This document shows, piece by piece, positions 1 to 64,000 of a DNA stretch of 64,000 nucleotides; position 1 is the stretch's first letter; each line of letters starts with the position of its first letter. A program made the position numbers and the translations under genes. Where the stretch lies: the NCBI RefSeq assembly GCF_011049865.1, contig NZ_DRGY01000057.1, positions 56,780 to 120,779 on the forward strand, in the 5' to 3' direction. The notes beneath the pieces are model-generated. The model saw nothing but the letters and a program-made list of their open reading frames with translations. It was not told the DNA's origin and searched no databases. The stretch is from Marinobacter antarcticus. GTDB lineage: Bacteria > Pseudomonadota > Gammaproteobacteria > Pseudomonadales > Oleiphilaceae.

Positions 1-165
1 GACGGCGCTGTTGAAAAACGCGTGGTCAAGATCGGTCAGTTGGTTAACGATCGGGTGATTGTGAAAGAAGGGCTGACGGCCGGCGATCAGATTGTTGTTG
101 CGGGCGTAAGCGCGCTCACGGAGGGCGTAAAAGTTCGACCGCTCAAGGCCAAGGGGCAGAAGTAA
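1..165 (+). CDS. RND efflux periplasmic adaptor (membrane fusion protein), C-terminal end only
   Basis: The window opens inside a gene: frame 1 is open from base 1 to a TAA at 163-165 and gives 54 residues ending in KAKGQK. The pattern 'VIVKEGLTAGDQIVVAGV' followed by a short basic tail is typical of the last beta-domain of HlyD/AcrA-type adaptors, which bridge an inner-membrane RND pump to an outer-membrane channel. The stop overlaps the start of the RND permease by one base (TAATG), so the two are translationally coupled and very likely form one pump. The 5' part lies outside the window. Confidence 0.8.
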   Translation, partial: DGAVEKRVVKIGQLVNDRVIVKEGLTAGDQIVVAGVSALTEGVKVRPLKAKGQK

Positions 166-3100
166 TGAATATTGCCGCGTACGCCATTCAAAAACGAACC
201 AGCGTGTGGGTCATCATATGTTTGATTCTGCTGGGCGGTTATCTGAGTTACACCCATCTGGGACGTTTTGAAGACCCGGAATTCACGATACGAAAAGCGG
301 TGATCACCACCTCCTATGAGGGCGCAAGCGCTCAGGACGTGGCGGATGAGATAACCGATCCCCTCGAAGCTGCCGTGCAGTCCATGCAGGAAGTAAAAGA
401 GGTGAAGTCGGTCTCCAAACAAGGGCGTTCGGAGGTGAACGTTGAGATTGAGCTGGCCTTTTCCCGGACTAAGGCCGAGCTGGAGCAGGTCTGGGACAAG
501 TTACGACGAAAAGTAAACGATGCCCAGAGGTCGCTGCCTTCGGGCGCCGGGCCCTCGGTCGTGAATGATGATTTTTCCGATGTTTATGCCTTGTTCTATG
601 CCATTACCGCGCCGGGATACAGCAACAAGCAGCTGCACAACTACGCTGATTTTCTGAGCAAAGAGCTTGCCCTGGTGGAGGGCGTTGCGAAAACCACACT
701 GATCGGCCAGCGCGAAGACCGTATTTACATCGAGATTTCCAGTGAACGTCTGGAGAACCTGGGTGTTACCGCAGAGCAGGTGTATCGGGTATTGAAAAAG
801 CAGAACAGCATCACCGTGGCGGGGGATGTGAAGGCCGGTTCTATGCGATTTCCGGTGATTCCCCGGAGCGCAGTGGGTAGCTTTGATCAGTTAAAAAATC
901 TGCCGCTGGGCATAGGGAGCGACGGGCAAACCGTCAAGCTTGAAAACGTTGCCAACGTTGAACGCGGCTATCAGGAGCCACCGCCGTTCCTGATGGAGTA
1001 CGACGGCGAGCGGGCTATTGGTCTGGGCATCTCCAATATATCTGGAGGCAACGTTGTCGAGATGGGCGACGCCGTTAAGGCCCGGCTGGCGCAGCTGGAC
1101 GATCAGCGGCCCGTTGGCGTCATGCTTAACCCGGTGTCTATACAATCGGACTCGGTGCGGGCGTCGGTGTCCGATTTCATCAGTAACCTGGCGGCAGCGG
1201 TTGTTATTGTTTTCATCGTTCTGCTGGCGTTTATCGGCCTACGGTCTGGCGTCATTATCGGTTTCGTTCTTCTGCTCACGGTCGCCGGTACCCTGATCAT
1301 CATGCTGATGGACAATATTGCCATGCAGCGAGTGTCGCTGGGGGCGTTGATTATTGCGCTGGGCATGCTTGTTGATAATGCGATTGTTGTAACCGACGGC
1401 ATTCTCGTGAAACTCAGAAACGGCGAGGATCGGTATCAGCCGGTTCTCGACGTTGTGCAGTCAACAAAATGGCCTCTGCTGGGCGGAACGCTGGTGGGTA
1501 TTCTTGCGTTCAGCGCGATCGGCCTGTCCCCCAGCGACATGGGCGAATACGCCGGCTCGTTGTTCTGGGTGATTCTCTACTCAATGGCGCTGAGTTGGAT
1601 TTTTTCAGTGACCGTTATTCCGATGCTGTGCTATCAGTTTTTGACGGTAAAGCTGACCGACAAGCCAGAATCAGAGGGCGCGATTCTGCGTAAGTATCGC
1701 GGTTTGCTGCACTGGGTACTGACCTATCGAAAGACAACCGGAGCCGTGTTGATTGCTTTGTTTGTCGCCGGCATTGCGGGCGCTGGTCTGGTGCCCCCGG
1801 GCTTTATGCCCGATTCGCAGCGGCCGCAGTTCGTGGTGGACGTCTACCTGCCTCAAGGCTCAGACATATCACACACCGCAAAGGTGCTCAGTGAGATTGC
1901 GGGCGACGTAGCGGCCGAAGACGGCGTAACGAACGTCACTTCTTTTATCGGGGGCGGCGGTTTACGATTCATGCTTACCTACTCGCCAGAACCGCGAAAC
2001 CCATCCTATGGGCAGTTGCTTGTCGACGTTGACGATGAAAGCCGGATTTCCTCGCTGATAAACGACCTGCAGGCTGAGTTAACGGCTCGCCACTCTGAGG
2101 CATCCATCAAGGCCTGGAAATTCATGCTGGGCCGCGGTGGCGGCAAGAAGATAGAAGCAGGGTTCAGTGGCCCCGACTCAGCGGTGCTGCGCCAGCTTGC
2201 CGAACGTGCCAAAACCGCGATGGCCAATGAGGCAGGCCTCATAGCGGTACAGGACGACTGGCGTCAGCAGGTGCCGGTGCTGGTGCCCACCTACAACCAC
2301 GCGCTGCTGCAAAAATTGGGGCTGACCAGTGTCGAGGTCAACCAGGCTATTGCACAGACCCTGAGCGGGCGCACAGTGGGCCAGTATCGTGAAGACGACG
2401 ATCTTATTCCTCTGGTTGTGCGGGCGCCCATGGATGAACGGAGCCGTGAGCGGGTGATAGAAAGTATCAAGGTTTACAGCGAAAAGCTTGGCGAATCGGT
2501 TCCGGTCAGTGAGCTCACTCAGACCGTCACGGTGGCGTGGGAGGACGCAATGATCCGCCGGGTCGATCGACAACCGACCATCATGGTGCAATCGGATCCG
2601 GCGCCCGACGTGCCCACAACGGAGGCGTTTAACTCGATACGATCAACAATTGAATCAATTGAACGACCTCCCGGCTATGAGCTGACCTGGTACGGCGAAT
2701 ACAAGTCGTCAAATGATGCCAACGCCGGGCTCGCGGTTTCCGCCCCTTACGGGTTTGCGGCAATGATTCTGGTGGTGGTGTTCATGTTCAACGCACTTCG
2801 GCAACCGTTGGTGATCTGGTTGACGGTTCCTTTTGCGGTTGTTGGCGTCGTGATAGGACTGGCGTCATTCCAGGCGGCTTTTGAGTTCATGGCGATTCTC
2901 GGTTTTCTGAGCCTCATCGGCATGATGGTCAAAAACGCGATTGTACTCGTAGATCAGGCAGACAATGACATACGAATGGGTATTGAACCCTTTGATGCCG
3001 TAGTGCATGCGTCGATCAGTCGCGCGAGGCCCGTTGTGCTGGGCGCTTTGACCACCATTCTGGGGGTTGCCCCGTTATTGATGGACCCGTTCTTCAAAAG

Positions 3101-3215
3101 TATGGCTGTCACCATCATGTTCGGTTTGCTGTTCGCGACGGCACTGACGCTGGTCGTTATTCCGCTCCTGTATTCCGTGTTGTTCAGAATCCGGAGCCCT
3201 GAATTGAAGCCGTAA
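165..3215 (+). CDS. RND efflux permease (AcrB/HAE-1 superfamily)
   Basis: This 1016-residue inner-membrane protein would be the proton-driven pump of a tripartite efflux system. It has the usual RND plan: a TM helix near residue 15, a large periplasmic loop, a block of TM helices near 335-540, a second loop, and a final TM block near 860-1005. TM4 carries GMLVDNAIVV, with one acidic residue followed by Asn where AcrB has two Asp; the matching TM10 segment GMMVKNAIVLVD keeps the relay Lys. That VDN form is common in TriC/MexK-like permeases, so the paired Asp is not needed for family membership. Length is close to the family norm (about 1020-1050). The substrate cannot be told from sequence, and no outer-membrane channel gene is in view. 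Confidence 0.9.
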   Translation: MNIAAYAIQKRTSVWVIICLILLGGYLSYTHLGRFEDPEFTIRKAVITTSYEGASAQDVADEITDPLEAAVQSMQEVKEVKSVSKQGRSEVNVEIELAFSRTKAELEQVWDKLRRKVNDAQRSLPSGAGPSVVNDDFSDVYALFYAITAPGYSNKQLHNYADFLSKELALVEGVAKTTLIGQREDRIYIEISSERLENLGVTAEQVYRVLKKQNSITVAGDVKAGSMRFPVIPRSAVGSFDQLKNLPLGIGSDGQTVKLENVANVERGYQEPPPFLMEYDGERAIGLGISNISGGNVVEMGDAVKARLAQLDDQRPVGVMLNPVSIQSDSVRASVSDFISNLAAAVVIVFIVLLAFIGLRSGVIIGFVLLLTVAGTLIIMLMDNIAMQRVSLGALIIALGMLVDNAIVVTDGILVKLRNGEDRYQPVLDVVQSTKWPLLGGTLVGILAFSAIGLSPSDMGEYAGSLFWVILYSMALSWIFSVTVIPMLCYQFLTVKLTDKPESEGAILRKYRGLLHWVLTYRKTTGAVLIALFVAGIAGAGLVPPGFMPDSQRPQFVVDVYLPQGSDISHTAKVLSEIAGDVAAEDGVTNVTSFIGGGGLRFMLTYSPEPRNPSYGQLLVDVDDESRISSLINDLQAELTARHSEASIKAWKFMLGRGGGKKIEAGFSGPDSAVLRQLAERAKTAMANEAGLIAVQDDWRQQVPVLVPTYNHALLQKLGLTSVEVNQAIAQTLSGRTVGQYREDDDLIPLVVRAPMDERSRERVIESIKVYSEKLGESVPVSELTQTVTVAWEDAMIRRVDRQPTIMVQSDPAPDVPTTEAFNSIRSTIESIERPPGYELTWYGEYKSSNDANAGLAVSAPYGFAAMILVVVFMFNALRQPLVIWLTVPFAVVGVVIGLASFQAAFEFMAILGFLSLIGMMVKNAIVLVDQADNDIRMGIEPFDAVVHASISRARPVVLGALTTILGVAPLLMDPFFKSMAVTIMFGLLFATALTLVVIPLLYSVLFRIRSPELKP

Positions 3216-3231
3216 AAGAGGAGACTCGCCC

Positions 3232-4074
3232 GTGCCAGAAGGCCCCGAAATACGCCGTATGGTTGATGATATAGATTCCGCTGTAGGGCAACAGAAAGCG
3301 CATCAGGTGTTTTTCGCCTTTGATCGGTTCAAGAGCTTTGAGTCTGCCCTGTCTGGGCGCCAGGTAACGTCGGTCGAGGCGCGAGGGAAGGCGGTGTTGG
3401 TGTTTTTCTCCGCCCAGGGCAACGATGGCCCTTGGTGCGTTTACAGCCACAACCAGCTTTATGGCCAGTGGCGAATTGGCAAGCCGGGTTCGGAGCAGCG
3501 CACGAACCGCCAGCTAAGATTCGCGATCATTGGCCCCGAGAAAGCGGCGCGCCTTTACAGCGCTTCTGACATTCGCCTGGTGCGCCCGGACAAACTTGAT
3601 GAAGTGGATTATCTCGCCCGATTGGGGCCTGATCCGGTTAACCAGAAGGTTTCAGAAAAAGCGCTGATAGCCCTTTTTGAGGACAAGCGCTTTCGTGGCC
3701 GCGGCCTGGGTGGCCTGTTGCTTGACCAGGGTTTTGTCGCCGGCGTGGGCAACTATCTGCGCTCGGAAATTCTCTTTGAAGCGGGTATTGCACCGTCTAC
3801 GCGACCGCGGGATCTCGACTCAGACGCTCGCAAACGACTGGCCTCTGCCATCCTGAAGCTGATTGAGCGTACCTATCGCCTGAAAGGCATCACCAACGAT
3901 CCCGAACGGGCAACACGATTGAAGCGCGAAGGCTGGAGCTATGCAAAAAGGCGACACATGGTATTTAATCGTGAGTCCGATGCCTGCCACTTGTGTGGCA
4001 CGTTGATCGTAAAAACCAATGTCAGCAGCCGGCGCCTTTATTATTGCCCGCGCTGTCAGAGTTCAGAACGCTGA
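3232..4074 (+). CDS. nei: Endonuclease VIII-like DNA glycosylase/AP lyase
   Basis: The protein (280 aa) begins MPEGPEIRR, the Nei signature in which Pro2 and Glu3 form the active site after Met removal. The end has a C-x2-C-x16-C-x2-C zinc finger (CHLC...CPRC), and a helix-two-turn-helix region precedes it (VGNYLRSEILFEAGI, about residue 175-190). Enzymes of this family excise oxidised pyrimidines and nick the abasic site. It starts at GTG, since Pro must directly follow the initiator; a purine-rich site (agaggaga) lies just upstream. It is slightly longer than E. coli Nei (263 aa). Mutual spacing of 16 bp to the RND gene allows co-transcription, but no functional link is evident. Confidence 0.9.
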   Translation: MPEGPEIRRMVDDIDSAVGQQKAHQVFFAFDRFKSFESALSGRQVTSVEARGKAVLVFFSAQGNDGPWCVYSHNQLYGQWRIGKPGSEQRTNRQLRFAIIGPEKAARLYSASDIRLVRPDKLDEVDYLARLGPDPVNQKVSEKALIALFEDKRFRGRGLGGLLLDQGFVAGVGNYLRSEILFEAGIAPSTRPRDLDSDARKRLASAILKLIERTYRLKGITNDPERATRLKREGWSYAKRRHMVFNRESDACHLCGTLIVKTNVSSRRLYYCPRCQSSER

Positions 4075-4175
4075 CATCACCGGAGCGCGCCAGTGAGCTC
4101 AGCAACTGCATCTAAAACAGAAACCAGTGCGTATTGCCTTTGAGTATTCATTTTGTTTACGCTAAGGAATAAGCA

Positions 4176-4748
4176 ATGAAAAACACTTTAAATCTGAAAA
4201 CGTTGATGGCCTCTGTTGTTTTTGTAGCAGGTACCAGTCTTGGCGGCTATGCCGTTGCCGGTGACAACCCGATGGTGGGTGGCGCAGAAATGTTCCCGGA
4301 CAAGACGGTTGTTGAGAATGCATCCCAGGCTAAAAACCTCACCACGCTGGTTGCGGCTGTAAAAGCTGCAGGTCTGGCAGAGACGCTTTCAGGCAAAGGA
4401 CCTTTCACTGTATTTGCACCAACGAACGCAGCCTTTGAAAAATTGCCTGCAGGCACGGTTGAATCGCTGCTCAAGCCTGAAAACAAGGCAAAGCTGCAGG
4501 CCATTCTGACGTACCACGTGGTGCCCGCCAAGGCGACATCAATGGCGGCCATGAAGATGGTTGAAGACGATGGTGGAATGCATGCCGCACCCACTGTTCA
4601 GGGTGGCGAACTCATGCTCAGCACCAAAGACGGCAAGCTGATGGTCGAAGACGGCCAAGGTAATGTAGCAACGGTTATTCAAGCCGATGTTATGCAATCC
4701 AACGGCGTTGTGCACGTCATCGATACGGTGCTCATGCCAGGCATGTAA
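4176..4748 (+). CDS. Secreted fasciclin (FAS1) domain protein
   Basis: A 190-residue protein with an N-terminal signal peptide (basic KNTLNLK, then a hydrophobic stretch ending at AVAG, about residue 29). The rest is a single FAS1 domain: FTVFAPTNAAFEKLP (H1 box region, about residue 87-101), LTYHVVPAK, and VIQADVMQSNGVVHVIDTVLMP (H2 box) at the C-terminus. FAS1 domains mediate adhesion or protein contact at the cell surface or in the periplasm; the partner is unknown. An AAGGAA site precedes the ATG, and a strong terminator follows, so this is a single-gene transcription unit. Confidence 0.88.
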   Translation: MKNTLNLKTLMASVVFVAGTSLGGYAVAGDNPMVGGAEMFPDKTVVENASQAKNLTTLVAAVKAAGLAETLSGKGPFTVFAPTNAAFEKLPAGTVESLLKPENKAKLQAILTYHVVPAKATSMAAMKMVEDDGGMHAAPTVQGGELMLSTKDGKLMVEDGQGNVATVIQADVMQSNGVVHVIDTVLMPGM

Positions 4749-4780
4749 TGTTCTAAGCAATAGGTTTAAGCAGTACGTTT

Positions 4781-4807
4781 AAAAGCGGCCCTTCGGGGCC
4801 GTTTTTG
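4781..4807 (+). terminator. Rho-independent terminator of the fasciclin gene
   Basis: A perfect 6-bp GC stem CGGCCC/GGGCCG closes a TTCG tetraloop (4786-4801) and is followed by five T residues. It lies 33 bp past the fasciclin stop. The AAAA on the left arm may allow weak function on the other strand. Confidence 0.9.
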
Positions 4808-4882
4808 GTTTCTTAATGAAAAGACGCAGCACAATAATGCGGCCATAGTGCGTTTGCCGTTGGCGTTGCGTACACTTGAATC

Positions 4883-5968
4883 ATGATACTCATTACCTTG
4901 CTCATCTTTACAGCGGCCATAGCGGTGGCGACCTTTTTGCCCCTTTGGCAAAACCCTCACTGGAGCGTTCGGAGCTTCGATTTCCCGCGCTTGCAGATCG
5001 CGACGCTGGCCGCCGTGTTGATCATTATCCAGCTGCTGTTCCTCGACCTGGCCCAACCGGTTAGCTGGCTGTTGGTTTTTGTGGCTGCGCTCTCATTGGC
5101 CGCGCAGCTCTGGTGGATTCTGCCGTACACCGCGATCTGGCCCAGCGAGGTCAAAAATGCCCCGATGAAAAGCCCGGAACGGACATTGGCGATACTGACG
5201 TCCAACGTACTCACGCCCAATCGTAACGCCCCGGCACTGTTGAAACTTGTACAAGAGCACCAGCCGGATATTCTGGTAACGCTGGAATCGGATCAATGGT
5301 GGGAAGACCAGCTGGCGGTGTTGGAAGGCGAAATGCCATACACCATCAAGTGCCCACTCGATAACCTTTACGGCATGCATGTTTTCTCCAGGTTGCCATT
5401 GCATGAGTCTGAGGTGTGTTTTCTGATCGAAGAAAAAGTGCCGTCCATGCACGCGCTGGTTGAGCTGCGATCAGGCGACAAGGTACGGATTCACTTTATA
5501 CATCCGGCCCCGCCGAGCCCCACGGAAAACGACGAATCAACGGAGCGGGATGTAGAATTAGTGATTGTCGGGCGCAGTGTCGCCGACAGTGACGAACCGG
5601 TGATCGTAACCGGCGATCTGAATGACGTAGCCTGGTCACCGACCACTCGGCTCTTTCGGAAAATCAGTGGTTTACTGGACCCAAGGGTAGGGCGCGGCTT
5701 TTTCAGTACCTTCCACGCAGACTATCGATTGTTACGATGGCCACTTGATCACTTATTTCATAGCCGTCACTTTACCCTTGCCTCTATTACGCGTTTGCCC
5801 TCAATCGGATCGGATCATTTTCCGTTGCTGACCCGCGTTGTGCTCGCCCCGACTTATGGAAAGGATCAGGAGCCGCTAGACGATGACAGCGATGATCGCA
5901 GCCGCGCACGGGAGCTAGCACAGGAAAAGGGCGCCAGCAAACAGGATGTGCCGCATCCGGGCGAGTAG
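4883..5968 (+). CDS. Membrane-anchored endonuclease/exonuclease/phosphatase (EEP) family protein
   Basis: The 361-residue protein starts with about three hydrophobic helices (residues 2-22, 35-55, 60-85). A catalytic EEP domain follows: SNVL (about 112), DILVTLES with the metal-binding Glu (about 131), GMHVFSR, a TGDLND motif with the catalytic Asp/Asn (about 240), and a C-terminal GSDHFPLL with the catalytic His (about 312). This arrangement is typical of YafD-like membrane EEP hydrolases. The last 40 residues are highly charged (DDDSDDRSRARE) and probably disordered. The substrate (phospholipid, nucleic acid or nucleotide) is not predictable. Confidence 0.87.
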   Translation: MILITLLIFTAAIAVATFLPLWQNPHWSVRSFDFPRLQIATLAAVLIIIQLLFLDLAQPVSWLLVFVAALSLAAQLWWILPYTAIWPSEVKNAPMKSPERTLAILTSNVLTPNRNAPALLKLVQEHQPDILVTLESDQWWEDQLAVLEGEMPYTIKCPLDNLYGMHVFSRLPLHESEVCFLIEEKVPSMHALVELRSGDKVRIHFIHPAPPSPTENDESTERDVELVIVGRSVADSDEPVIVTGDLNDVAWSPTTRLFRKISGLLDPRVGRGFFSTFHADYRLLRWPLDHLFHSRHFTLASITRLPSIGSDHFPLLTRVVLAPTYGKDQEPLDDDSDDRSRARELAQEKGASKQDVPHPGE

Positions 5969-5985
5969 CCGTGTCAGTCACGGCT
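5967..5985 (+). terminator. Hairpin at the 3' end of the EEP gene
   Basis: The 7-bp stem AGCCGTG/CACGGCT with a 5-base loop overlaps the stop codon of the EEP gene. There is no T-run after it, so it may protect the mRNA end or pause transcription rather than be a full intrinsic terminator. The rest of 5986-6154 shows nothing but the ribosome-binding site of the next gene. Confidence 0.4.
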
Positions 5986-6154
5986 TACCCAATATTCGGA
6001 TCATTCTTAAAGGTATCGTCTCCTCTGGCATCCAGGTAATGCATCCAGAGCATCCGGGCTGCAACACCGCGCTTTTTAGAAGATTTATCCTGTGCTTTAT
6101 TGAACACTGTTTTTCTTTGCATTAATACGGCAGCGATCCTGAAGGAGCCACCCC

Positions 6155-7714
6155 ATGAAAAAACACAGTCTGCTTGCGCTTGCCATTGCGACGACGCCTT
6201 TGATGGCCCATGCGGAGGTTACAACCGCAACGCTATATCCGTCCCATGCGGAGCTCACCTGGGAGGAAAGTGCGAAGGTAACGTTTGGCCCCGGAACCTT
6301 TGAGATAGCGGGGTTGCCTGTCAGTCTTCAGGATCAGAGTTTGCAGGTTGTGCTTGAAGGTATCGCCGGTTCACAGGTTGAGCAGGTTCAGATCAGCCGC
6401 GTGGAGCAAGCTGAATTCGTGGCGGGAGAAACCCGGCGAATCCGCGATGAGCTGACGGCGGTGACACAGAGGATTCAGGAACGCGAAGATTCAATCCGGG
6501 CCTGGAACCAGCAGGTTACGCTTATGAGCAAGGCGGCCGAGTCGCCCCATGAACTCTCGGCGTCAGAACTGAACGATATGGCCGCTGCACTGAAGAACAC
6601 AACACAGAGCGCGCTGTCTGAGATACGGGCGATTCGCGCAAAAATGACCGACGATATTGCGTTGAGAGACCGTTTGATGCGCGAGCTGTCCCAGGTTAAA
6701 CAGGGCGCAAGGGCCACCAAAACCGTGCGTGTGCGTTATCTGGTGCCCCAAAACGGCGAACTGCAGGTGAACCTGAAATTCCAGACCCCGGAAGCCAGTT
6801 GGCAGAGTGAATACAACGCCCGCCTGAAGACAGAACGTGAAGGAAAGCCCGGCGGCGAGATGATGCTCGAACAACTGGCTGTTGTGCAGCAATCAACCGG
6901 AACTGATTGGGAGGGGGTAGAGCTGAGGCTTGCCACCGCTAACGCCCGACAGGGAACCGCGATGCCGCCGCTCTACTCCTGGGTTGTCAGCCCCGAAGCG
7001 CCTCAGGCCTATCGCTCAAAGTCATCTTCACCCATGGCCGAGATGCAGATGGAGTCGGCTAAGCAGGCCGGGGCCGTTGTCGAGCGCAAAAGTACGTTTA
7101 CGCAGAGCTACAGGGTGCCGCGGCCGGTGGATATTCCCAGTGGCGCATCGGGCCAGCGGCTGACGGTTGCACAGCACAAAATACCGGTTGAGGTGGCCAC
7201 CTGGGCTGCGCCCGTCATGGACACAACGGGTTACCTGCACGCTACGGGCACGTTCAAAGCTGACGCGCCCATACCTGCAGGCCGCGTAACCTTGTATCGG
7301 GATGGTCAAAGCGTGGGTGAAAGCCAACTGCAAGAGCTGACAGACGGCGAGGAGCTTGGCCTCGGATTCGGGGTGGATGAAGGCATCCGGATTGCGGTGG
7401 TCAATGAGCTGGAGCGCACTGGCGAAGAGGGCGTCTGGAACAGTGAGAACGTTCAGCGCCGACAAAACCGCTTCGAGATTACGAATCATCACTCAAAGGC
7501 CGTACAGGTTCGGATGTTTGATCGACTTCCGGTGTCCCAGAAAGATATCCTGACGGTTAAACCCCTGAAAATCAGCGAGCCGGTTGAGCGGGATGTGGAT
7601 GACAAAAAAGGCGTGTTGGCCTGGAATCGCGACGTGCCGGCCGGGGAAACTGTCACGATAGAATCGGGGTTTGAAGTGCGGGTTCCGGAAGGTACGGAGC
7701 TGCCAAGGCTTTAA
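6155..7714 (+). CDS. Secreted DUF4139-domain protein (MuiA/mucoidy-inhibitor-like)
   Basis: A 519-residue protein with a signal peptide (MKKHSLLALAIATTPLMAHA). The N-terminal part (about 25-105, TATLYPSHAELTW) fits DUF4140, a charged coiled coil spans about 90-190, and the C-terminal DUF4139 region begins near VRYLVPQNGELQVNLKF (about 195) and runs to the end with SYRVPRPVDIPSGASGQRLTV and EVRVPEG. Proteins of this build are called mucoidy inhibitor MuiA-like, but no biochemical activity is established. A GGAG site lies 9 bp upstream of the ATG. It is convergent with gspC, whose stop is only 17 bp away. Confidence 0.85.
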   Translation: MKKHSLLALAIATTPLMAHAEVTTATLYPSHAELTWEESAKVTFGPGTFEIAGLPVSLQDQSLQVVLEGIAGSQVEQVQISRVEQAEFVAGETRRIRDELTAVTQRIQEREDSIRAWNQQVTLMSKAAESPHELSASELNDMAAALKNTTQSALSEIRAIRAKMTDDIALRDRLMRELSQVKQGARATKTVRVRYLVPQNGELQVNLKFQTPEASWQSEYNARLKTEREGKPGGEMMLEQLAVVQQSTGTDWEGVELRLATANARQGTAMPPLYSWVVSPEAPQAYRSKSSSPMAEMQMESAKQAGAVVERKSTFTQSYRVPRPVDIPSGASGQRLTVAQHKIPVEVATWAAPVMDTTGYLHATGTFKADAPIPAGRVTLYRDGQSVGESQLQELTDGEELGLGFGVDEGIRIAVVNELERTGEEGVWNSENVQRRQNRFEITNHHSKAVQVRMFDRLPVSQKDILTVKPLKISEPVERDVDDKKGVLAWNRDVPAGETVTIESGFEVRVPEGTELPRL

Positions 7715-7731
7715 AAGGCGTTGGCAGGGCT

Positions 7732-8391
7732 TTAGCCGTTAGTGCGCAGGCGTTCGCGTAGCAGTTCAAGACGCCTCCGTATTTCTTCACTGCGCTGCTG
7801 CTCGTTCTCCGCAGGCTCAGATGACCGGGCTGACCGATCGGTGATATCCGGCACGGGGGTTTGCGGCTCGGCCTCTGGCAGGATGTTATCGGCGTCGGAT
7901 GAGAAGGTCATTCCGGATTGATCATCCGCCTCCGGAAAATACAGATTTTCCAGTTTCCCCCCGCGTTCAAGAATAACGCGATGGGGGTGAACCGATCGCA
8001 GTTTGGCATTGCCAGGCAATTCATCGCCCACCATGAATACGTCGGTTTGACGTTTTTCATCTTCGATCAGGGCGCTGCCCGGAAAATCACCGCTGGCTGC
8101 GAGAACACCACGGAGGAAAATCCGCAGGTTGGTCTCGGGTAAATCCTCGGTACTTTCCAGAGTCTTGGCGCCCGTTTTTGGCGCTGAGCCAAAAAATTCA
8201 AAGGCCACCAGCGGCTCTGAGGGAACGCTGGGCTTTTTGGCAAGCTGCTGCGCAGAGGTTCCACCACTCTCATTGGCTTGCACGCGTTGGGCCTGCCAAA
8301 CGCTGTAGCCCTGCCAGGACGTCACGAGCACCATGGCAAGGCCTGTAATAACAGCCAGAATGAGGGGAATCCTTCGGTTGGTAGAAAGCAT
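7732..8391 (-). CDS. gspC: Type II secretion inner-membrane protein GspC (XcpP-like)
   Basis: GspC links the inner-membrane platform of the type II secretion system to the secretin. The protein has a short cytoplasmic N-terminus, one TM helix (about 8-28), a proline-rich linker, an HR domain (TNLRIFLRGVLAA...DVFMVGDELPGNAKL, about 85-150), and a charged C-terminal coiled coil (SEEIRRRLELLRERL) in place of a PDZ domain, as in Pseudomonas XcpP. The ORF track opens at a TTG (8427); the ATG at 8391 has an AGGA site 6 bases upstream and is preferred, giving 219 residues. It stands alone on the minus strand, divergent from gspE-M. In Pseudomonas the secretin gene follows gspC here, but none does in this window. 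Confidence 0.85.
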   Translation of the reverse strand: MLSTNRRIPLILAVITGLAMVLVTSWQGYSVWQAQRVQANESGGTSAQQLAKKPSVPSEPLVAFEFFGSAPKTGAKTLESTEDLPETNLRIFLRGVLAASGDFPGSALIEDEKRQTDVFMVGDELPGNAKLRSVHPHRVILERGGKLENLYFPEADDQSGMTFSSDADNILPEAEPQTPVPDITDRSARSSEPAENEQQRSEEIRRRLELLRERLRTNG

Positions 8392-8590
8392 TAATAATCC
8401 TGAATACAAGTTCGCCAGTCGCCTCAACCGTCAGAGAGTTTTCGAGAGTTTTCGAAAGGGGCTATATGAGAACCCGGGCAAGAATCCACGAAAGACCCCA
8501 AGGTTATCAGACTGACACCTTCCATAGGCAGTATAGTGTACAGAGTTATTCAGCAGGCCTATATCCTGTGATAGCCTTTCTATCGATTGC
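8392..8590. promoter_or_regulatory. Divergent promoter region gspC / gspE-M
   Basis: This 199-bp gap lies between the two divergent type II secretion units and must hold both promoters. It includes a tandem 10-bp repeat (gagagttttc twice, 8434-8453) and a TATAGT hexamer at 8532-8537 that could be a -10 element for gspE; no well-spaced -35 was found. The 10-bp repeat might be a regulator site, but that is conjecture. Confidence 0.45.
8434..8453 (+). repeat. Tandem 10-bp repeat in the gspC/gspE promoter region
   Basis: Two exact adjacent copies of GAGAGTTTTC, followed by GAAAG. The spacing of one helical turn between copies is what a cooperative DNA-binding protein would see. No known operator was recognised. 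Confidence 0.6.
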
Positions 8591-10120
8591 ATGACAAGAA
8601 CGAGGACAACCTTGACCACAGAAACAGAACTTCAGCCGCAGGATGCTCCGCTGGGTCGTCTTCCCTTCACCTTTGCCAAGCGCAACGGCGTTATTCTGAC
8701 CCGCTCAGAAGAGGGCAACCCGGTTATTCTGGTCAGGCCGGGCGCACCCCATTCGGCACTGGCTGAGGCAAATCGTATCAGCGGCGGCCGAGCGCGTTTT
8801 ACCACCATTGATCCCGGCCATTTCGATCAGGCGCTGAATGCCGCCTATCAGAATGATTCTGCCGAAGCCATGCAGATGGTTGAAGGCATTGGCGACGATA
8901 TGGATCTGGCCTCGCTCGCCGATTCCGTACCGGAAACGGAAGATCTGTTGGAGCAGGAAGACGACGCCCCGATCATTCGTTTGATCAACGCTATCCTGAC
9001 CGAGGCGGTCAAAAGCAGCGCCTCCGATGTGCACATAGAAACCTATGAGAAACATCTGATCGTGCGGTTTCGCGTTGACGGTGTGTTGCGCGAAGTGGTG
9101 CAGCCCAAGCGGGCGTTGGCACCGTTGCTGGTTTCACGGATCAAGGTTATGGCAAAACTGGACATTGCCGAAAAACGCGTGCCGCAGGACGGGCGAATTG
9201 CGCTTCGAGTGGCCGGCCGTGAGGTGGATATTCGTGTCTCTACCATGCCGTCATCCGCCGGAGAGCGGGTAGTGCTGCGTTTGCTGGACAAACAGGCGGG
9301 CGCAATACGCCTCGAATCGCTCGGTATGGCATCAGACGATCTTAAAATCCTGCGCCGGCTCATACACCGGCCTTACGGTATATTGCTTGTTACCGGGCCT
9401 ACGGGGTCGGGTAAGTCCACAACGCTGTACGCGTCATTGCAGGAAATAAACGATCGCAGCCGGAACATTCTTACGGTTGAAGATCCTATCGAGTACAACC
9501 TGCCGGGCATTGGTCAAACCCAGGTAAATCCGAAGGTTGAGATGACGTTTGCGCGCGGCTTGCGAGCCATTTTGCGCCAGGATCCCGATGTGGTGATGAT
9601 CGGTGAAATCCGAGATCTGGAAACCGCCGAGATTGCCGTTCAGGCGAGTCTGACCGGCCACCTTGTGCTGTCTACGTTGCACACCAATACCGCAGTGGGC
9701 GCCATTACGCGGCTTATGGATATGGGCATTGAGCCCTTTTTGATCTCCTCAAGCCTGGTGGGCATTGTGGCCCAGCGCCTTGTGCGAGTGTTGTGTAAAG
9801 AATGCCGCGAACCCTACACCCCCACGGAAGAGCACTGTGAATTCTTGCAGCAGGAATTTGCCAACCCGCCAACGGTGTACAGAGCGAAAGGATGTGATCA
9901 CTGCAACTATTTGGGGTACCGCGGACGTATAGGTATCTATGAGGTGGTCGAAGTAACCGAGGAGGTCAGTGCGTTGATTCACAAGCGTGCAGGTGAGCTG
10001 GATCTGGAGCGCGAAGCCCGGCGTAAAGGCCCGAGCATTCACGCCGACGGCGTCAGGAAAATACTCGAAGGCGTCACCACGCTGGAAGAGGTGCTTCGCG
10101 TGACGCATCGGGGCCAATAA
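8591..10120 (+). CDS. gspE: Type II secretion cytoplasmic ATPase GspE
   Basis: GspE powers pseudopilus assembly from the cytoplasm. The sequence shows the N-terminal docking region, then the ATPase: an Asp box region (SSASDVHIE), Walker [10 protein letters not shown] (about residue 270), a Walker B-type [12 protein letters not shown], the His-box [12 protein letters not shown], and a tetracysteine zinc site (CKEC...CDHC, about 402-435) that marks GspE. Length 509 is normal. Start choice is uncertain: the ATG at 8591 has no clear ribosome site, whereas an in-frame TTG at 8612 has GAGGA 6 bases upstream; the TTG would remove 7 residues. It is the first gene of a nine-gene operon gspE-M. Confidence 0.95.
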
Positions 10121-10123
10121 CCT

Positions 10124-11335
10124 ATGCCTGCTTATGAATACAAAGCCCTTGATGCCCGGGGCAAACAAAAACAGGGCGTAGTGGAGGCAGACGCGCCCCG
10201 CGCCGTGCGTCAACAGCTGCGAGAAAAAGGCCTGACGCCGCTGGCCGTTGAACCGGCCGTGCAGAAACGAACACCCAGCAACCCGCTGAGCGGCGGCGGT
10301 TCGCTGGCAGCCGCTGATCTTGCGTTGATTACGCGGCAACTGGCAACGTTGATTCAGTCGGGTATTCCCATCGAGCAGGCGCTTTCAGCAACCGCCCAAC
10401 AAACTGCCAAGCCTCGTACGCGCAGTATGTTGATCGCCATTCGGGCGAAGGTTATGGAAGGTTACACGCTGGCGGATAGTCTGGGCGAGTTCCCCAAAGC
10501 GTTTCCACGGCTCTACCGTTCAACCGTTGCGGCAGGCGAGCATGCAGGGCACCTCGACCTGGTTCTGAACCGGTTGGCCGACTACACCGAGAGCCGGCAG
10601 GAGTCGCGCCAGAAGATTCAGCTGGCCGCTATTTATCCTATTATTCTCAGTTTTGTGGCCATTGCCATTGTGGTGTTCCTGCTGACGTACGTTGTGCCGG
10701 ACATCATTGAGGTGTTTGTGAAGCAGGGCCAGGAGTTGCCTGTGCTTACCCAGGCAATGTTGGCGATGTCGACGTTTCTGTCCAGTTACGGTATCTACCT
10801 TCTTATTCTGGTGATCGCGGGTTCAATGGCCTTTCGCTACGCACTCACCAAGCCGGCGATACGGATGCGTTTTCATAAACGTTTGCTGCACCTGCCGTTG
10901 TTTTCAGGAATGGTTCGGGGTGTAAACACGGCCCGATACGCCAGTACGCTAAGCATACTGACAACCAGCGGCGTGCCGTTGGTTGATGCCATGAGAATTG
11001 CCGGCGAGGTACTGTCCAATGATTATTTACGTCAGGAATTAAAGGAAGCCGCTCGTAAAGTCAGTGAGGGTGGTTCCCTGCACCGGGCGCTGGATCAGTC
11101 CGGTTACTTTCCGCCGATGATGTTGCACATGATCGCCAGTGGAGAAACCAGCGGAGAGCTGGACAGCATGCTGGAACGCACCGCAAGGATGCAGGAAAAC
11201 ACGTTACAAGCAAAAATAGCCGCCATCGTCGGGCTTTTTGAGCCCATGATGCTGCTGATCATGGGCGTTGTTGTACTGATCATTGTGATGGCCATCATGC
11301 TGCCCATACTGAACATGAGCAATCTGGTCGGTTAG
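10124..11335 (+). CDS. gspF: Type II secretion inner-membrane platform protein GspF
   Basis: A 403-residue polytopic protein with two repeated T2SSF domains. The first begins at DLALITRQLATLIQSGIPIEQAL (about 66) and the second at TARYASTLSILTTSGVPLVDAM (about 270). Hydrophobic helices lie near 170-195, 222-240 and 372-395, the last ending in MLPILNMSNLVG. GspF interacts with GspE and GspL in the assembly platform. It starts 3 bp after the gspE stop. Confidence 0.95.
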   Translation: MPAYEYKALDARGKQKQGVVEADAPRAVRQQLREKGLTPLAVEPAVQKRTPSNPLSGGGSLAAADLALITRQLATLIQSGIPIEQALSATAQQTAKPRTRSMLIAIRAKVMEGYTLADSLGEFPKAFPRLYRSTVAAGEHAGHLDLVLNRLADYTESRQESRQKIQLAAIYPIILSFVAIAIVVFLLTYVVPDIIEVFVKQGQELPVLTQAMLAMSTFLSSYGIYLLILVIAGSMAFRYALTKPAIRMRFHKRLLHLPLFSGMVRGVNTARYASTLSILTTSGVPLVDAMRIAGEVLSNDYLRQELKEAARKVSEGGSLHRALDQSGYFPPMMLHMIASGETSGELDSMLERTARMQENTLQAKIAAIVGLFEPMMLLIMGVVVLIIVMAIMLPILNMSNLVG

Positions 11336-11428
11336 GATGTGCTGGCAACAGCTGTTCAAGCCGTCTTTCAAACCAACTCTTCAAGCCAACTTTTAATGCC
11401 AACTTTAAAACCAACAACGAGTGACATA

Positions 11429-11881
11429 ATGACGATGAGACACCATAACAAGCCAGAATCGAGCCGGGGCTTTACCCTTATTGAAATCATGGTCGTCATG
11501 GTCATTCTTGGCCTGCTGGTGGCCATAGTGGCGCCGAACATCATGGGCCGGAGTGATCAGGCCAAGGTAACCATCGCCGAAACCCAGCTCACCAATATTT
11601 CCAAGGCGCTGGATATCTATCGGCTGGACAACAGTCATTATCCCTCCACCCAGCAGGGCCTGGAGGCGCTAAAATCCCGCCCGACCGGCAGCCCTGAACC
11701 GAAGAACTGGAACCCTGACGGGTATATGAAAAGCATCCCGCAAGATCCCTGGGGTGGCGACTTCCAGTATGTAAGCCCGGGCGCAGAGGGTGCTTATGAC
11801 TTGTATTCCTACGGCTCCGATGGCCAGGAAGGTGGCGATGGCGATGCGTCGGATATCAGTATCTGGAAAATCGGCAACTGA
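11429..11881 (+). CDS. gspG: Type II secretion major pseudopilin GspG
   Basis: The main pseudopilus subunit. After a basic leader comes RGFTLIEIMVVMVILGLLVA, the prepilin peptidase site (cut after Gly) with the conserved Glu5 and the hydrophobic helix. The C-terminus (YDLYSYGSDGQEGGDGDASDISIW) holds the calcium-binding loop typical of GspG. The ORF track begins at GTG 11339, which would give an implausible 40-residue leader; the ATG at 11429 (MTMRHHNK, 14-residue leader) is preferred, with ATG 11435 also possible. The 93-bp gap after gspF repeats 'ccaactttt'-like units and seems non-coding. Confidence 0.93.
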   Translation: MTMRHHNKPESSRGFTLIEIMVVMVILGLLVAIVAPNIMGRSDQAKVTIAETQLTNISKALDIYRLDNSHYPSTQQGLEALKSRPTGSPEPKNWNPDGYMKSIPQDPWGGDFQYVSPGAEGAYDLYSYGSDGQEGGDGDASDISIWKIGN

Positions 11882-12424
11882 TTGGTGATACATCGGGTAT
11901 CCGCAAATCGCAGCCGCGGTTTTACGCTGATAGAGATACTGGTTGTTCTGGTTTTGATCGGGCTACTGGCGTCTCTTGCGGTTTTCACTATGGGTGGGAA
12001 CTCGCAGCAGCGGGAGCTTCAAAACGAGGTGCGAGAACTGTATTTGCTCATGCAGACGGTATCGGATCAGGCGGTGCTTAACAATCTGGAAATAGGGCTG
12101 TTGTTTGAAAAAAACGGGTATGGTTTTGTCGCCTTTCAGGATGAAACCGGCGATTGGAAAGCGTCAGGTGAGCGCATATTCCGCGTCAGATCCTTTCCCG
12201 AGTGGTTGGTTGTTACGCAATTTATTGAAAATGATGCGCCCCGCCTGGCGTCTGCCGAGGACAAACTCAGACCGGATGTGGTGTTTTTCTCCAGCGGCGA
12301 GACCACGCCTTTTGAACTGGAATTTACAGTGGGCAGCGAAACGGACTATACGCAGATTCTGGCGTCAGATGGGATATCCCCTATCAAGTGGCGCCAACCC
12401 GGTGATGAGGATGAGGTTGAGTGA
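11882..12424 (+). CDS. gspH: Type II secretion minor pseudopilin GspH
   Basis: A 180-residue minor pseudopilin with a type III signal: SRGFTLIEILVVLVLIGLLA, cleaved before Phe, then a beta-rich C-terminal domain. It starts directly after the gspG stop at TTG 11882 or GTG 11885 (TTGGTG), either giving a short leader ending in NRSRG. GspH is thought to sit between the GspG shaft and the GspI-J-K tip. It overlaps gspI by four bases (GTGA). Confidence 0.9.
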   Translation: MVIHRVSANRSRGFTLIEILVVLVLIGLLASLAVFTMGGNSQQRELQNEVRELYLLMQTVSDQAVLNNLEIGLLFEKNGYGFVAFQDETGDWKASGERIFRVRSFPEWLVVTQFIENDAPRLASAEDKLRPDVVFFSSGETTPFELEFTVGSETDYTQILASDGISPIKWRQPGDEDEVE

Positions 12425-12822
12425 TACCCCATAGAGCCCTGAAATCGGGAAGGTCAGCAAAAGGTTTCACGCTCATCGAAGTGATGGTTGCCTTGCTGGT
12501 GTTCGGATTAATTGCGACCGCCGCCGCAAACGTCAGCAGCCAATATATATCCAGTTATGAACGCATCCGCGATAAAACCCTTGCGGGTTGGTTGGCAGAT
12601 AACCGCATCAATGAAATCCGCTTGGAGGAAAACCTGCCGGGCATTTCCGAGAACGCAAAAGACAGGGAGTATGGCCCGTACCGATGGCAAGTGACGACCA
12701 GGGTGCTGGCGACGGCCGAACCTAAAATGCGGCGCGTGGAAGTCGAAGTGGCCCTGTATCGTGATGGCCGAACTCAGCCCTATCCAGTGCACACGCTGGC
12801 GGCTTTTGTGGGTACACAATGA
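12421..12822 (+). CDS. gspI: Type II secretion minor pseudopilin GspI
   Basis: A 133-residue protein with leader and N-methylation motif AKGFTLIEVMVALLVFGL, followed by the GspI-typical segment 'ADNRINEIRLE'. Length matches the family (about 125-135). It begins at GTG overlapping the gspH stop by four bases and its own stop overlaps gspJ. GspI nucleates the pseudopilus tip with GspJ and GspK. Confidence 0.92.
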   Translation: MIPHRALKSGRSAKGFTLIEVMVALLVFGLIATAAANVSSQYISSYERIRDKTLAGWLADNRINEIRLEENLPGISENAKDREYGPYRWQVTTRVLATAEPKMRRVEVEVALYRDGRTQPYPVHTLAAFVGTQ

Positions 12823-13553
12823 GTGACCAGCGGGGCTTTACGCTACTTGAGGTGTTGGTGGCAATAACCATCACAGCCATCATTGGTATTGGCGTTTGGC
12901 AGGTGCTGAATGGCGTGATTCTTTCTCGCGACAGGGTGGATGATGTTGCTGAAAATTTTGATGGCCTGCAACGGGCGATGTTGCTTTTGGAGCGGGACAT
13001 TACCCAGATAGTGAACCGGCCAACTCGGGATATCTATGGCGACTTCAAGCCGGCATTGACCAGTCGTGAAGACGATTTTGCCTTGATGCTCACCCGGCAA
13101 GGCTGGCGTAACCCTCTGGGGATCCGGCGCAGTGGCCTGCAGCGTGTGGGTTGGGAATACACCGGCAGCGAACTGCGAAGACGCTATTGGCCAACGGTGG
13201 ATCAAGGCCAGGAAGACAACAGTCAGGATTTATTGCTGCTTGAGGGTGTCACAGCGTTTGATCTGCGGTTCCTCAATGAACAAAACAGTTGGGAACCTGA
13301 GTGGCCGCCCGACGACGCCATGGCGGCGCTGACGCCGGGCAGTCGCCCCGACATTGCGTTTCCCCGGGGTATCGAAATCACGTTGAAGCACGAACGGTTC
13401 GGTGAGATTGTACGAACGTTTGTGCTGCCAGACTTTGATCCGTCGGGCGCACAAGGCCAGGTCGATCAACTGAACAGCGGTCGCAGCGAAGCCGAAGAAG
13501 CAGGTGCTGCGGCACAGGATACGAATTCGGATAATCCTGGGCAGGGGGGCTGA
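12819..13553 (+). CDS. gspJ: Type II secretion minor pseudopilin GspJ
   Basis: A 244-residue pseudopilin with a very short leader (MSDQRG) before FTLLEVLVAITITAIIGIGVW. The folded domain has the GspJ pattern LLLERDITQIVNRPTRD (about 55-70) and TRQGWRNPLGIRRSGLQRV. The last 30 residues are acidic and low in complexity (SEAEEAGAAAQD), probably a disordered tail. It overlaps gspI by four bases (ATGA). Confidence 0.93.
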   Translation: MSDQRGFTLLEVLVAITITAIIGIGVWQVLNGVILSRDRVDDVAENFDGLQRAMLLLERDITQIVNRPTRDIYGDFKPALTSREDDFALMLTRQGWRNPLGIRRSGLQRVGWEYTGSELRRRYWPTVDQGQEDNSQDLLLLEGVTAFDLRFLNEQNSWEPEWPPDDAMAALTPGSRPDIAFPRGIEITLKHERFGEIVRTFVLPDFDPSGAQGQVDQLNSGRSEAEEAGAAAQDTNSDNPGQGG

Positions 13554-13559
13554 GTCGGT

Positions 13560-14570
13560 ATGATCATTAACGCCCATGGTTCTTGGCCGGCAAAACAACA
13601 GGGTGTTGCGCTGATTATGGTGCTGCTCGCCATGGCGCTGGTGGTTATGCTGGCCTCCGGTATGACTCAGCAGCAAAGTATCCGGGTGTTCAAAGCCGGG
13701 CACTATCTGGCTCAGCAGCAGGGGCAAAGCATTGCGTTGGGCGCAGAGGCGTTTGCGCGCCAGATTCTGATTCGGGATTTTGAAGAAGATAAAGAACAAA
13801 ATCTGATGGTCGACAGCCTTGACGAATTCTGGGCGATGAACGCAGCGATTTTACCTCTGGACGAGAACGGCGTCGCAGAGGTGCAAATAGACGATCTGGG
13901 TGGGCGGATAAATCTCAACGACCTGGTGTCTGCTGGCGGCCAGGTGGATCCGACAACCAAAGATCGTCTTACCCATTTATTGATCGCGCTCGGGATAACC
14001 GGGGTGTCCGTGGACGCGCTGGTGGACTGGATTGATCCGAACGACGAGACAATCAGCGCCTACGGTGCGGAAGACGGCCAATATTTAATGGCCGAGCCGG
14101 GGTTTCGAGCTGCCAATCAGCCTTTTGTGAGCGTTTCGGAACTGCGGCTGATTGAAGGAATGACCGAAGAGATTTACGTGGCGCTGCGGCCCCATGTGGC
14201 GGCGCTACCGATTCGCGGGCTGGGTATTAACGTGAACACGGCGACCGCTGAAGTGCTGATGTCATTGCACGAAGAGCTGACGGCTGCTCAGGCTGCGTCT
14301 ATTATTGAAAGTCGTGAAGAAGCGCGATTTGAGAGCGTTCAGGATTTTCTGGCGCTGCCAGAGTTTGCGGGGCTGGGCCTGAAGTCCACTGGACTTGGCC
14401 TGCAAACCCGATTTTTTGAAGTTGTTTCACGGATTACCTACGATGACCGTGTTGTTAATATGGTGAGTACAGTGTTTCGCAACCAGAAGGGTAATGTCCG
14501 AACGGTGCACAGGGATACCGGACAGAAGAATCGCATTACCAAAGAGCCCTACACCATTTCGGAAGGATAA
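13560..14570 (+). CDS. gspK: Type II secretion tip pseudopilin GspK
   Basis: A 336-residue protein, the largest pseudopilin, expected to cap the pseudopilus. The hydrophobic segment QQGVALIMVLLAMALVVML lacks Glu5, as is usual for GspK, because nothing packs above it. The T2SSK alpha domain includes DLGGRINLNDLV and DWIDPNDE (a calcium-binding area), and a helix-hairpin-helix-like GLGINVNTATAEVLMSL follows at about 220. Spacing of 6 bp after gspJ. Confidence 0.94.
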   Translation: MIINAHGSWPAKQQGVALIMVLLAMALVVMLASGMTQQQSIRVFKAGHYLAQQQGQSIALGAEAFARQILIRDFEEDKEQNLMVDSLDEFWAMNAAILPLDENGVAEVQIDDLGGRINLNDLVSAGGQVDPTTKDRLTHLLIALGITGVSVDALVDWIDPNDETISAYGAEDGQYLMAEPGFRAANQPFVSVSELRLIEGMTEEIYVALRPHVAALPIRGLGINVNTATAEVLMSLHEELTAAQAASIIESREEARFESVQDFLALPEFAGLGLKSTGLGLQTRFFEVVSRITYDDRVVNMVSTVFRNQKGNVRTVHRDTGQKNRITKEPYTISEG

Positions 14571-14572
14571 CC

Positions 14573-15895
14573 ATGTCTTATCGCCTCTACGTGCGAGCAC
14601 TATCTACCACTGCAGCTGCATCTGCAACATCGGAACCCGGAGAAACTCTGGAACCCCGGTTGTTCAATTGGGTGCTCTACGATGCGGGTGGCGATGCGCA
14701 GGCTCAGGGCAACCGCGATCCTCAGAGCACGGTTGAGCAAACGCTCAGCCAGAACGGGCTAAGCGATGTATTACTGGTCGGCATTATTCCGGGCGATGAA
14801 GCGCTGTTTTGCGTGGCTGATATTCCCGCCAAGCAGAGCCGTTACATCAATCAGGCGTTGCCCTATGCGGTTGAAGAGCAGATTGCCCAGGATATCGACA
14901 GCGTTCACTTGGCGTTGGGCTCACACAATGCCGAGGGTTATCGGGTGGCGGCTATTGACCGAATCCGGATGGCGCACTGGCTTGAGCTGTTCCGCGACTG
15001 GACACACACCAGGCTTGAGGCTATCTACCCTGACGCCGCGATGCTTCCCGTGACAGAGGGCGGGTGGTCGATTTGCCTGGATGGCGAATCCGCTATGATG
15101 GGGAGCGAACGCGGTGAATGGCTGAGCATGCAGTCCGTCAACCTCGGCATGTTCGCGTACACGTTGGCAGCACCTCCTTCAGAGGATGTTGTTGCGGAAG
15201 TACCCGTTGTGATTTACGGCACAGACGCTGAGTTTGAAGAGCAACAAGCGTTGCTTGGCGAGCTTATGGTACCGGGCCGACTTGCGGTTCGACGAGAGTC
15301 GCTTGAGCTCATGCCGCTGGAATTGTTGGCCCACGCTCATCATCACCATCTTTGCCGCCCGATTAATCTGTGCCAACGTGATTTTTCAGTCAAAGATGGT
15401 AAGGCAAACCCCTTGAAACCCTGGAGGCCGCTGATTGCCGTAGCCGCGGTATGGTTCGCCGTACAAGTGGCGGTTGAAGCCGGAATGGGCTTCTATTACC
15501 AGCAACAGGCGGAAGACTTGAGACAGCAAGCAATGTCGGTGTATCGCGAGTCCTTTCCCGGCGACCGCAAGACCCACGCTGGCAACGTGAGACGCGTGGT
15601 GGAAGGCCAGTTGCGCGTTGCCGGTGCCGATGGGCCAGCGGCCGATTTCGTCACATTGATGAAGTACACGGGCCAACAATACTCAAATGTCGCCAGCACC
15701 GGTTCCGTAACGTTCAATTCCATCAATTACAGCCAGTCTCGCGGAGAACTGGTGGTCGATGTGCGGGCTGAAAGCTACGATCGCCTGAGTGCTTTACGAA
15801 ACGGCCTGGTGGGTCAGGGGCTTGATGCAAAAATCGGCTCTGTGGTGAACGAGGCCAGCGGCGCTCGCGGCCGACTGACAGTCTCCGGAGGTTAG
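14573..15895 (+). CDS. gspL: Type II secretion platform protein GspL
   Basis: A 440-residue bitopic protein. The N-terminal cytoplasmic domain (to about 280) has the actin-like GspL fold, with PAKQSRYINQALPYAVEEQIA as a recognisable core; it recruits GspE to the membrane. One TM helix (LIAVAAVWFAVQVAVEAGMGF, about 283-303) precedes a periplasmic ferredoxin-like domain that pairs with GspM. Starts 2 bp after the gspK stop. Confidence 0.92.
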   Translation: MSYRLYVRALSTTAAASATSEPGETLEPRLFNWVLYDAGGDAQAQGNRDPQSTVEQTLSQNGLSDVLLVGIIPGDEALFCVADIPAKQSRYINQALPYAVEEQIAQDIDSVHLALGSHNAEGYRVAAIDRIRMAHWLELFRDWTHTRLEAIYPDAAMLPVTEGGWSICLDGESAMMGSERGEWLSMQSVNLGMFAYTLAAPPSEDVVAEVPVVIYGTDAEFEEQQALLGELMVPGRLAVRRESLELMPLELLAHAHHHHLCRPINLCQRDFSVKDGKANPLKPWRPLIAVAAVWFAVQVAVEAGMGFYYQQQAEDLRQQAMSVYRESFPGDRKTHAGNVRRVVEGQLRVAGADGPAADFVTLMKYTGQQYSNVASTGSVTFNSINYSQSRGELVVDVRAESYDRLSALRNGLVGQGLDAKIGSVVNEASGARGRLTVSGG

Positions 15896-15899
15896 GACT

Positions 15900-16430
15900 A
15901 TGTTGACGAAACTCAAAGAACAACCGTCAATCGGCAAATGGACTGCGCAATATGATCAGCTTCCAAGGCGGGATCAGCAGGCATTGGCGGTACTAGCCAT
16001 TGCCGTGTTTCTCGGCATTCTTTATTTCGCAGTGTGGAGTCCGGTCACGGAATTCCACAACCAGGCCGCTGCGAGCAGGGAAAACGCCGCAGAACTTGCG
16101 GTCTGGATGCAATCGAACGCGCCGACAATCCGCCGGTTGGGCAGCAGCGGCGCAGACCCTTCTGCGACGGCCGCCGACATTCCCGCCGACGGTCGTGCAC
16201 TGATGGGCCTGGTGACTCAATCCGCAAGGGAATCCGGCCTAACCCTGCAGCGCTTTGAGCCGAGTGGTGACGGTGCCATCAGAGTGTGGCTTGAAGCGGT
16301 TCCCTATTCGGACGTTGCAGCCTGGCTCGAAATGCTTAATGGTAAGCATGGCGTTGTCATTGATCAGGCTGCGCTCGACAGGGCCGGAGAACCCGGGAGG
16401 GTGTCCGTTCGTTTAACGTTGGCAATCTGA
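15900..16430 (+). CDS. gspM: Type II secretion platform protein GspM
   Basis: A 176-residue bitopic protein with a short cytoplasmic N-terminus, one TM helix (ALAVLAIAVFLGILYFAVWSP, about 28-48) and a periplasmic ferredoxin-like domain. It would dimerise with GspL. It is the last gene of the operon; gspN is absent, as in Pseudomonas xcp, and gspO (the prepilin peptidase) is usually with pil genes elsewhere. Confidence 0.9.
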   Translation: MLTKLKEQPSIGKWTAQYDQLPRRDQQALAVLAIAVFLGILYFAVWSPVTEFHNQAAASRENAAELAVWMQSNAPTIRRLGSSGADPSATAADIPADGRALMGLVTQSARESGLTLQRFEPSGDGAIRVWLEAVPYSDVAAWLEMLNGKHGVVIDQAALDRAGEPGRVSVRLTLAI

Positions 16431-16485
16431 TCCCAAGAGTCGGGGTTCCGGGGTCGTTTCTCCGGACAGAGGCAGGAGAGAAAGC

Positions 16486-17148
16486 ATGAGTAGCGACAGC
16501 GATAGCAACCCGGAATCCGTTATTGTCCGGTTGGATGTCAGTGCCTTGAACGAAGCTAGGTCGATTCTGTATGACGCCTACCGGAACGAACCCACGTTTC
16601 AGTATCTGTTCAACCATCGCAAACCCGGGTATAACCAGCGGGTTAGGGCTACCGTGCGTGAATTGGTTGATCTGTATTTTGAACTGGATCAGGAAGCGGT
16701 CGGCGTGATGGTTGATGACACGTTGGTTGCTGTCGCGTTCATTGGCGACCCGGATCTGCGCTTGAATCTGGCGGACCAGTTCAGTTGGAGAATCCGCATG
16801 GTGCTGACGGCTGGGTTTGCCTCCACCCGGCGCTACCTGGACTACCACGAAAAAATACGGGCGATGTTGCCGCAACCACTGGCGCACCAGTTACCGTTGA
16901 TGGGTGTTAATCCCAAATATCAGAATCGCGGTCATGGTCGGTTGCTGCTGCACGCGGTGCAGCGGCTTTGTGCTGACAACCCGCGGGGGAGCGGCCTGGT
17001 TCTGGATACCGGTAACAGTCGCTACCTGCCATTTTATGAATCTGAAGGCTTTCGAAGCCTTGGTAAAATTCGCCTTGGCGATTTCGAGGACCATGTATTG
17101 TTCCGCGAAGTCCATCCCCAAGCCAAGGCAACGGCTCAACAAAACTAA
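16486..17148 (+). CDS. GNAT family N-acetyltransferase
   Basis: A 220-residue protein with the GNAT fold. The acetyl-CoA binding motif A is visible as MGVNPKYQNRGHGRLLLHAV (about 140-160; Q/R-x-x-G-x-G/A form), followed by LVLDTGNSRYLPFYESEGF, the usual motif B. The acceptor substrate is unknown. GGAG lies 9 bases before the ATG. It follows gspM by 55 bp and precedes glutathione reductase by 26 bp, so read-through from either side is possible. Confidence 0.85.
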   Translation: MSSDSDSNPESVIVRLDVSALNEARSILYDAYRNEPTFQYLFNHRKPGYNQRVRATVRELVDLYFELDQEAVGVMVDDTLVAVAFIGDPDLRLNLADQFSWRIRMVLTAGFASTRRYLDYHEKIRAMLPQPLAHQLPLMGVNPKYQNRGHGRLLLHAVQRLCADNPRGSGLVLDTGNSRYLPFYESEGFRSLGKIRLGDFEDHVLFREVHPQAKATAQQN

Positions 17149-17174
17149 CGTTGTAACGAACAACAGGAGACATT

Positions 17175-18536
17175 GTGTCTGATAGCCAGGATTATGATCT
17201 GATTGTGATTGGTGCCGGGTCCGGCGGCGTTCGCCTGGCGCGGATGTCCGCCGGTCGGGGCGCCCGCGTAGCGGTAGTGGAATCCCGCTATCTGGGAGGC
17301 ACATGCGTGAACGTTGGCTGCGTTCCCAAAAAGCTGTTTGTCTATGGCGCCCACGTTCACGACGAACTGGAAGACGCGGCAGGTTATGGCTGGACGCTGC
17401 CGTTGGATCAGGTCAGCTTTGACTGGCCAACGCTTGTGGCCAACAAGAATACCGAAATCGAAAGGCTGAACGGTATTTACGGTCGAATGCTGGAGAACGC
17501 CGGTGTTACCGTTATTGACGGCACGGCCTCTATAAAAGATCCGAATACAGTGGTGGTTGGGGATAAGCAGTACACGACCGCCCATATTACAGTCGCCACA
17601 GGAAGCTGGCCGGTTGTGCCAGACGTCCCGGGCAAGGAATGTATCCTCACCTCGAACGAAATGTTCTATCTGCCCCAATTACCGAAGCAGGCCGTGATCT
17701 GGGGTGGAGGTTATATTGCGGTGGAATTCGCCGGGATTCTGGCGGGCCTGGGGGTGGAAACCACGTTGCTTTATCGCGGTGATCTTTTCCTGCGCGGTTT
17801 TGATAACGATGTCCGTCAGTTCACGGAACAGGAAATGCGCAAAAAGGGCATTCATCTAGAGTTCGGCGTAACGATTGAGGCTGTCGAAGCTGAAGACTCC
17901 CATTACACCGTCAAACTCAGTAACGGCAACGTTATGGAGACCGGGCTCGTGATGGCAGCAACGGGCAGGAGGGCACTGGTAGACGGTCTGGGTTTGACCG
18001 AGCTGGGTATTGAACTTAATGCCTCCGGGCATGTGGTCGTCGACGACTATTTTCAAACCTCAGTCCCGTCGATAACGGCGCTTGGCGATGTCATCGGAAC
18101 GCCTCAGTTGACCCCAGTGGCGCTCGCACAAGGCATGGTGCTCTCCCGGCGGCTATTTGGCGACGGTGAGGGCGAGGTCGATTACACCGCAATTCCAACC
18201 GCCGTTTTCTGTCAGCCGAATATAGGCACTGTTGGTCTCACGGAACAGGAGGCCAGAGTAGCCGGGCACACTGTGAAAATTTATCGCTCTGAATTCCGGC
18301 CGATGAAATACATACTCAGCGGTCGTGAAGAGCGCTGTCTGATGAAACTTGTGGTGGATGGCGCAACAGATAAAGTGCTGGGCGCCCACATGGTCGGGCC
18401 GGATGCAGGCGAAATCACTCAGGGGCTCGCGGTCGCCATAAAAGCTGGTGCAACCAAGGCACAGTTTGATTCAACCATGGGCATACACCCAACATCCGCA
18501 GAAGAATTTGTCACCATGCGCGAGCCTGTCGCCTGA
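17175..18536 (+). CDS. gor: Glutathione-disulfide reductase
   Basis: The 453-residue flavoprotein uses NADPH to reduce glutathione disulfide in the cytoplasm. It has an N-terminal FAD site ([15 protein letters not shown]), the redox-active disulfide [13 protein letters not shown] (about 40-52), an NADPH-binding fold ([17 protein letters not shown]), and the C-terminal His-Glu pair in GIHPTSAEE that completes the active site. It starts at GTG with AGGAGA upstream. Length matches bacterial Gor (about 450). Confidence 0.93.
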
Positions 18537-18545
18537 TGTGAACGA

Positions 18546-18563
18546 GAGCCCAGGGAAGGGCTC
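18546..18563. terminator. Hairpin between convergent gor and the histidine kinase gene
   Basis: A perfect 6-bp stem GAGCCC/GGGCTC with a 6-base loop lies in the 25-bp space between the two convergent stops. There is no T-run, so its strength as a terminator is doubtful, but its place suggests it ends one or both transcripts. Confidence 0.45.
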
Positions 18564-20511
18564 AACAATCAGGCAACGTTATCCACCGGTCAATAACGGT
18601 CCTCAGATTTTCCTTCCTCACGGGCTTGGCAAGATAATCGTCCATGCCACTTTCAAGACAGTTGTGCTCGGTGCCGGGCAGTACATCGGCGGTGAGGGCG
18701 ATGACGGGCGTTCTGCCTTGGCCGCTGTCAACTTCCCATTTCCGTATATAGCGGGTTGTTTCATAGCCATCCATGACTGGCATCTGGCAGTCCATCAGAA
18801 TGACATCATAACCCTGATGACGGGTGCGAACTTTGTTCAGCGCTTCTTTGCCGTTTGTGACGGCTTCCGTGTGAAAACCAAGGCGGTTTAACAATGCTAC
18901 CGCAACGCGCTGATTTATCGGATTGTCCTCTACCACCAGCGCCTGCATTGAGAGGGGCGTTTGAGTGGGTAGCACCGGGTCTTGCGTCTTCGGTGTTTCT
19001 GCCGGAGATGCCAGTTCCAAAGGCAGCTCAAAGCGGAATGAAGAACCCTTGCCCGGGTCCGTTTCCACCTGTATGTGCCCGCCCAGAAGCTCAACCAGTC
19101 GCTGCACCAGAGACAGCCCCATGCCGGTGCCACCGAAATTTCGGGCGTTGCCCGCATCCAGTTGTTCAAAGGAACTGAAAATGTCTGTCAGTCGCTCATG
19201 GGGGATGCCGCTCCCCGAATCGCTTACAGAACAGCCCAGAACAATGCAGCCATATTCAACGCTCGTGTAGCTTACCTGAACGTTTACAAAGCCGTCGCCG
19301 GTGAACTTAACCGCGTTATCAAGCAAGCACGCAAGAATTTGTCGGAGTCGGGGAGCATCGCCCGTTACCAGAGATATTTCGGGCCAGTCCCCATCAAAAT
19401 CCAGTGTCAGCGCCAACCCCTGTTCTTCCGCTAAATGCCGGAAAGAGGCGACGCAATTCGTGATAAGCGTTGTCAGATCAAATACCTGTTGATCGAGCGC
19501 GACAGCGCCACTGTCCATTCGGGAATAATCGAGAATGTCGCTGATAACGGTGAGAAGGTCTTCTGTAGACTGGCGGGCGGTGCGCAAATAATCCTTTTGT
19601 TTCAGGCTTAACGGTTCATCTTGCGTCAGGTCAATCATCCCCAACACACCGTTGAGAGGCGTGCGTAATTCATGGCTCATGGTCGCCAGGAATTCGGATT
19701 TGGCGTAACTCGCCGTTTCCGCTTTTTCGCGGGCATGTTCCGAGGCCGCCAATGTTTGATCGCGGGATTTTCTCAATGTGCCGAGGTGCTCTGCCAGTTC
19801 ATTGAGCTGCTGTTCAATCGCGATAACTTCCCGGGAGTTTCGTCGCTGGTTCACTTTCGTAAGCCGGTAGTCTCGTTCAATCAGACGGCTGATACGCCCG
19901 GAAACCAGATCCATGGGCGATAGAATCGCGTTCAGTGTGTGTTTGATGACCAGAATGGTAAAGAGCAATAGCGAAAGCCCGATGGCCACCGATGACCAAA
20001 GTATGTCGCTGCGTCGCGCCTCCAGAATTCTGTCACTCACCCCTACCTGAACGGTGCCCACTCGCAACGCGCCCGACCCAAAGCCAAACTCCGGCTCAAA
20101 CCACTGGGTTTGACGATCAGTCTCAAGCTTCAGGGGTTTTTGAAGAATCTCCGCTTCAAAGATCTTGACCGTATTTTGCAGTGCATCTTCCGGAGTATCG
20201 TCGTGGGTCGCGAAACCCACTTGTTGACCCGCCACGTCATTGACGCGAATCCAGTCGGCCTTGCTGTAACGGATGGACTGGGACAGTATTTCTTGCAATG
20301 CCAACGTATTGCCGGAAACAACCGCATATTCCAGAGACGGTGCAAGGCTGTCGGCCAGCAACTGATTGCTGTCAGAGAGATCTCGTCTGGCATCTTCCAG
20401 CCGGGCAGACGTAAAGAACCCTATCAGGGTGACAAACATCACAATGGCGGGCAATGCGCCCAGCAGCAGCAGCTTTCGGGAAAGCGGAACACCAACGTTA
20501 GGCTTATTCAT
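18562..20511 (-). CDS. Membrane hybrid sensor histidine kinase with receiver domain
   Basis: A 649-residue BarA-like hybrid kinase. TM1 (about 13-30) and TM2 (about 172-192) enclose a periplasmic domain of about 140 residues. A HAMP-like linker and coiled coil follow, then HisKA with the phospho-accepting His in ATMSHELRTPLNGVLGMI (about 280), HATPase_c with DNAVKF, DSGSGI and FGGTGMGLSLV, and a C-terminal receiver (VILMDCQMPVMDGYE, Asp about 573). No Hpt domain or output domain is present, so phosphate must pass to a separate Hpt protein. The start overlaps the binding-protein stop by eight bases (ATGAATAA), so the kinase is co-translated with that gene. Confidence 0.92.
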   Translation of the reverse strand: MNKPNVGVPLSRKLLLLGALPAIVMFVTLIGFFTSARLEDARRDLSDSNQLLADSLAPSLEYAVVSGNTLALQEILSQSIRYSKADWIRVNDVAGQQVGFATHDDTPEDALQNTVKIFEAEILQKPLKLETDRQTQWFEPEFGFGSGALRVGTVQVGVSDRILEARRSDILWSSVAIGLSLLLFTILVIKHTLNAILSPMDLVSGRISRLIERDYRLTKVNQRRNSREVIAIEQQLNELAEHLGTLRKSRDQTLAASEHAREKAETASYAKSEFLATMSHELRTPLNGVLGMIDLTQDEPLSLKQKDYLRTARQSTEDLLTVISDILDYSRMDSGAVALDQQVFDLTTLITNCVASFRHLAEEQGLALTLDFDGDWPEISLVTGDAPRLRQILACLLDNAVKFTGDGFVNVQVSYTSVEYGCIVLGCSVSDSGSGIPHERLTDIFSSFEQLDAGNARNFGGTGMGLSLVQRLVELLGGHIQVETDPGKGSSFRFELPLELASPAETPKTQDPVLPTQTPLSMQALVVEDNPINQRVAVALLNRLGFHTEAVTNGKEALNKVRTRHQGYDVILMDCQMPVMDGYETTRYIRKWEVDSGQGRTPVIALTADVLPGTEHNCLESGMDDYLAKPVRKENLRTVIDRWITLPDC

Positions 20512-21439
20512 CGCGTTGCGCCTCTTGGCTGGTTAACAGCCGTTCTACTGCCTGAGCAATCTGCTCCCTGGATGCCAGAGGAATGTTCATTGAACGAGCA
20601 ACTTGCTGGTTGATTTCCAGTTGGAAATCAGAGGGATAATCCGGCGCCGGAAACTGACCGGTTTCAAAAAATACCTGCAGATACGCGGCGGCCATCTCGG
20701 CCATGACGGAAAACGATGGGTAGCCAGACGCCAGAGAGCCGGCTTTGACATACGCCTGGCTTGGGCCGATAACAATCCGGTTTCTGCGATAGGCGGTCAA
20801 CAGTATGTGTTTTATGGTTCTGGGGTTGTATATAACGTTGTCTGGCGCTGCCAGCAGAAAATCGCCGTAGCTCAACGCTCGTATAAGCGTTGGAATGAGC
20901 TGTTTGTCATCGTCCACAATGAAGAGGCGGGCCTCCAGATTATAGGGTTGGAGTTGGTCAATAAGGGTGTCGTAAAGTGCGGCGGAACCGGTTGTCGACA
21001 ACAGCGCGATTCGCGTAGCCTGCGGAAGAATAGCCTTGCCGAGCAATGCTTGCCGGAGTAACGGCACGTCGTAGTAGATTCCCGAGACCCGACCGGGTGA
21101 AAGCGTTGTGAAACCGTCAAGGAAATTCTGCGTGGCCAGCATCGCCAGCACAGGTGCCTTGCGGTTGGCTTGGCGAATACGGGAAAATGCGCCCGGGCCG
21201 ATCGTAACAATGGGCGCCTCATCGATGAGAGCCGCCTGTTTATCCGATAAGAGAATAAACTCTCGCTGGCTACCCAGGTTGAGCTTGAGAAGGTCAAGTA
21301 TGTGCTGGTCCAGCGCTTCATTGCCAGAGCCGGCCAGATAAACAGGCAAGCGATCACGCTCCTGACCCTGCGCAGGCGCATTACCGACAAGTATGGCCGC
21401 TACAATCGCAGCGAAAAGAAATTTTGCGATCAAAATCAT
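20504..21439 (-). CDS. Periplasmic ABC substrate-binding-like protein
   Basis: A 311-residue protein with a signal peptide ending at about PAQG (residue 25). The body resembles the PF04392 (TrpX-like) family of binding proteins: two lobes with VTIGPGAFSRI, APVLAMLATQNFL, GIYYDVPLLRQ, RIALLSTTGSAALY and DFLLAAPDNVIYNPRTI. No ABC permease or ATPase is nearby. It lies between the TonB receptor (14 bp upstream) and the hybrid kinase (8-bp overlap), which suggests that it hands a ligand to the kinase sensor domain, as LuxP does for LuxQ. Family assignment is by pattern only. Confidence 0.78.
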   Translation of the reverse strand: MILIAKFLFAAIVAAILVGNAPAQGQERDRLPVYLAGSGNEALDQHILDLLKLNLGSQREFILLSDKQAALIDEAPIVTIGPGAFSRIRQANRKAPVLAMLATQNFLDGFTTLSPGRVSGIYYDVPLLRQALLGKAILPQATRIALLSTTGSAALYDTLIDQLQPYNLEARLFIVDDDKQLIPTLIRALSYGDFLLAAPDNVIYNPRTIKHILLTAYRRNRIVIGPSQAYVKAGSLASGYPSFSVMAEMAAAYLQVFFETGQFPAPDYPSDFQLEINQQVARSMNIPLASREQIAQAVERLLTSQEAQRDE

Positions 21440-21453
21440 TCCATGATTGAAAA

Positions 21454-23655
21454 TCAGAAGCGGAGACCGGCTTCAACGAAAAACTGGTTCTGATCCTCAA
21501 TATTATTATCCGGGCTCATATCCGGATCTGTATTGAGGTAATGCTGTACGGTAAACGCGAACTCCATTGTGTACCGGGGCATGAAAATCGTTTTTACCAG
21601 ACGCAGGTCGAGGCGCCCGAAACGGGACTCTTTGAGTTGGTCGGCCCAGTAATAGGCAACGACTCCTTTTAGCCCGAAAGGAATATCCTGAATAAACGCC
21701 AGGCTACCTGAATGCCTTGCAGAGAGACGCCCCAAAAGTCCTACCTTGTACTCTTTTCTATCATTGTTGATCGCACTGTCACTAGAGATTTCCGGGCCAT
21801 TGTACCAGTCGTCCTGGTCGAGATAGCCGTAGCTGGCTCTTAGCGTGGTTCCGGGGTACTCAAGGGCGGCTTCCAGTTCAAAGCCCTTTTGATCGATGTC
21901 CACGTTGTTGTCGATCGTCCATTCCTCAAACCCGATAATGCCGCTGATCATATTCCGCAGTTGGTCCCTGAATACCCGAACTTCCAGCGAAAACTGACCC
22001 CGGTCCATGGGGAACAACCCGAAGTAACTGATCTCTCTTGAGATTATACTTTCTTCTGAAAGGTCTTCGCCCAACGTGACAAACCGCACATCGCTCCAGA
22101 CATCTGTACTCTCTACCCGAGATCCCTCATAGGCCGAGTATTGTGACGGCCTTACGTTGCGCAGCGTAAATCCGTAATCAGGATTCTGCTCAAATCCGTC
22201 TGGCGTGCGCACCGCTTTTGAATAAACGAATCTCAGAGCGTGGTTATTACCAAGCCTGAAATTCGCGGCAACCCGTGGAGAGAAATAACCCTCATGAGTG
22301 GTGGTTGTCCGTTCCCAGTTACCCCCGCCATTCAGCGTAAGCCAACTGATCGGAGTGTATTCCAGATTGCCGAATATTCTCGACTGATAGTCGTTTCCGC
22401 GCCCGTTGAAAAGCGTCTGAGAGCGATAGGTGTCTTTGCGATATCCCAACCCAGTGACCAGCTTCAGATCGTCACTGAATAACAGTGTGTCCTGCAGTTC
22501 AAACTCCAGCCGGGAATCTTCGGAGTCTGAGTTTACATCAGCCATGAGCGGGGTTCCGCCTGGCTGGAAGCACAAAGCTTCATTCGCGTCGTCGAATACC
22601 AGAACGTTGTTGGCGAGACAATTTACCGCCGATTCGGGTATGGCGATCGGCCAGCGTTGTCGGCGCTCGAAGTTCTCGAAGTTCACCTGAATGTGGAAAA
22701 AGTGGGTTTGTGATGGTGTGAAATTAAGCTGCGTCTGCAGGTAGAAATCCCGAACCTGGATGTCCGGGTTGGCCAGGGGAGAGAGTTCTCCGCTTTTGAA
22801 CATATCTTCTTCATTGACGCCATCAACCACGCCCGCGCGAATGTCCGCGTTAAAACCGGAGTTTACTTTTAGCCGTGAGTCGTACGTCAAGACATTGATA
22901 TCCTGACCGTCGTGGAAAGGTGTCCGCATCTTGTCTTCGATCTGATAATCAAAACCGTCAAACTTGCGTTTTTCGTAAGCCACTCGCCAATCATAGCGTT
23001 CGCTCACATCGCCAATCGACGCAAAGGTGCGAACGTAATTTCTGGAACCTCGAACAACCCGCACTTCCTTACCCGACGTGTCTGAAGGACTGCGAGTAAT
23101 AATGTTGATGGTTCCAAGAAAAGCATTTATGCCATAAGCCGCGGCGTTCGGCCCCCGGCTTACCTCGATTCTTTCGATCGTCTCCAACGGAACCGGCATG
23201 GTTTGCCAATCCATATCAGAGAGAGTGGCGCGGTGCGCTGTCCGGCCATCAACCAGAACCTGCATGCGCCGCTGTTCGTAGTGCACGGTACCGTGATATG
23301 TGGTGACCGGTGTACTGCTGCCAACGTCTCCCACCACCATGCCCGGAACCAGGCGAAATACCTCTACCAGGTTCATGATGCCGAGATCACGAATCAGTTC
23401 ACCGGTGATCACCGTGGTGGTTCCTGGAACTCGGGTTTTGGGCTGGCGCAACCGTGTGGTTGTCAGCACTTCTGGTATCTCGTCGTTGAATCCGTAGAAG
23501 CTGGTCTCCTCGGATTCATCCGGGAGTGGCTTTGCCGCTGCCGGGCTCAGGAACACAACACTCGCAAGGCCACCCGCAAGCCCGGTCGCTAAAATACGGT
23601 ACAGGCGGGACACTGAACCTCGACGAGTCAGGTTGTTGAAATTCGTAAGGAGCAT
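21454..23655 (-). CDS. TonB-dependent outer-membrane receptor
   Basis: A 733-residue protein. After a signal peptide (to about residue 41, SPAAA) comes a possible TonB box (EVLTTT), then the plug domain (VPGTTTVITGELIRDLGIMNLVEVFRLVPGM ... IERIEVSRGPNAAAYGINAFLGTINIITRSP, about 75-190) and a 22-strand-type barrel ending in aromatic Phe (VEAGLRF). Such receptors import scarce ligands such as siderophores, cobalamin or glycans using TonB energy; the ligand is unknown. There is no Fur-box-like sequence that I could see upstream. It leads a three-gene operon with the binding protein and the hybrid kinase. Confidence 0.92.
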   Translation of the reverse strand: MLLTNFNNLTRRGSVSRLYRILATGLAGGLASVVFLSPAAAKPLPDESEETSFYGFNDEIPEVLTTTRLRQPKTRVPGTTTVITGELIRDLGIMNLVEVFRLVPGMVVGDVGSSTPVTTYHGTVHYEQRRMQVLVDGRTAHRATLSDMDWQTMPVPLETIERIEVSRGPNAAAYGINAFLGTINIITRSPSDTSGKEVRVVRGSRNYVRTFASIGDVSERYDWRVAYEKRKFDGFDYQIEDKMRTPFHDGQDINVLTYDSRLKVNSGFNADIRAGVVDGVNEEDMFKSGELSPLANPDIQVRDFYLQTQLNFTPSQTHFFHIQVNFENFERRQRWPIAIPESAVNCLANNVLVFDDANEALCFQPGGTPLMADVNSDSEDSRLEFELQDTLLFSDDLKLVTGLGYRKDTYRSQTLFNGRGNDYQSRIFGNLEYTPISWLTLNGGGNWERTTTTHEGYFSPRVAANFRLGNNHALRFVYSKAVRTPDGFEQNPDYGFTLRNVRPSQYSAYEGSRVESTDVWSDVRFVTLGEDLSEESIISREISYFGLFPMDRGQFSLEVRVFRDQLRNMISGIIGFEEWTIDNNVDIDQKGFELEAALEYPGTTLRASYGYLDQDDWYNGPEISSDSAINNDRKEYKVGLLGRLSARHSGSLAFIQDIPFGLKGVVAYYWADQLKESRFGRLDLRLVKTIFMPRYTMEFAFTVQHYLNTDPDMSPDNNIEDQNQFFVEAGLRF

Positions 23656-23786
23656 GGTTGTCGTTCTATAATCGGTTTGGTGAAAGGCGGCGGCGTGGTT
23701 TTCGAGCTCTTAGCCATCGTATTTGACTACACGCCATTTGTCTCTCAAAAATGTAATGAATTGGAAAGGTGGGGGAAAAGCCAGAC

Positions 23787-24434
23787 ATGAATTGCTGGGA
23801 ACTTCTTGGAATTGAGCCTACTCGCGATCATCAGCGGATTCACGACGCCTATGAGAGCCAGCTCCGTGACGCTTCAGATGAACAAGCGATACAGCTTAAA
23901 GAGGCATTAAAGGAAGCGGTTGGCATGCCCGAAAACGCAGAGAAACATGAGCTGAACGCATCAGACGGTCAGGTTGTGCGTGAAGTGATTATCCAGATCA
24001 AGGCGCTTTTAAACGATTCCGGCAGAACCCGGGATGCGGGTATATGGAAAGCGGTACTCTGCGAGCCACCGGCCGATCAATTGCCCTTGCGTCGTGAAAT
24101 CGGGCGGCAATTGGAGCCACAGCTTCGCCCCATGGCCGAAAATGGCAGCTTTCCAGCGCCGGTTGTGGGCTTCCTCGCTGAATGGTTTGACTGGCACAGC
24201 CTGCAGGATGCGTTGGCTCAGGAAGACGACCGCAACCACCCCGAGCGGTACAGTGCAAAGGGGATTGCTGTTCAGCGCGCAGATCAGCGTACAGAGGAGG
24301 GCACAGAGGATAATGAAAATGGGAGCGCAGATTCAGAGCCGCGCCAAATCGTCAACTTCTGGCCTGCCGTCATTGGGTGGATCATCGGGCTTGTGATACT
24401 TGCCATTCTTTTCGGCGGAATGAGCGGCGGCTGA
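23787..24434 (+). CDS. J-domain-like protein with C-terminal membrane anchor
   Basis: A 215-residue protein. The first 30 residues (CWELLGIEPTRDHQRIHDAYES) look like helices I-II of a J domain, but the His-Pro-Asp loop needed to stimulate DnaK is not visible, so any co-chaperone role is doubtful. The middle is acidic and helical; a single TM helix (WPAVIGWIIGLVILAILFGG, about 190-210) ends the protein, so it is probably tail-anchored. The ORF track starts at GTG 23769; the ATG at 23787, preceded by a GGGGGAAAAG stretch, is preferred. It is divergent from the TonB receptor gene. Confidence 0.6.
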   Translation: MNCWELLGIEPTRDHQRIHDAYESQLRDASDEQAIQLKEALKEAVGMPENAEKHELNASDGQVVREVIIQIKALLNDSGRTRDAGIWKAVLCEPPADQLPLRREIGRQLEPQLRPMAENGSFPAPVVGFLAEWFDWHSLQDALAQEDDRNHPERYSAKGIAVQRADQRTEEGTEDNENGSADSEPRQIVNFWPAVIGWIIGLVILAILFGGMSGG

Positions 24435-24470
24435 GGCCGCCCAACCGCCGATCGTTCACATCATGCCCGT

Positions 24471-25532
24471 TTAAACCGCAGTCGTTCCCCTGTCTTTGGT
24501 TTCGATGGTTTTCGACTCGGCGATTTTCGATTCAGCAACTTTCGATTCAGCGACTTTTGACTCAGAGATCAGGTCCCGATATTTCTGCGCCAAAATAGCG
24601 CCGAGAATGACCTGAACCTGGTTGTAGCACATGATCGGTAAAACGATCATGCCGAAGCCGGGGTGGCCGGAAAACAACACTTTTGCCATCGGCAATCCGG
24701 ACGCCAGGCTTTTTTTGGATCCGCAGAAAACAACCGCCGCCTCATCTTCCAGGCTGAACCCGAACCGTCGAACCAGAAACCTCGCGAAGAACATAAACAA
24801 CGCCAATAGCCCGATGCACAGCAGTATCGTCAAAACAATGGCTTTCATTGGCAGGTTTTGCCAGAGCCCACTTTCCACCGAATGCGAGAAGGCGGAGTAA
24901 ACGATCAGCCAGATAACGCATTTGTCGTAACGGGCCATCAGGCTTTCATTGCGCGCCAGATAACCTCCCAGGAGGGGACGCATGGCATGGCCGGCGGCGA
25001 AGGGTAAGAGCAGTTGGAAGACGATATCCTTCAGGGCTTCGCCTATCGCGAAATCGCCGCTGCCTGCGGAGCTGACAAGCAATAACAACAAAAATGGTGT
25101 GAGCATCATCCCGAATACGTTCGATGCAGCAGCGCTGCAGATCGCCGCCGGTACGTTGCCCCGGGCCATGGCGGTATAGGCAATGGATGACGATACAGCC
25201 GACGGCAGCACGCCCAGATACAAAAAACCGAGCCCCAGATCCGGCGGCATCCAGGATGGCGCAAAACTGCTCATGCCATTGATGGGGAGCACCACGAGCG
25301 GGAAGAACCCGAACGTGAGTGTGGTGATCAGTATGTGCAATCGCCAGTGCGAAGCGCCCGCAACCACCTGTTCCCGCGATAGCGCTGCACCGTGGAAGAA
25401 GAAGAGCAGGGCGACAGCCACTGTGCCGGCTGTTGCCAGCAAGTCGCCTGCGGCGCCGGTAGCCGGCAAAAATGAGGCAAGAACAATGGCGCCAAGTAGC
25501 AGAATCGTAAAGGTGTCTGGCCGGAATTTCAT
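24471..25532 (-). CDS. Bile acid:sodium symporter-like (BASS/SBF-like) transporter
   Basis: A 353-residue inner-membrane protein with about ten TM helices, of the SBF-like (YfeH/PF13593) type: FRPDTFTILLLGAIVLASFLP at the start, SSIAYTAMARGNVPAAICSAAASNVFGMMLTPF, and FCGSKKSLASGLPMAKVLF near 270-290. Relatives move organic anions with sodium, but the substrate is unknown. ATG 25532 has AGAGAGG nine bases upstream; the ORF track's TTG is 6 bp earlier. The gene begins two bases after the gntR stop. The C-terminus has a tandem ESKVA repeat described separately. Confidence 0.85.
   Translation of the reverse strand: MKFRPDTFTILLLGAIVLASFLPATGAAGDLLATAGTVAVALLFFFHGAALSREQVVAGASHWRLHILITTLTFGFFPLVVLPINGMSSFAPSWMPPDLGLGFLYLGVLPSAVSSSIAYTAMARGNVPAAICSAAASNVFGMMLTPFLLLLLVSSAGSGDFAIGEALKDIVFQLLLPFAAGHAMRPLLGGYLARNESLMARYDKCVIWLIVYSAFSHSVESGLWQNLPMKAIVLTILLCIGLLALFMFFARFLVRRFGFSLEDEAAVVFCGSKKSLASGLPMAKVLFSGHPGFGMIVLPIMCYNQVQVILGAILAQKYRDLISESKVAESKVAESKIAESKTIETKDRGTTAV
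24511..24570 (-). repeat. Tandem 15-bp repeat coding for ESKVA units
   Basis: Four adjacent 15-bp units (ttcgattcagcgact and variants) encode four copies of a five-residue ESKVA-like unit in the cytoplasmic tail of the BASS transporter. The two middle units differ by a single base. Such exact short repeats are prone to slippage and so may vary in copy number between strains without changing frame. Confidence 0.85.
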
Positions 25533-25534
25533 CG

Positions 25535-26212
25535 TCAAGAGCCTCTCTTCTGCAGAGCCTTGAGGCTGGGCGCAAGGAGATCCCGGGCGAGCTTTTCGGC
25601 TTTTATCGGGTCCTGGCGACGCACCGCCGCTAACAGCAGTTCATGGTCTTCTTGCGATGGCTCTGGTAGATCTGCGTCGCTTTCTGTTAGCTCAATGGTC
25701 TGGATGATGGCGTGGGCGAAATAATCATAGAGTTCTGCCAGCGCCGAGTTATGAGAAGCCGCCACCAACGCATGATGAAATCCTTCATCGTGAAAAATGC
25801 GGGCCGCAAGGTCTGAATCCGCTTTGCCTCTTGCATCAAGCGCCATGGTCATCGCCCGGAGATCGGAATCCGTACGCCGTTGCGCAGCCAACTTTGCCGC
25901 TTCCGTTTCCAGCATGATGCGCACTTCAAGTTGGTCCGTAAGCTGGGTGCGAGCAATGCGTTTGAGGGTTTCACCGGCATCCCTTGTGGCTCTTACATAG
26001 GTGCCGTCTCCTTGCCGGGTTTCCAGCATTCCCACGTGGGCCAGCACGCGCACGGCTTCGCGCACGGTGTTCCTGCTCACTCCCAACGCCTCTGAAAGCT
26101 CTGCCTCTACCGGCAGTTTGTGTCCAACGGCCCACTGTGCTGTTTCAATGGCGTGCCGGAGGCTTTCTATCGCGGTTTCAACGAGAGAGCCTTTCTGGAT
26201 TTTTTTAAGCAT
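25535..26212 (-). CDS. GntR-family regulator, FadR/FCD subfamily
   Basis: A 225-residue regulator. The N-terminal winged helix-turn-helix reads LPVEAELSEALGVSRNTVREAVRVLAHVGMLETRQGDGTYV (about 33-74), a textbook GntR DNA-binding domain. The C-terminal FCD domain follows, with IMLETEAAKLAA and FHDEGFHHALVAASHN, which includes the metal-binding Asp and His residues. It precedes the BASS transporter by two bases and probably controls it in response to a small carboxylate. The repeat 'atcatcc' appears twice in the upstream region (26219-26254) and could be part of an operator. Confidence 0.9.
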   Translation of the reverse strand: MLKKIQKGSLVETAIESLRHAIETAQWAVGHKLPVEAELSEALGVSRNTVREAVRVLAHVGMLETRQGDGTYVRATRDAGETLKRIARTQLTDQLEVRIMLETEAAKLAAQRRTDSDLRAMTMALDARGKADSDLAARIFHDEGFHHALVAASHNSALAELYDYFAHAIIQTIELTESDADLPEPSQEDHELLLAAVRRQDPIKAEKLARDLLAPSLKALQKRGS

Positions 26213-26305
26213 TAACCTATCATCCGTTTATATTATGAACCAATCATCCTATGAATTTAGAGTTAATGCAAACGCTCGGGACAGCCCATAGCAAGAGGCG
26301 CGGTA

Positions 26306-27787
26306 TTATCGAGCGGGATCAAGCATTTGATAGTCTGCCGTATCAACGCGACGGGTTGAAAAACGGTAAGAGAAAGTGAAGCCAGGCCAGTTCAGGGTAT
26401 TTTTGCCGTTGGCATCAAGGTACCAGGACGTACATCCGGAATTCCACACGCTGCCCTTTAGCCCTTCCTGCACGACACTGGAATAGCGCTTCAATCGGTC
26501 TTGACGAACATCCATGGCGGCGCCTGGGTACTTTTTCAGAATGTTCATGCAGCCAAGTACATACTGGAATTGTGATTCCAGCATGTAGAGGATCGAGTTG
26601 TGCGCAAGGTTAGTGTTAGGCCCGTAAAGCATGAACAGATTAGGAAACCCTGAAACAGTGATCCCCTTGAACGCAACAGCACCTTCTTGCCAGGCTTCGT
26701 TCAGTGTCAATCCATTGCGCCCGGTAATCCGGATTGGAGACAGAAATTCTGACGCACGAAAGCCGGTGCCAAAGATAATGGCATCAACGGGGTAATGCCT
26801 GCCTGATCGTGTCTGAATGCCGGTGCTGTTAATTCTTTCAATCGGGTCCGTGACCAGATCCACGTTGAGTCGATTAATGGCCGGATACCAGTCATTGGAT
26901 ATCAGAATACGCTTACAGCCAATCTGATAGTCGGGAATAATGTTCTTGAGTGTTGCCGGATCCGTCACGTGTTTTCCGGCTTCTTTTTTTGCCTGCCGGG
27001 CAAAGATATCGAGCAGACGATGGAAGCGCGTGAAGGCCAGGCCCCGGCTCTCATTTTTCCAGTAAATCAGATACCGATAAAGTCTGTCCCAGACAGGAAT
27101 TCTTTTGAACAGACGCTGCTCCCAGCGTTTGAATGGCCGGTCTGGTTTTGGCAAAACCCACGCCGCCGAGCGTTGAAAAAGAGTGAGAGCTGCCACGTCG
27201 CCCGCTATTTCCGGCACGAACTGGATAGCGCTCGCGCCCGTTCCGATAACGGCAACGCGCTTGTTTTTGATGTCGTAATCATGGTCCCAGCGGGCGGAAT
27301 GGAAACACGTGCCTTCGAAATCGCTCATGCCCTCGATCTTCGGCCAGGCAGGCTGGTTCAGTTGGCCCGTGGCCGTTATCACCACCTGTGCTTCCAGCGT
27401 TTCGCCGTTGGTGAGCGTGAGCGTCCAGCGATTACAAACATCGTCAAATACCGCGTCTGCTACTTCGCAGTTAAAGCGGATGTGTTTCCCGAGGCCATAC
27501 TTTTCAACGCAATGATCCATATAGCCGAGAAGTTCGTGCTGTAGCCCGAACTTGCGGGACCAGTCGTGTTTCGGCTCGAAAGAATAGGAATAGAAATGGG
27601 ATTGAACATCGCAGGCTGCGCCAGGGTAGGTGTTGTCTCGCCAAGTGCCGCCAACCCGGCCAGCTTTTTCCAGCAATGTGACGTTCTCAAGGCCGGCTTT
27701 TTTTAGCTGAATGGCCATGCCAAGACCGCCAAACCCCGTGCCGATGATGACGATTGAAGGCTGTGTTGCGCTGTTTTGCTGAGTCAT
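26306..27787 (-). CDS. Flavin-containing (Baeyer-Villiger-type) monooxygenase
   Basis: A 493-residue class B flavoprotein monooxygenase. It has the FAD-binding motif GTGFGGLG (about 17-24), the BVMO fingerprint FEGTCFHSARWD (F-x-G-x3-H-x3-W, about 155-166), and the NADPH motif GTGASAIQ (about 181). Members oxidise ketones to esters or lactones, or attack heteroatoms and long-chain substrates; marine hydrocarbon degraders often carry several. It is a lone minus-strand gene, with the gntR unit downstream in the same direction. Confidence 0.9.
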   Translation of the reverse strand: MTQQNSATQPSIVIIGTGFGGLGMAIQLKKAGLENVTLLEKAGRVGGTWRDNTYPGAACDVQSHFYSYSFEPKHDWSRKFGLQHELLGYMDHCVEKYGLGKHIRFNCEVADAVFDDVCNRWTLTLTNGETLEAQVVITATGQLNQPAWPKIEGMSDFEGTCFHSARWDHDYDIKNKRVAVIGTGASAIQFVPEIAGDVAALTLFQRSAAWVLPKPDRPFKRWEQRLFKRIPVWDRLYRYLIYWKNESRGLAFTRFHRLLDIFARQAKKEAGKHVTDPATLKNIIPDYQIGCKRILISNDWYPAINRLNVDLVTDPIERINSTGIQTRSGRHYPVDAIIFGTGFRASEFLSPIRITGRNGLTLNEAWQEGAVAFKGITVSGFPNLFMLYGPNTNLAHNSILYMLESQFQYVLGCMNILKKYPGAAMDVRQDRLKRYSSVVQEGLKGSVWNSGCTSWYLDANGKNTLNWPGFTFSYRFSTRRVDTADYQMLDPAR

Positions 27788-27896
27788 ACCCTAGAGTCCA
27801 ATCTGATTGTTGTAATGAGGACCCGTTCATTATACGTATTTGACGCTGCCCGAGTGATGGCTGTTTAAGACGAAGTTACTGGTCAGAGTGATCAAT

Positions 27897-28790
27897 TCAC
27901 GGCCGCATCATAAAATCTTCCACGGGTTGGGATAGCAATTCCCGCAGAGCCGGGCTTTCGAACTGACGCCGTATGCTGATCGCATAAAATTCTTCATAGA
28001 CGCCTGGTAGTGCGCCGTAATCAAACAAATCCCCGTTTCTGAGTTCATCGCGCACAACCACCGGAGGCAGAACCGCAAAGTGCCCGGAATCCCGGGCAAG
28101 CAACCGCATCATGGCCATATCGTCTACCTCCGCGACGAGCAGCGGGCGTACTTTGTGGTATTCGCAGAGTTGGTCAAACGCTTGCCGAATATTGTTGTCT
28201 GCGCCCGGCACAATAAGGCTGCGGCCTTCAAGAAAATCCGGAAAGATCACTTCCTGGCCTGAATTCGGTGGCCCGATAATACTGACCGATTGTCTGGAGA
28301 TCAGCCGGGAACGCCAAGGATTGGTCTCATCACCGCGCACGGGTTGGTTGGAAAGAATAAGGTCTAATCTGTGCGCGGATAACCGCCTGAGCAATTCGTT
28401 AATGTCACTGCTTTGCAGGCTGAATTCGAGATTTTCCCTTCCCAGTAGGGGTTGCAGGAAAGCTTCCTGGAAATTTCTGGACAGCGTTGCCACCGCTCCG
28501 ATACGTAAAACCTCGCGGCTTACCTGCACTCCGGATGCAAAAACGGCCGACAGTTCTTCGCCCTTGCGAAAGATCTCCTCGGCGTAAGAAAACGCCATTC
28601 TTCCAGCTTCAGACAGCCTGAGGCGGCGCCCCTCACGGATAAACAAATCGTGCCCGAGGCTGTCTTCCAGTTTGCGTATTTGCCCCGACAACGCCGATTG
28701 CGAGATATGCAAAGCCTTGGCTGCCCGGGTCAGGTGCCCCGTGCGGGCAACCATCCAGAAATAATGCAGGTGGTGATAGTTCAGTTTCAT
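27897..28790 (-). CDS. LysR-family regulator divergent from dabBA
   Basis: A 297-residue LTTR. The helix-turn-helix at the N-terminus reads HYFWMVARTGHLTRAAKALHISQSALSGQIRKLE, much like NhaR-type regulators; the C-terminal effector domain starts near residue 90 (VLRIGAVATLSRNFQEAFLQPLL). It sits 124 bp from the dabB start on the opposite strand, the classic layout for an LTTR that controls its divergent neighbour. Its signal may relate to inorganic carbon or pH, but that is inference. Confidence 0.9.
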   Translation of the reverse strand: MKLNYHHLHYFWMVARTGHLTRAAKALHISQSALSGQIRKLEDSLGHDLFIREGRRLRLSEAGRMAFSYAEEIFRKGEELSAVFASGVQVSREVLRIGAVATLSRNFQEAFLQPLLGRENLEFSLQSSDINELLRRLSAHRLDLILSNQPVRGDETNPWRSRLISRQSVSIIGPPNSGQEVIFPDFLEGRSLIVPGADNNIRQAFDQLCEYHKVRPLLVAEVDDMAMMRLLARDSGHFAVLPPVVVRDELRNGDLFDYGALPGVYEEFYAISIRRQFESPALRELLSQPVEDFMMRP

Positions 28791-28811
28791 AGGGTGCTCT
28801 TACGATTTAAT

Positions 28812-28830
28812 CGTTCTAAAAAAAAGAACG
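28812..28830. promoter_or_regulatory. Inverted repeat in the LysR-dabB intergenic region, possible LTTR operator
   Basis: CGTTCT and AGAACG form a perfect 6-bp inverted repeat separated by seven A residues, 22 bp from the lysR start and about 85 bp from dabB. It is a plausible autoregulatory site. The A-tract between the arms would bend the DNA. Confidence 0.5.
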
Positions 28831-28914
28831 TAAAGTTCATTATAAACCATTTTTTAAATCAGTCTATTCACAGCAAAATAGGCACAAGTTAATGAAATCA
28901 GGAGAAAGACACCC

Positions 28915-30534
28915 ATGAGCAATCTTGCTTTATTTTTATCAACTCTGGCATTGCTGGCCTGGCTAGCGGCACCGGCGACCCTTGCTGTGCTGGCCGGTTT
29001 CAGCGCCTGGACCCGAAATCCGCTGAAGTTGAACCATTGCTGGCGCCTGGCGGAAACGCTGCTGGTGTTCTCTATGGGTACAACGCTGTTGCTTGCCGCA
29101 GCACTTCTGATTGATCTCCAAAGCACTTCTGCCATCAGTTCGCTGGCCGTGCCTGGACGTTGGTTTGGCCTTTTCCCTACTGGGATAGCCGCCTGGATGG
29201 CCTTGATGGTGGGGTTTATAGGCTGGGTGATTCTGCGTTTTTCGGAGCGTTACCTGCGCGGTGATCCGGGGCGCGAGCGTTTCCAGCCCTGGTTTTTGCT
29301 GACGATTGCCTGTGTGCTGGCGCTGATTATGACCAATAACCTGTTAGTGCTGGCAGGCGCCTGGGTTGGAGTCAGTATCTCCCTGCACCAACTGCTGACG
29401 CTTTACCCGGAGCGGCCGCAGGCGCGGATGGCGGCGGTGCAGAAATTCATCGTCAGCCGGTTCGGAGATGCCCTTGTGGTTGGTGGTGTGGTGTTGCTTT
29501 ATCTGCACCATGGCACGTTTTACCTGCCGGATATGATCCTGGCCCAAAACGCTGCGCCGTCGTCTTCACTGGCGCTCACATTTGCGTCTGTGGCGTTTGC
29601 GCTGGCGGCCATCCTCAAGTGTGCCCAGATACCGTTTCACGGCTGGTTGTTGCGGGTTATGGAAGCGCCAACGCCGGTATCTGCGCTGCTACACGCGGGT
29701 GTTATCAATCTGGGAGGATTTCTCTGGTTGCGCCTGTTCCCGGTTTTTGATGGCTTTACGGTGGGGCACCTTATCTTGCTGGTTATTGGCGGGCTAACGG
29801 CCGTTATTGCGGTGCTCACCATGATGACTCAATACTCGGTAAAGCATGCACTGGCGTGGTCCACCTGTTCCCAAATGGGTTTTATGTTGTTCGAGATCGG
29901 CATGGGAGCCTACACGCTGGCATTGCTGCATCTGCTGGCGCACTCACTGTACAAAGCGCATTCGTTTCTTGCGTCGGGCCGCACAGTTAAAGCGTCTGCG
30001 GTTGGCGTGTTTGCACGGGAACGCTCGTTCTCAGGGCTGTTTTGGGCCCTTCTGACCGGTGGTTTGTCAGCGGCTATTCTGCTGCAGTTCCCCGCTTTAA
30101 TTGAGGGTAATGTGGTGTTCGGTGCATTGTTGGTGCTTGCCGTATCGAGTGCCGTCATCGCGGTGCCGCCGGGCGCGACGACTTTATCAAGAGCCCGCAT
30201 AGCGTTACTCGCTCTGCTTCTTGTTCCTGCTTACGGCGTACTCCACGCGCTGGTGGGGCCGGCAGTGCCTGATCACGCACAGTTTGAGATTCCGTTCGTT
30301 GCCTACGGCATAGCGTTGGCGTTCATGGGTGTGCTTGTGAGCATGTCAGCGCTCATCTTGCATGGAGGCCAGAGCAGGCTATCCAGGGATTTGTGGAAAC
30401 ACTTCAGTAAGGGTCTGTATCTGGAACTGATGTTTGATCGGGTTACCCATCGCCTGGCGTCGGAAGCACTCAACGCTCCGAACATGCTGAAAAGAATTCC
30501 ACACCACCCGTTTACCATGGAGAAGAGATCATGA
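28915..30534 (+). CDS. dabB: DabB, proton-channel subunit of the DAB inorganic-carbon accumulator (NuoL/MrpA-like)
   Basis: A 539-residue polytopic membrane protein of the complex I antiporter-like family. Hallmarks are the Lys and His residues in the TM blocks AFALAAILKCAQIPFHGWLLRVMEAPTPVSALLHAGVINLGGFLW and TMMTQYSVKHALAWSTCSQMGFM (about 225-320). No other nuo or mrp gene is nearby; the gene overlaps dabA by four bases (ATGA). In the DAB system DabB carries the cation flow that drives DabA to trap CO2 as bicarbonate in the cytoplasm. An AGGAGA site lies upstream of the ATG. Confidence 0.92.
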   Translation: MSNLALFLSTLALLAWLAAPATLAVLAGFSAWTRNPLKLNHCWRLAETLLVFSMGTTLLLAAALLIDLQSTSAISSLAVPGRWFGLFPTGIAAWMALMVGFIGWVILRFSERYLRGDPGRERFQPWFLLTIACVLALIMTNNLLVLAGAWVGVSISLHQLLTLYPERPQARMAAVQKFIVSRFGDALVVGGVVLLYLHHGTFYLPDMILAQNAAPSSSLALTFASVAFALAAILKCAQIPFHGWLLRVMEAPTPVSALLHAGVINLGGFLWLRLFPVFDGFTVGHLILLVIGGLTAVIAVLTMMTQYSVKHALAWSTCSQMGFMLFEIGMGAYTLALLHLLAHSLYKAHSFLASGRTVKASAVGVFARERSFSGLFWALLTGGLSAAILLQFPALIEGNVVFGALLVLAVSSAVIAVPPGATTLSRARIALLALLLVPAYGVLHALVGPAVPDHAQFEIPFVAYGIALAFMGVLVSMSALILHGGQSRLSRDLWKHFSKGLYLELMFDRVTHRLASEALNAPNMLKRIPHHPFTMEKRS

Positions 30535-32996
30535 TGGATTCAAGCGCCTGGCAGAACGCCATTAATCGGGCCTGCGGGCTGATTGCGCCAGTTTGGCCAT
30601 TGGACCAGTGGATTGCCGTTAATCCGTTCTGGGGTTTGCGTCATCAACCTGTGAAGTACTCTGAGCGCTTGCTGGAGAAAAGAGCCGGCTTCTCGTTTCT
30701 TATGCCGGTCGCCTTTTACCGAGAAGCCTGGGAAGGTGGGAGAATTACCGACGCAGATGTGAAAGCAAGTCTTGAAGAAAGCGGTCTAACATACAGTTTG
30801 CAATCACTTTTTGATGTGCTTAAACAAAACGAACAACCCGGCGAATCGTTTCACTATTCCGTTCTGGATGTGTTCCCAGGCAACTCTGAAGGGCTGAAAG
30901 CAACCGACGCGGTGTGTGAAGGCGTTGGCCGATTGTGTGGTGCCTATTTTGACAGCCGCCAAGCGAGATGGCCTTCTGGAGAACATCAGAGCGGGCAGGG
31001 CGGTTTGTTCGAATTCTGGCTCGAATCTGCGCGTCAGGATCTTTCGCTGGATTACCGGGCCGGCGTTCCCGGCGCTCGTGCCAAGCTGAAAGCCGTGCCC
31101 GAAAGCCAGGCTGAGGCCGTTGAGAAAGCCGTCAATCTCCTGAACCTGAACCCGGATGAACTGGAAGCGCTTTGTCACAGTCTGCTATTGCGTTTGCTTG
31201 GATGGGCTTCGTGGAGCAGCGGAGTCGACTGGCGGGCAGGCCTTGCGGGCGACGGAGCCTATGGCGCCTGTGAATCCCTGCTCAGTATTTTGTTGGTGTG
31301 GGAATCGGTTGGTTTGGCGTGCGCGACCAATGAGCACATCGTTGCGAACGCTGAAGCCTGGGCGAAAATTCGTCATAACTGGCAAACCGCTGATGAAAGC
31401 GGTCCAGAGGATAAACTGCTCTGGATCTGGCAGCGTGCCTACGAGATCGGATACCAGAAAGCGCTTTACCAGATTCTCCAGACCACCGCGCTTGAAGAAT
31501 CTGCTAGCGATCGTGTTCGAACCGGCTCCGAGTCGGTTGCCAACGTTCAGGCTGTATTCTGTATCGACGTGCGCTCCGAAGTGATGAGACGGCATCTGGA
31601 AAATCACAATTCGCGCATTCGTACGCTCGGGTTTGCCGGTTTTTTTGGCTTGCCAATAGCGCATCAGAGCCACGGCCCGTTTTCAGAGGTGCCGCGGTTA
31701 CCTGGGCTGCTCGCGCCGGCTTATCGTCTTATTGATACCCAGGGAAGCGCGAAAGACGACCACGCATTGAACCGCACGCTGGATCAACGGGAAATAACCC
31801 GCGAGTCTGTGCGTAAAGCAAAATACAGCAGCCTTTCGACCTTTACCCTGGTTGAAACCACCGGTCTTGCCTGGGCCTGGAAGCTGTTGAAGGACAGCCT
31901 TCATCAGAGGCCTACACGGCAAACCGAAGGTCCAGACCTGGTGGAAGGCAAGCTTGTGCATCATTTGGGGGGCGATCCTCTGGCGGTCCCTGAGAAAGTG
32001 AAGCTGGTCGCCGGATTCCTGAAGGGCATGTCGCTTACCCACAGTTTTGCACCTTTACTGGTGTTTGTTGGGCACGGCACAAAAACTGACAACAACCCCA
32101 ACCATGCCGGTATGGCTTGTGGCGCCTGTGGTGGCCAAAGCGGCGGCGTGAATGCCAGGTTGGCGGCGGCATTATTCAATGACTCGCAGGTGCGTGAAGG
32201 CCTTGCCGAAGCCGGTATTCACGTGCCGGATACAACGTTTGCGATTGCGGCAGAGCATTGTACCGTTACCGACGAGGTGACCTTATTTGATCGTGACCAG
32301 ATTCCCGCGTCGCATCGTGCGTTGATGACCGAGTTGGAGTCCTCCTTTCTTCAGGCCGGGATAGAGGCAAGAAAGGAGAGGGCCACACCCCTTAAATTAA
32401 ACGGCTTGGATGACAACGAATTGCTGGCCGCTATGAGCCAGAGAGCACTGGACTGGTCTGAAGTTCGGCCCGAATGGGGCCTTGCGAATAATGCCGCGAT
32501 GATTTTCGCCAAACGGGATATAACCCGGGGCAAGAATCTCTCGGGCAGAGTTTTCCTGCACGATTACGACCCCGAGCTGGATGCAGAAGGTCAGATTCTG
32601 GAAGCGCTCATGGCGGCCCCCATGATTGTGGGTAACTGGATCAATCTTCAGTATTTTGCTTCGGTTACGGTGCCGGAGGTTTATGGCGCCGGGAACAAGC
32701 TGCTGCACTCGGTCATTGGCGGAAACCTTGGAGTAATAGAAGGGAACGGGACCGATATGCGGATTGGCCTGCCATTGCAGTCGGTGCACGACGGCACCTA
32801 CTGGCGCCACGAACCGCTTCGTCTCACTGTGCTGGTTGATGCACCGAGGGAGCGTATTCAAGCGGTTATTGAGCGCCAGCCTGACGTTGCACAGTTAGTC
32901 CGGAACCAGTGGCTGTGGCTGCACAGACTGTTGCCCGGGGGTGAACAGGAGCGATTTCATAACGGTGAATGGCAGGGCTGCGCAGGTTATTCGTGA
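30531..32996 (+). CDS. dabA: DabA, carbonic-anhydrase-like subunit of the DAB inorganic-carbon accumulator (DUF2309)
   Basis: An 821-residue, mostly soluble protein of the DUF2309 family. By comparison with Halothiobacillus DabA the zinc-site residues are all present: Cys344 and Asp346 in FCIDVRSE, His515 in VGHGTKTDNN, and Cys530 in AGMACGACGG. DabA is thought to hydrate CO2 one way at the inner face of the membrane, coupled to DabB. Start may be ATG 30531 or the next codon ATG 30534. In heterotrophs the system supplies bicarbonate for carboxylases at low CO2. A decayed copy of its last 20 codons lies at 36722. Confidence 0.94.
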   Translation: MMDSSAWQNAINRACGLIAPVWPLDQWIAVNPFWGLRHQPVKYSERLLEKRAGFSFLMPVAFYREAWEGGRITDADVKASLEESGLTYSLQSLFDVLKQNEQPGESFHYSVLDVFPGNSEGLKATDAVCEGVGRLCGAYFDSRQARWPSGEHQSGQGGLFEFWLESARQDLSLDYRAGVPGARAKLKAVPESQAEAVEKAVNLLNLNPDELEALCHSLLLRLLGWASWSSGVDWRAGLAGDGAYGACESLLSILLVWESVGLACATNEHIVANAEAWAKIRHNWQTADESGPEDKLLWIWQRAYEIGYQKALYQILQTTALEESASDRVRTGSESVANVQAVFCIDVRSEVMRRHLENHNSRIRTLGFAGFFGLPIAHQSHGPFSEVPRLPGLLAPAYRLIDTQGSAKDDHALNRTLDQREITRESVRKAKYSSLSTFTLVETTGLAWAWKLLKDSLHQRPTRQTEGPDLVEGKLVHHLGGDPLAVPEKVKLVAGFLKGMSLTHSFAPLLVFVGHGTKTDNNPNHAGMACGACGGQSGGVNARLAAALFNDSQVREGLAEAGIHVPDTTFAIAAEHCTVTDEVTLFDRDQIPASHRALMTELESSFLQAGIEARKERATPLKLNGLDDNELLAAMSQRALDWSEVRPEWGLANNAAMIFAKRDITRGKNLSGRVFLHDYDPELDAEGQILEALMAAPMIVGNWINLQYFASVTVPEVYGAGNKLLHSVIGGNLGVIEGNGTDMRIGLPLQSVHDGTYWRHEPLRLTVLVDAPRERIQAVIERQPDVAQLVRNQWLWLHRLLPGGEQERFHNGEWQGCAGYS

Positions 32997-33028
32997 GCGG
33001 TGATTGAATAAAATCGTGTGGAAATCAT

Positions 33029-33066
33029 CAGCGCCACTAGAGGTGTACATCCCTCCAGGGGCGCTG
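33029..33066. terminator. Hairpin between convergent dabA and wrbA
   Basis: CAGCGCC pairs with GGCGCTG, and an inner GAGG/CCTC pair extends the stem across two small bulges. It sits between two convergent stops with no T-run on either side. It may end transcription from both directions or stabilise 3' ends. Confidence 0.5.
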
Positions 33067-33076
33067 TGAAAGCCTA

Positions 33077-33676
33077 TTAACCTTTCAATTTAGCGGCAAT
33101 CTGAGCAACATGTGCACCCTGATGGCGAGCGATACCCAGTTCACGCTCGTCTGGCTGGCGGGAGCCATCACCACCGGCAATCGTCGACGCGCCATAGGGC
33201 GTGCCGCCACCGACCTGAGAGACATCAAAAAGCGCCGGTGTGGTATAGCCGATGGGTACGATAACCATGCCGTGGTGCGCCAAAGTGGTCCAGGTGGAGG
33301 TGATTGTCATCTCCTGCCCACCGCCGGTGCCGGTTGAGGTGAACACACTGGCCACTTTACCGGCCAGAGCGCCCTTGGCCCAAAGGCCGCCGGTCTGGTC
33401 GAAGAACGTGCGCATTTGCCCGGTCATGTTGCCAAAGCGTGTCGGTGTGCCAACGATGATGGCGTCGTAATCCGCCAGTTCCGACGGCGTGGCCACGGGC
33501 GCATCTTGATCAACCTTGCCACCGGCCGCTTTGAATGCTTCGGCACTCATGGTTTCCGGTACACGTTTCACCGTTACCTCTACTCCAGAAACGCTACGAG
33601 CGCCCTCGGCAACTGTGTGCGCCATCGTTTCCATGTGGCCGTACATCGAATAATAAAGAACCATAATTTTAGTCAT
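33077..33676 (-). CDS. wrbA: NAD(P)H:quinone oxidoreductase, WrbA type
   Basis: A 199-residue flavodoxin-like protein. The start [16 protein letters not shown] is the FMN phosphate-binding loop, and [25 protein letters not shown] (about 75-100) and [14 protein letters not shown] are hallmark WrbA segments. It reduces quinones by two electrons and so avoids semiquinones. It is the last gene of a four-gene minus-strand run with pirin, an MDR oxidoreductase and a glutathionyl-hydroquinone reductase. Confidence 0.93.
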
Positions 33677-33724
33677 TTTTGAGCCCTCTTTCTGTGTGAT
33701 TTGATGTGTGTCTGTGCTTCGTGC

Positions 33725-34423
33725 TTATGCCACGTCGACCAGTACAATTTCACTGTCTTCCTTTGCACTGACCTTTAATAGCTGTTCATCGCTAATGGCG
33801 ACGCCGTCGCCGGCGGAGGCTACCACTCCATTAATCTCTATCTGACCGCTGGCCGGCACCAGATAGACCTTGCGCCCGGGGGCGATGTGATATTCGGTAC
33901 TCTGACCAGCTTCCAGAGTCGCTGCGACCAGGCGAGCGTCCGTACGAATCGGCAACGCTTCATCGTCATCGGGCAGGCCGCTGGCGAGAGTCACGAATGC
34001 CCCGCTGCGCCCGCCCTTGGGAAACGGCTTGGTACCCCAGGTAGGCGGCAAACCGGTTTCACTGGGCATGATCCAGATTTGAAAGATCTGGGTCGGTTCG
34101 TCTTCTTCATTGAGCTCGCTGTGGGCGATGCCCGTTCCGGCGCTCATTACCTGAACATCGCCGGCCTCGGTACGGCCCTGATTACCAAGGTTATCCTGGT
34201 GCGTAATGGCACCTTTGCGAACGTAGGTAATGATTTCCATGTCGCGGTGTGGATGGCGTGGAAAGCCCGAATGTGGCGCGATCGTGTCATCATTCCAGAC
34301 TCTGAGGTTTCCCCAGTGCATGCGGTTGGGATCGTAGTATTCGGCAAACGAGAAATGATGGCGAGTGTCCAGCCAGCCGTGGTGGGCACCGCCCAATTCG
34401 CCGTGGGGTCGAAGTTCGATCAT
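33725..34423 (-). CDS. Pirin-family cupin protein (YhhW-like)
   Basis: A 232-residue bicupin. The metal-binding motif is seen in FPRHPHRDMEIITYVRKGAI (His58-type cluster) and SAGTGIAHSE. The start HGGW-like segment (GGAHHGWLDTRHHFSFAEYYDPNRMHWGNLRVWNDD) is typical of pirins. Several relatives, such as E. coli YhhW, have quercetin dioxygenase activity, which fits a role against phenolic or quinoid compounds in this operon. The gap to wrbA is 48 bp. Confidence 0.9.
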   Translation of the reverse strand: MIELRPHGELGGAHHGWLDTRHHFSFAEYYDPNRMHWGNLRVWNDDTIAPHSGFPRHPHRDMEIITYVRKGAITHQDNLGNQGRTEAGDVQVMSAGTGIAHSELNEEDEPTQIFQIWIMPSETGLPPTWGTKPFPKGGRSGAFVTLASGLPDDDEALPIRTDARLVAATLEAGQSTEYHIAPGRKVYLVPASGQIEINGVVASAGDGVAISDEQLLKVSAKEDSEIVLVDVA

Positions 34424-34472
34424 TGTAGAATCTCCCGTTTAATTTAAATGTTGGCTGTAACGACAGGCTGCT

Positions 34473-35444
34473 TTATGGGATCAGGATGATCTTTTCGGAG
34501 CCACCCTCATTGACTTGGTGATAGGCCGCGACGGCCTCAGAAAGTGGCCGCTCTATAAACCCATTTGGAACCGGTAAGCCGCCCTCAAATGCCGCGCCTA
34601 TTTGCCTAAGCATCTGTGCGCAATCCTCCAAGCTGTATAGCAGTGAATTGACGCCGATGATCGAGCCGCCACGACGGTATAGGTTCAGGGCAGGCACATT
34701 GACCAACCCATCTGCCGGAGCCGCAATGACCGCGATGCGCCCGAACGAATCAACCGTATTAATCGCCGCTGGTAACCAGAAGCCGGTCGTATCAAAGATC
34801 ACTTCCGGTAACTGTTGTTGGAAGTGATCTCGCGCCTGCTCTGGCAGTTGCTTCGCTTCCGGTAATTGAAACGCACGAATACCTTGCGCCTCCAGATCTT
34901 GTGCCACCTCGGCACGCCGCACGCCCATTACAACCTTGGCGCCCCTTGCGTTGCCCAGCGCTTGCGCTGCGTTGGCCACCGCGCCAGCGCCTATGATCAA
35001 CAACCGGGTGCCCGCCTGAACCTGGCTTCGTTCCAAGGCATCCCAAGCGGTGATGTAGGGAACGCCATAGGTGGCAGCCTGAGCAAAACTGAGCGATTGA
35101 GGCTTGGGCGCGACAGCATCGGCCGGCATAACCACATAGTGCGCATGACAGCCGTCACGATAGAAACCAAAGCCCTTGCCGGTGCCGCCCCAAACCGCTT
35201 TCCCCTGAAGTTCCGGTGACCCGCTCACAACCACGCCGGAGAAATCGCGCCCGGGAATGCGGGGCGTTGTGGTGTACGGAAATCGCCCAAGCACGTTTTT
35301 CACGTCGCTGGGGTTGAGGCCCGCTGCCCGAACTTCAATCAGAACCTCGCCGGCACCTGGCACAGGTGTCGGCAGATCGCGTAGTTGCAGCGAATCCAGT
35401 GTGCCGGTTGCGGAAAACTGTAAAGCTTGCATGGTAGACCTCAA
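34473..35444 (-). CDS. Zinc-independent MDR oxidoreductase (quinone oxidoreductase-like)
   Basis: A 323-residue medium-chain dehydrogenase/reductase. It has the GroES-like N-terminal domain (GEVLIEVRAAGLNPSDVKNVLGRFPY) and a nucleotide-binding fold (LLIIGAGAVANAAQALGNARGAKVVMGVRR, about 148-177). The catalytic-zinc Cys and the structural-zinc cysteines are lacking, so this is the quinone oxidoreductase/enoyl reductase branch. It lies 49 bp upstream of pirin in the same operon. Confidence 0.87.
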   Translation of the reverse strand: MRSTMQALQFSATGTLDSLQLRDLPTPVPGAGEVLIEVRAAGLNPSDVKNVLGRFPYTTTPRIPGRDFSGVVVSGSPELQGKAVWGGTGKGFGFYRDGCHAHYVVMPADAVAPKPQSLSFAQAATYGVPYITAWDALERSQVQAGTRLLIIGAGAVANAAQALGNARGAKVVMGVRRAEVAQDLEAQGIRAFQLPEAKQLPEQARDHFQQQLPEVIFDTTGFWLPAAINTVDSFGRIAVIAAPADGLVNVPALNLYRRGGSIIGVNSLLYSLEDCAQMLRQIGAAFEGGLPVPNGFIERPLSEAVAAYHQVNEGGSEKIILIP

Positions 35445-35474
35445 TCACTGGGTGTATGCCAAACTGAGCCTAAA

Positions 35475-36446
35475 TCAATCGCGCCCGTGTGGGCCGTCGA
35501 GATTTAACACCGGGCCTGCCGGCACAACGCCCGTTGGGTTGATGGTGGCGTGGCTGCGGTAATAATGCTCTTTGATATGCTTCATATTCACCGTTTCGGC
35601 CACGCCAGGCCACTGGTACAGCTCACGCACATAGCCGGCCAGGTGCGGGTAATCTTCAATCTGCTTCAAATTGCATTTGAAGTGCCCGTGATACACAGCA
35701 TCAAAGCGGATAAGCGTGGTAAACAACCGCCAGTCTGCTTCGGTGATCTGTTCGCCGAGCAGGTAACGCTGTGTCGACAAGCGCTGATCCAACCCATCCA
35801 GTGTCTCGAACAAGGGCAATACTGCCTGCTCATACGCTTCTTGAGTGGTCGCGAACCCGGCTTTGTAGACGCCGTTGTTTACGTTGTCGTAAACCTGGGC
35901 GTTGACGCTATCAATCTCCGCGCGCAGCGCCTCGGGATAATAGTCGCCAGGCTTGGCACCAATGTCGTCAAAAGCGGAGTTCAACATCCGGATAATCTCG
36001 GACGACTCGTTGCTGACAAACCGATTTTGCTTCTTATCCCAAAGTACCGGGATCGTCACGCGCCCCGTGTACTCAGGGTCGGCGGCGGTGTAGATCTGGT
36101 GCATGAAATCGGCCTGGAAGATCGGGTCTGCAACAACGCCTTCGTCCGTATCAAAGGTCCAGCCATGCTCACGCATTAACGGGTTGACCACGGACACTGA
36201 AATCATCGACTCCAGCCCTTTCAGTTTGCGAAAGATCAACGTTCTGTGTGCCCAGGGGCAGGCCAGCGAAACGTACAAATGGTAGCGTCCGGCTTCCGCC
36301 TTAAACCCGCTGTCACCGGTAGGGCCTGCACTGCCATCCGCTGTGACCCAGTTGCGAAATTGCGATTCGCCGCGAGCGAATTTGCCATTGTTGGATTTGG
36401 TGTCGTACCACTGGTCAACCCACTGACCGTTTACAAGTAGGCCCAT
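35475..36446 (-). CDS. yqjG: Glutathionyl-hydroquinone reductase (YqjG/ECM4, Xi-class GST)
   Basis: A 323-residue Xi-class glutathione transferase. The active-site motif ACPWAHRT (about 59-66, catalytic Cys) and the downstream thioredoxin-fold and helical domains (TIPVLWDKKQNRFVSNESSEIIRMLN; DWRLFTTLIRFDAVYHGHFKCN) are diagnostic. The enzyme removes glutathione from glutathionyl-hydroquinones. As first gene of the yqjG-MDR-pirin-wrbA run, and with gor in the same window, it points to defence against quinones. Confidence 0.93.
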   Translation of the reverse strand: MGLLVNGQWVDQWYDTKSNNGKFARGESQFRNWVTADGSAGPTGDSGFKAEAGRYHLYVSLACPWAHRTLIFRKLKGLESMISVSVVNPLMREHGWTFDTDEGVVADPIFQADFMHQIYTAADPEYTGRVTIPVLWDKKQNRFVSNESSEIIRMLNSAFDDIGAKPGDYYPEALRAEIDSVNAQVYDNVNNGVYKAGFATTQEAYEQAVLPLFETLDGLDQRLSTQRYLLGEQITEADWRLFTTLIRFDAVYHGHFKCNLKQIEDYPHLAGYVRELYQWPGVAETVNMKHIKEHYYRSHATINPTGVVPAGPVLNLDGPHGRD

Positions 36447-36774
36447 GATGATGTCTCCGTTTGTGTTTGAAGAGGAAGTACCCGGTCAATAAAATGCTTG
36501 CTCATGGTGTTGTCTATAAGCAACATCAGTTCATTTGTTCGATATGGGTACTATAGTTAAAAGGATTGGGAGGTAATAACGGAATGATTTGATTTTTATG
36601 ATCAGGAAAACTGAATTATAACTTCGCTTATCACTTTGGATGCACTACAGACACTCAACGCGATAGAGCGGCGACAAAGCTTTGCCGCCATTGGTCGCCT
36701 GGTGCTAGAGCAGGGCCGGCACCCGGGGGTGAACAGGAGCGGTTTTATGACGATGAATGGCAGGACGGCTCAGG
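36447..36774. other. 328-bp gene-free region upstream of yqjG
   Basis: This gap lies between the divergent-looking start of yqjG and the stop of yebG and must hold the yqjG promoter. No intact ORF is present. Its right end, from about 36722, carries the relic of the dabA 3' end described separately. The segment 36630-36720 may also be old coding DNA, but I could not match it in frame. Confidence 0.6.
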
Positions 36775-36784
36775 TTATTCCTGA
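36722..36784 (+). pseudogene. Relic of a second dabA 3' end
   Basis: These 63 bases align without gaps to the last 63 bases of the intact dabA (32934-32996); by hand count 55 of 63 match. In frame they still read PGGEQERF...EWQ..GYS and the stop. Most changes are synonymous or conservative, so this copy was under selection as a gene before the rest was lost, or comes from a related strain. It overlaps the last codons of yebG on the other strand. Confidence 0.85.
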
Positions 36785-37047
36785 GCCGTGTTTAAAAGGT
36801 CGGGCTTTTTAAGCGCTTTTTGAAAGAGATCTTTGTCTTCGGCGATGGCCATGGCGCATTTTTCAGCCATGTCGTCGCCCAGGCCTTCAACTTTCCGAGC
36901 CAGAAAAACCTGAATTTCTTCCGCCAGTTCCAATATTTTATCTCTGGCATCGGCATCCGCTTTTGATGTGAAAAGCATGGTGTCAGGGTTTTTTAATGCC
37001 ATATCCAGGCCGTCCCTATCGGAAAAATAGACTGCTTGTACCGCCAT
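36775..37047 (-). CDS. yebG: YebG-family SOS-induced protein
   Basis: A 90-residue protein. The pattern MAVQAVYFSDRDG...FTSKADADARDKILELAEEI matches YebG (MAV-x-Y ... FTSK-x-ADA-x-DK-x-L), a small DNA-damage-induced protein of unclear function. A perfect CTG-N10-CAG LexA site lies 31 bp upstream of the start, which supports the assignment. The last three codons (QE and stop) fall inside the dabA relic, so the present stop codon was supplied by that junction. Confidence 0.88.
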   Translation of the reverse strand: MAVQAVYFSDRDGLDMALKNPDTMLFTSKADADARDKILELAEEIQVFLARKVEGLGDDMAEKCAMAIAEDKDLFQKALKKPDLLNTAQE

Positions 37048-37077
37048 GGTGATTCCTCGCAGTGAATGTCTGCTTTA

Positions 37078-37093
37078 CTGTATAAAAAAACAG
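37078..37093 (-). promoter_or_regulatory. LexA (SOS) box of yebG
   Basis: CTGTATAAAAAAACAG has the exact CTG-N10-CAG form of the gammaproteobacterial LexA operator, with the favoured TATA start of the spacer. It sits 31-46 bp upstream of the yebG ATG, the usual place for LexA to block RNA polymerase. Confidence 0.9.
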
Positions 37094-37174
37094 TGTATCT
37101 GACTGATACTGAGAAATACACCTAATTGCAGTAAAAGCAGCCTGCCGGCAGCAAAGACAGTCCTACAATTCCGA

Positions 37175-38143
37175 TCAGTAGCGCAACAGCGCCGAGCCCC
37201 ATGTAAATCCGCCGCCAAAGGCTTCAAGCAGCACAACGTCATTACGTTTAATGCGCCCGTCTCTTACCGCAACGTCGAGTGCCAGGGGAATAGACGCAGC
37301 CGAGGTATTGCCGTGTTTGTTAACGGTAACCACAACCTGCTCCATTGGCATGCTGAGCTTCCTTGCAGTCGCGGCGATAATGCGTAGATTTGCCTGATGG
37401 GGAACAAGCCAGTCAATCTCGGACTTTTTCATCTGATTGGCTTCAAGTGTTTCATCAACGATTTTCCCAAGGGTATTTACCGCAACCTTGAACACTTCAT
37501 TGCCTTTCATCTCAACAAAGGCTTCGCCGGCTTTGACCCGATCAAAACCATCGGCAATACCGCAAGGCACGTGCAAGAGTTTTTCGTACTGGCCGTCTGC
37601 GTGCAGATGTGTGGAAAGAATGCCGGTCTCTTCGTGGGCTTCAAGAATCACAGCGCCGGCGCCGTCTCCGAACAGCACACAGGTGCCGCGGTCTGACCAG
37701 TCGATGATTCGGGAAAACACCTCTGCGCCAATAACCAATGCTTTTTTGCTCGTTCCGGTTTTGATGAACTTATCGGCAACGGAAAGGGCGTACACAAAAC
37801 CACTGCACACCGCCTGGATATCGAAAGCAGGGCAGCCATGAATACCTAGTCTGGCTTGCAGAATGCAGGCCGAACTTGGGAAAATTTTGTCCGGAGTGGA
37901 GGTGGCAAACACAATAAGATCGATGTCGGTGGCATCAATGCCCGCTGCCGCTATGGCGTTCAGAGCAGCTTGTTCCGCAAGATCTACAGTTGTCTGGCCC
38001 TCAACGGCAATGTGCCGTTGCTCAATGCCGGTGCGTTCACGGATCCACCTGTCCGTTGTGTCTACCATTTTTTCGAGGTCTTTGTTCGTAACAATATTCT
38101 CTGGCAAGTAAGAGCCAGTGCCGGCAATGCGTGCAAAGGTCAT
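37175..38143 (-). CDS. fabH: Beta-ketoacyl-ACP synthase III
   Basis: A 322-residue condensing enzyme that joins acetyl-CoA (or another acyl-CoA) to malonyl-ACP. The Cys-His-Asn triad is visible: Cys113 in QAVCSGF, His in VPHQANLRI (about 250), Asn in [13 protein letters not shown] (about 280); the C-terminus has [17 protein letters not shown] 38143 ([14 protein letters not shown]) with AGGA nine bases upstream is preferred over the track start at 38200. It is not beside plsX, fabD or acpP, so it may be a stand-alone main enzyme or an extra copy; yebG lies upstream of nothing here and is 127 bp downstream. Confidence 0.92.
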
Positions 38144-38531
38144 TCGTAAAAATCCTGCGGTGTATCCGATGAGTCCAATTAGGGAGTCTCGTGCATTCAA
38201 AACGGCCTCTTTGGTGCTCGAGGCGCCGAATGCGTATCAAACACTCCTTGGCTTTTTTCCATGCTATACCCTTGAACCTTTGTCTGTTATTAGCGGTTTG
38301 TCAAAGGCGCGCTTTGAATCTTTGATTTAAGACGTTGATTTAAGGCCCTGACCTGGGCTCCAGAACATTAACACTTGCTGGTGATTTGACAATTATTTAC
38401 AATATTTAATTCGCGTCACCGTAACGTGTGTGATAGGTGCATAATGCATACACTCGAAGCCGTTTCGTTTTCTGGAAAGTAGTACTAAAGACTCCAAAGT
38501 AGTACTAAAAACTTTAGGGAGATGACACGCC
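38144..38531. other. 388-bp intergenic region between fabH and a small hypothetical gene
   Basis: Divergent promoters must lie here. No ORF is convincing. The segment near 38396-38450 is AT-rich and includes 'gtgcataatgcatac', a near-palindrome. The last 60 bp hold a tandem 20-bp repeat listed separately. Confidence 0.55.
38476..38513 (+). repeat. Tandem 20-bp repeat upstream of a small gene
   Basis: Two copies of AAAGTAGTACTAAA(G/A)ACT, 20 bp apart start to start, differ at one base. AGTACT inside each copy is a 6-bp palindrome. They end 18 bp before the ATG, at the place of a core promoter or a leader, and could bind a regulator. Confidence 0.75.
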
Positions 38532-38816
38532 ATGCAGGCTATAGCGCCGAATCACGAGGACTTGGCTAAGGACTTTTTGCGACTTACGCCGGGCGCCCTC
38601 AAGGCCAAGTACCCGAAAGATCCCGAAGTTCAGGGCGCACTTGCGCAGATTACCATCGCCCGGGAAATATGCCTGTCCGACAAGACTCTGGTCGCCCGGG
38701 CCGAACATGTCGAATCCGAGATAATGCGGCGCATTGCTTTAAATCTCGCACAGGGTCTCCCCGCTATTCTGCCCGATATCAATAGTGTTTGCCGCCGGGT
38801 GCGCCCCGAGAAGTAA
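38532..38816 (+). CDS. Conserved-looking small hypothetical protein
   Basis: A 94-residue protein that I do not recognise. It is soluble, has no signal peptide, and seems mostly helical: HEDLAKDFLRLTPGALKAKYP, then a long amphipathic helix (ALAQITIAREICLSDKTLVARAEHVESEIMRRIALNLA). It has two cysteines. An AGGGAG ribosome site lies 10 bases upstream of the ATG, and codon use looks like that of its neighbours, so it is likely real. A hairpin follows the stop. Confidence 0.6.
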   Translation: MQAIAPNHEDLAKDFLRLTPGALKAKYPKDPEVQGALAQITIAREICLSDKTLVARAEHVESEIMRRIALNLAQGLPAILPDINSVCRRVRPEK

Positions 38817-38835
38817 CGCAAATTCCCCCTCAATC

Positions 38836-38861
38836 CCAATCTTTTCCGGTTATCAGATTGG
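38836..38861 (+). terminator. Possible terminator of the small hypothetical gene
   Basis: CCAATCT pairs with AGATTGG around a 12-base loop, followed by TCATTTTAT. The T-run is interrupted and the loop is large, so this is a weak candidate. Confidence 0.4.
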
Positions 38862-38870
38862 TCATTTTAT

Positions 38871-39516
38871 GTCCGATCATGGCTGGCCTCACTCGGAGGC
38901 AGTTCGTTTTACGCGATCGCAGGTTTGGCACTAATCGTTACCGGGTTGGCGGCTGAGGGGCGCAGGCCTATCGCGCGTAGAACGCAGATTGCAGAGGGTG
39001 ATGCAGATAATATTAGCGTTAAAGTCGCCAATACGCCGGCAGAAGAACTTGCCGGTGGGCAGTGCGATGCGCAGTTGTTTCTGCCGACATCCGATGCCTG
39101 GTTAGTGGCAATTGATCCGGAAACCGGTGCGAGTGCGATAGACCAGATGCTATGTCGTATCAAATTCCGCTCTCTGCGTTACGAAGGGCAATACACGCCT
39201 CCTTCAGAGCAAGGCACAATCGTGTACCCGGGGCACGATTTACGATATGACGCCGTTGCCACTTCCCATTGAGATGGATGTGCCAGGCATAGGTGGCCCA
39301 ATCATTACAGGAGGCGGCGTGGCCTTTCTGGCGGCGTCGGTGGATGACTATCTGAGAGTTTATGATCTGACGACCGGAGAGCAGATATGGGGGGAGCGTT
39401 TGCCCGCGGGGCAGCCTGAATGGGGCGTGAATGGCGCAACGAACTTTTTTCAATGCAGTAGGTTTTTGAACAATTACAGGAGTATTTTGCTAACTAAAGA
39501 GGCGTTTTTAGGCTAA
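38871..39516 (+). pseudogene. Collapsed PQQ-dependent membrane-bound dehydrogenase (glucose/quinate type)
   Basis: Three segments of one family lie close together in broken frames. The first reads WLASLGGSSFYAIAGLALIV, like the N-terminal TM region of these enzymes. The second reads CDAQLFLPTSDAWLVAIDPETG, like the early propeller segment. The third (39247 on, shifted frame) reads MDVPGIGGPIITGGGVAFLA and VYDLTTGEQIWGERLPAG, from the C-terminal part. An intact gene needs about 800 residues, so most of the propeller is deleted. The ORF track shows it as ORFs of 115 and 89 residues. Family match is from memory of the conserved motifs. Confidence 0.85.
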
Positions 39517-39624
39517 CTTGCTCCTAGGCCTATAGAAAGATGCGACCAACGAAGCGCATAAATCTTGGGCAGCGTCACTGCTCGATATATGTCTAACAAC
39601 AACAGCAAAGAGTGGAGAATTTTA

Positions 39625-40752
39625 ATGATTAAATTACGTTTAGCGCTTGCAACCGCAGCGCTTTCATTGAGCATGGCCGGTGTGGCCGTGGCTGATTCTG
39701 TTACTTTCGGGGTTCAGGCTCCGATCACTGGCCAGTATGCAAATGAAGGCCAGGGTATTGAAAAAGCGGTTAAATTGATCGCGAAACAGCTCAACGAGGC
39801 CGGTGGTCTGCTGGGCAAAGACGTTAAAGTCGTGTCCTGCGACGATGAAGGCAAAGCAACCCAGGCGGCCCTGTGTGGTCGTGACCTGGCAAACCAGGAA
39901 GTGTTCGCGGTCATTGGCAGCTACACCTCTGGCGCCACAGCAGCCTCGCAACCGGTTCTGGATCGCGCCAACATTCTTCAAACCAGCGACGGCACCGCAG
40001 AGCAGTTGACCCAGAAGGGCTACAAATTGTTCTTCCGGAACGCGCCACCTAACAGCGCTGAAGCCGAATTTACCGGCGAGTATCTGGTAAATGCTAAAGA
40101 ATACAAGCGCATCGCGATTATCAAAGATCACTCGAGCTTTGCAAAAGGTCTGGGTGAAGCGACGGCAGCCGCTGTTGAAAAACAGGGCGGCAACATTGTA
40201 TTTGATGGCTTTATCACCGCAGGTTCACAGGATTACCGGTCTATTCTGACCAAGATCAAATCTGAAAACCCGGATATCATCTACTTTTCTGGCTACTACT
40301 CAGATGGCGGTCTGATTCGTTCCCAGCAAGCTTCGTTGAACATCGATGCTGACTTCGTAGGTGGCGATGCCAACCAGAACGTGAAGTTTGCAGAGATTGC
40401 AGGCGGAGCAGCGGAAGGTTCGGTCATCATTAATGTTCCGGCGCCTGCCAATCTTCCGTACCCGGAAGCCAAGCAGTTCCTGCAAGACTACCAGGATGCC
40501 TACGGTGAGAGCCCCCCAAGCATCTTCACACTGACCAATACCGACGGTATGCGTGCAATCGTGAAAGCGGTTCAGGAAACCGAAAGTTTTGATCCGGAAA
40601 AAGTAGCGGCTTACCTGCACGAACTCAGAGATTTCCCGGGCTTCACTGGCCCACTGGGCTTTGACGAAAACGGCGAGCGCCTCGGTAGTGCGTTCCAGGC
40701 TTTTGAAGTTCAAGCCGACGGCACCTACAAGACAGTCTATCCGCAACAGTAA
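39625..40752 (+). CDS. livK: Branched-chain amino acid ABC transporter, substrate-binding protein
   Basis: A 375-residue periplasmic binding protein with a signal peptide (MIKLRLALATAALSLSMAGVAVA). The mature part begins DSVTFGVQAPITGQYANEGQGIEKAVKL, and has VIGSYTSGATAASQPVLDRANI and YRSILTKIKSENPDIIYFSGYYSDGG, typical of Leu/Ile/Val (LivJ/LivK) receptors. The track start at 39565 is too early; ATG 39625 has GGAG nine bases upstream. The true ligand could be another amide or amino acid. A strong hairpin separates it from livH. Confidence 0.92.
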   Translation: MIKLRLALATAALSLSMAGVAVADSVTFGVQAPITGQYANEGQGIEKAVKLIAKQLNEAGGLLGKDVKVVSCDDEGKATQAALCGRDLANQEVFAVIGSYTSGATAASQPVLDRANILQTSDGTAEQLTQKGYKLFFRNAPPNSAEAEFTGEYLVNAKEYKRIAIIKDHSSFAKGLGEATAAAVEKQGGNIVFDGFITAGSQDYRSILTKIKSENPDIIYFSGYYSDGGLIRSQQASLNIDADFVGGDANQNVKFAEIAGGAAEGSVIINVPAPANLPYPEAKQFLQDYQDAYGESPPSIFTLTNTDGMRAIVKAVQETESFDPEKVAAYLHELRDFPGFTGPLGFDENGERLGSAFQAFEVQADGTYKTVYPQQ

Positions 40753-40772
40753 TTCAGACAGATCGTGAATCT

Positions 40773-40806
40773 ACAACAAAACCGCGGTAACCCGTGGTTT
40801 TGTTGT
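40773..40806 (+). terminator. Intercistronic hairpin between livK and livH
   Basis: A 15-bp stem (ACAACAAAACCGCGG with its complement; one G-T pair) closes a TAAC loop. The right arm is T-rich (GGTTTTGTTGT), so it can act as a partial intrinsic terminator. Placed 20 bp after livK, it would let most transcripts end after the abundant binding protein while some read on into livHMGF. Confidence 0.85.
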
Positions 40807-40844
40807 ATCCCCCTTTAAAACTGCCTTACATAGGTCGAATATTA

Positions 40845-41750
40845 ATGGACATATTCCTGCAACAGCTCATAAACGGGTTAACAGTAGGAAGCATCTATGC
40901 GCTGATTGCACTCGGTTATACGATGGTTTACGGCATCCTCAGATTGATTAACTTCGCCCATGGCGATTTGGCAATTCTGGGTGCATTTATAGGTCTAACC
41001 GTGATTACCGGATTAGCTGGCAGCGGCGGCGCTCCTGCTAACTGGATTGTAATTGTCGCTTTTGTGCTTGCGGTACTAGTCGTCGCAATTGCAGGGGTGC
41101 TTCTTGAATTTACCGCCTATCGGCCACTGCGTAATGCCCACCGCCTGTCCGCCGTGGTTTCCGCTTTGGGCGCGTCTATGTTTATCCAGAATGGCATCAT
41201 GCTGATCTGGAGCCCTCAGACACTTACTTTCCCTGAAGGCATCATGCCTCAAACCACCTACAACTTCGGGTCGGTGGTTATTAGTGCTACGCAGATATTC
41301 ATTGTCACAGTCTCACTGTTGTTGATGCTTGCACTTTATTTATATGTGAACAAAACCCGCTTTGGAACGGCCATTCGCGCCGCGGCTATTGACCAGGATG
41401 CGGCAAGGCTGATGGGCATTAACGTGAACAAGGTTATCACCAGTGTGTTCATACTTGGGCCTGCGCTAGGCGCTATCGGGGGTCTGTTTATTGGTGTCTA
41501 TTACCGTCAGGCGGTGTTCGATATGGGTTGGATTTATGGCCTGAACGCCTTTATTGCAGCCATCATAGGCGGCATCGGTAACATTCCCGGCGCAATGATT
41601 GGCGGCTTGCTGCTTGGTCTGTTCAGCTCTCTTGCCAGTGGTTACATCTCCAGCACATGGCAGCAGGCTATTGTGTTCGGTTTGCTTATTCTGATCCTGA
41701 TGGTGCGCCCCACCGGCATTCTTGGCGAACGGGTGGCGGACAAGGTATGA
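40845..41750 (+). CDS. livH: Branched-chain amino acid ABC transporter permease LivH
   Basis: A 301-residue inner-membrane permease with about eight TM helices. MDIFLQQLINGLTVGSIYALIALGYTMVYGILRLINFAHGDL is the classic LivH start, and EAA-like segments RAAAIDQDAARLMGINVNKV (about 180-200) contact the ATPases. ATG 40845 is chosen over the track start at 40794 because the LivH family begins at MD/E-x-F. The stop overlaps livM by four bases. Confidence 0.93.
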   Translation: MDIFLQQLINGLTVGSIYALIALGYTMVYGILRLINFAHGDLAILGAFIGLTVITGLAGSGGAPANWIVIVAFVLAVLVVAIAGVLLEFTAYRPLRNAHRLSAVVSALGASMFIQNGIMLIWSPQTLTFPEGIMPQTTYNFGSVVISATQIFIVTVSLLLMLALYLYVNKTRFGTAIRAAAIDQDAARLMGINVNKVITSVFILGPALGAIGGLFIGVYYRQAVFDMGWIYGLNAFIAAIIGGIGNIPGAMIGGLLLGLFSSLASGYISSTWQQAIVFGLLILILMVRPTGILGERVADKV

Positions 41751-42673
41751 AACTATCTGTCAATCGTAATATAGGTGCCGTTGTCTGGATTGCCGGACTG
41801 CTGGTACCTCTGGTCGCCAGTAATAGCTGGATCAGCATTCTTTCGATCTTTGCTATTTATGCGGTGGTTGCTCTGAGCACCGATGTGGTTCTGGGCCGTG
41901 CCGGCATGTACGACATGGGCCACGCCGTCTATTTTGGCGTTGGTGCCTACGTAACGGCCATTCTGAACGTGCAGTACGGCGTTCCGATCCTTTGGACCAT
42001 GCCGATTGCGGTGGTGGTTGCCGCCATTGTTGGTATGGTTCTGGCGGCGCCTATGGTGAAACTGAGGGGCGATTATCTGCTTGTCGCGACGATCGGTTTC
42101 AACGAAATCTTCCGGATGATTCTGATTAACGACGTAGGCGGTGTAACCGGTGGCCCGGACGGCATTTTCGGTATTGGCGTGCCCAGTGTCTTTGGCTATT
42201 CCATCAGCAGTCAGGAAGGGCTCTTTGTGTTGAACTGGTTGTTGTTGGGCATTGCGCTGGTGCTGATGAACAATCTGGACAAAAGCCGGCTTGGCCGGGT
42301 GTTTCGCTATCTTAAAGAAGATGAGCTTGCGGCAACCACCCTGGGCGTGAACGCGCGTTACTATAAAATTCTGGCCTTCGGGCTGGGCGCTGGTCTGGCA
42401 GGAGCCGCTGGTACGCTGTTTGCCACGCAATTGGCCACCGTCAGCCCAAGTGCGTTTGTGTTTATGGAGTCGGTCACTCTGTTCGCCATTGTGATCGTTG
42501 GTGGTCAAGCGTCTATCCCTGGCGTTCTGTTGGGCACCGTTCTGATGTTTGTGGTTCCGCAGGTGTTCCGTGATCTCGCCGAATATCGTTACCTGGTGTT
42601 TGGTCTGGCCATGATTGTTGTCATGGTACTGCGCCCACAAGGTATCTGGCCAAGAAGGAATCGTCCCGAATGA
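41747..42673 (+). CDS. livM: Branched-chain amino acid ABC transporter permease LivM
   Basis: A 308-residue permease, partner of LivH. Typical LivM segments are VALSTDVVLGRAGMYDMGHAVYFGVGAYVTAIL, LRGDYLLVATIGFNEIFRMIL, GVTGGPDGIFGI and the C-terminal RPQGIWPRRNR. The ATG at 41747 overlaps the livH stop (ATGA); the track start at 41657 lies inside livH and is rejected. The 295-residue antisense ORF here is a shadow. Confidence 0.93.
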   Translation: MKLSVNRNIGAVVWIAGLLVPLVASNSWISILSIFAIYAVVALSTDVVLGRAGMYDMGHAVYFGVGAYVTAILNVQYGVPILWTMPIAVVVAAIVGMVLAAPMVKLRGDYLLVATIGFNEIFRMILINDVGGVTGGPDGIFGIGVPSVFGYSISSQEGLFVLNWLLLGIALVLMNNLDKSRLGRVFRYLKEDELAATTLGVNARYYKILAFGLGAGLAGAAGTLFATQLATVSPSAFVFMESVTLFAIVIVGGQASIPGVLLGTVLMFVVPQVFRDLAEYRYLVFGLAMIVVMVLRPQGIWPRRNRPE

Positions 42674-43473
42674 GCACTAGCGAACCGACATTGCTTGCGC
42701 TGGATAATATCGGCATCAGCTTTGGCGGCCTCCGGGCCGTTGACCAGCTGAATCTCGAAGTCAAAAAAGGGCAGGTCGTAGGATTGATCGGCCCTAACGG
42801 CGCGGGAAAAACGACCGTATTCAACATTATTACTGGCGTTTACAAACCTACTGATGGGCGGGTGCTCTGGAAAGGCGAGGCAATTAACGGGCTGCCGCCT
42901 TATCGCGTCGCCCAGCGTGGAATATTGCGAACCTTTCAGACCATTCGTTTGTTTTCCGGCATGAGCGTGCTGGAAAATGTTCTGGCCGGTAAACATCTGC
43001 GCACCCGACAAACCTGGTGGGCGGGACTGTTGTCGACACCGGCTCAGCGTCGTGAGGAAAAGCAGCTCAGAGAGGAGTGCATGGAAATCCTCAAAACGCT
43101 CAAGCTGGATCATGTGGCCAATGAAGTGGCGACATCTTTGGCTTACGGTATTCAGCGGCGCGTTGAAATGGCGCGCACCCTGGCAGCCAGCCCGGAACTA
43201 TTGATCCTCGACGAGCCTGCTGCGGGCCTGAACGACAATGAATCCGCTGAACTGAACAAAACCATACTCGATATTCGCGATTCTGGTGTCACAGTTTTGC
43301 TGGTCGAGCACGATATGAACGTTGTCATGAACGTGACTGACCACATTGTGGTGATCAGTTTTGGCCGCAAAATTGCCGAGGGCGAGCCTGAATCCATTCG
43401 AAACAATCCGGATGTGATTGAAGCCTATCTCGGCAAAGACGACGATGAAGACGAACAGGAGGCCTTCGCATGA
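42670..43473 (+). CDS. livG: Branched-chain amino acid ABC transporter ATPase LivG
   Basis: A 267-residue cytoplasmic ATPase. Walker A GPNGAGKTT (about 44), the LivG-type signature YGIQRRVEMARTLA (about 158) and Walker B LLILDEPAAGLN are clear. The extra segment RTRQTWWAGLLSTPAQRREEKQ is normal for LivG. It overlaps livM by four bases and livF by four bases, with an acidic C-terminus (GKDDDEDEQE). Confidence 0.95.
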   Translation: MSTSEPTLLALDNIGISFGGLRAVDQLNLEVKKGQVVGLIGPNGAGKTTVFNIITGVYKPTDGRVLWKGEAINGLPPYRVAQRGILRTFQTIRLFSGMSVLENVLAGKHLRTRQTWWAGLLSTPAQRREEKQLREECMEILKTLKLDHVANEVATSLAYGIQRRVEMARTLAASPELLILDEPAAGLNDNESAELNKTILDIRDSGVTVLLVEHDMNVVMNVTDHIVVISFGRKIAEGEPESIRNNPDVIEAYLGKDDDEDEQEAFA

Positions 43474-44180
43474 GTCTGTTAAGCATCACTGATATGAAGG
43501 TCTCCTACGGCCATATCGAGGCCATAAAAGGCGTGTCGCTGGCCGTCGAAGAAGGGGAGGTGGTTACCATTCTTGGCGCTAATGGTGCGGGTAAAACCAC
43601 TTTGATGCGAACGATCAGCGGTTTGTTAAAACCAACCGCCGGTACGATCACATACGACGGTAACGATATTACGCAAACCCGCGCTGACGCCATTGTGGGG
43701 CTCGGTATTGCCCATTCGCCCGAAGGGCGCAGGGTTTTTGGTACCTTAACCGTAGAAGAAAATCTGATGCTGGGTGCATACACGCGCCCGAGAACGGAGG
43801 CCCTGGAAACCCGAAAGCAGGTTTACGACTTGTTTCCGCGACTCCTTGAGCGTCGTCTGCAACTGTCTGGCACGCTCTCCGGTGGCGAGCAGCAAATGCT
43901 GGCTATTGGTCGCGCGATGATGGCCAAACCTCGGCTGTTGATGCTCGATGAGCCTAGCCTTGGGTTGGCACCCATTATTGTGAAGAACATTTTCGCGGCC
44001 CTGGCGGATGTTCGAAAGACGGGTGTCACCATCTTGGTCGTGGAGCAGAATGCCCGTATAGCATTGAAGCTTGCAGACCGGGGCTATGTTCTGGAAGTGG
44101 GTAAGATTGTTCACGAAGACACAGCCAAAGCCCTGATGGCGTCTTCCGAAGTGCAGGAAGCGTATTTGGGCAAAGGATAG
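43470..44180 (+). CDS. livF: Branched-chain amino acid ABC transporter ATPase LivF
   Basis: A 236-residue ATPase with Walker A GANGAGKTT (about 36), signature LSGGEQQMLAIGRAMM (about 136) and Walker B LLMLDEPSLGLAP. The ending EVQEAYLGKG is typical of LivF. It pairs with LivG below the LivHM channel. Last gene of the operon, followed by a terminator. Confidence 0.95.
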   Translation: MSLLSITDMKVSYGHIEAIKGVSLAVEEGEVVTILGANGAGKTTLMRTISGLLKPTAGTITYDGNDITQTRADAIVGLGIAHSPEGRRVFGTLTVEENLMLGAYTRPRTEALETRKQVYDLFPRLLERRLQLSGTLSGGEQQMLAIGRAMMAKPRLLMLDEPSLGLAPIIVKNIFAALADVRKTGVTILVVEQNARIALKLADRGYVLEVGKIVHEDTAKALMASSEVQEAYLGKG

Positions 44181-44215
44181 GCTCAGACCGTCTCGCCCAG
44201 CAACGCTTCAGTTAA

Positions 44216-44254
44216 CGCCCAATCAGCCAGATCATCGGCTGATTGGGCGTTCCT
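44216..44254 (+). terminator. Terminator of the livKHMGF operon
   Basis: A perfect 13-bp stem CGCCCAATCAGCC/GGCTGATTGGGCG with an 8-base loop begins 36 bp after the livF stop and is followed by TTCCT. The stem is strong though the T-run is short. Confidence 0.8.
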
Positions 44255-44366
44255 CATTCAGACAGTACTCAATACCCATTGCCCAATAGACGTTTCAGAA
44301 CGTTGATCCTCTGACTGGTTTCCGGGCAGAATACAATGTCGCCTGTTTACCGGTAGGAGAGCCAGC

Positions 44367-45171
44367 ATGAAACCAAGGGAAACGTTACTCGCGCAATTGG
44401 GTATTCGCCATCCGGTTATTCAAGCGCCGATGCGGGCGTGTCAACACCAGAGCTTGCGGCAGCCGTCACGAATTCAGGGGGGCTGGGTTCATTGGGAATG
44501 GGCGCCAGCAACACCGTTCAAGCCAGGAAGATGATTGAGCGTGCCCAAACCCTGACCTCCGGGCCGTTCAACGTCAACGTCTTTTGCCACCAACCTGCAC
44601 ACCGGGATGTAGATACAGAGGCCCGTTGGATCCAGCACATTGCGCCTCTCTTTGCAGAAGTGGATGCGGCACCACCGAGTTCGCTGGACGAGATCTACAC
44701 GTCGTTTTTAAACGATGCAGATACCCTCAAAATGCTGCTCGAATTGCGGCCAGCGGCATAATGGATGGGTACGCAATGAAGGCGGCGCTGCAGGCCGGTG
44801 CGTCTGCAGTTCAGTTTGGAGCAGCGTTCATTTTGTGCCCGGAGTCGTCCGCAAATGAGGCCTATCGGGACGCGCTGAGAAGCGAGAGGGCAGCAGAAAC
44901 ACGCTTAACGAAAGTTCTATCCGGTCGGCCAGCCCGCGGTATCGTTAACCGGCTCATTTCCCTTGGCGAAGCAAAAGGCAGTCCGCCGCCGGCGGATTAT
45001 CCGGTCGCTTACGATTTAACCAAACGTCTCAATGAAGCGGCATCAACATGTGAAAACCATGAGTTCGCCGCGCAATGGGCAGGTCAGGGCGCACCCTTGG
45101 CGCGGGAATTACCGGCTGCGGATTTGGTTGCGTTGATCATGGAAGAGAGTCGTAGTCAGGATCTTGTCTAG
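44367..45171 (+). pseudogene. Decayed nitronate monooxygenase-like (2-nitropropane dioxygenase) gene
   Basis: The start (METLLAQLGIRHPVIQAPM-like) is intact at ATG 44367, but just after QAPM bases are missing and the frame shifts; the second frame continues STPELAAAVTNSGGLGSLGMG. Near 44745 the frame changes again and about 130 residues of the barrel seem deleted, joining directly to SGIMDGYAMKAALQAGASAVQFGAAF and the C-terminal part with SGRPARGIVNRL. Family members use FMN to oxidise nitronates; this copy cannot fold. It follows the liv terminator by about 115 bp. Confidence 0.85.
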
Positions 45172-45203
45172 AGTCCATCCAGAGCCCAGCCAGAGTCCAC
45201 TAT

Positions 45204-46406
45204 TCAGGCCAACCACTCCAGTATCTGATCGTGGACCACCTTGTTGTCCAGCAGGTCCAGATGGCTCAGTTTTTCGAACACGCGGCAGTTTTCCGGGCGT
45301 ATCGACAACGTTTTCAAGTTGTCAGAGTGTTGGCCCTTGGCGCTACCCAGTCGAACCAGAAGATCGCCCACCATCATGCTGGTAAAACCTGACACATCAT
45401 TACCCACCGCTGCGGCTATGAAGTAGTGCTGAGTGCCTTCGAGCAATGGAACGGGCTTTCGGTAGTCCGGATGGAAGTCATCCTGATCGATGCCTTCCCA
45501 ATCCTCATCCAGCAAATTACCGTGTCGCAGGTCCTTGATGCCAGCGCTGGTGTGCTCGCCCAGAGCAAACGGGCGGGCGTAGCGGAATTTCTTCATAACA
45601 AAGGTCAACAGATTCCCGGCTTTGGCGACGGCTGAACCATGGTGAGGTGATCCAAGGTAAAGGGCGCTTTTCAACAGGCCGGTCCAGGAGAGGCCGAGTT
45701 CGGCACCGTACCAGCAGGCGCTGCGGATAACGAGGCCGCCCATGCTGTGGCCTATCAGCGTTAGCTCCTCGACGTTCACCGGCCATGCTTCAACCAACGA
45801 CTTAAGTTGTCTGCTCAACTCCCTGCCATTGCTGGAAATATGCCTACCTGTATTGTATTGGAGATACAGTGGAGTAACGCCCTGCGCACGTTGCAGTTCT
45901 GTACCCAAATCCCCTTCGTTGTTTCCCTTCCAGTACTCGTGTGAGAGGCATAAACCGTGAACCAACACCACAATACGCGGGCTGATATCCGAAGTGCTAA
46001 CGCCACTATTTTTTGAGCCAGGCAATACGTACCCGCCATGACGATTTCTGAGGTGCATGGAAATTGCCAGAGGATTGTTGCTGGCTTCCAGGTGGTCGCC
46101 ACACACGCCGTTTAACGCAGCCGCGACCTTCACGTTCTGTGTTGAATGTGAGGGTTCCTGTTCGTCTGAAAACTCATCGAACGCCCGATGCAGTCCCTGT
46201 TGCAGCAACGAGGTGGTTGACTGAATAAATTGATAAGTGCGACCCCGTCGCTCCTCAGCAGGCACTCCCGCGATATCGCGCAGCCGGTTCAAAGGGTTCA
46301 CTTCCCTCACAACATTACGGTGCGTTTTTTCCACAATCCGGGTAACGCCACCGGTAACATCCAGAAGAAGCTGAGCTGAACCGTGTACCGACTTGATTGA
46401 TATCAT
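45204..46406 (-). CDS. Alpha/beta hydrolase, lipase/PGAP1-like
   Basis: A 400-residue protein without a clear signal peptide. The hydrolase core starts near PRIVVLVHGLCLSHEYW (oxyanion loop, about 145), and the nucleophile elbow is GHSMGG (about 218). GSPHHGSAVAKAGN and a late His (KLSHLDLLDNKVVHDQIL) complete the likely triad. The first 130 residues are helical and unrecognised. ATG 46406 with GGAG ten bases upstream is preferred to the track's TTG. The substrate may be a lipid or ester. Confidence 0.85.
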   Translation of the reverse strand: MISIKSVHGSAQLLLDVTGGVTRIVEKTHRNVVREVNPLNRLRDIAGVPAEERRGRTYQFIQSTTSLLQQGLHRAFDEFSDEQEPSHSTQNVKVAAALNGVCGDHLEASNNPLAISMHLRNRHGGYVLPGSKNSGVSTSDISPRIVVLVHGLCLSHEYWKGNNEGDLGTELQRAQGVTPLYLQYNTGRHISSNGRELSRQLKSLVEAWPVNVEELTLIGHSMGGLVIRSACWYGAELGLSWTGLLKSALYLGSPHHGSAVAKAGNLLTFVMKKFRYARPFALGEHTSAGIKDLRHGNLLDEDWEGIDQDDFHPDYRKPVPLLEGTQHYFIAAAVGNDVSGFTSMMVGDLLVRLGSAKGQHSDNLKTLSIRPENCRVFEKLSHLDLLDNKVVHDQILEWLA

Positions 46407-46620
46407 TTTACTGTGCTCCAAGAGTCGTTCAGAACGTTTTCATCAAACCCGCTCAGAACCCTTTAATCAAACCATAGTGTCATTATCCAACAAATTCTGA
46501 CGCCGCACATGGCTGGATTCAAGAAAGAAGGTGGCCGCCCAATATTATGTTGGCTGCGCCATTCTGGGAGTCGGGAAGCGACGAGCGAGACCAGACTGTT
46601 AAAAATACACACATGATGCT

Positions 46621-46645
46621 ATATTGTTTAAATATGAACAAATAT
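46621..46645. promoter_or_regulatory. Imperfect inverted repeat before the toxin-antitoxin genes
   Basis: ATATT and AATAT arms with partly matched inner bases form a 25-bp AT-rich near-palindrome ending 16 bp before the antitoxin ATG. Antitoxins with an Xre domain commonly repress at such a site. The rest of the 255-bp divergent gap shows no ORF. Confidence 0.45.
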
Positions 46646-46661
46646 CGGCAAGAGGTGCACC

Positions 46662-47066
46662 ATGACGGCCATAGTTGAGCGCAGAAACGCAGAAGGTGAT
46701 CGCGAGGCTGAGAAGGGTCGCGTTGCGCTAAAAGGCTTCTTTCGAGTAACGGAAGAGTGGGAGTGCAGTGCCGAAGAGCGGAGCAAGCTGCTTGGTGGCC
46801 CCTCCAGAACAACGCTTTATAACTACTCAAAACTGAACCCGACCAAGCTCTCCAATGACACAATGGAACGCATCAGTTACCTTCTGGGCATCTATAAAGC
46901 CTTACAACTCCTTTACCCGACGCATGAACGAGCCAATCGCAGAATCCGTTCAAAAACGTCGGACCTACCGTTTTGTGGCAAGTCTGCGATGGAGTTCATG
47001 GCCCAGGGATCAATGATGAATCTGATGATGACCCGTCAGTATTTTGATGACAAGCGGGGGTGGTAA
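46662..47066 (+). CDS. Xre/MbcA/ParS-family antitoxin
   Basis: A 134-residue protein. It has an N-terminal Xre-like helix-turn-helix area (ECSAEERSKLLGGPSRTTLYNY) and the DUF2384-type C-terminal part (MERISYLLGIYKALQLLYPTHERANRRIR), which in this family covers the toxin active site. It directly precedes a RES-domain gene, overlapping by one base (TAATG), the usual antitoxin-first order. It would neutralise the toxin and repress the operon. Confidence 0.88.
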   Translation: MTAIVERRNAEGDREAEKGRVALKGFFRVTEEWECSAEERSKLLGGPSRTTLYNYSKLNPTKLSNDTMERISYLLGIYKALQLLYPTHERANRRIRSKTSDLPFCGKSAMEFMAQGSMMNLMMTRQYFDDKRGW

Positions 47067-47767
47067 TGTTCTCGACCCCTCCGCTACATCTTCCCCAATG
47101 GGACACGTATCGGATTATTCCCAGCCATTATCCGCCTATAGACCTATTTGAGCGCATCTACGAGCCTGAAGAATTTGAGTTGGCGTTTGAGATTGAGGGT
47201 ATGACGAACCCACGGCTACGTGACGAAGCCGGGGATATCCAACGGGTGTCACCCGGCGACCGGGTCAGCGGGCCGGGCAGTACACCTGTGATGGCCTCGT
47301 TCACCCACATTGGCTTCGGTAGCCGCTTTTCTGACAGACATTTCGGGGTTTATTACGCTGCCAGCACTCTTGACGCGGCTATCCGGGAAACCGTGTTTCA
47401 CAAGGAGCGCGAGATGGCCGCCGCTAACGAAGACTCCATAGAACTCACCATGAGGGCCTACATTGGTTGCGTTGCCTTGGAGATGCATGATATCCGGGGA
47501 GCAGAGTTTTCAGATCTTCATAACCCCGACGCGGATGATTACGCCCTGAGCCAGAAGTTTGCGCGCCGTTGGCGTACAAAAGGTTCAAACGGGCTTTTGT
47601 ATAACAGCGTCCGCCACCCAGGCAGTGAATGTATTGCGGCATTCAAACCGAAATCTGTGTCTATCCCGGTGCAAGGGCCGCACCTGAAGTATTTCTGGGA
47701 CAGCGACAAGCAACGCATCACTCACTGGGCGGAAATAGGAGAGGCGCACTCCCTGGATGGATGGTGA
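47066..47767 (+). CDS. RES-domain toxin (NAD-degrading)
   Basis: A 233-residue RES-fold protein. The Arg-Glu-Ser pattern is recognisable: FGSRFSDRHFGVYYAASTLDAAIRETVFHKER (Arg, Tyr and Glu of the pocket, about 88-120) and a later Ser in LLYNSVRHPGSECIAAFKP. RES toxins such as MbcT and Res deplete cellular NAD+. ATG 47066 fits a GGGGG ribosome site; the track's GTG at 47060 is two codons earlier. A type II toxin-antitoxin pair with the gene before it. Confidence 0.87.
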   Translation: MFSTPPLHLPQWDTYRIIPSHYPPIDLFERIYEPEEFELAFEIEGMTNPRLRDEAGDIQRVSPGDRVSGPGSTPVMASFTHIGFGSRFSDRHFGVYYAASTLDAAIRETVFHKEREMAAANEDSIELTMRAYIGCVALEMHDIRGAEFSDLHNPDADDYALSQKFARRWRTKGSNGLLYNSVRHPGSECIAAFKPKSVSIPVQGPHLKYFWDSDKQRITHWAEIGEAHSLDGW

Positions 47768-47881
47768 GCGCTCGTGATCCTGACGCACTGCAAATAGTGG
47801 TAGAATCCCTTTTAAAATTCACGTTGCGCGCAACTTAATATTTTCCAACTCGCAGTGGCGGCCCATTCCAGTAGGATTCCC

Positions 47882-48184
47882 ATGAAAAAGACCTTCAAGT
47901 TAGATCACCCCAAAATCAAAGTGCCGCGCGTTGTCGACTCGGTGAAGCACGACATCAGAAAATTCCTGAAAAAAGAACGGAAAGCCCCCCTGCCTTCCGG
48001 AGCGGTTTATTGGGGCTTTGATTGCAAATGTGGGCAATCGGAAGAGCTTGCGGTTGAGGTACACCCGTCAGCGTTAACGAAACAGATTGATGAGCTTGTT
48101 GAAAACAACATTATGACCATCTACGTGGAAATCACACCGAAAGCTATTGCGGCCGGTGAAACGTCTTCTGCGCAGGGAAACTAG
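47882..48184 (+). CDS. DUF6172-family small protein
   Basis: A 100-residue protein that starts MKKTFKLDHPKIKVPRVVDSVKHDIRKFLKKERKAPLPSG and has WGFDCKCG. This N-terminal pattern is that of a small conserved proteobacterial family (DUF6172) of unknown function. The ATG at 47882 is preferred to the track start at 47855, since homologues begin MKKTF. It precedes a DUF1456 gene closely and likely shares its transcript. Confidence 0.78.
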   Translation: MKKTFKLDHPKIKVPRVVDSVKHDIRKFLKKERKAPLPSGAVYWGFDCKCGQSEELAVEVHPSALTKQIDELVENNIMTIYVEITPKAIAAGETSSAQGN

Positions 48185-48204
48185 TTATCAACAACAACGA
48201 TGTT

Positions 48205-48654
48205 TTGCGACGGGTGCGTTACATTTTTGATTTTAGCGATCAGCTTATGCTTTCTATATTCAAGCTGGGCGGTTATGACGCAGGCAGGCCTGATCTGGCT
48301 GCCTGGTTGGCGCGCGAAGAAGAGCCTGAGTTTGTTTTGTGTGAGGATGAAAAGCTTGCCCGCTTCCTGAATGGGTTGATCATAAAAAATCGAGGGCTCA
48401 AAGATGATGAGGCACCTGAGCCGGAACGTTTCCTGAGCAACAACATGGTCTTGCGGAAGTTGAAAATTGCTCTGAACCTGCAGGCAGATGATTTAATCAG
48501 AATACTGGAACTGAACGAGTTCACGTTAAGCAAACATGAATTAAGTGCTCTGTTTCGGCGCCCGGATCATAAAAACTATCGAGAATGCCTGGATCAATTG
48601 CTCCGTAATATTCTTGATGGGATGGAAAAGCGCTACAGAAAAAATCAACTGTAG
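48205..48654 (+). CDS. yehS: DUF1456 protein (YehS-like)
   Basis: About 150 residues with two repeats of the DUF1456 unit: VRYIF...LMLSIFKLGG...WLAREEEPEFVLCEDEKLARFLNGLII and LRKLKIALNLQADDLIRILEL...ELSALFRRPDHKNYRECLDQLLRNIL, matching E. coli YehS. Its function is unknown. The listed start is TTG 48205, the first usual start, but homology seems to go on upstream through NNNDVL to codon ATC at 48187, which has AGGGA eight bases before it; see findings. It lies 20 bp after the DUF6172 gene. Confidence 0.82.
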   Translation: MRRVRYIFDFSDQLMLSIFKLGGYDAGRPDLAAWLAREEEPEFVLCEDEKLARFLNGLIIKNRGLKDDEAPEPERFLSNNMVLRKLKIALNLQADDLIRILELNEFTLSKHELSALFRRPDHKNYRECLDQLLRNILDGMEKRYRKNQL

Positions 48655-48763
48655 ATCGCAAAGGCCAGGGTCGGCATGGGTGTGGAGAAATGCCACCATG
48701 ATTAACGCATAGAACATCAGCTGGCGAGGATTGGTTGCGTTTTGTATTTCCCCCTTGGCCGTA

Positions 48764-49972
48764 TCAATCTGTAGCGCCGCCAACGCATTTCGGGTGTCTG
48801 TGTTTTTGGGCCAGAAAGAAAATAAGCAGCCCGGCAATGGCCGTAGAGGAACCCACATAACCGGTAACCTGCCAGCCCATGCCTGCGCTGATGGCCATTC
48901 CGCCTAGCCATGGCCCAATGGCGTTGGCAAGGTTAAAGGCGGCATGATGGGAGGCCGCTGCAAGGGTTTGGGCGCCGTGGGCAACATCCATCAAATGGGT
49001 TTGCAGGGCAGGGCCCAGGGCCACCATGAGAGCCACCAAAAAGCAGGCAATCAGAATGCTCCAGATGGCTCCGGTGGCCAACGGAAACAGCGCCAACATA
49101 ACGGCGGCCCAGAGCAAAATCACCCCAACACTTCGGAATTGCAGGCGATCAAATAACCAGCCACCCAGTATGTTGCCAACAAAACCGCCAAGGCCAAATA
49201 CAAACAGGGCGACTGGAATCCAGACTGGATCGGCCTGTGTGACGTTCAAAAGCGTTGGCGCCAGATAACTGAACACGCAAAACATACCGGCAAATCCGAC
49301 GGAGCCAATAGCCAACGGATACCAGATTTGCGGTTTATTGAACGCGCGTAATTCACTCAGGGAGCTGTGCCGGGATTCTTCGCGGTTCAATGGCAGGAAA
49401 AGGAAAATGAGAACCGTTGTGAGCGCGGCCACACACGCAACAAAACCAAAGGCGTATCGCCATTCCAAGTGCTGCCCCATCAGAGTGGCTAAGGGATTAC
49501 CAAACAACAAGGCCAATGCCAGCCCCATCATAATATAGCTGACGGCTTTGGCTCTCTGATTAAGCGGTACCAGCGACGCCGCCACCAATGCGGCAACACC
49601 GAAGTAAGCTCCATGGGGCAGGCCAGCTATAAACCGGGAAATCATCAGAGTTTCGTAACTGCCCGCCATTGCACTGGCGAAATTAGCCACAGCGTAAAAC
49701 GCCATCAGTGCAATCAGCAGATGTTTGCGGAATAGCTGAGCACCAAAGATCGCGAGCACAGGCGCACCAACCACGACTCCCAACGCATAGGCGCTGATCA
49801 GGTGCCCGACCTGCGGCTCGGTGATGCCAAAATCCAGAGCCACATTCGGCATGAGCCCCATAATGGCGAACTCACCGGTACCAATTCCGAACCCACCCAT
49901 GGCAAGGGAAAATATAATCAAAATGACTTTTTGGCGTGAATAGATCATCGAGGCAGGTGAGGGTTCGGGCAT
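48764..49972 (-). CDS. MFS transporter, AraJ/sugar-efflux-like (DHA1 family)
   Basis: A 402-residue inner-membrane exporter with 12 TM helices. The family marks are GTGEFAIMGLMPNVALDFGITEPQVGHLISAYALGVVVGAP (TM1-2), RFIAGLPHGAYFGV (motif after TM4) and a large central loop. Relatives such as AraJ and YdhP export sugars, purines or drugs. The start is 9 bp downstream of the GGDEF-EAL stop, but no ribosome site is apparent there. Confidence 0.9.
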   Translation of the reverse strand: MPEPSPASMIYSRQKVILIIFSLAMGGFGIGTGEFAIMGLMPNVALDFGITEPQVGHLISAYALGVVVGAPVLAIFGAQLFRKHLLIALMAFYAVANFASAMAGSYETLMISRFIAGLPHGAYFGVAALVAASLVPLNQRAKAVSYIMMGLALALLFGNPLATLMGQHLEWRYAFGFVACVAALTTVLIFLFLPLNREESRHSSLSELRAFNKPQIWYPLAIGSVGFAGMFCVFSYLAPTLLNVTQADPVWIPVALFVFGLGGFVGNILGGWLFDRLQFRSVGVILLWAAVMLALFPLATGAIWSILIACFLVALMVALGPALQTHLMDVAHGAQTLAAASHHAAFNLANAIGPWLGGMAISAGMGWQVTGYVGSSTAIAGLLIFFLAQKHRHPKCVGGATD

Positions 49973-49981
49973 AAAGGAGTG

Positions 49982-51985
49982 TTAATAGTTTTTAATATAA
50001 TGAAAATCAATCAGTTCTTTAGCTGGAATAGCCTTACTAAAATAATACCCTTGCATTAAGTCACACCCAAATTCGTCTAACAGCGCAATTTGCTCACGTA
50101 ATTCTACTCCCTCGGCAACGACAAGCAAACCCAAACTTTCTGCCATTGCTATGGTTGCTTTTACCAAGTCACGATCTTCCTTTTTTAAGGTTATTCCGTT
50201 GATAAAACTACGATCTATTTTAAGTACATCGAATGAATATCGCCGTAAATAACTCAGTGATGAGTAACCTGTTCCAAAATCATCCATTGACAATTTCACG
50301 CCCAGGTTGTGGAGTTCATTTAAGGCATCATCAATATAAGATTTACCGATCATCAATACACCTTCGGTAATCTCAAATTCTAAATTTTTTGCTTCTATCC
50401 CTGTTTCGTCAAGATGCGTTTTTATAAAACCTACTAATTCTTCATCTTTGAACTGACGAGGAGACAGATTGACCGCCATGGTATAATCACGGTTATGGCT
50501 TTTTCGCCATTCTTTTAAAACCTGAAGAGATTTTTTAATAACAAACTTTCCGATTGGAACAATTAAGCCAGTGTGTTCAGCAATTGGGATAAACTCATCC
50601 GGCGTTACATTATCAAGAATTGGACTGTGCCACCTAATTAACGCTTCTGCCCCGACAATACTTCCATTCTTTACGTTAAATTTTGGCTGATAATATACTT
50701 CGAACTCATTGCGCTCCAAAGCGCTATGAAGCTGTCCTTCTATTTCAAATCGACGCAACATGGTTTCGTTCATTTCTTTCGTAAAAAATGAATAGGTGTT
50801 ACGCCCCAGTGATTTCGCTTGGTACATTGCTGTGTCGGCGTTTCGCAACAAGTCAGAGGCGTTACTGCCGTTTTCGGGATAAATTGCGATTCCAATACTG
50901 AGTGTCAGAATGAGTTCTCTGCCATCAATTCGAAATGGATCTCGGAATATTTTAAGTAAATTTTTGGATACCTCAACGGCATCGATTTTATCCGATAATG
51001 CTCGTAATAACACAATGAATTCGTCACCACCCAGGCGGCCTACAGTGTCTGCTTTTCGCACTGCACATTTTAACCTGCCAGCAGCTTCAACAAGCAGTTT
51101 GTCGCCTACCTCATGGCCTAGTGAATCGTTCACTTTTTTAAAATCATCTAAGTCCAAAAACAGCACAGCGGTTTTTTCAGCGCTTCTTTTGGTCTCTTCA
51201 AGCATTTGTGACAAACGATCCAGAGATAAAAAACGATTTGGCAGTGATGTTAACGTATCAAAATAGGCTTGCTGTCGGATTATTTCAGCTGATTTATATT
51301 GTTCAGTAATGTCTCGAACAATAATGATTATTTGCTTGTACTCTGTAAGATGGCAAAGCCTTGCTTCAAAATAGCAAATTCCGTGAGGCATATCTAACTT
51401 ATATTCGAAACTTGAAACGCCCGTTTTATTTATCGCTTTATTGATGTATTCTCTAAACTTTTGTTCTATATCTTTGGGTAGTACATCTATTGATATTTCG
51501 TCGGTAGCATTCTTGGATAAAGGATAGAGATTTTTTTTATCGCCAGCGTGATAATCAATGATGGTTCCATCTTCTTTCATCAAGAAAAATAAATCCGGAG
51601 TGGCTTGAAATACAGCTTTAAGCATATTGTCTTTGAATACTGCTTGGTTTTGAGCTTGCCTTACATCCGCCAAATTTATATCAATACAATACATTTCTTG
51701 CTTTTTGTACTCATCCATGAATAACACGTGACTTGAAAATACGATGACGTCTTCACCGCTTTTGTGACGCAAAGTAAGTTCCGAAGCGGGTATTTCTATA
51801 CCCTGATCAAGCCATTTTCTATGGGCAGAAATAATAGTGTCACGCATATTTTCAGGAGCGATTAATTCCTCTAACCTTTGACCCAAGGCTTCTTCTTTCG
51901 TGTAGCCATACAGTAATTCACTGCCGGTGTTCCAGTAGGTAACTCTACGGTCCTCGTCATATCCCTGGACAGAAATGGCGTCCAC
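49982..51985 (-). CDS. PAS-PAS-GGDEF-EAL protein, cyclic di-GMP turnover
   Basis: A cytoplasmic signalling protein of at least 667 residues. PAS domains lie at about 1-95 (YWNTGSELLYGYTKEEALGQ) and 125-235. The cyclase has an intact GGDEF (LGGDEFIVLL, about 317). The phosphodiesterase has EAL in GAEALIRWH (about 443), DDFGTGYSS and QGYYFSKAI, so both activities look possible. GTG 51985 is inside the first PAS core, so the true start is probably upstream (see findings). The gene is clearly AT-rich against its neighbours, which suggests transfer. Confidence 0.92.
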   Translation of the reverse strand: MDAISVQGYDEDRRVTYWNTGSELLYGYTKEEALGQRLEELIAPENMRDTIISAHRKWLDQGIEIPASELTLRHKSGEDVIVFSSHVLFMDEYKKQEMYCIDINLADVRQAQNQAVFKDNMLKAVFQATPDLFFLMKEDGTIIDYHAGDKKNLYPLSKNATDEISIDVLPKDIEQKFREYINKAINKTGVSSFEYKLDMPHGICYFEARLCHLTEYKQIIIIVRDITEQYKSAEIIRQQAYFDTLTSLPNRFLSLDRLSQMLEETKRSAEKTAVLFLDLDDFKKVNDSLGHEVGDKLLVEAAGRLKCAVRKADTVGRLGGDEFIVLLRALSDKIDAVEVSKNLLKIFRDPFRIDGRELILTLSIGIAIYPENGSNASDLLRNADTAMYQAKSLGRNTYSFFTKEMNETMLRRFEIEGQLHSALERNEFEVYYQPKFNVKNGSIVGAEALIRWHSPILDNVTPDEFIPIAEHTGLIVPIGKFVIKKSLQVLKEWRKSHNRDYTMAVNLSPRQFKDEELVGFIKTHLDETGIEAKNLEFEITEGVLMIGKSYIDDALNELHNLGVKLSMDDFGTGYSSLSYLRRYSFDVLKIDRSFINGITLKKEDRDLVKATIAMAESLGLLVVAEGVELREQIALLDEFGCDLMQGYYFSKAIPAKELIDFHYIKNY

Positions 51986-52191
51986 TCCATCAAATAATTG
52001 ATGAACAGCATCTTTTGTCGCTGCTTTAGGGAACAGGATAGGGCTGATGTTGTCACCTCTTTGTAACCAAATGAATCGTGAATTAGCCTGGTAAAAACCC
52101 GAATAACCGCTGAGTTACACAAAACATTCATTAACGATAAGGTAGAACACCTGTAACGTTACATCAAGCAAGTCTTAGGCTAGGAGTCCCT

Positions 52192-53907
52192 ATGATAAAG
52201 CAACCGCCCCAGGAAACCGCCTCTGTTGTTGAGACAATTGACGAACTTGCAGCGTTGGCAAATTATTCGCTCATGGATTCGCTAAACAGCGACCCTGACT
52301 CCAAGGCAGATGGATACGATTACGCCCCGCGACAGGTTTTCACCGGCCATTATGTGCCCGTTAGTCCAACGCCAATCGAAAAACCCGAGTATATCGCACA
52401 CAGCAAAAACCTGTTTTGCGAACTGGGCTTCGCCGACAGCATGGCGCAGTCGGTCGACTTCATTCGCATGTTCTCCGGCGACATAACGTTCGTTCCTGAG
52501 CCCATGCGCAAGGTCGGTTGGGCGTGTGGCTACGCGCTTTCAATTTATGGGACGGAATATCACCAGCAGTGCCCATTTCAAACCGGTAACGGATACGGCG
52601 ACGGTCGCGCAATTTCTGTGCTTGAGGCCGTTATCAACGGTCAGCGCTGGGAAATGCAGCTAAAAGGTGGAGGGCGCACCCCGTACTGCCGCGGTGCGGA
52701 CGGCCGGGCCGTTCTGCGCTCCAGTGTTCGTGAGTTCCTGGCTCAGGAGCACATGCACGCGCTCGGGGTGCCAACGTCACGGTCGCTGAGTTTATACGTT
52801 TCAAAAACGGAGAAGGTAAGGCGGCCGTGGTACTCGGAGGGCTCGCATTCCAGAGATCCAGACATGCTGATATCGGAGCCCGTTGCCATCTCAACGCGGG
52901 TCGCACCTTCGTTTATTCGAGTTGGTCAGCTTGAGCTATTTGGTCGCCGTGCCCGCAAGGCGGAACACCCGCACGCGATGGAGGAGCTTGAGCAGATCGT
53001 GTTGCACCTGATTGATCGTGAGTACGAAGACGTCATCGACCAAACGCTGGTTACCGCCGAAAAAGTGGTGTTGCTTGCACAGGCGTTCCGTGGCCGATTG
53101 ACATCGCTTATGGCCAACTGGATTCGCGTTGGTTACTGCCAGGGCAATTTCAACAGTGACAACTGTGCGGCCGGCGGCTTCACTCTCGACTATGGTCCTT
53201 TCGGATTCTGCGATGTGTTTAATCCGCAATACCAACCATGGACGGGTGGTGGGCATCACTTCTCGTTTCTGAATCAGCCAGCGGCAGCCGAGCGCAACTT
53301 TCACATGTTTTGCTCAGCGTTGCGGCCGTTACTGACGGCGCATCCGGACTGTTTGCGACAACTCGACGAGATTGGAAATGATTTTTCAGACGTGATGCGA
53401 GCGGAAATGGAGAAAATGTGGGCTGTGAAGCTTGGGCTTGGCTCTTTCCATCCGGCGCTTTTCAGCGAGCTCGCAACACTGATGGCGCAAACGCCTGTTG
53501 ATTACACCATTTTCTTCCGGGAACTTTCGGCCGTGCCGGACGATATTGGCCCGCTCAAAAAAGGCTTCTACAACAGCTCGGCCTATAATGCAGACCCCGA
53601 GGGAATGGATAGACGTTGGTCAGAGTGGCTTACAAAATGGAAATCGCTCCGTCAGACTTGCTCGCGTGAGGACCTTTCTCGGCAGATGAAGCTCGTCAAT
53701 CCCAAATACAGTTGGCGAGAGTGGCTCGTTGTGCCCGCGTATCAGCAAGCGGCCGCGGGGAACTATTCTTTAATTCGAGAGCTACAGGACGTTATGACGC
53801 AGCCATACGCGGAGCAATCGAGGACCATTGAAGAAAAATACTACCGGCGGAAGCCGCTGGAATTCTTCGAGCTTGGTGGTTCGTCGCATTACAGCTGCTC
53901 GTCGTGA
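52192..53907 (+). CDS. selO: SelO-family protein adenylyltransferase (YdiU)
   Basis: A 571-residue pseudokinase-fold enzyme that adds AMP to proteins. Visible marks are the Lys of [14 protein letters not shown] (about 160), [22 protein letters not shown] with the Asn and Asp that bind magnesium (about 320-340), and the C-terminal CSS pattern (YSCSS) where eukaryotic SelO has selenocysteine. E. coli SelO is 478 residues; this one has a longer N-terminus and insertions. Known targets relate to redox stress. AGGAG lies eight bases upstream of the ATG. Confidence 0.93.
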
Positions 53908-53931
53908 TTGTTCGAAGACCGGCAGCAGGTG

Positions 53932-54078
53932 TCAGTCGACGGCAATACCGCGCTCTATAAGACGGCTTCTCAGTAACTCGATCCTGCGCCGATCCACTCC
54001 CAGATCGTAGAAACCGATGAGCGATTGAGATCTCACGCCGGCGCCAATGCCGATTCCACTACCCAGGAAACGCCGCAT
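53932..54078 (-). CDS. Small uncertain ORF
   Basis: A 48-residue ORF in the 261-bp gap between selO and the porin, not in the ORF track. It starts MRRFLGSGIGIG and ends with a basic helix (DRRRIELLRSRLIERGI). I do not recognise it; it may be the C-terminal scrap of a lost gene, and no good ribosome site precedes it. Confidence 0.25.
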   Translation of the reverse strand: MRRFLGSGIGIGAGVRSQSLIGFYDLGVDRRRIELLRSRLIERGIAVD

Positions 54079-54168
54079 TGGTCTTTAATCTTTTTGTAAT
54101 GTTAGCTGGATAGACTTACCTCGGTTCTTCAAAAACACATAACCGAACTGACAAGGTAAGAGAACACT

Positions 54169-55254
54169 ATGAGTAAGAAATATTTGAGCTTGGCGTTGGC
54201 GATTTCTACTGTTTCTGTTGCACAAGCAGGTACCGTTACGACTGACGGGGAGGACTTGTTGATCAATACGGAGAGCGGTATTGAGGTCAAAAGGTCTGAT
54301 GATTCGGCGTCCTTTCAACTTGGTGGCCGTATTCAATGGGACTATGACGCCACGCAATCAGATGACAACGGCGTTGATACGAAGGATTTTGATGTGCGGC
54401 GTGCTCGGTTATACGTTAAAGGGCATTATGGCGACTGGGCCTACAAGACCCAGTTTAATGTAGCGGAAAGTGATGGTGTCGACGGTGGTGACGTCGAAGA
54501 CCTTTACATTCGGTATCTCGGATTTGGCTCAGTAGCAAGCGTCACCATTGGTAAGCAAAAAGAGCCTTTTGGTCTGGAAGCGTTAACGAGTTCGAAAGAC
54601 ATTTCAGCGCTTGAGCGTTCGGCCATGACAGAGCGCTATGCTCCCGGGCGCAGTGGCGGTATTCAGTTAAGTGGCAAGGGACGCAACTGGACCTACGGTG
54701 TCGGTTATTTTGAAGCGGATGGTGACGGCAGCAATGACTTCAACAATACGGCGATAACGGCACGGGGTACTTTTGCGCCTATTCTGACGAATGATGCCGT
54801 TGTTCATCTTGGTGCGGGTTATACCAAGCGTGATGCCGATGTTCAGGCTGATGAGGTCGACACCTATAATTTGGAATTGGCTGGTCGTACGGGCCCCTTT
54901 CATGCACAGGCTGAATACTTTGATTCAGAGGAGGGCCAGTTTGGTGTGGATGGCTACTATGTGCAGCTCGGCTGGGTCATTACTGGCGAAAGTCGCCCAT
55001 ACAAAGCGGGGGTGTTTAAGCGCGTGAAGCCGTCGTCGCCCAAAGGTGCCTGGGAGCTGATTGCCCGCTTTGAGGATGGTGATGGAAAGTACAGTGACGT
55101 GGGGCTGGCCACAACCAACGGCGAGCAGAAGACGCTGGGTGTCAACTATTACGCCAATAATAATGTTCGACTCGGTTTGAGCTATATGGATGGCAAAGAA
55201 GCCAATGGCGAAAGTGGCGATGAGGTTCGTGCGCGATTTCAGTATGCGTTTTAA
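54169..55254 (+). CDS. Outer-membrane porin, OprO/OprP (phosphate-selective) type
   Basis: A 361-residue beta-barrel. The signal peptide ends at VAQA (residue 20). The mature protein has FQLGGRIQWDYDATQ and DFDVRRARLYVKGHYGDWAYKTQFNVA, which are standard for PF07396 (porin O/P), and VTIGKQKEPFGLEALTSSKD. It ends in Phe (RARFQYAF). No Pho box was recognised upstream, and the family includes pores for pyrophosphate and other anions. An AAGGTAAGAG site precedes the ATG. Confidence 0.9.
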   Translation: MSKKYLSLALAISTVSVAQAGTVTTDGEDLLINTESGIEVKRSDDSASFQLGGRIQWDYDATQSDDNGVDTKDFDVRRARLYVKGHYGDWAYKTQFNVAESDGVDGGDVEDLYIRYLGFGSVASVTIGKQKEPFGLEALTSSKDISALERSAMTERYAPGRSGGIQLSGKGRNWTYGVGYFEADGDGSNDFNNTAITARGTFAPILTNDAVVHLGAGYTKRDADVQADEVDTYNLELAGRTGPFHAQAEYFDSEEGQFGVDGYYVQLGWVITGESRPYKAGVFKRVKPSSPKGAWELIARFEDGDGKYSDVGLATTNGEQKTLGVNYYANNNVRLGLSYMDGKEANGESGDEVRARFQYAF

Positions 55255-55408
55255 TAATGCATGATTCTTGATCTTGGCTGCCGTTAGCGTGAGCTTAATG
55301 ACAAACCGGGTTGCTGTATGAATGTTAATCTGATAATTCAGTCTGGATTCAGTTTGCCCTGTTAATCTTTTTAACGAGTTAGTGAGCTAGCGAATTAGTT
55401 AAGCGTTT

Positions 55409-55434
55409 AGGGCAGATATTTCTGCCCTTTTTTT
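55409..55434 (+). terminator. Rho-independent terminator downstream of the porin
   Basis: An 8-bp stem AGGGCAGA/TCTGCCCT with a TATT loop is followed by seven T residues. It is about 150 bp past the porin stop, so the porin mRNA would have a long 3' tail or this ends another short transcript. Confidence 0.9.
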
Positions 55435-55728
55435 GTTTGCGGCGTCCATTTTTGCTGAGGACAGGGATTGCGTGTGAGGCCGCTGACTGAGTTACAGGCT
55501 CCGGCTGCGTTCTCAGCAATGAGTGCCTATTCCCTGTCTTGCATAAAGCGATAAACTTGTTTAATTTTTTAGATGCACGTCGGTTCAGTTTCATTTTAGG
55601 TCCAGAGCGTAGAGTGGGCGTTGCTGGCCGGCGTTAAGTGCCAGAGAGCAAATGGACCTTAATGTGGCCTGTCAGGTTGCAGCAACCCACCATAGGTGTT
55701 TCGATAAGGCGAAAAACAGGGGCTATGT
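55435..55728. promoter_or_regulatory. 294-bp upstream region of copAB
   Basis: The region must hold the copA promoter. No ORF and no clear CueR or CopR box was found. A CAGGGG site lies 8 bases before the copA ATG. Confidence 0.5.
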
Positions 55729-57582
55729 ATGAGTCAGAAAGATGTTGGTAGAAGGTTGTCCCGGCGGCGGCTAATCCAGGGTTCTGCCGCGATGGGGCTT
55801 CTCGCCGGTTTTGACAGCATGATGCCGGCTTTTGCCAGGGGGAGGCTGGATAATTCCAATGTTTATCATACCGTGCGAGACGGTGCTGATATCTACGATA
55901 TGACGATTGCACGAACGCCACTCACTATTGGTTCGAGAGTCTCCTCGCAGCCCATCACCATCAACGGTACCTTGCCAGCACCGCTGGTCAGGCTCAAGCA
56001 AGGCCGCGAAGCGATCATGCGCGTTACCAACAGGATGGATGAGCCAACGTCGATTCACTGGCACGGTGTGCTACTGCCATTTCAGATGGACGGTGTTCCA
56101 GGGGTCAGTTTTCCCGGCATCAAGCCGGGCGAAACCTTCGAGTACCGTTTTCCGGTCAAGCAGCACGGTACCTACTGGTACCACAGCCATTCCGGCTTTC
56201 AGGAGCAGCTTGGCCATTATGGGCCGATAATCATTGACCCTGCCGAACCCGAGCCAGTCGCCTATGAGCGTGAATACGTGGTGGTGCTGTCTGACTGGAC
56301 CTTCGATGCTCCCGGCGATGTATTTCGTAACCTCAAGGTGGCTGAAGGCTACTACAACTACAACCAACGCACCGTTGGTGATTTCTTCAAAGACGTAGAA
56401 AACATGGGCTGGGGTGCCGCGTGGAGCAAAGCCGACATGTGGGGCAAGATGCGTATGAGTCCCCGGGACATTCTCGATGTCACGGGTTCCGAATATACCT
56501 ACTTGATGAATGGTTCGCCCTCGGCAACCAACTGGACGGGACTGTTCCGGCCAGGCGAAAAAATTCGCCTCAGATTCATCAACGCATCAGCCATGACTTT
56601 CTTTGATGTGCGTATTCCCGGGCTCCCAATGACGGTAATTTCCGCTGACGGCCAGCCCGTACGCCCGGTTGAGACCGATGAGTTTCGCATCGGTGTGGCT
56701 GAAACCTACGACGTTATCGTTGAGCCAACGGACATTGCTCATACCGTGTTTGCGCAGTCACAGGACCGATCCGGGTTCGTGCGTGGCACACTGGCCAGCC
56801 GCCAGGGCCTGGAGGCACCGGTGCCCCCCATGTACCCGAGAACTGAACGCGGTATGGCGGCCATGGGAATGGGCGCGATGGACATGAAGGGCAGCATGAA
56901 AATGGGCAGCGACATGGACATGAAGGGCGGCATGAAAATGGCCGGCGATATGGACACAGCCCACGGCCCAATGAAGATGAATGGCAATGGCGAAAAAATG
57001 ACCAAAATGGATGCGCCGTCCGACACAGTGAGCCTGAGCGCTGTCCCGACCGCCGGGCGCCCAATATCCCATGGTCCGGACAATCACGGCCCCGGAGCGG
57101 CAATGGTTGCTTCTAAACCGCAATCGCGTCTGGATGATCCAGGCGTTGGTTTTGAAACCGTGAATCATCGCATACTGACCTACTCGCAATTACAGAGTAT
57201 TGATGGCTGGCCTGACAAACGTCCTGCGGAAAGGGAAGTGGAGCTCCACCTTACCGGCAACATGGAGCGCTATATGTGGTCCTTCGATGGCAAGAAATTC
57301 TCTGAAGTGGATGGCCCGGTCAAGTTTTATAATGGTGAGCGCTTACGGCTGATACTGGTCAACGATTCGATGATGGATCATCCGATCCACTTGCATGGTA
57401 TGTGGATGGAGCTGGAGACTGGTGCGGGTGAGTACCGCCCACGTAAGCACACGATTTCTCTTAAACCCGGCGAGCGAGTGTCTGCCTTGATAACGGTAGA
57501 TGCGCCTGGAGATTGGGCATTCCATTGCCATCTGCTCTATCACATGGAGGCAGGGATGTTTCGTGTCGTGTCGGTTGTCTAA
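55729..57582 (+). CDS. copA: Periplasmic multicopper oxidase CopA (copper resistance)
   Basis: A 617-residue multicopper oxidase exported folded by the Tat path (SRRRLIQGSAAMG). Copper ligands are visible as HWHG (about 109), HSH (about 150), HPIHLHG (about 560) and HCHLLYHMEAGM (about 600). Between the second and third cupredoxin domains (about 375-430) is a Met-rich stretch (MGMGAMDMKG and similar) that would bind Cu(I). It oxidises Cu(I) and stores copper in the periplasm. copB follows; no copRS or copCD is in the window. Confidence 0.95.
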   Translation: MSQKDVGRRLSRRRLIQGSAAMGLLAGFDSMMPAFARGRLDNSNVYHTVRDGADIYDMTIARTPLTIGSRVSSQPITINGTLPAPLVRLKQGREAIMRVTNRMDEPTSIHWHGVLLPFQMDGVPGVSFPGIKPGETFEYRFPVKQHGTYWYHSHSGFQEQLGHYGPIIIDPAEPEPVAYEREYVVVLSDWTFDAPGDVFRNLKVAEGYYNYNQRTVGDFFKDVENMGWGAAWSKADMWGKMRMSPRDILDVTGSEYTYLMNGSPSATNWTGLFRPGEKIRLRFINASAMTFFDVRIPGLPMTVISADGQPVRPVETDEFRIGVAETYDVIVEPTDIAHTVFAQSQDRSGFVRGTLASRQGLEAPVPPMYPRTERGMAAMGMGAMDMKGSMKMGSDMDMKGGMKMAGDMDTAHGPMKMNGNGEKMTKMDAPSDTVSLSAVPTAGRPISHGPDNHGPGAAMVASKPQSRLDDPGVGFETVNHRILTYSQLQSIDGWPDKRPAEREVELHLTGNMERYMWSFDGKKFSEVDGPVKFYNGERLRLILVNDSMMDHPIHLHGMWMELETGAGEYRPRKHTISLKPGERVSALITVDAPGDWAFHCHLLYHMEAGMFRVVSVV

Positions 57583-57603
57583 CGAGTTCAGGGTGTGATT
57601 ATT

Positions 57604-58371
57604 ATGATGATTCGAATAAAACAGGTTACGGGCATTTCTCTTTTGATGTTAGCAGCCGGGACCTCAGCCGCCGCTGGTACCGGTGTGCAAGCCGAACCGG
57701 ACTGGGCGTTACCTGTTCACGACGACAAGGTCTTTGGTCAGATACTGGTTGATCGGCTGGAATATCAGCGAGACGGTAATGACGAGATCGCCCTGTGGGA
57801 TGCCCAGGCCTGGCTTGGCAAGGATCGCAAACGGCTCTGGATAGAAACCGAGGGCAAAACAGATCTGTCCACCGAGAGCGGCGAAATCGAAAACTTCGAT
57901 GTTCAGTACAGTTATCGTTTGGATGCCTTTTGGGACATCCAGACTGGTCTGGGCGCGCAGTCGACCTTCGGTGCAGACCCTAACAGGGAGCGTTACTCGG
58001 CTATCATTGGCTTACAGGGGTTGGCGCCCTACTGGTTTGAGGTGGATACAAACCTCAGGGTTACCGACGACGGTGATGTATCGTACGACCTTGAGGCTGA
58101 ATATGACTGGTTGCTGACGCAAAGGCTTATTCTTCAGGGCCGCGGGGAAACCCTGGTCGCATTCAGTGACGTAGAGGAGTGGGGAGTGGGCACCGGCATC
58201 AACAATATTGGCCTCGGACTTCGGCTGAGATACCAGTTTTCGCGGGAGTTCGCTCCTTATATCGGTGTTTCCTATACGCGCTACTTGGGTAATACCAAGG
58301 ATCTTCGTGAACGCGGAGGCGAGGGCGTCGACGCCTCGAGTTTCGTGGCGGGTGTTCGGTGGTGGTTTTAG
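57604..58371 (+). CDS. copB: Outer-membrane copper resistance protein CopB
   Basis: A 255-residue beta-barrel with a signal peptide (to about AEPDW). Marks of the CopB/PcoB family are FGQILVDRLEYQRDGNDEIALWDAQAWLGKDRKRLWIETEG and LGLRLRYQFSREFAPYIGVSYTR, ending in GVRWWF. CopB often has a Met-rich N-terminal region; here that region is missing and the Met-rich stretch is in CopA instead. The track start is GTG 57595; ATG 57604 is preferred. It lies 21 bp after copA. Confidence 0.92.
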   Translation: MMIRIKQVTGISLLMLAAGTSAAAGTGVQAEPDWALPVHDDKVFGQILVDRLEYQRDGNDEIALWDAQAWLGKDRKRLWIETEGKTDLSTESGEIENFDVQYSYRLDAFWDIQTGLGAQSTFGADPNRERYSAIIGLQGLAPYWFEVDTNLRVTDDGDVSYDLEAEYDWLLTQRLILQGRGETLVAFSDVEEWGVGTGINNIGLGLRLRYQFSREFAPYIGVSYTRYLGNTKDLRERGGEGVDASSFVAGVRWWF

Positions 58372-58429
58372 AACGTTTTCAAACCGGTCGAGAACTCGGC
58401 CTGATGCGCACCAACTGGGAGGCAAACAT

Positions 58430-59722
58430 TCACACCTGAAACACCGGCGCGAAACCACCGCCAGGCGTGCGAAAGTTGGTGGTCTGACCTTGGTATACAC
58501 GTGCAGCGGCAAGCAAACGTTTTCCCGCGTAGGTGTAAAGGCGAATGTCGACCTTTCTCGTGGTTACGGTGCCGTCAATTCTCATGGTTCGTTCTCCTGC
58601 AGGAACGAAGTTCTGCGCGATATAGTCACCCTGCAGAATGTTTTCGAAAACGCGCCGGGTTAACTTGTTGCCACGGTAGACGCCCTTACTGCCATGGCCG
58701 GCAACCGGTTTGAAGAACAGTTGACGCCGGGCACTCCATAGCTCCGCCGCATCGTTTGCTGAAACCAGCCGGGTCTTGGGCACGGCCTTCTTCAGATACC
58801 CGGCCTCAGCTTCACTGAGTCCCCAGTCGCGCAGGGACGGGGGGTCGGATAGCAGGATCAGGTTTCGTTTGTCGGCCATGAGCGCGTGTACCCGGGGATT
58901 AGGTGTTACTACCACCGCGCCGTTGAGATAGGCGTGTCTTAACGCTTCATGCGCCGGGGCCTCCAGGGCGAAATCCACCAGCCGATTGTACACCATGTCT
59001 ATGGGCTTACCCTGTGCTGTCAATGCGCCGTCGACATATTCAAGCTCAGACGGATCGAGTATCAAGGTATCAATTCCTCTGGCCTGGAGTAGCTGTTGGG
59101 CCAGTTGGAATTCGGGGAACATAAACTGGCTTCCCGGGGCATCGTCCACGATGGCCAGGCGGCAGGGCATCGTGCCAGTACGTTGGCTCTGCCATTCCTG
59201 TATGAACATGGCGAACACCGCATCCTCAAATCCATCCAGCGCCGGTTTGGTTTCTACGGTCTGTTGAGATGGGCCACAGCATGAATGTTGAGCCCGAGCC
59301 AGCACTGTGTTCAAAAACGCGCCGCCGGCATTGGTATTGATCTCGATCAACCGAGGGCCATCGGGACCCAAGTGAAAATCATAGCCCATGAACGCCCCGA
59401 TGGGGCCTGGATTGAAATGTGCAATCTCCGGCGCCCAAGACAGGGCGTGTTCCTGATAGAGTGAAAGCTCGGCGGTTGATTCGATCGCCTGAACGATGCG
59501 TTCCATCGACTCAATATCAGCTCGGGGGACGAAAACCGGTGTGTTTGAAAAAAGGTGATGAAGTTCAGGAACCGCGGAGAGATCGTTTTCAGCACCTACA
59601 AATTGATTCCGGAGGCTCTCGGTGAGAGCTTTGCGGTCAAGGGTGACGCAGTAGCATTGCCGGTTAAGCTGGTCTGCGTGGGTATTGCTTGTTCGTTGGT
59701 TTTCCTGGGTTACGTCTTGCAT
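58430..59722 (-). CDS. ATP-grasp family protein, possibly circularly permuted
   Basis: A 430-residue protein from ATG 59722 (the track starts at TTG 59782, 20 codons earlier; neither has a clear ribosome site). It has YDFHLGPDGPRLIEINTNAGG near residue 130-150, the metal-binding E-x-N part of an ATP-grasp, while the nucleotide loop LFFKPVAGHGSKGVYRG comes far later (about 345-360), followed by DIRLYTYAGK. In a normal ATP-grasp the loop comes first. The product would ligate a carboxylate to an amine or similar; substrate unknown. It is convergent with copB. Confidence 0.75.
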   Translation of the reverse strand: MQDVTQENQRTSNTHADQLNRQCYCVTLDRKALTESLRNQFVGAENDLSAVPELHHLFSNTPVFVPRADIESMERIVQAIESTAELSLYQEHALSWAPEIAHFNPGPIGAFMGYDFHLGPDGPRLIEINTNAGGAFLNTVLARAQHSCCGPSQQTVETKPALDGFEDAVFAMFIQEWQSQRTGTMPCRLAIVDDAPGSQFMFPEFQLAQQLLQARGIDTLILDPSELEYVDGALTAQGKPIDMVYNRLVDFALEAPAHEALRHAYLNGAVVVTPNPRVHALMADKRNLILLSDPPSLRDWGLSEAEAGYLKKAVPKTRLVSANDAAELWSARRQLFFKPVAGHGSKGVYRGNKLTRRVFENILQGDYIAQNFVPAGERTMRIDGTVTTRKVDIRLYTYAGKRLLAAARVYQGQTTNFRTPGGGFAPVFQV

Positions 59723-59973
59723 TTGGAGCCCGTAGCGTAAGTAAGTTGTTCGGACGGTAGCTTCGGCCTTGATTCTCGTCAAACAAGTACATGTTTGGCA
59801 ACTGTTTTCAGGTCTGTTTCAGCTTCGTGTGTCGGACTGCCAGAACCCCATCTTGCTCCAAACTGATACATTTATGATATAGCGTATCTGTATTAGAAAG
59901 TGTTTTGAATTTTGAAGCTTTTTTATGGGTTGGTTAACAAAAACAAGTTCCTATCCCCTCATGGAGGTTTGTC
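59723..59973. promoter_or_regulatory. Divergent promoter region ATP-grasp gene / dsrE-like gene
   Basis: A 251-bp gap. It holds one copy of a 36-bp repeat (59808-59843) whose second copy lies at 60592. The stretch near 59866-59940 is AT-rich. A GGAGG ribosome site precedes the dsrE-like ATG. Confidence 0.5.
59808..59843 (+). repeat. Diverged direct repeat, copy 1
   Basis: TCAGG...GTTTCAG..TT.GTG...GGACTGCCAG; the second copy is at 60592-60627 in the same direction. About 28 of 36 positions agree by hand, and the similarity seems to extend about 25 bp to the left. It marks an old duplication of upstream DNA. Confidence 0.65.
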
Positions 59974-60492
59974 ATGGCCGTCAATTATCGAAGCATATTT
60001 CGCCGAATTCCCCACATCTTCTTCGCGGCCGTCTATATGGCCCTGATGTCTGTACGTGCAGGTGCAGCCGGGTATGAGAATGCTCTGAAGGGTGTTAAAA
60101 ACTATGACGCTGTCTATGAGGTGAGCCAGGGAGACCCCAAAATAGTTAGCCCCGTTTTCTTGGTAATAAAGAATTCCTACGAAGCACCTGAAGTGAAGGC
60201 GCTTTCGAAAGATCCCAACATCGCCATCGTTTTTCACGGGCCGGTGGTGAAACTGCTCTCGACTGATAGCGCATCGTTTAATGAGGCAGAGCTGGTCGAG
60301 ATACAAAAATTCCAGGCGACTCTTAAACAAATGAAGAAGGACGGGGTAACGCTGGAAGTTTGCCGTTTCGCTTTGAAAGGGATGGGTGTAGATGAGGCGA
60401 CGATCATTCCGGAGATCGACCCGGTAGATAATGGGTTCGTCTCGGTTATCGGCTATCAGATGCAGGGGTACGCGGTTGTCCGAATCCCCTAA
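59974..60492 (+). CDS. Secreted DsrE/DsrF-like protein
   Basis: A 172-residue protein with a signal peptide (RRIPHIFFAAVYMALMSVRAGA, to about residue 32). The mature part has the DsrE-fold pattern: YDAVYEVSQGDPKIVSPVFLVIKNSYEAPEV, NIAIVFHGPVVKLLST (about 85-100) and LKQMKKDGVTLEVCRFALKGMGV with a single Cys at about 130. Cytoplasmic DsrE relatives carry sulfur on Cys; secreted versions are widespread but of unknown role. GGAGG is well placed before the ATG. Confidence 0.8.
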   Translation: MAVNYRSIFRRIPHIFFAAVYMALMSVRAGAAGYENALKGVKNYDAVYEVSQGDPKIVSPVFLVIKNSYEAPEVKALSKDPNIAIVFHGPVVKLLSTDSASFNEAELVEIQKFQATLKQMKKDGVTLEVCRFALKGMGVDEATIIPEIDPVDNGFVSVIGYQMQGYAVVRIP

Positions 60493-60591
60493 ACAAAAAA
60501 ATCGGTTGTTGCTCTGCAAGATGAAGTTCACCTTGGGGTCTGTCAGTCAAGATTGATTCCGGTAAATTAAATACATTCTTAACGGCAATAT

Positions 60592-60627
60592 TCAGGCCCG
60601 TTTCAGTTTTGTGGGCTGGACTGCCAG
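60592..60627 (+). repeat. Diverged direct repeat, copy 2
   Basis: Second copy of the element at 59808-59843. It lies just upstream of the beta-propeller relic, as copy 1 lies upstream of the dsrE-like gene. Confidence 0.65.
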
Positions 60628-60863
60628 GTAATGACCACGCACGGGAGGTGCCTGGTTGCAGGCAGTCTCTTCTGGCCAGCAATAGTGGAAATGGAACAAT
60701 CAGCGAAGTCGATACCAGGCACTGGTTCGTTAAACACAACCTGAGAGTTGGTGGTGGTCCGGAACATATGGTGCTCGCTCCAGACAACGAACGGCTCTAT
60801 GTCAATAACGTTGAATCTGGCCAGGTTATGGGCTGCTTTACCGGTCAAAAATTTCACCAATAA
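60609..60863 (+). pseudogene. Fragment of a YVTN-type beta-propeller protein
   Basis: An 84-residue ORF with no ATG (opens at TTG). From about residue 24 it reads SNSGNGTISEVDTRHW, then GGGPEHMVLAPDNERLYVNN, which is one and a half blades of a YVTN beta-propeller; such proteins need six to seven blades. It ends 17 bp before the APC permease. It is most likely the residue of a deleted gene. Confidence 0.65.
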
Positions 60864-60880
60864 AGGAATAGGGGGGTTAA

Positions 60881-62233
60881 ATGAGCACGCAGCAAGATAG
60901 AACGAGTCGCTATAAGGAAGGTAGCCTAACCTTGGCGGGGACGGTCATGCTGGGAACCGGCGTTATGATCGGCGCGGGTATTTTTGCGCTCACCGGGCAA
61001 ATGGCGCAGATGGCGGGAGCACTTTTTCCGCTGGCCTTTTTGGCTGCTGCAATCGTTGTTTCTTTCAGCGCTTACTCGCACATCAAGATTTCCAACGCCT
61101 ACCCGTCAGCTGGCGGTATTGCTATGTACCTGCACAAGGCCTACGGCGATCAGCTACCGACAGCGTTTAACGCCTTATTGATGTATTTTTCGATGGTCAT
61201 TGCCCAGAGCTTTCTGGCGCGAACGTTTGGCTCGTATACCATGCAGCTTTTCGGGGGCGACGACAGTGGACGTATGGTGTCTTTTTTGGGGGTCTCTCTC
61301 ATTCTTGCCGCTTTTCTGATTAACCTTTTGGGCAATCGAATGATTCAAGGGGTTGCGTCTTCCATCGGTATTTTAAAGATCGGTGGCATTTTAGCGTTCG
61401 GGTTGGTCGGTGTCTGGTTAGCCGATAGTCTCGCTGTCGATTTTTCCAGCAGCGGTGACGCAGGTACGGTTGGTAACTTTGCTGGTGCAACGGCTCTGGG
61501 CATACTGGCCTTTAAGGGCTTTACTACCATTGCTAACAGTGGCGCCGAGGTGAAAGACCCACATCGCAATGTGGGGCGCGCCATCGTAATCTCAATAGCC
61601 ATCTGTGTGGTGATCTACATATTGGTAGGCTTTGCCGTCGCAAGCAATCTGTCCCTCGCAGAAATCATTGAGACCCGGGACTACTCTCTGGCAGCGGCAG
61701 CACGCCCGGTATTGGGTGACTACGGTCTTTGGTTCACCGTGGCGATTGCCATGATGGCCACCGCAGGGGGCATTCTCGCCAGTATCTTTGCGGTCTCTCG
61801 CATGTTAGCGATGTTGACCGAAATGAAGCTGGTACCCCATAGCCATTTCGGAATGCCTGGAAGCATCCAGAAACACACGCTTGTTTACACGGTTGTCCTC
61901 GGACTTGTCCTGACCGCGTTTTTTGATCTTTCGAGGATTGCAGCGCTCGGGATTGTATTTTATCTGTGTATGGATGTTGCCATTCAGTGGGGCGTTTTGC
62001 GTCACCTACGTAAGGACATAAACGCCAACGTGTGGTTGCCAGCGTTAGCCATTATTCTGAACCTGGCAGTCCTTGGAGGCTTTGTCTGGGTCAAGCTGAA
62101 TTCAGACCCCTTTGTGATTGGTGTAGCAGCAGGCACCATGATTGTGATCGCGGTTGCGGCCCAGGTTTTCCTGAAATCTTCAGCAAGAAGGGAGGCTATC
62201 GAAAGTGATGAGGCCCACGAAAAGCATGACTGA
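60881..62233 (+). CDS. APC-superfamily amino acid permease
   Basis: A 450-residue inner-membrane protein with 12 TM helices. TM1 has GTGVMIGAGIFALTGQ, the unwound substrate-binding segment of the APC family, and TM6 has ALGILAFKGFTTIANSGAEVKDPHRNVGRAI, with the typical GAEVKDPxRN. It would import an amino acid or polyamine with a proton. Substrate unknown. AGGAATAGGGGGG precedes the ATG. Confidence 0.9.
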   Translation: MSTQQDRTSRYKEGSLTLAGTVMLGTGVMIGAGIFALTGQMAQMAGALFPLAFLAAAIVVSFSAYSHIKISNAYPSAGGIAMYLHKAYGDQLPTAFNALLMYFSMVIAQSFLARTFGSYTMQLFGGDDSGRMVSFLGVSLILAAFLINLLGNRMIQGVASSIGILKIGGILAFGLVGVWLADSLAVDFSSSGDAGTVGNFAGATALGILAFKGFTTIANSGAEVKDPHRNVGRAIVISIAICVVIYILVGFAVASNLSLAEIIETRDYSLAAAARPVLGDYGLWFTVAIAMMATAGGILASIFAVSRMLAMLTEMKLVPHSHFGMPGSIQKHTLVYTVVLGLVLTAFFDLSRIAALGIVFYLCMDVAIQWGVLRHLRKDINANVWLPALAIILNLAVLGGFVWVKLNSDPFVIGVAAGTMIVIAVAAQVFLKSSARREAIESDEAHEKHD

Positions 62234-62446
62234 TGCTCTCATCCGTTAAGAGCAACACAACAACCGGGACCATGTATGCCTCCCGATGTACTCGTAGATG
62301 CGCTGGCAGGGGGAGTCGAGAGACTGTTTTTTGTTGGTGCTGAAAGGGCCGGTAACCTCCGGGAATTGCGGTGGTTATTGGCAAAACCCGATACGCATCC
62401 TGGCCCTTGAAATGCGCCTGCCTGGGGTACTGTGCGCCTATGCCGT
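62234..62446. other. 213-bp region between convergent permease and cardiolipin synthase genes
   Basis: No terminator hairpin was found. A 44-residue plus-strand ORF (62276-62410, MPPDVLVDALAGGVERLFFVG) is open but lacks a ribosome site and a family match, and is not called as a gene. Confidence 0.4.
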
Positions 62447-63598
62447 TCAAAGCCACTTGCGTAACAGTAGTCCAAGGCGGTCTTGCAAATACCCAAGCAA
62501 GCCTCGACGCCGCCAATCCGTATCCACTATTTCATTGGCGTCCTGTAAGTCACGTAAATAGTCGCTTCTCAACTGGCGATTTAACGCCCCGTTTTCCGAT
62601 ATCAGTATTATTTCATAGTTAATGAACAAACTTCTGTAGTCGAAGTTTGCGGTACCGATGCTTCCCCAGTCATTATCGACAAGGAGGATCTTTGCGTGCA
62701 GCAGGCGAGGGACGTACTCGAATACCCGGACTCCGTTCGCAATGAGCTCGCCATAAAATGCGCGAGCTGCCCACTGTGCTGGCGCTGAATCTGTTTTCTC
62801 TGTTGTCAGAATCCGGACATCGACTCCTCGACGGGCAGCGAGGACAAGTTGTCTGCGCATCCCACGGTCCGGCACAAAATAAGGCGTAACCAGCCAAATC
62901 CTTTCTGAAGCTTGATTCAATTCATTTTCTAGAATGCATCTTAATTGAATGCGGCAGTGACGAGTGGTGTTGGGGGTGATCCAGCTGTCATTTTTGGTTT
63001 GCCTGGGTGGGCTCCAATCCAGGTGCCCGTGCCAGAAGGCGTCGAAAAAAAACTCCACTTCTGCGGCCAGGGCGCCGGTGAAGCAGACATGTTCATCGCG
63101 CCACCGTGTCGGGCCGTAGAACCGCTGGGAGCCTTCCCGGTGAATGTTGAAACCTCCGAGATATGCTGTCTGGCCATCGACCACCAACAATTTACGGTGA
63201 TCACGACGGTTGTAGCGCATCGGCTGCCGCCAGCTCCATCGGTGGAAGCGTTTCAGACGCACCCCAGCCGCCCTGAGCATGCGTCGGTGACGTCGTGTAA
63301 GACCGACACTTGAGCCCAGAGCGTCGACGTGGACGCGCACATCGAGGCCACGTCGGGACTGGCGCATCAGTTCATTAAGCAACAGGTTTCCGACTTCATC
63401 TGCGGCCAGAATATACGAGGCCAGAAAGACACGGCGGGTAGCCCCCCGAATCGATCTGGCCATCGCTGCGTAGAGTTCGTCACCTTCGCTGAAAAGTTCG
63501 AATTCAGTCGTTAATCGCTCTCCGGTATCGATCACCGGGAGTGAACTCTGCAGGACGGACTCTGACCCCTTCATATCAATGGCCTCAAGGCTGTGCAT
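62447..63598 (-). CDS. Cardiolipin synthase, ClsB-like phospholipase D family
   Basis: A 383-residue protein with both HKD motifs: DHRKLLVVDGQTAYLGGFN (about 133-150) and LLHAKILLVDNDWGSIGTANFD (about 303-324). There is no N-terminal TM pair, which points to the ClsB (YbhO) type rather than ClsA. It would make cardiolipin from phosphatidyl donors at the inner membrane. The body also has FYGPTRWRDEHVCFTG, common in ClsB. Convergent with the permease. Confidence 0.9.
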   Translation of the reverse strand: MHSLEAIDMKGSESVLQSSLPVIDTGERLTTEFELFSEGDELYAAMARSIRGATRRVFLASYILAADEVGNLLLNELMRQSRRGLDVRVHVDALGSSVGLTRRHRRMLRAAGVRLKRFHRWSWRQPMRYNRRDHRKLLVVDGQTAYLGGFNIHREGSQRFYGPTRWRDEHVCFTGALAAEVEFFFDAFWHGHLDWSPPRQTKNDSWITPNTTRHCRIQLRCILENELNQASERIWLVTPYFVPDRGMRRQLVLAARRGVDVRILTTEKTDSAPAQWAARAFYGELIANGVRVFEYVPRLLHAKILLVDNDWGSIGTANFDYRSLFINYEIILISENGALNRQLRSDYLRDLQDANEIVDTDWRRRGLLGYLQDRLGLLLRKWL

Positions 63599-63819
63599 TA
63601 CAGAGTCGGCGACTGATTGCTTCCCGTACGGATGAGTCTGGCACCCTATAGCTTCTCTGCTGCGTCATGTCTGGTGGTGGCGATGGTGATCTCAAGCCTA
63701 CCAGACGAGGCGGCAATCTGGCTTATAAACTGAATGTTCGCTGAATTTGCCGTTTGCTCGCCGGGAATCCAGTAATTGAATGAAGAGAACTTGACTGGCG
63801 TCGAGTAAAAGGGAAGCAG
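63599..63819. other. Upstream region of the cardiolipin synthase gene
   Basis: A minus-strand ORF (63646-63906) runs through here but begins inside the terminal repeats; its C-terminal half could be the end of a gene cut by the mobile element. No family recognised. Confidence 0.35.
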
Positions 63820-64000
63820 GCCGGCCATATTGCGTATTCCGCGCCATCGTGACCCCCCATTCCGTTTGAACGTGACCGCCTGTTCCAGGCGATCGTGACC
63901 GCTCATTCCGTTTTATCGTGACCGATTTCGGGTAGTTTTCCGGAATCGCCGGTCACGATGCCGGAATCATCGGTCACGTTCCCCCGGAATCACTGCCAAC
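63820..64000. mobile_element. IS21-like element end or relic with head-to-head 23-bp repeats
   Basis: Four direct copies of (A/T)CGTGACC...ATTCCG begin at 63846, 63870, 63892 and 63915, a period of about 23 bp. From 63940 the same motif recurs inverted as CCGGAAT..CCGGTCACG at 63940, 63960 and 63983. Multiple subterminal repeats of this GTCACG/CCGGAAT kind are known at the ends of IS21-family elements in Pseudomonas relatives. No transposase is in view; it may lie to the right of the window, or this is an element reduced to its two ends. Confidence 0.6.

Follow-up and report, generated by a model that had tools for sequence, protein, structure and literature searches.

PA1611 of Pseudomonas is a kinase of the GacS network, which it enters via RetS and HptB. 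Its phosphorelay residues are dispensable for binding RetS (PMC4866733), and together with ErcS' and SagS it feeds HptB (PMC5992135; PMC11330419). By modulating the GacS/Rsm switch, PA1611 bears on the choice between motile and sessile life, and the LadS/PA1611/RetS switch has been stated to be unique to Pseudomonas (PMC4866733). The papers on PA1611 cover the kinase and the PA1612-PA1611 operon, with the published order PA1612-PA1611-fabA-fabB (PMC3462791); we found none that gives the signal of PA1611 and none that treats a binding protein and a receptor as its input.

Other described systems are also related to the locus presented here. LuxP-LuxQ and TorT-TorS pair a periplasmic binding protein with a hybrid kinase and have no transporter. 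GacS/BarA kinases combine an sCache_4-type sensor with HAMP, HisKA, HATPase, and receiver domains, and in FecA-FecR type signaling an outer-membrane receptor is tied to signaling. RetS and other histidine pseudokinases (DivL, a ChrS variant) signal via a kinase-fold protein without catalysis of its own. The locus lies in a 64,000-nucleotide stretch of Marinobacter DNA (the window) and comprises a TonB-dependent receptor (TBDR), a periplasmic binding protein (SBP), and a hybrid kinase (HK).

21454..23655, minus strand: TBDR, 733 aa, from Pfam hits to Plug (E 5e-16) and to the barrel (E 5e-17)
20504..21439, minus strand: SBP, 311 aa, diverged ABC_sub_bind/TrpX type, from profile, model, and Foldseek
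18562..20511, minus strand: HK, 649 aa, PA1611-like hybrid histidine kinase of GacS/BarA type, from Pfam, paralogue, and alignment
20002..20406, minus strand: periplasmic sensor domain of HK, sCache-like, residues about 36-170, from sCache_4 in relatives, model, and Foldseek
19510..19707, minus strand: DHp domain of HK, phospho-acceptor box SHELRTP (H280), from Pfam HisKA and alignment
19018..19365, minus strand: ATPase domain of HK, N/G1/G2 boxes intact, from Pfam HATPase_c
18595..18942, minus strand: receiver domain of HK, from Pfam Response_reg

Conservation of the trio and the PA1611 position

The coordinates bear out a first-pass annotation of this DNA, which described three minus-strand genes with one short gap and one overlap: 14 bp separate TBDR from SBP, and SBP and HK share 8 bp. 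The module idea of the same annotation required the trio to stay together in other genomes, and it does. Among Marinobacteraceae loci, HK is present in 82/82 and TBDR in 81/82. Of 295 genomes sampled across the order, 98 (from 40/118 genera) carry SBP, and both partners lie beside it in 51 of the 61 mapped loci; L227 and L229 carry TBDR-SBP with no adjacent HK. In 129/137 loci, SBP and HK have reading frames that touch or overlap. An alignment query was needed to find such loci, the scan of genome contigs with a single-protein query having returned nothing. Because gene order and orientation are conserved throughout Marinobacter and across numerous genera of the order, we do not regard the arrangement as chance. 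Literature searches on the trio, on PF04392 combined with kinases, and on PA1612/PA1613 turned up no account of such a module.

Five Pseudomonas-like loci (L179, L181, L195, L206, and L207) have the trio between gpsA and fabA-fabB, the same genomic order as at PA1611. Adjacency to fabA-fabB is thus a feature of order-wide relatives; the Marinobacter trio is at another site. In a Pseudomonas-like genome, the kinase that occupies the PA1611 position aligns with HK over 639 aa at 36% identity, and HK shares with PA1611 the GacS-related HisKA-HATPase-receiver architecture, with no Hpt. From synteny in Pseudomonas-like genomes and from the published papers, PA1613-PA1612-PA1611 is probably this trio in P. 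aeruginosa. Dozens of genera across the order have PA1611-like kinases accompanied by the two input genes. TBDR and SBP probably represent the unrecognized input of PA1611-type kinases, their missing sensor end. Should an outer-membrane receptor and a binding protein indeed be the operon partners of PA1611, finding its signal would come down to a direct ligand-binding experiment.

Families and folds of the three proteins

We classify SBP as a diverged protein of the ABC_sub_bind (TrpX/CD0873) type. Alone, the window protein matched no Pfam family, and its order-wide relatives match PF04392 at 20.7-23.8 bits, below the Pfam cut-off of 25.9; judged by sequence, the protein is homologous to ABC_sub_bind yet lies outside PF04392 by the curated threshold, which neither it nor these relatives reach. 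A YR motif (Y217-R218) is typical of the module. A search with the family profile hit PDB chain 3lft, the closest solved relative, which has L-Trp bound (E 2.4e-5), and the predicted model (pLDDT 90.7) has the TrpX/CD0873-type fold, with 3lkv, 3lft, and CD0873 as the best Foldseek matches (E 6e-14 to 1.5e-10). Fusions of this family to a kinase (L251) and to GGDEF-EAL (L250, L252, L255) occur elsewhere, so the family can feed signaling domains directly.

The start of TBDR resembles a TonB box (IPEVLTTTRL). Its nearest solved relatives by profile are CirA and BtuB, with the likeness mostly within the plug region. Unlike in FecA-FecR type signaling, the receptor has no extra N-terminal signaling domain and there is no adjacent FecR or ECF sigma factor; here the route would run from SBP to the kinase.

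HK, a paralogue of GacS/BarA, carries a sensor of the sCache type and lacks an Hpt. Pfam places HisKA at residues 269-334, HATPase_c at 383-498, and the receiver at 524-639, and detects no Hpt and no output domain, in agreement with the first-pass annotation. The sizeable periplasmic sensor domain claimed there also stands, as an sCache-like part of about 135 residues. sCache_4 (PF09984) was matched in 51/88 aligned sensor domains, the window's own being without a match; the model of the latter (pLDDT 85.5) finds CdgS9/LapD as best Foldseek hits, then WalK and CitA. The paralogue nearest to HK within the genome is GacS (43% over DHp-ATPase). GacS shares with HK the layout of sensor, HAMP, HisKA, HATPase, and receiver but, unlike HK, includes an Hpt and has no SBP or TBDR gene alongside. 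With H, N, G1, and G2 boxes and a receiver all intact, the window HK is predicted to be an active kinase.

The analogy with LuxP-LuxQ that had been drawn for this locus holds for the pairing of a binding protein with a kinase, but not for the kinase, which is of the GacS/PA1611 type: SBP is TrpX-like, and HK scores 306 bits against a LuxQ cut-off of 1200. Compared with both LuxP-LuxQ and TorT-TorS, the module differs in having a TBDR in the operon, an ABC_sub_bind/TrpX-type SBP, an sCache-like sensor, and a GacS-type kinase.

Receiver loss in Marinobacter and competing readings

Within Marinobacter, the receiver has been lost independently in at least 6 lineages, nearly always with decayed His/ATP motifs (the tree gives 6-7 losses under irreversible loss, which we used, and 5 if changes are reversible). 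All of the receiver-less kinases have open frames (16/16), with H/N/G1/G2 boxes decayed in most. Their kinase-core dN/dS is 0.04-0.26, well below 1, and in M. litoralis pairs no higher than for intact kinases; the periplasmic domain of receiver-less kinases has no measurable relaxation. In these lineages, purifying selection acts on the reading frame, the sensor domain, SBP, and TBDR. This pattern points to a noncatalytic role of HK there, and the dN/dS values and open frames speak against explaining it entirely by recent decay of pseudogenes. Given that several conserved Marinobacter kinases in this same operon look catalytically dead, the simple chain of capture and then phosphorylation, as originally proposed, is incomplete. 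Unlike RetS, DivL, and the ChrS variant, the Marinobacter pseudokinases arose repeatedly at a single orthologous locus and have intact kinases as relatives, which makes the locus a natural test of a catalysis-free kinase fold.

On balance, we lean toward reading the trio as a conserved sensory module, kept together order-wide, in which TBDR and SBP would set the state of a PA1611-type GacS-family kinase. A scheme of nutrient sensing on LuxP-LuxQ or TorT-TorS logic, in which TBDR imports, SBP presents the ligand, and the hybrid kinase works by phosphorelay only, would treat the receiver-less copies as decaying. It fits the kinases outside Marinobacter, which are almost all intact and some of which have an Hpt and an adjacent NarL-type regulator, making a complete phosphorelay, and it fits the relaxed kinase-core constraint in some receiver-less pairs. 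However, the uniformly open frames, the low dN/dS, and the unrelaxed periplasmic domain are difficult to reconcile with it, as is the action of PA1611 on RetS without phosphorelay residues (PMC4866733), and we consider it unlikely, if still a serious contender.

An uptake role, with TBDR and SBP feeding an unlinked permease and the kinase a co-transcribed regulator physically uncoupled from SBP, seems to us improbable. Certainly, TBDRs usually import, and SBP belongs to an ABC family. Nevertheless, no permease and ATPase are encoded alongside in the manner of an ABC transporter, as had been noted from the start: the module operon lacks an ABC ATPase in 143/143 loci, by a motif scan that detected one at 4/8 canonical PF04392 control loci. 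These counts also answer the worry, raised in advance, that SBP homologues might usually sit beside ABC permeases. In addition, SBP-HK is the tightest gene pair of the trio, usually overlapping, and the upstream region has no Fur-like box exceeding shuffled background, for which reason iron regulation of the operon was dropped. Chance or neutral persistence of neighbors from an ancestor hardly deserves credence; the wider Marinobacter neighborhood is likewise syntenic, but across families the trio has been retained in several unrelated places on the chromosome (mnmE-mnmG, gpsA-fabA, beside gor and gsp genes), with at least two different gene orders.

A possible route and its partners

In the sensory module that we favor, TBDR would be the outer-membrane part and SBP a periplasmic ligand-binding subunit that has departed from ABC transport. 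SBP, alone or liganded, may set the state of HK via the sCache domain. An intact HK with its receiver would probably phosphorylate a separate Hpt, HptB, and then HsbR and HsbA, and it may also act through direct contact inside the GacS multikinase network. One can picture the receiver-less lineages as having lost catalysis, so that contact function alone can remain, with HK handing the ligand state on to a second kinase, GacS being the likeliest, through heterodimerization on the pattern of RetS and PA1611 in Pseudomonas. We suggest only tentatively that the kinase works mainly by contact, TBDR-SBP setting the state of a protein of the PA1611 type, which in turn would modulate GacS through heterodimerization; were that so, the receiver and catalytic residues could be dropped at least six times and the protein kept.

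The prediction that the partner of the kinase lies elsewhere was right, with HptB-HsbR-HsbA and the GacS network as candidates. It is likely that HptB-HsbR-HsbA is the relay partner of HK. Genes resembling these are present in Marinobacter, among flagellar genes; in the window's genome, the contig begins at fliK, just past their expected site. RetS is an unlikely partner in the window's species, because the genome has a single 591-aa 7TMR-DISMED2 protein and no RetS-like candidate. The proposed search by co-occurrence for an orphan Hpt or regulator singled out none and was dropped, Hpt proteins and NarL-type regulators being abundant. An HptB-like Hpt is retained in most receiver-less genomes, with no co-loss with kinase activity, so that co-loss lends the relay no support; a stand-alone Hpt is missing only from the ELB17-like genomes G004 and G026. 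GacS was kept in all of the receiver-less Marinobacter genomes tested (9/9).

Anatomy and conservation of the operon

The three minus-strand genes lie as the first-pass annotation had described them, with a 14-bp gap and an 8-bp overlap:

21454-23655, minus strand: TonB-dependent receptor (TBDR), plug and barrel by Pfam and NCBIfam
20504-21439, minus strand: periplasmic binding protein (SBP), unrecognised by single-sequence Pfam search
18562-20511, minus strand: hybrid histidine kinase (HK), HisKA-HATPase-receiver by Pfam and NCBIfam

The best account of this trio is a sensory module of the type of PA1611, a GacS-network kinase of Pseudomonas aeruginosa, with an SBP-based input. As had been proposed, the Pfam and NCBIfam domain search found neither an Hpt nor an output domain in the HK. 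A divergent gene upstream of the TBDR (23769-24434) is kept across Marinobacter; its product resembles a J-domain at the N-terminus and reaches the cut-off of no Pfam family.

Whole-genome search found the SBP in 36 of 37 Marinobacter genomes, the window's own included; the remaining one is 62% complete. The trio and its wider neighbourhood are syntenic across those genomes that were mapped. Tamilnaduibacter is a relative of Marinobacter among the named loci. In a sample of the order, the SBP profile matched in 98 of 295 genomes (40 of 118 genera) and, because the query was the SBP alone, its neighbours count as independent evidence. The HK adjoins the SBP in 55 of 61 mapped loci, the TBDR in 55 (50 upstream, 5 downstream) and both in 51, so the same three genes do recur together in other genomes, the check suggested earlier. 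Within Marinobacteraceae, the HK is present in 82/82 loci and the TBDR in 81/82, the exception sitting close to a contig end. Order-wide misses at L185, L219, L186 and L223 are contig ends or gene-calling problems, L224 has the order SBP-TBDR-HK, and at L227 and L229 the absence of an adjoining HK seems genuine.

L227 and L229 carry a TBDR-SBP pair only (GC 40-42%); in L227, a NarL-type regulator lies upstream of the TBDR, three genes away. Four loci of one genus (f39 g78; L174, L177, L182, L183) have a tandem SBP gene pair between TBDR and HK, and in L209, L214 and L222 TBDR genes are doubled in tandem ahead of the SBP. One Marinobacter genome holds a second, diverged SBP-HK-TBDR system (L052, G009:C12:393500-408500), whose kinase bears an Hpt and has a NarL-type regulator close by (match at G009:C12:406341).

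The binding protein and the receptor

The SBP family profile matches 3lft, a protein with bound L-Trp, and the AlphaFold2 model of the SBP (pLDDT 90.7) has structural matches to 3lkv, 3lft and CD0873. Residues P126, Q130, D200, G234, A237 and N277 are common to the family and 3lft; 3lft lacks Y217-R218, a pair characteristic of the module. We infer that the module binds a ligand. ABC_sub_bind (PF04392) domains are fused to HisKA-HATPase in L251 and to GGDEF-EAL in L250, L252 and L255, and such domains therefore feed signalling outputs; the SBP probably contacts the kinase. At L253:4434-6893, a single protein joins an ABC_sub_bind domain to an outer-membrane efflux protein (OEP), and its gene adjoins efflux-pump-like genes.

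The claim that no ATPase accompanies the binding protein held in a motif scan of 143 loci, none of which had an ABC ATPase motif inside the operon; the scan is only moderately sensitive, as 4/8 canonical PF04392 control loci were positive. In six loci, the motif lies several kb off. The TBDR plug resembles CirA and BtuB; Fur-type control of the operon was looked for and none was seen. The TBDR may import the ligand or may simply be a member of the operon.

Relatives and putative partners of the kinase

The HK sensor domain is sCache-like: PF09984 occurs in the sensor domains of 51 of 88 relatives, the window HK itself having no match, and its model weakly to moderately resembles the CdgS9/LapD, WalK and CitA sensor domains. 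The nearest paralogue in its own genome, a 983-aa kinase (sCache_4-HAMP-HisKA-HATPase-REC-Hpt), is GacS/BarA; it lies beside a cysM-like gene, a neighbourhood that we take to mark GacS. An unrooted DHp-ATPase tree, many of whose branches are weak, places GacS close to the longer module kinases of other families that carry an Hpt; a NarL-type regulator is encoded shortly upstream of some of these kinases. In L066 and L106 (one Ion Torrent assembly and M. salarius R9SW1), the HK is split into two open frames, possibly by sequencing errors.

In five Pseudomonas-like genomes (GC 62-65% in the three measured), gpsA and fabA-fabB flank the trio. The Marinobacter proteins share 36% (HK, 639 aa), 34% (SBP, 187 aa) and 32% (TBDR) identity with their counterparts at this position. 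In the literature searched, from which subscription journals were largely absent, we found no paper naming a TBDR and SBP as PA1611 input. PA1613 is presumably the TBDR. Its inclusion among the iron-acquisition proteins listed in PMC9864456 weakly supports this. The PA1612-PA1611 operon sits directly upstream of fabAB (PMC3462791). PA1611 is reported to bind RetS, relieving GacS, with its phosphorelay residues dispensable (PMC4866733), and, alongside ErcS' and SagS, to feed HptB (PMC5992135; PMC11330419). Expression of PA1611 is very low in the wild type (PMC5992135), which leaves in doubt how much the RetS contact matters physiologically.

Three consecutive genes within the Marinobacter flagellar gene region encode a STAS protein, a SpoIIE phosphatase with a receiver, and an Hpt that stands alone, which is the HsbA-HsbR-HptB set; in the window's genome, the contig starts at a fliK-like gene and this stretch falls outside view. 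GacS was found in the window's genome and in 9/9 tested genomes whose module kinase lacks the receiver. The kinase probably relays to HptB and may contact GacS. RetS should not be assumed to be a partner, given that the window's genome has only one 7TMR-DISMED2 protein (591 aa) and none was seen in the compared genome G004.

Recurrent loss of receiver and catalytic motifs

The receiver is missing from the HK at 16 Marinobacter loci in the tree. Most of these kinases have altered His boxes (SRDL, SQEL, SNEL, SDEL, RQEL, SYEL) or broken ATP boxes; SHELRTP is kept in all receiver-bearing Marinobacter kinases. If loss is treated as irreversible, a tree built from five neighbouring genes requires 6-7 events; the reversible count is 5. 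The receiver-less L097 kinase is nearly intact. Its sister is the M. litoralis group, whose kinases have decayed, and this suggests that the receiver is lost before catalytic decay sets in.

Receiver-less pairs have kinase-core dN/dS values of 0.04-0.26, against 0.02-0.08 for intact pairs; by the same measure, SBP and TBDR stay constrained in both. Among just five receiver-less pairs, HAMP and DHp are relaxed (p 0.005 and 0.002), the ATPase domain tends to relaxation (p 0.07), and relaxation of the periplasmic domain is not measurable (p 0.30). Degenerate kinases are found outside Marinobacter as well, at L172 and L225.
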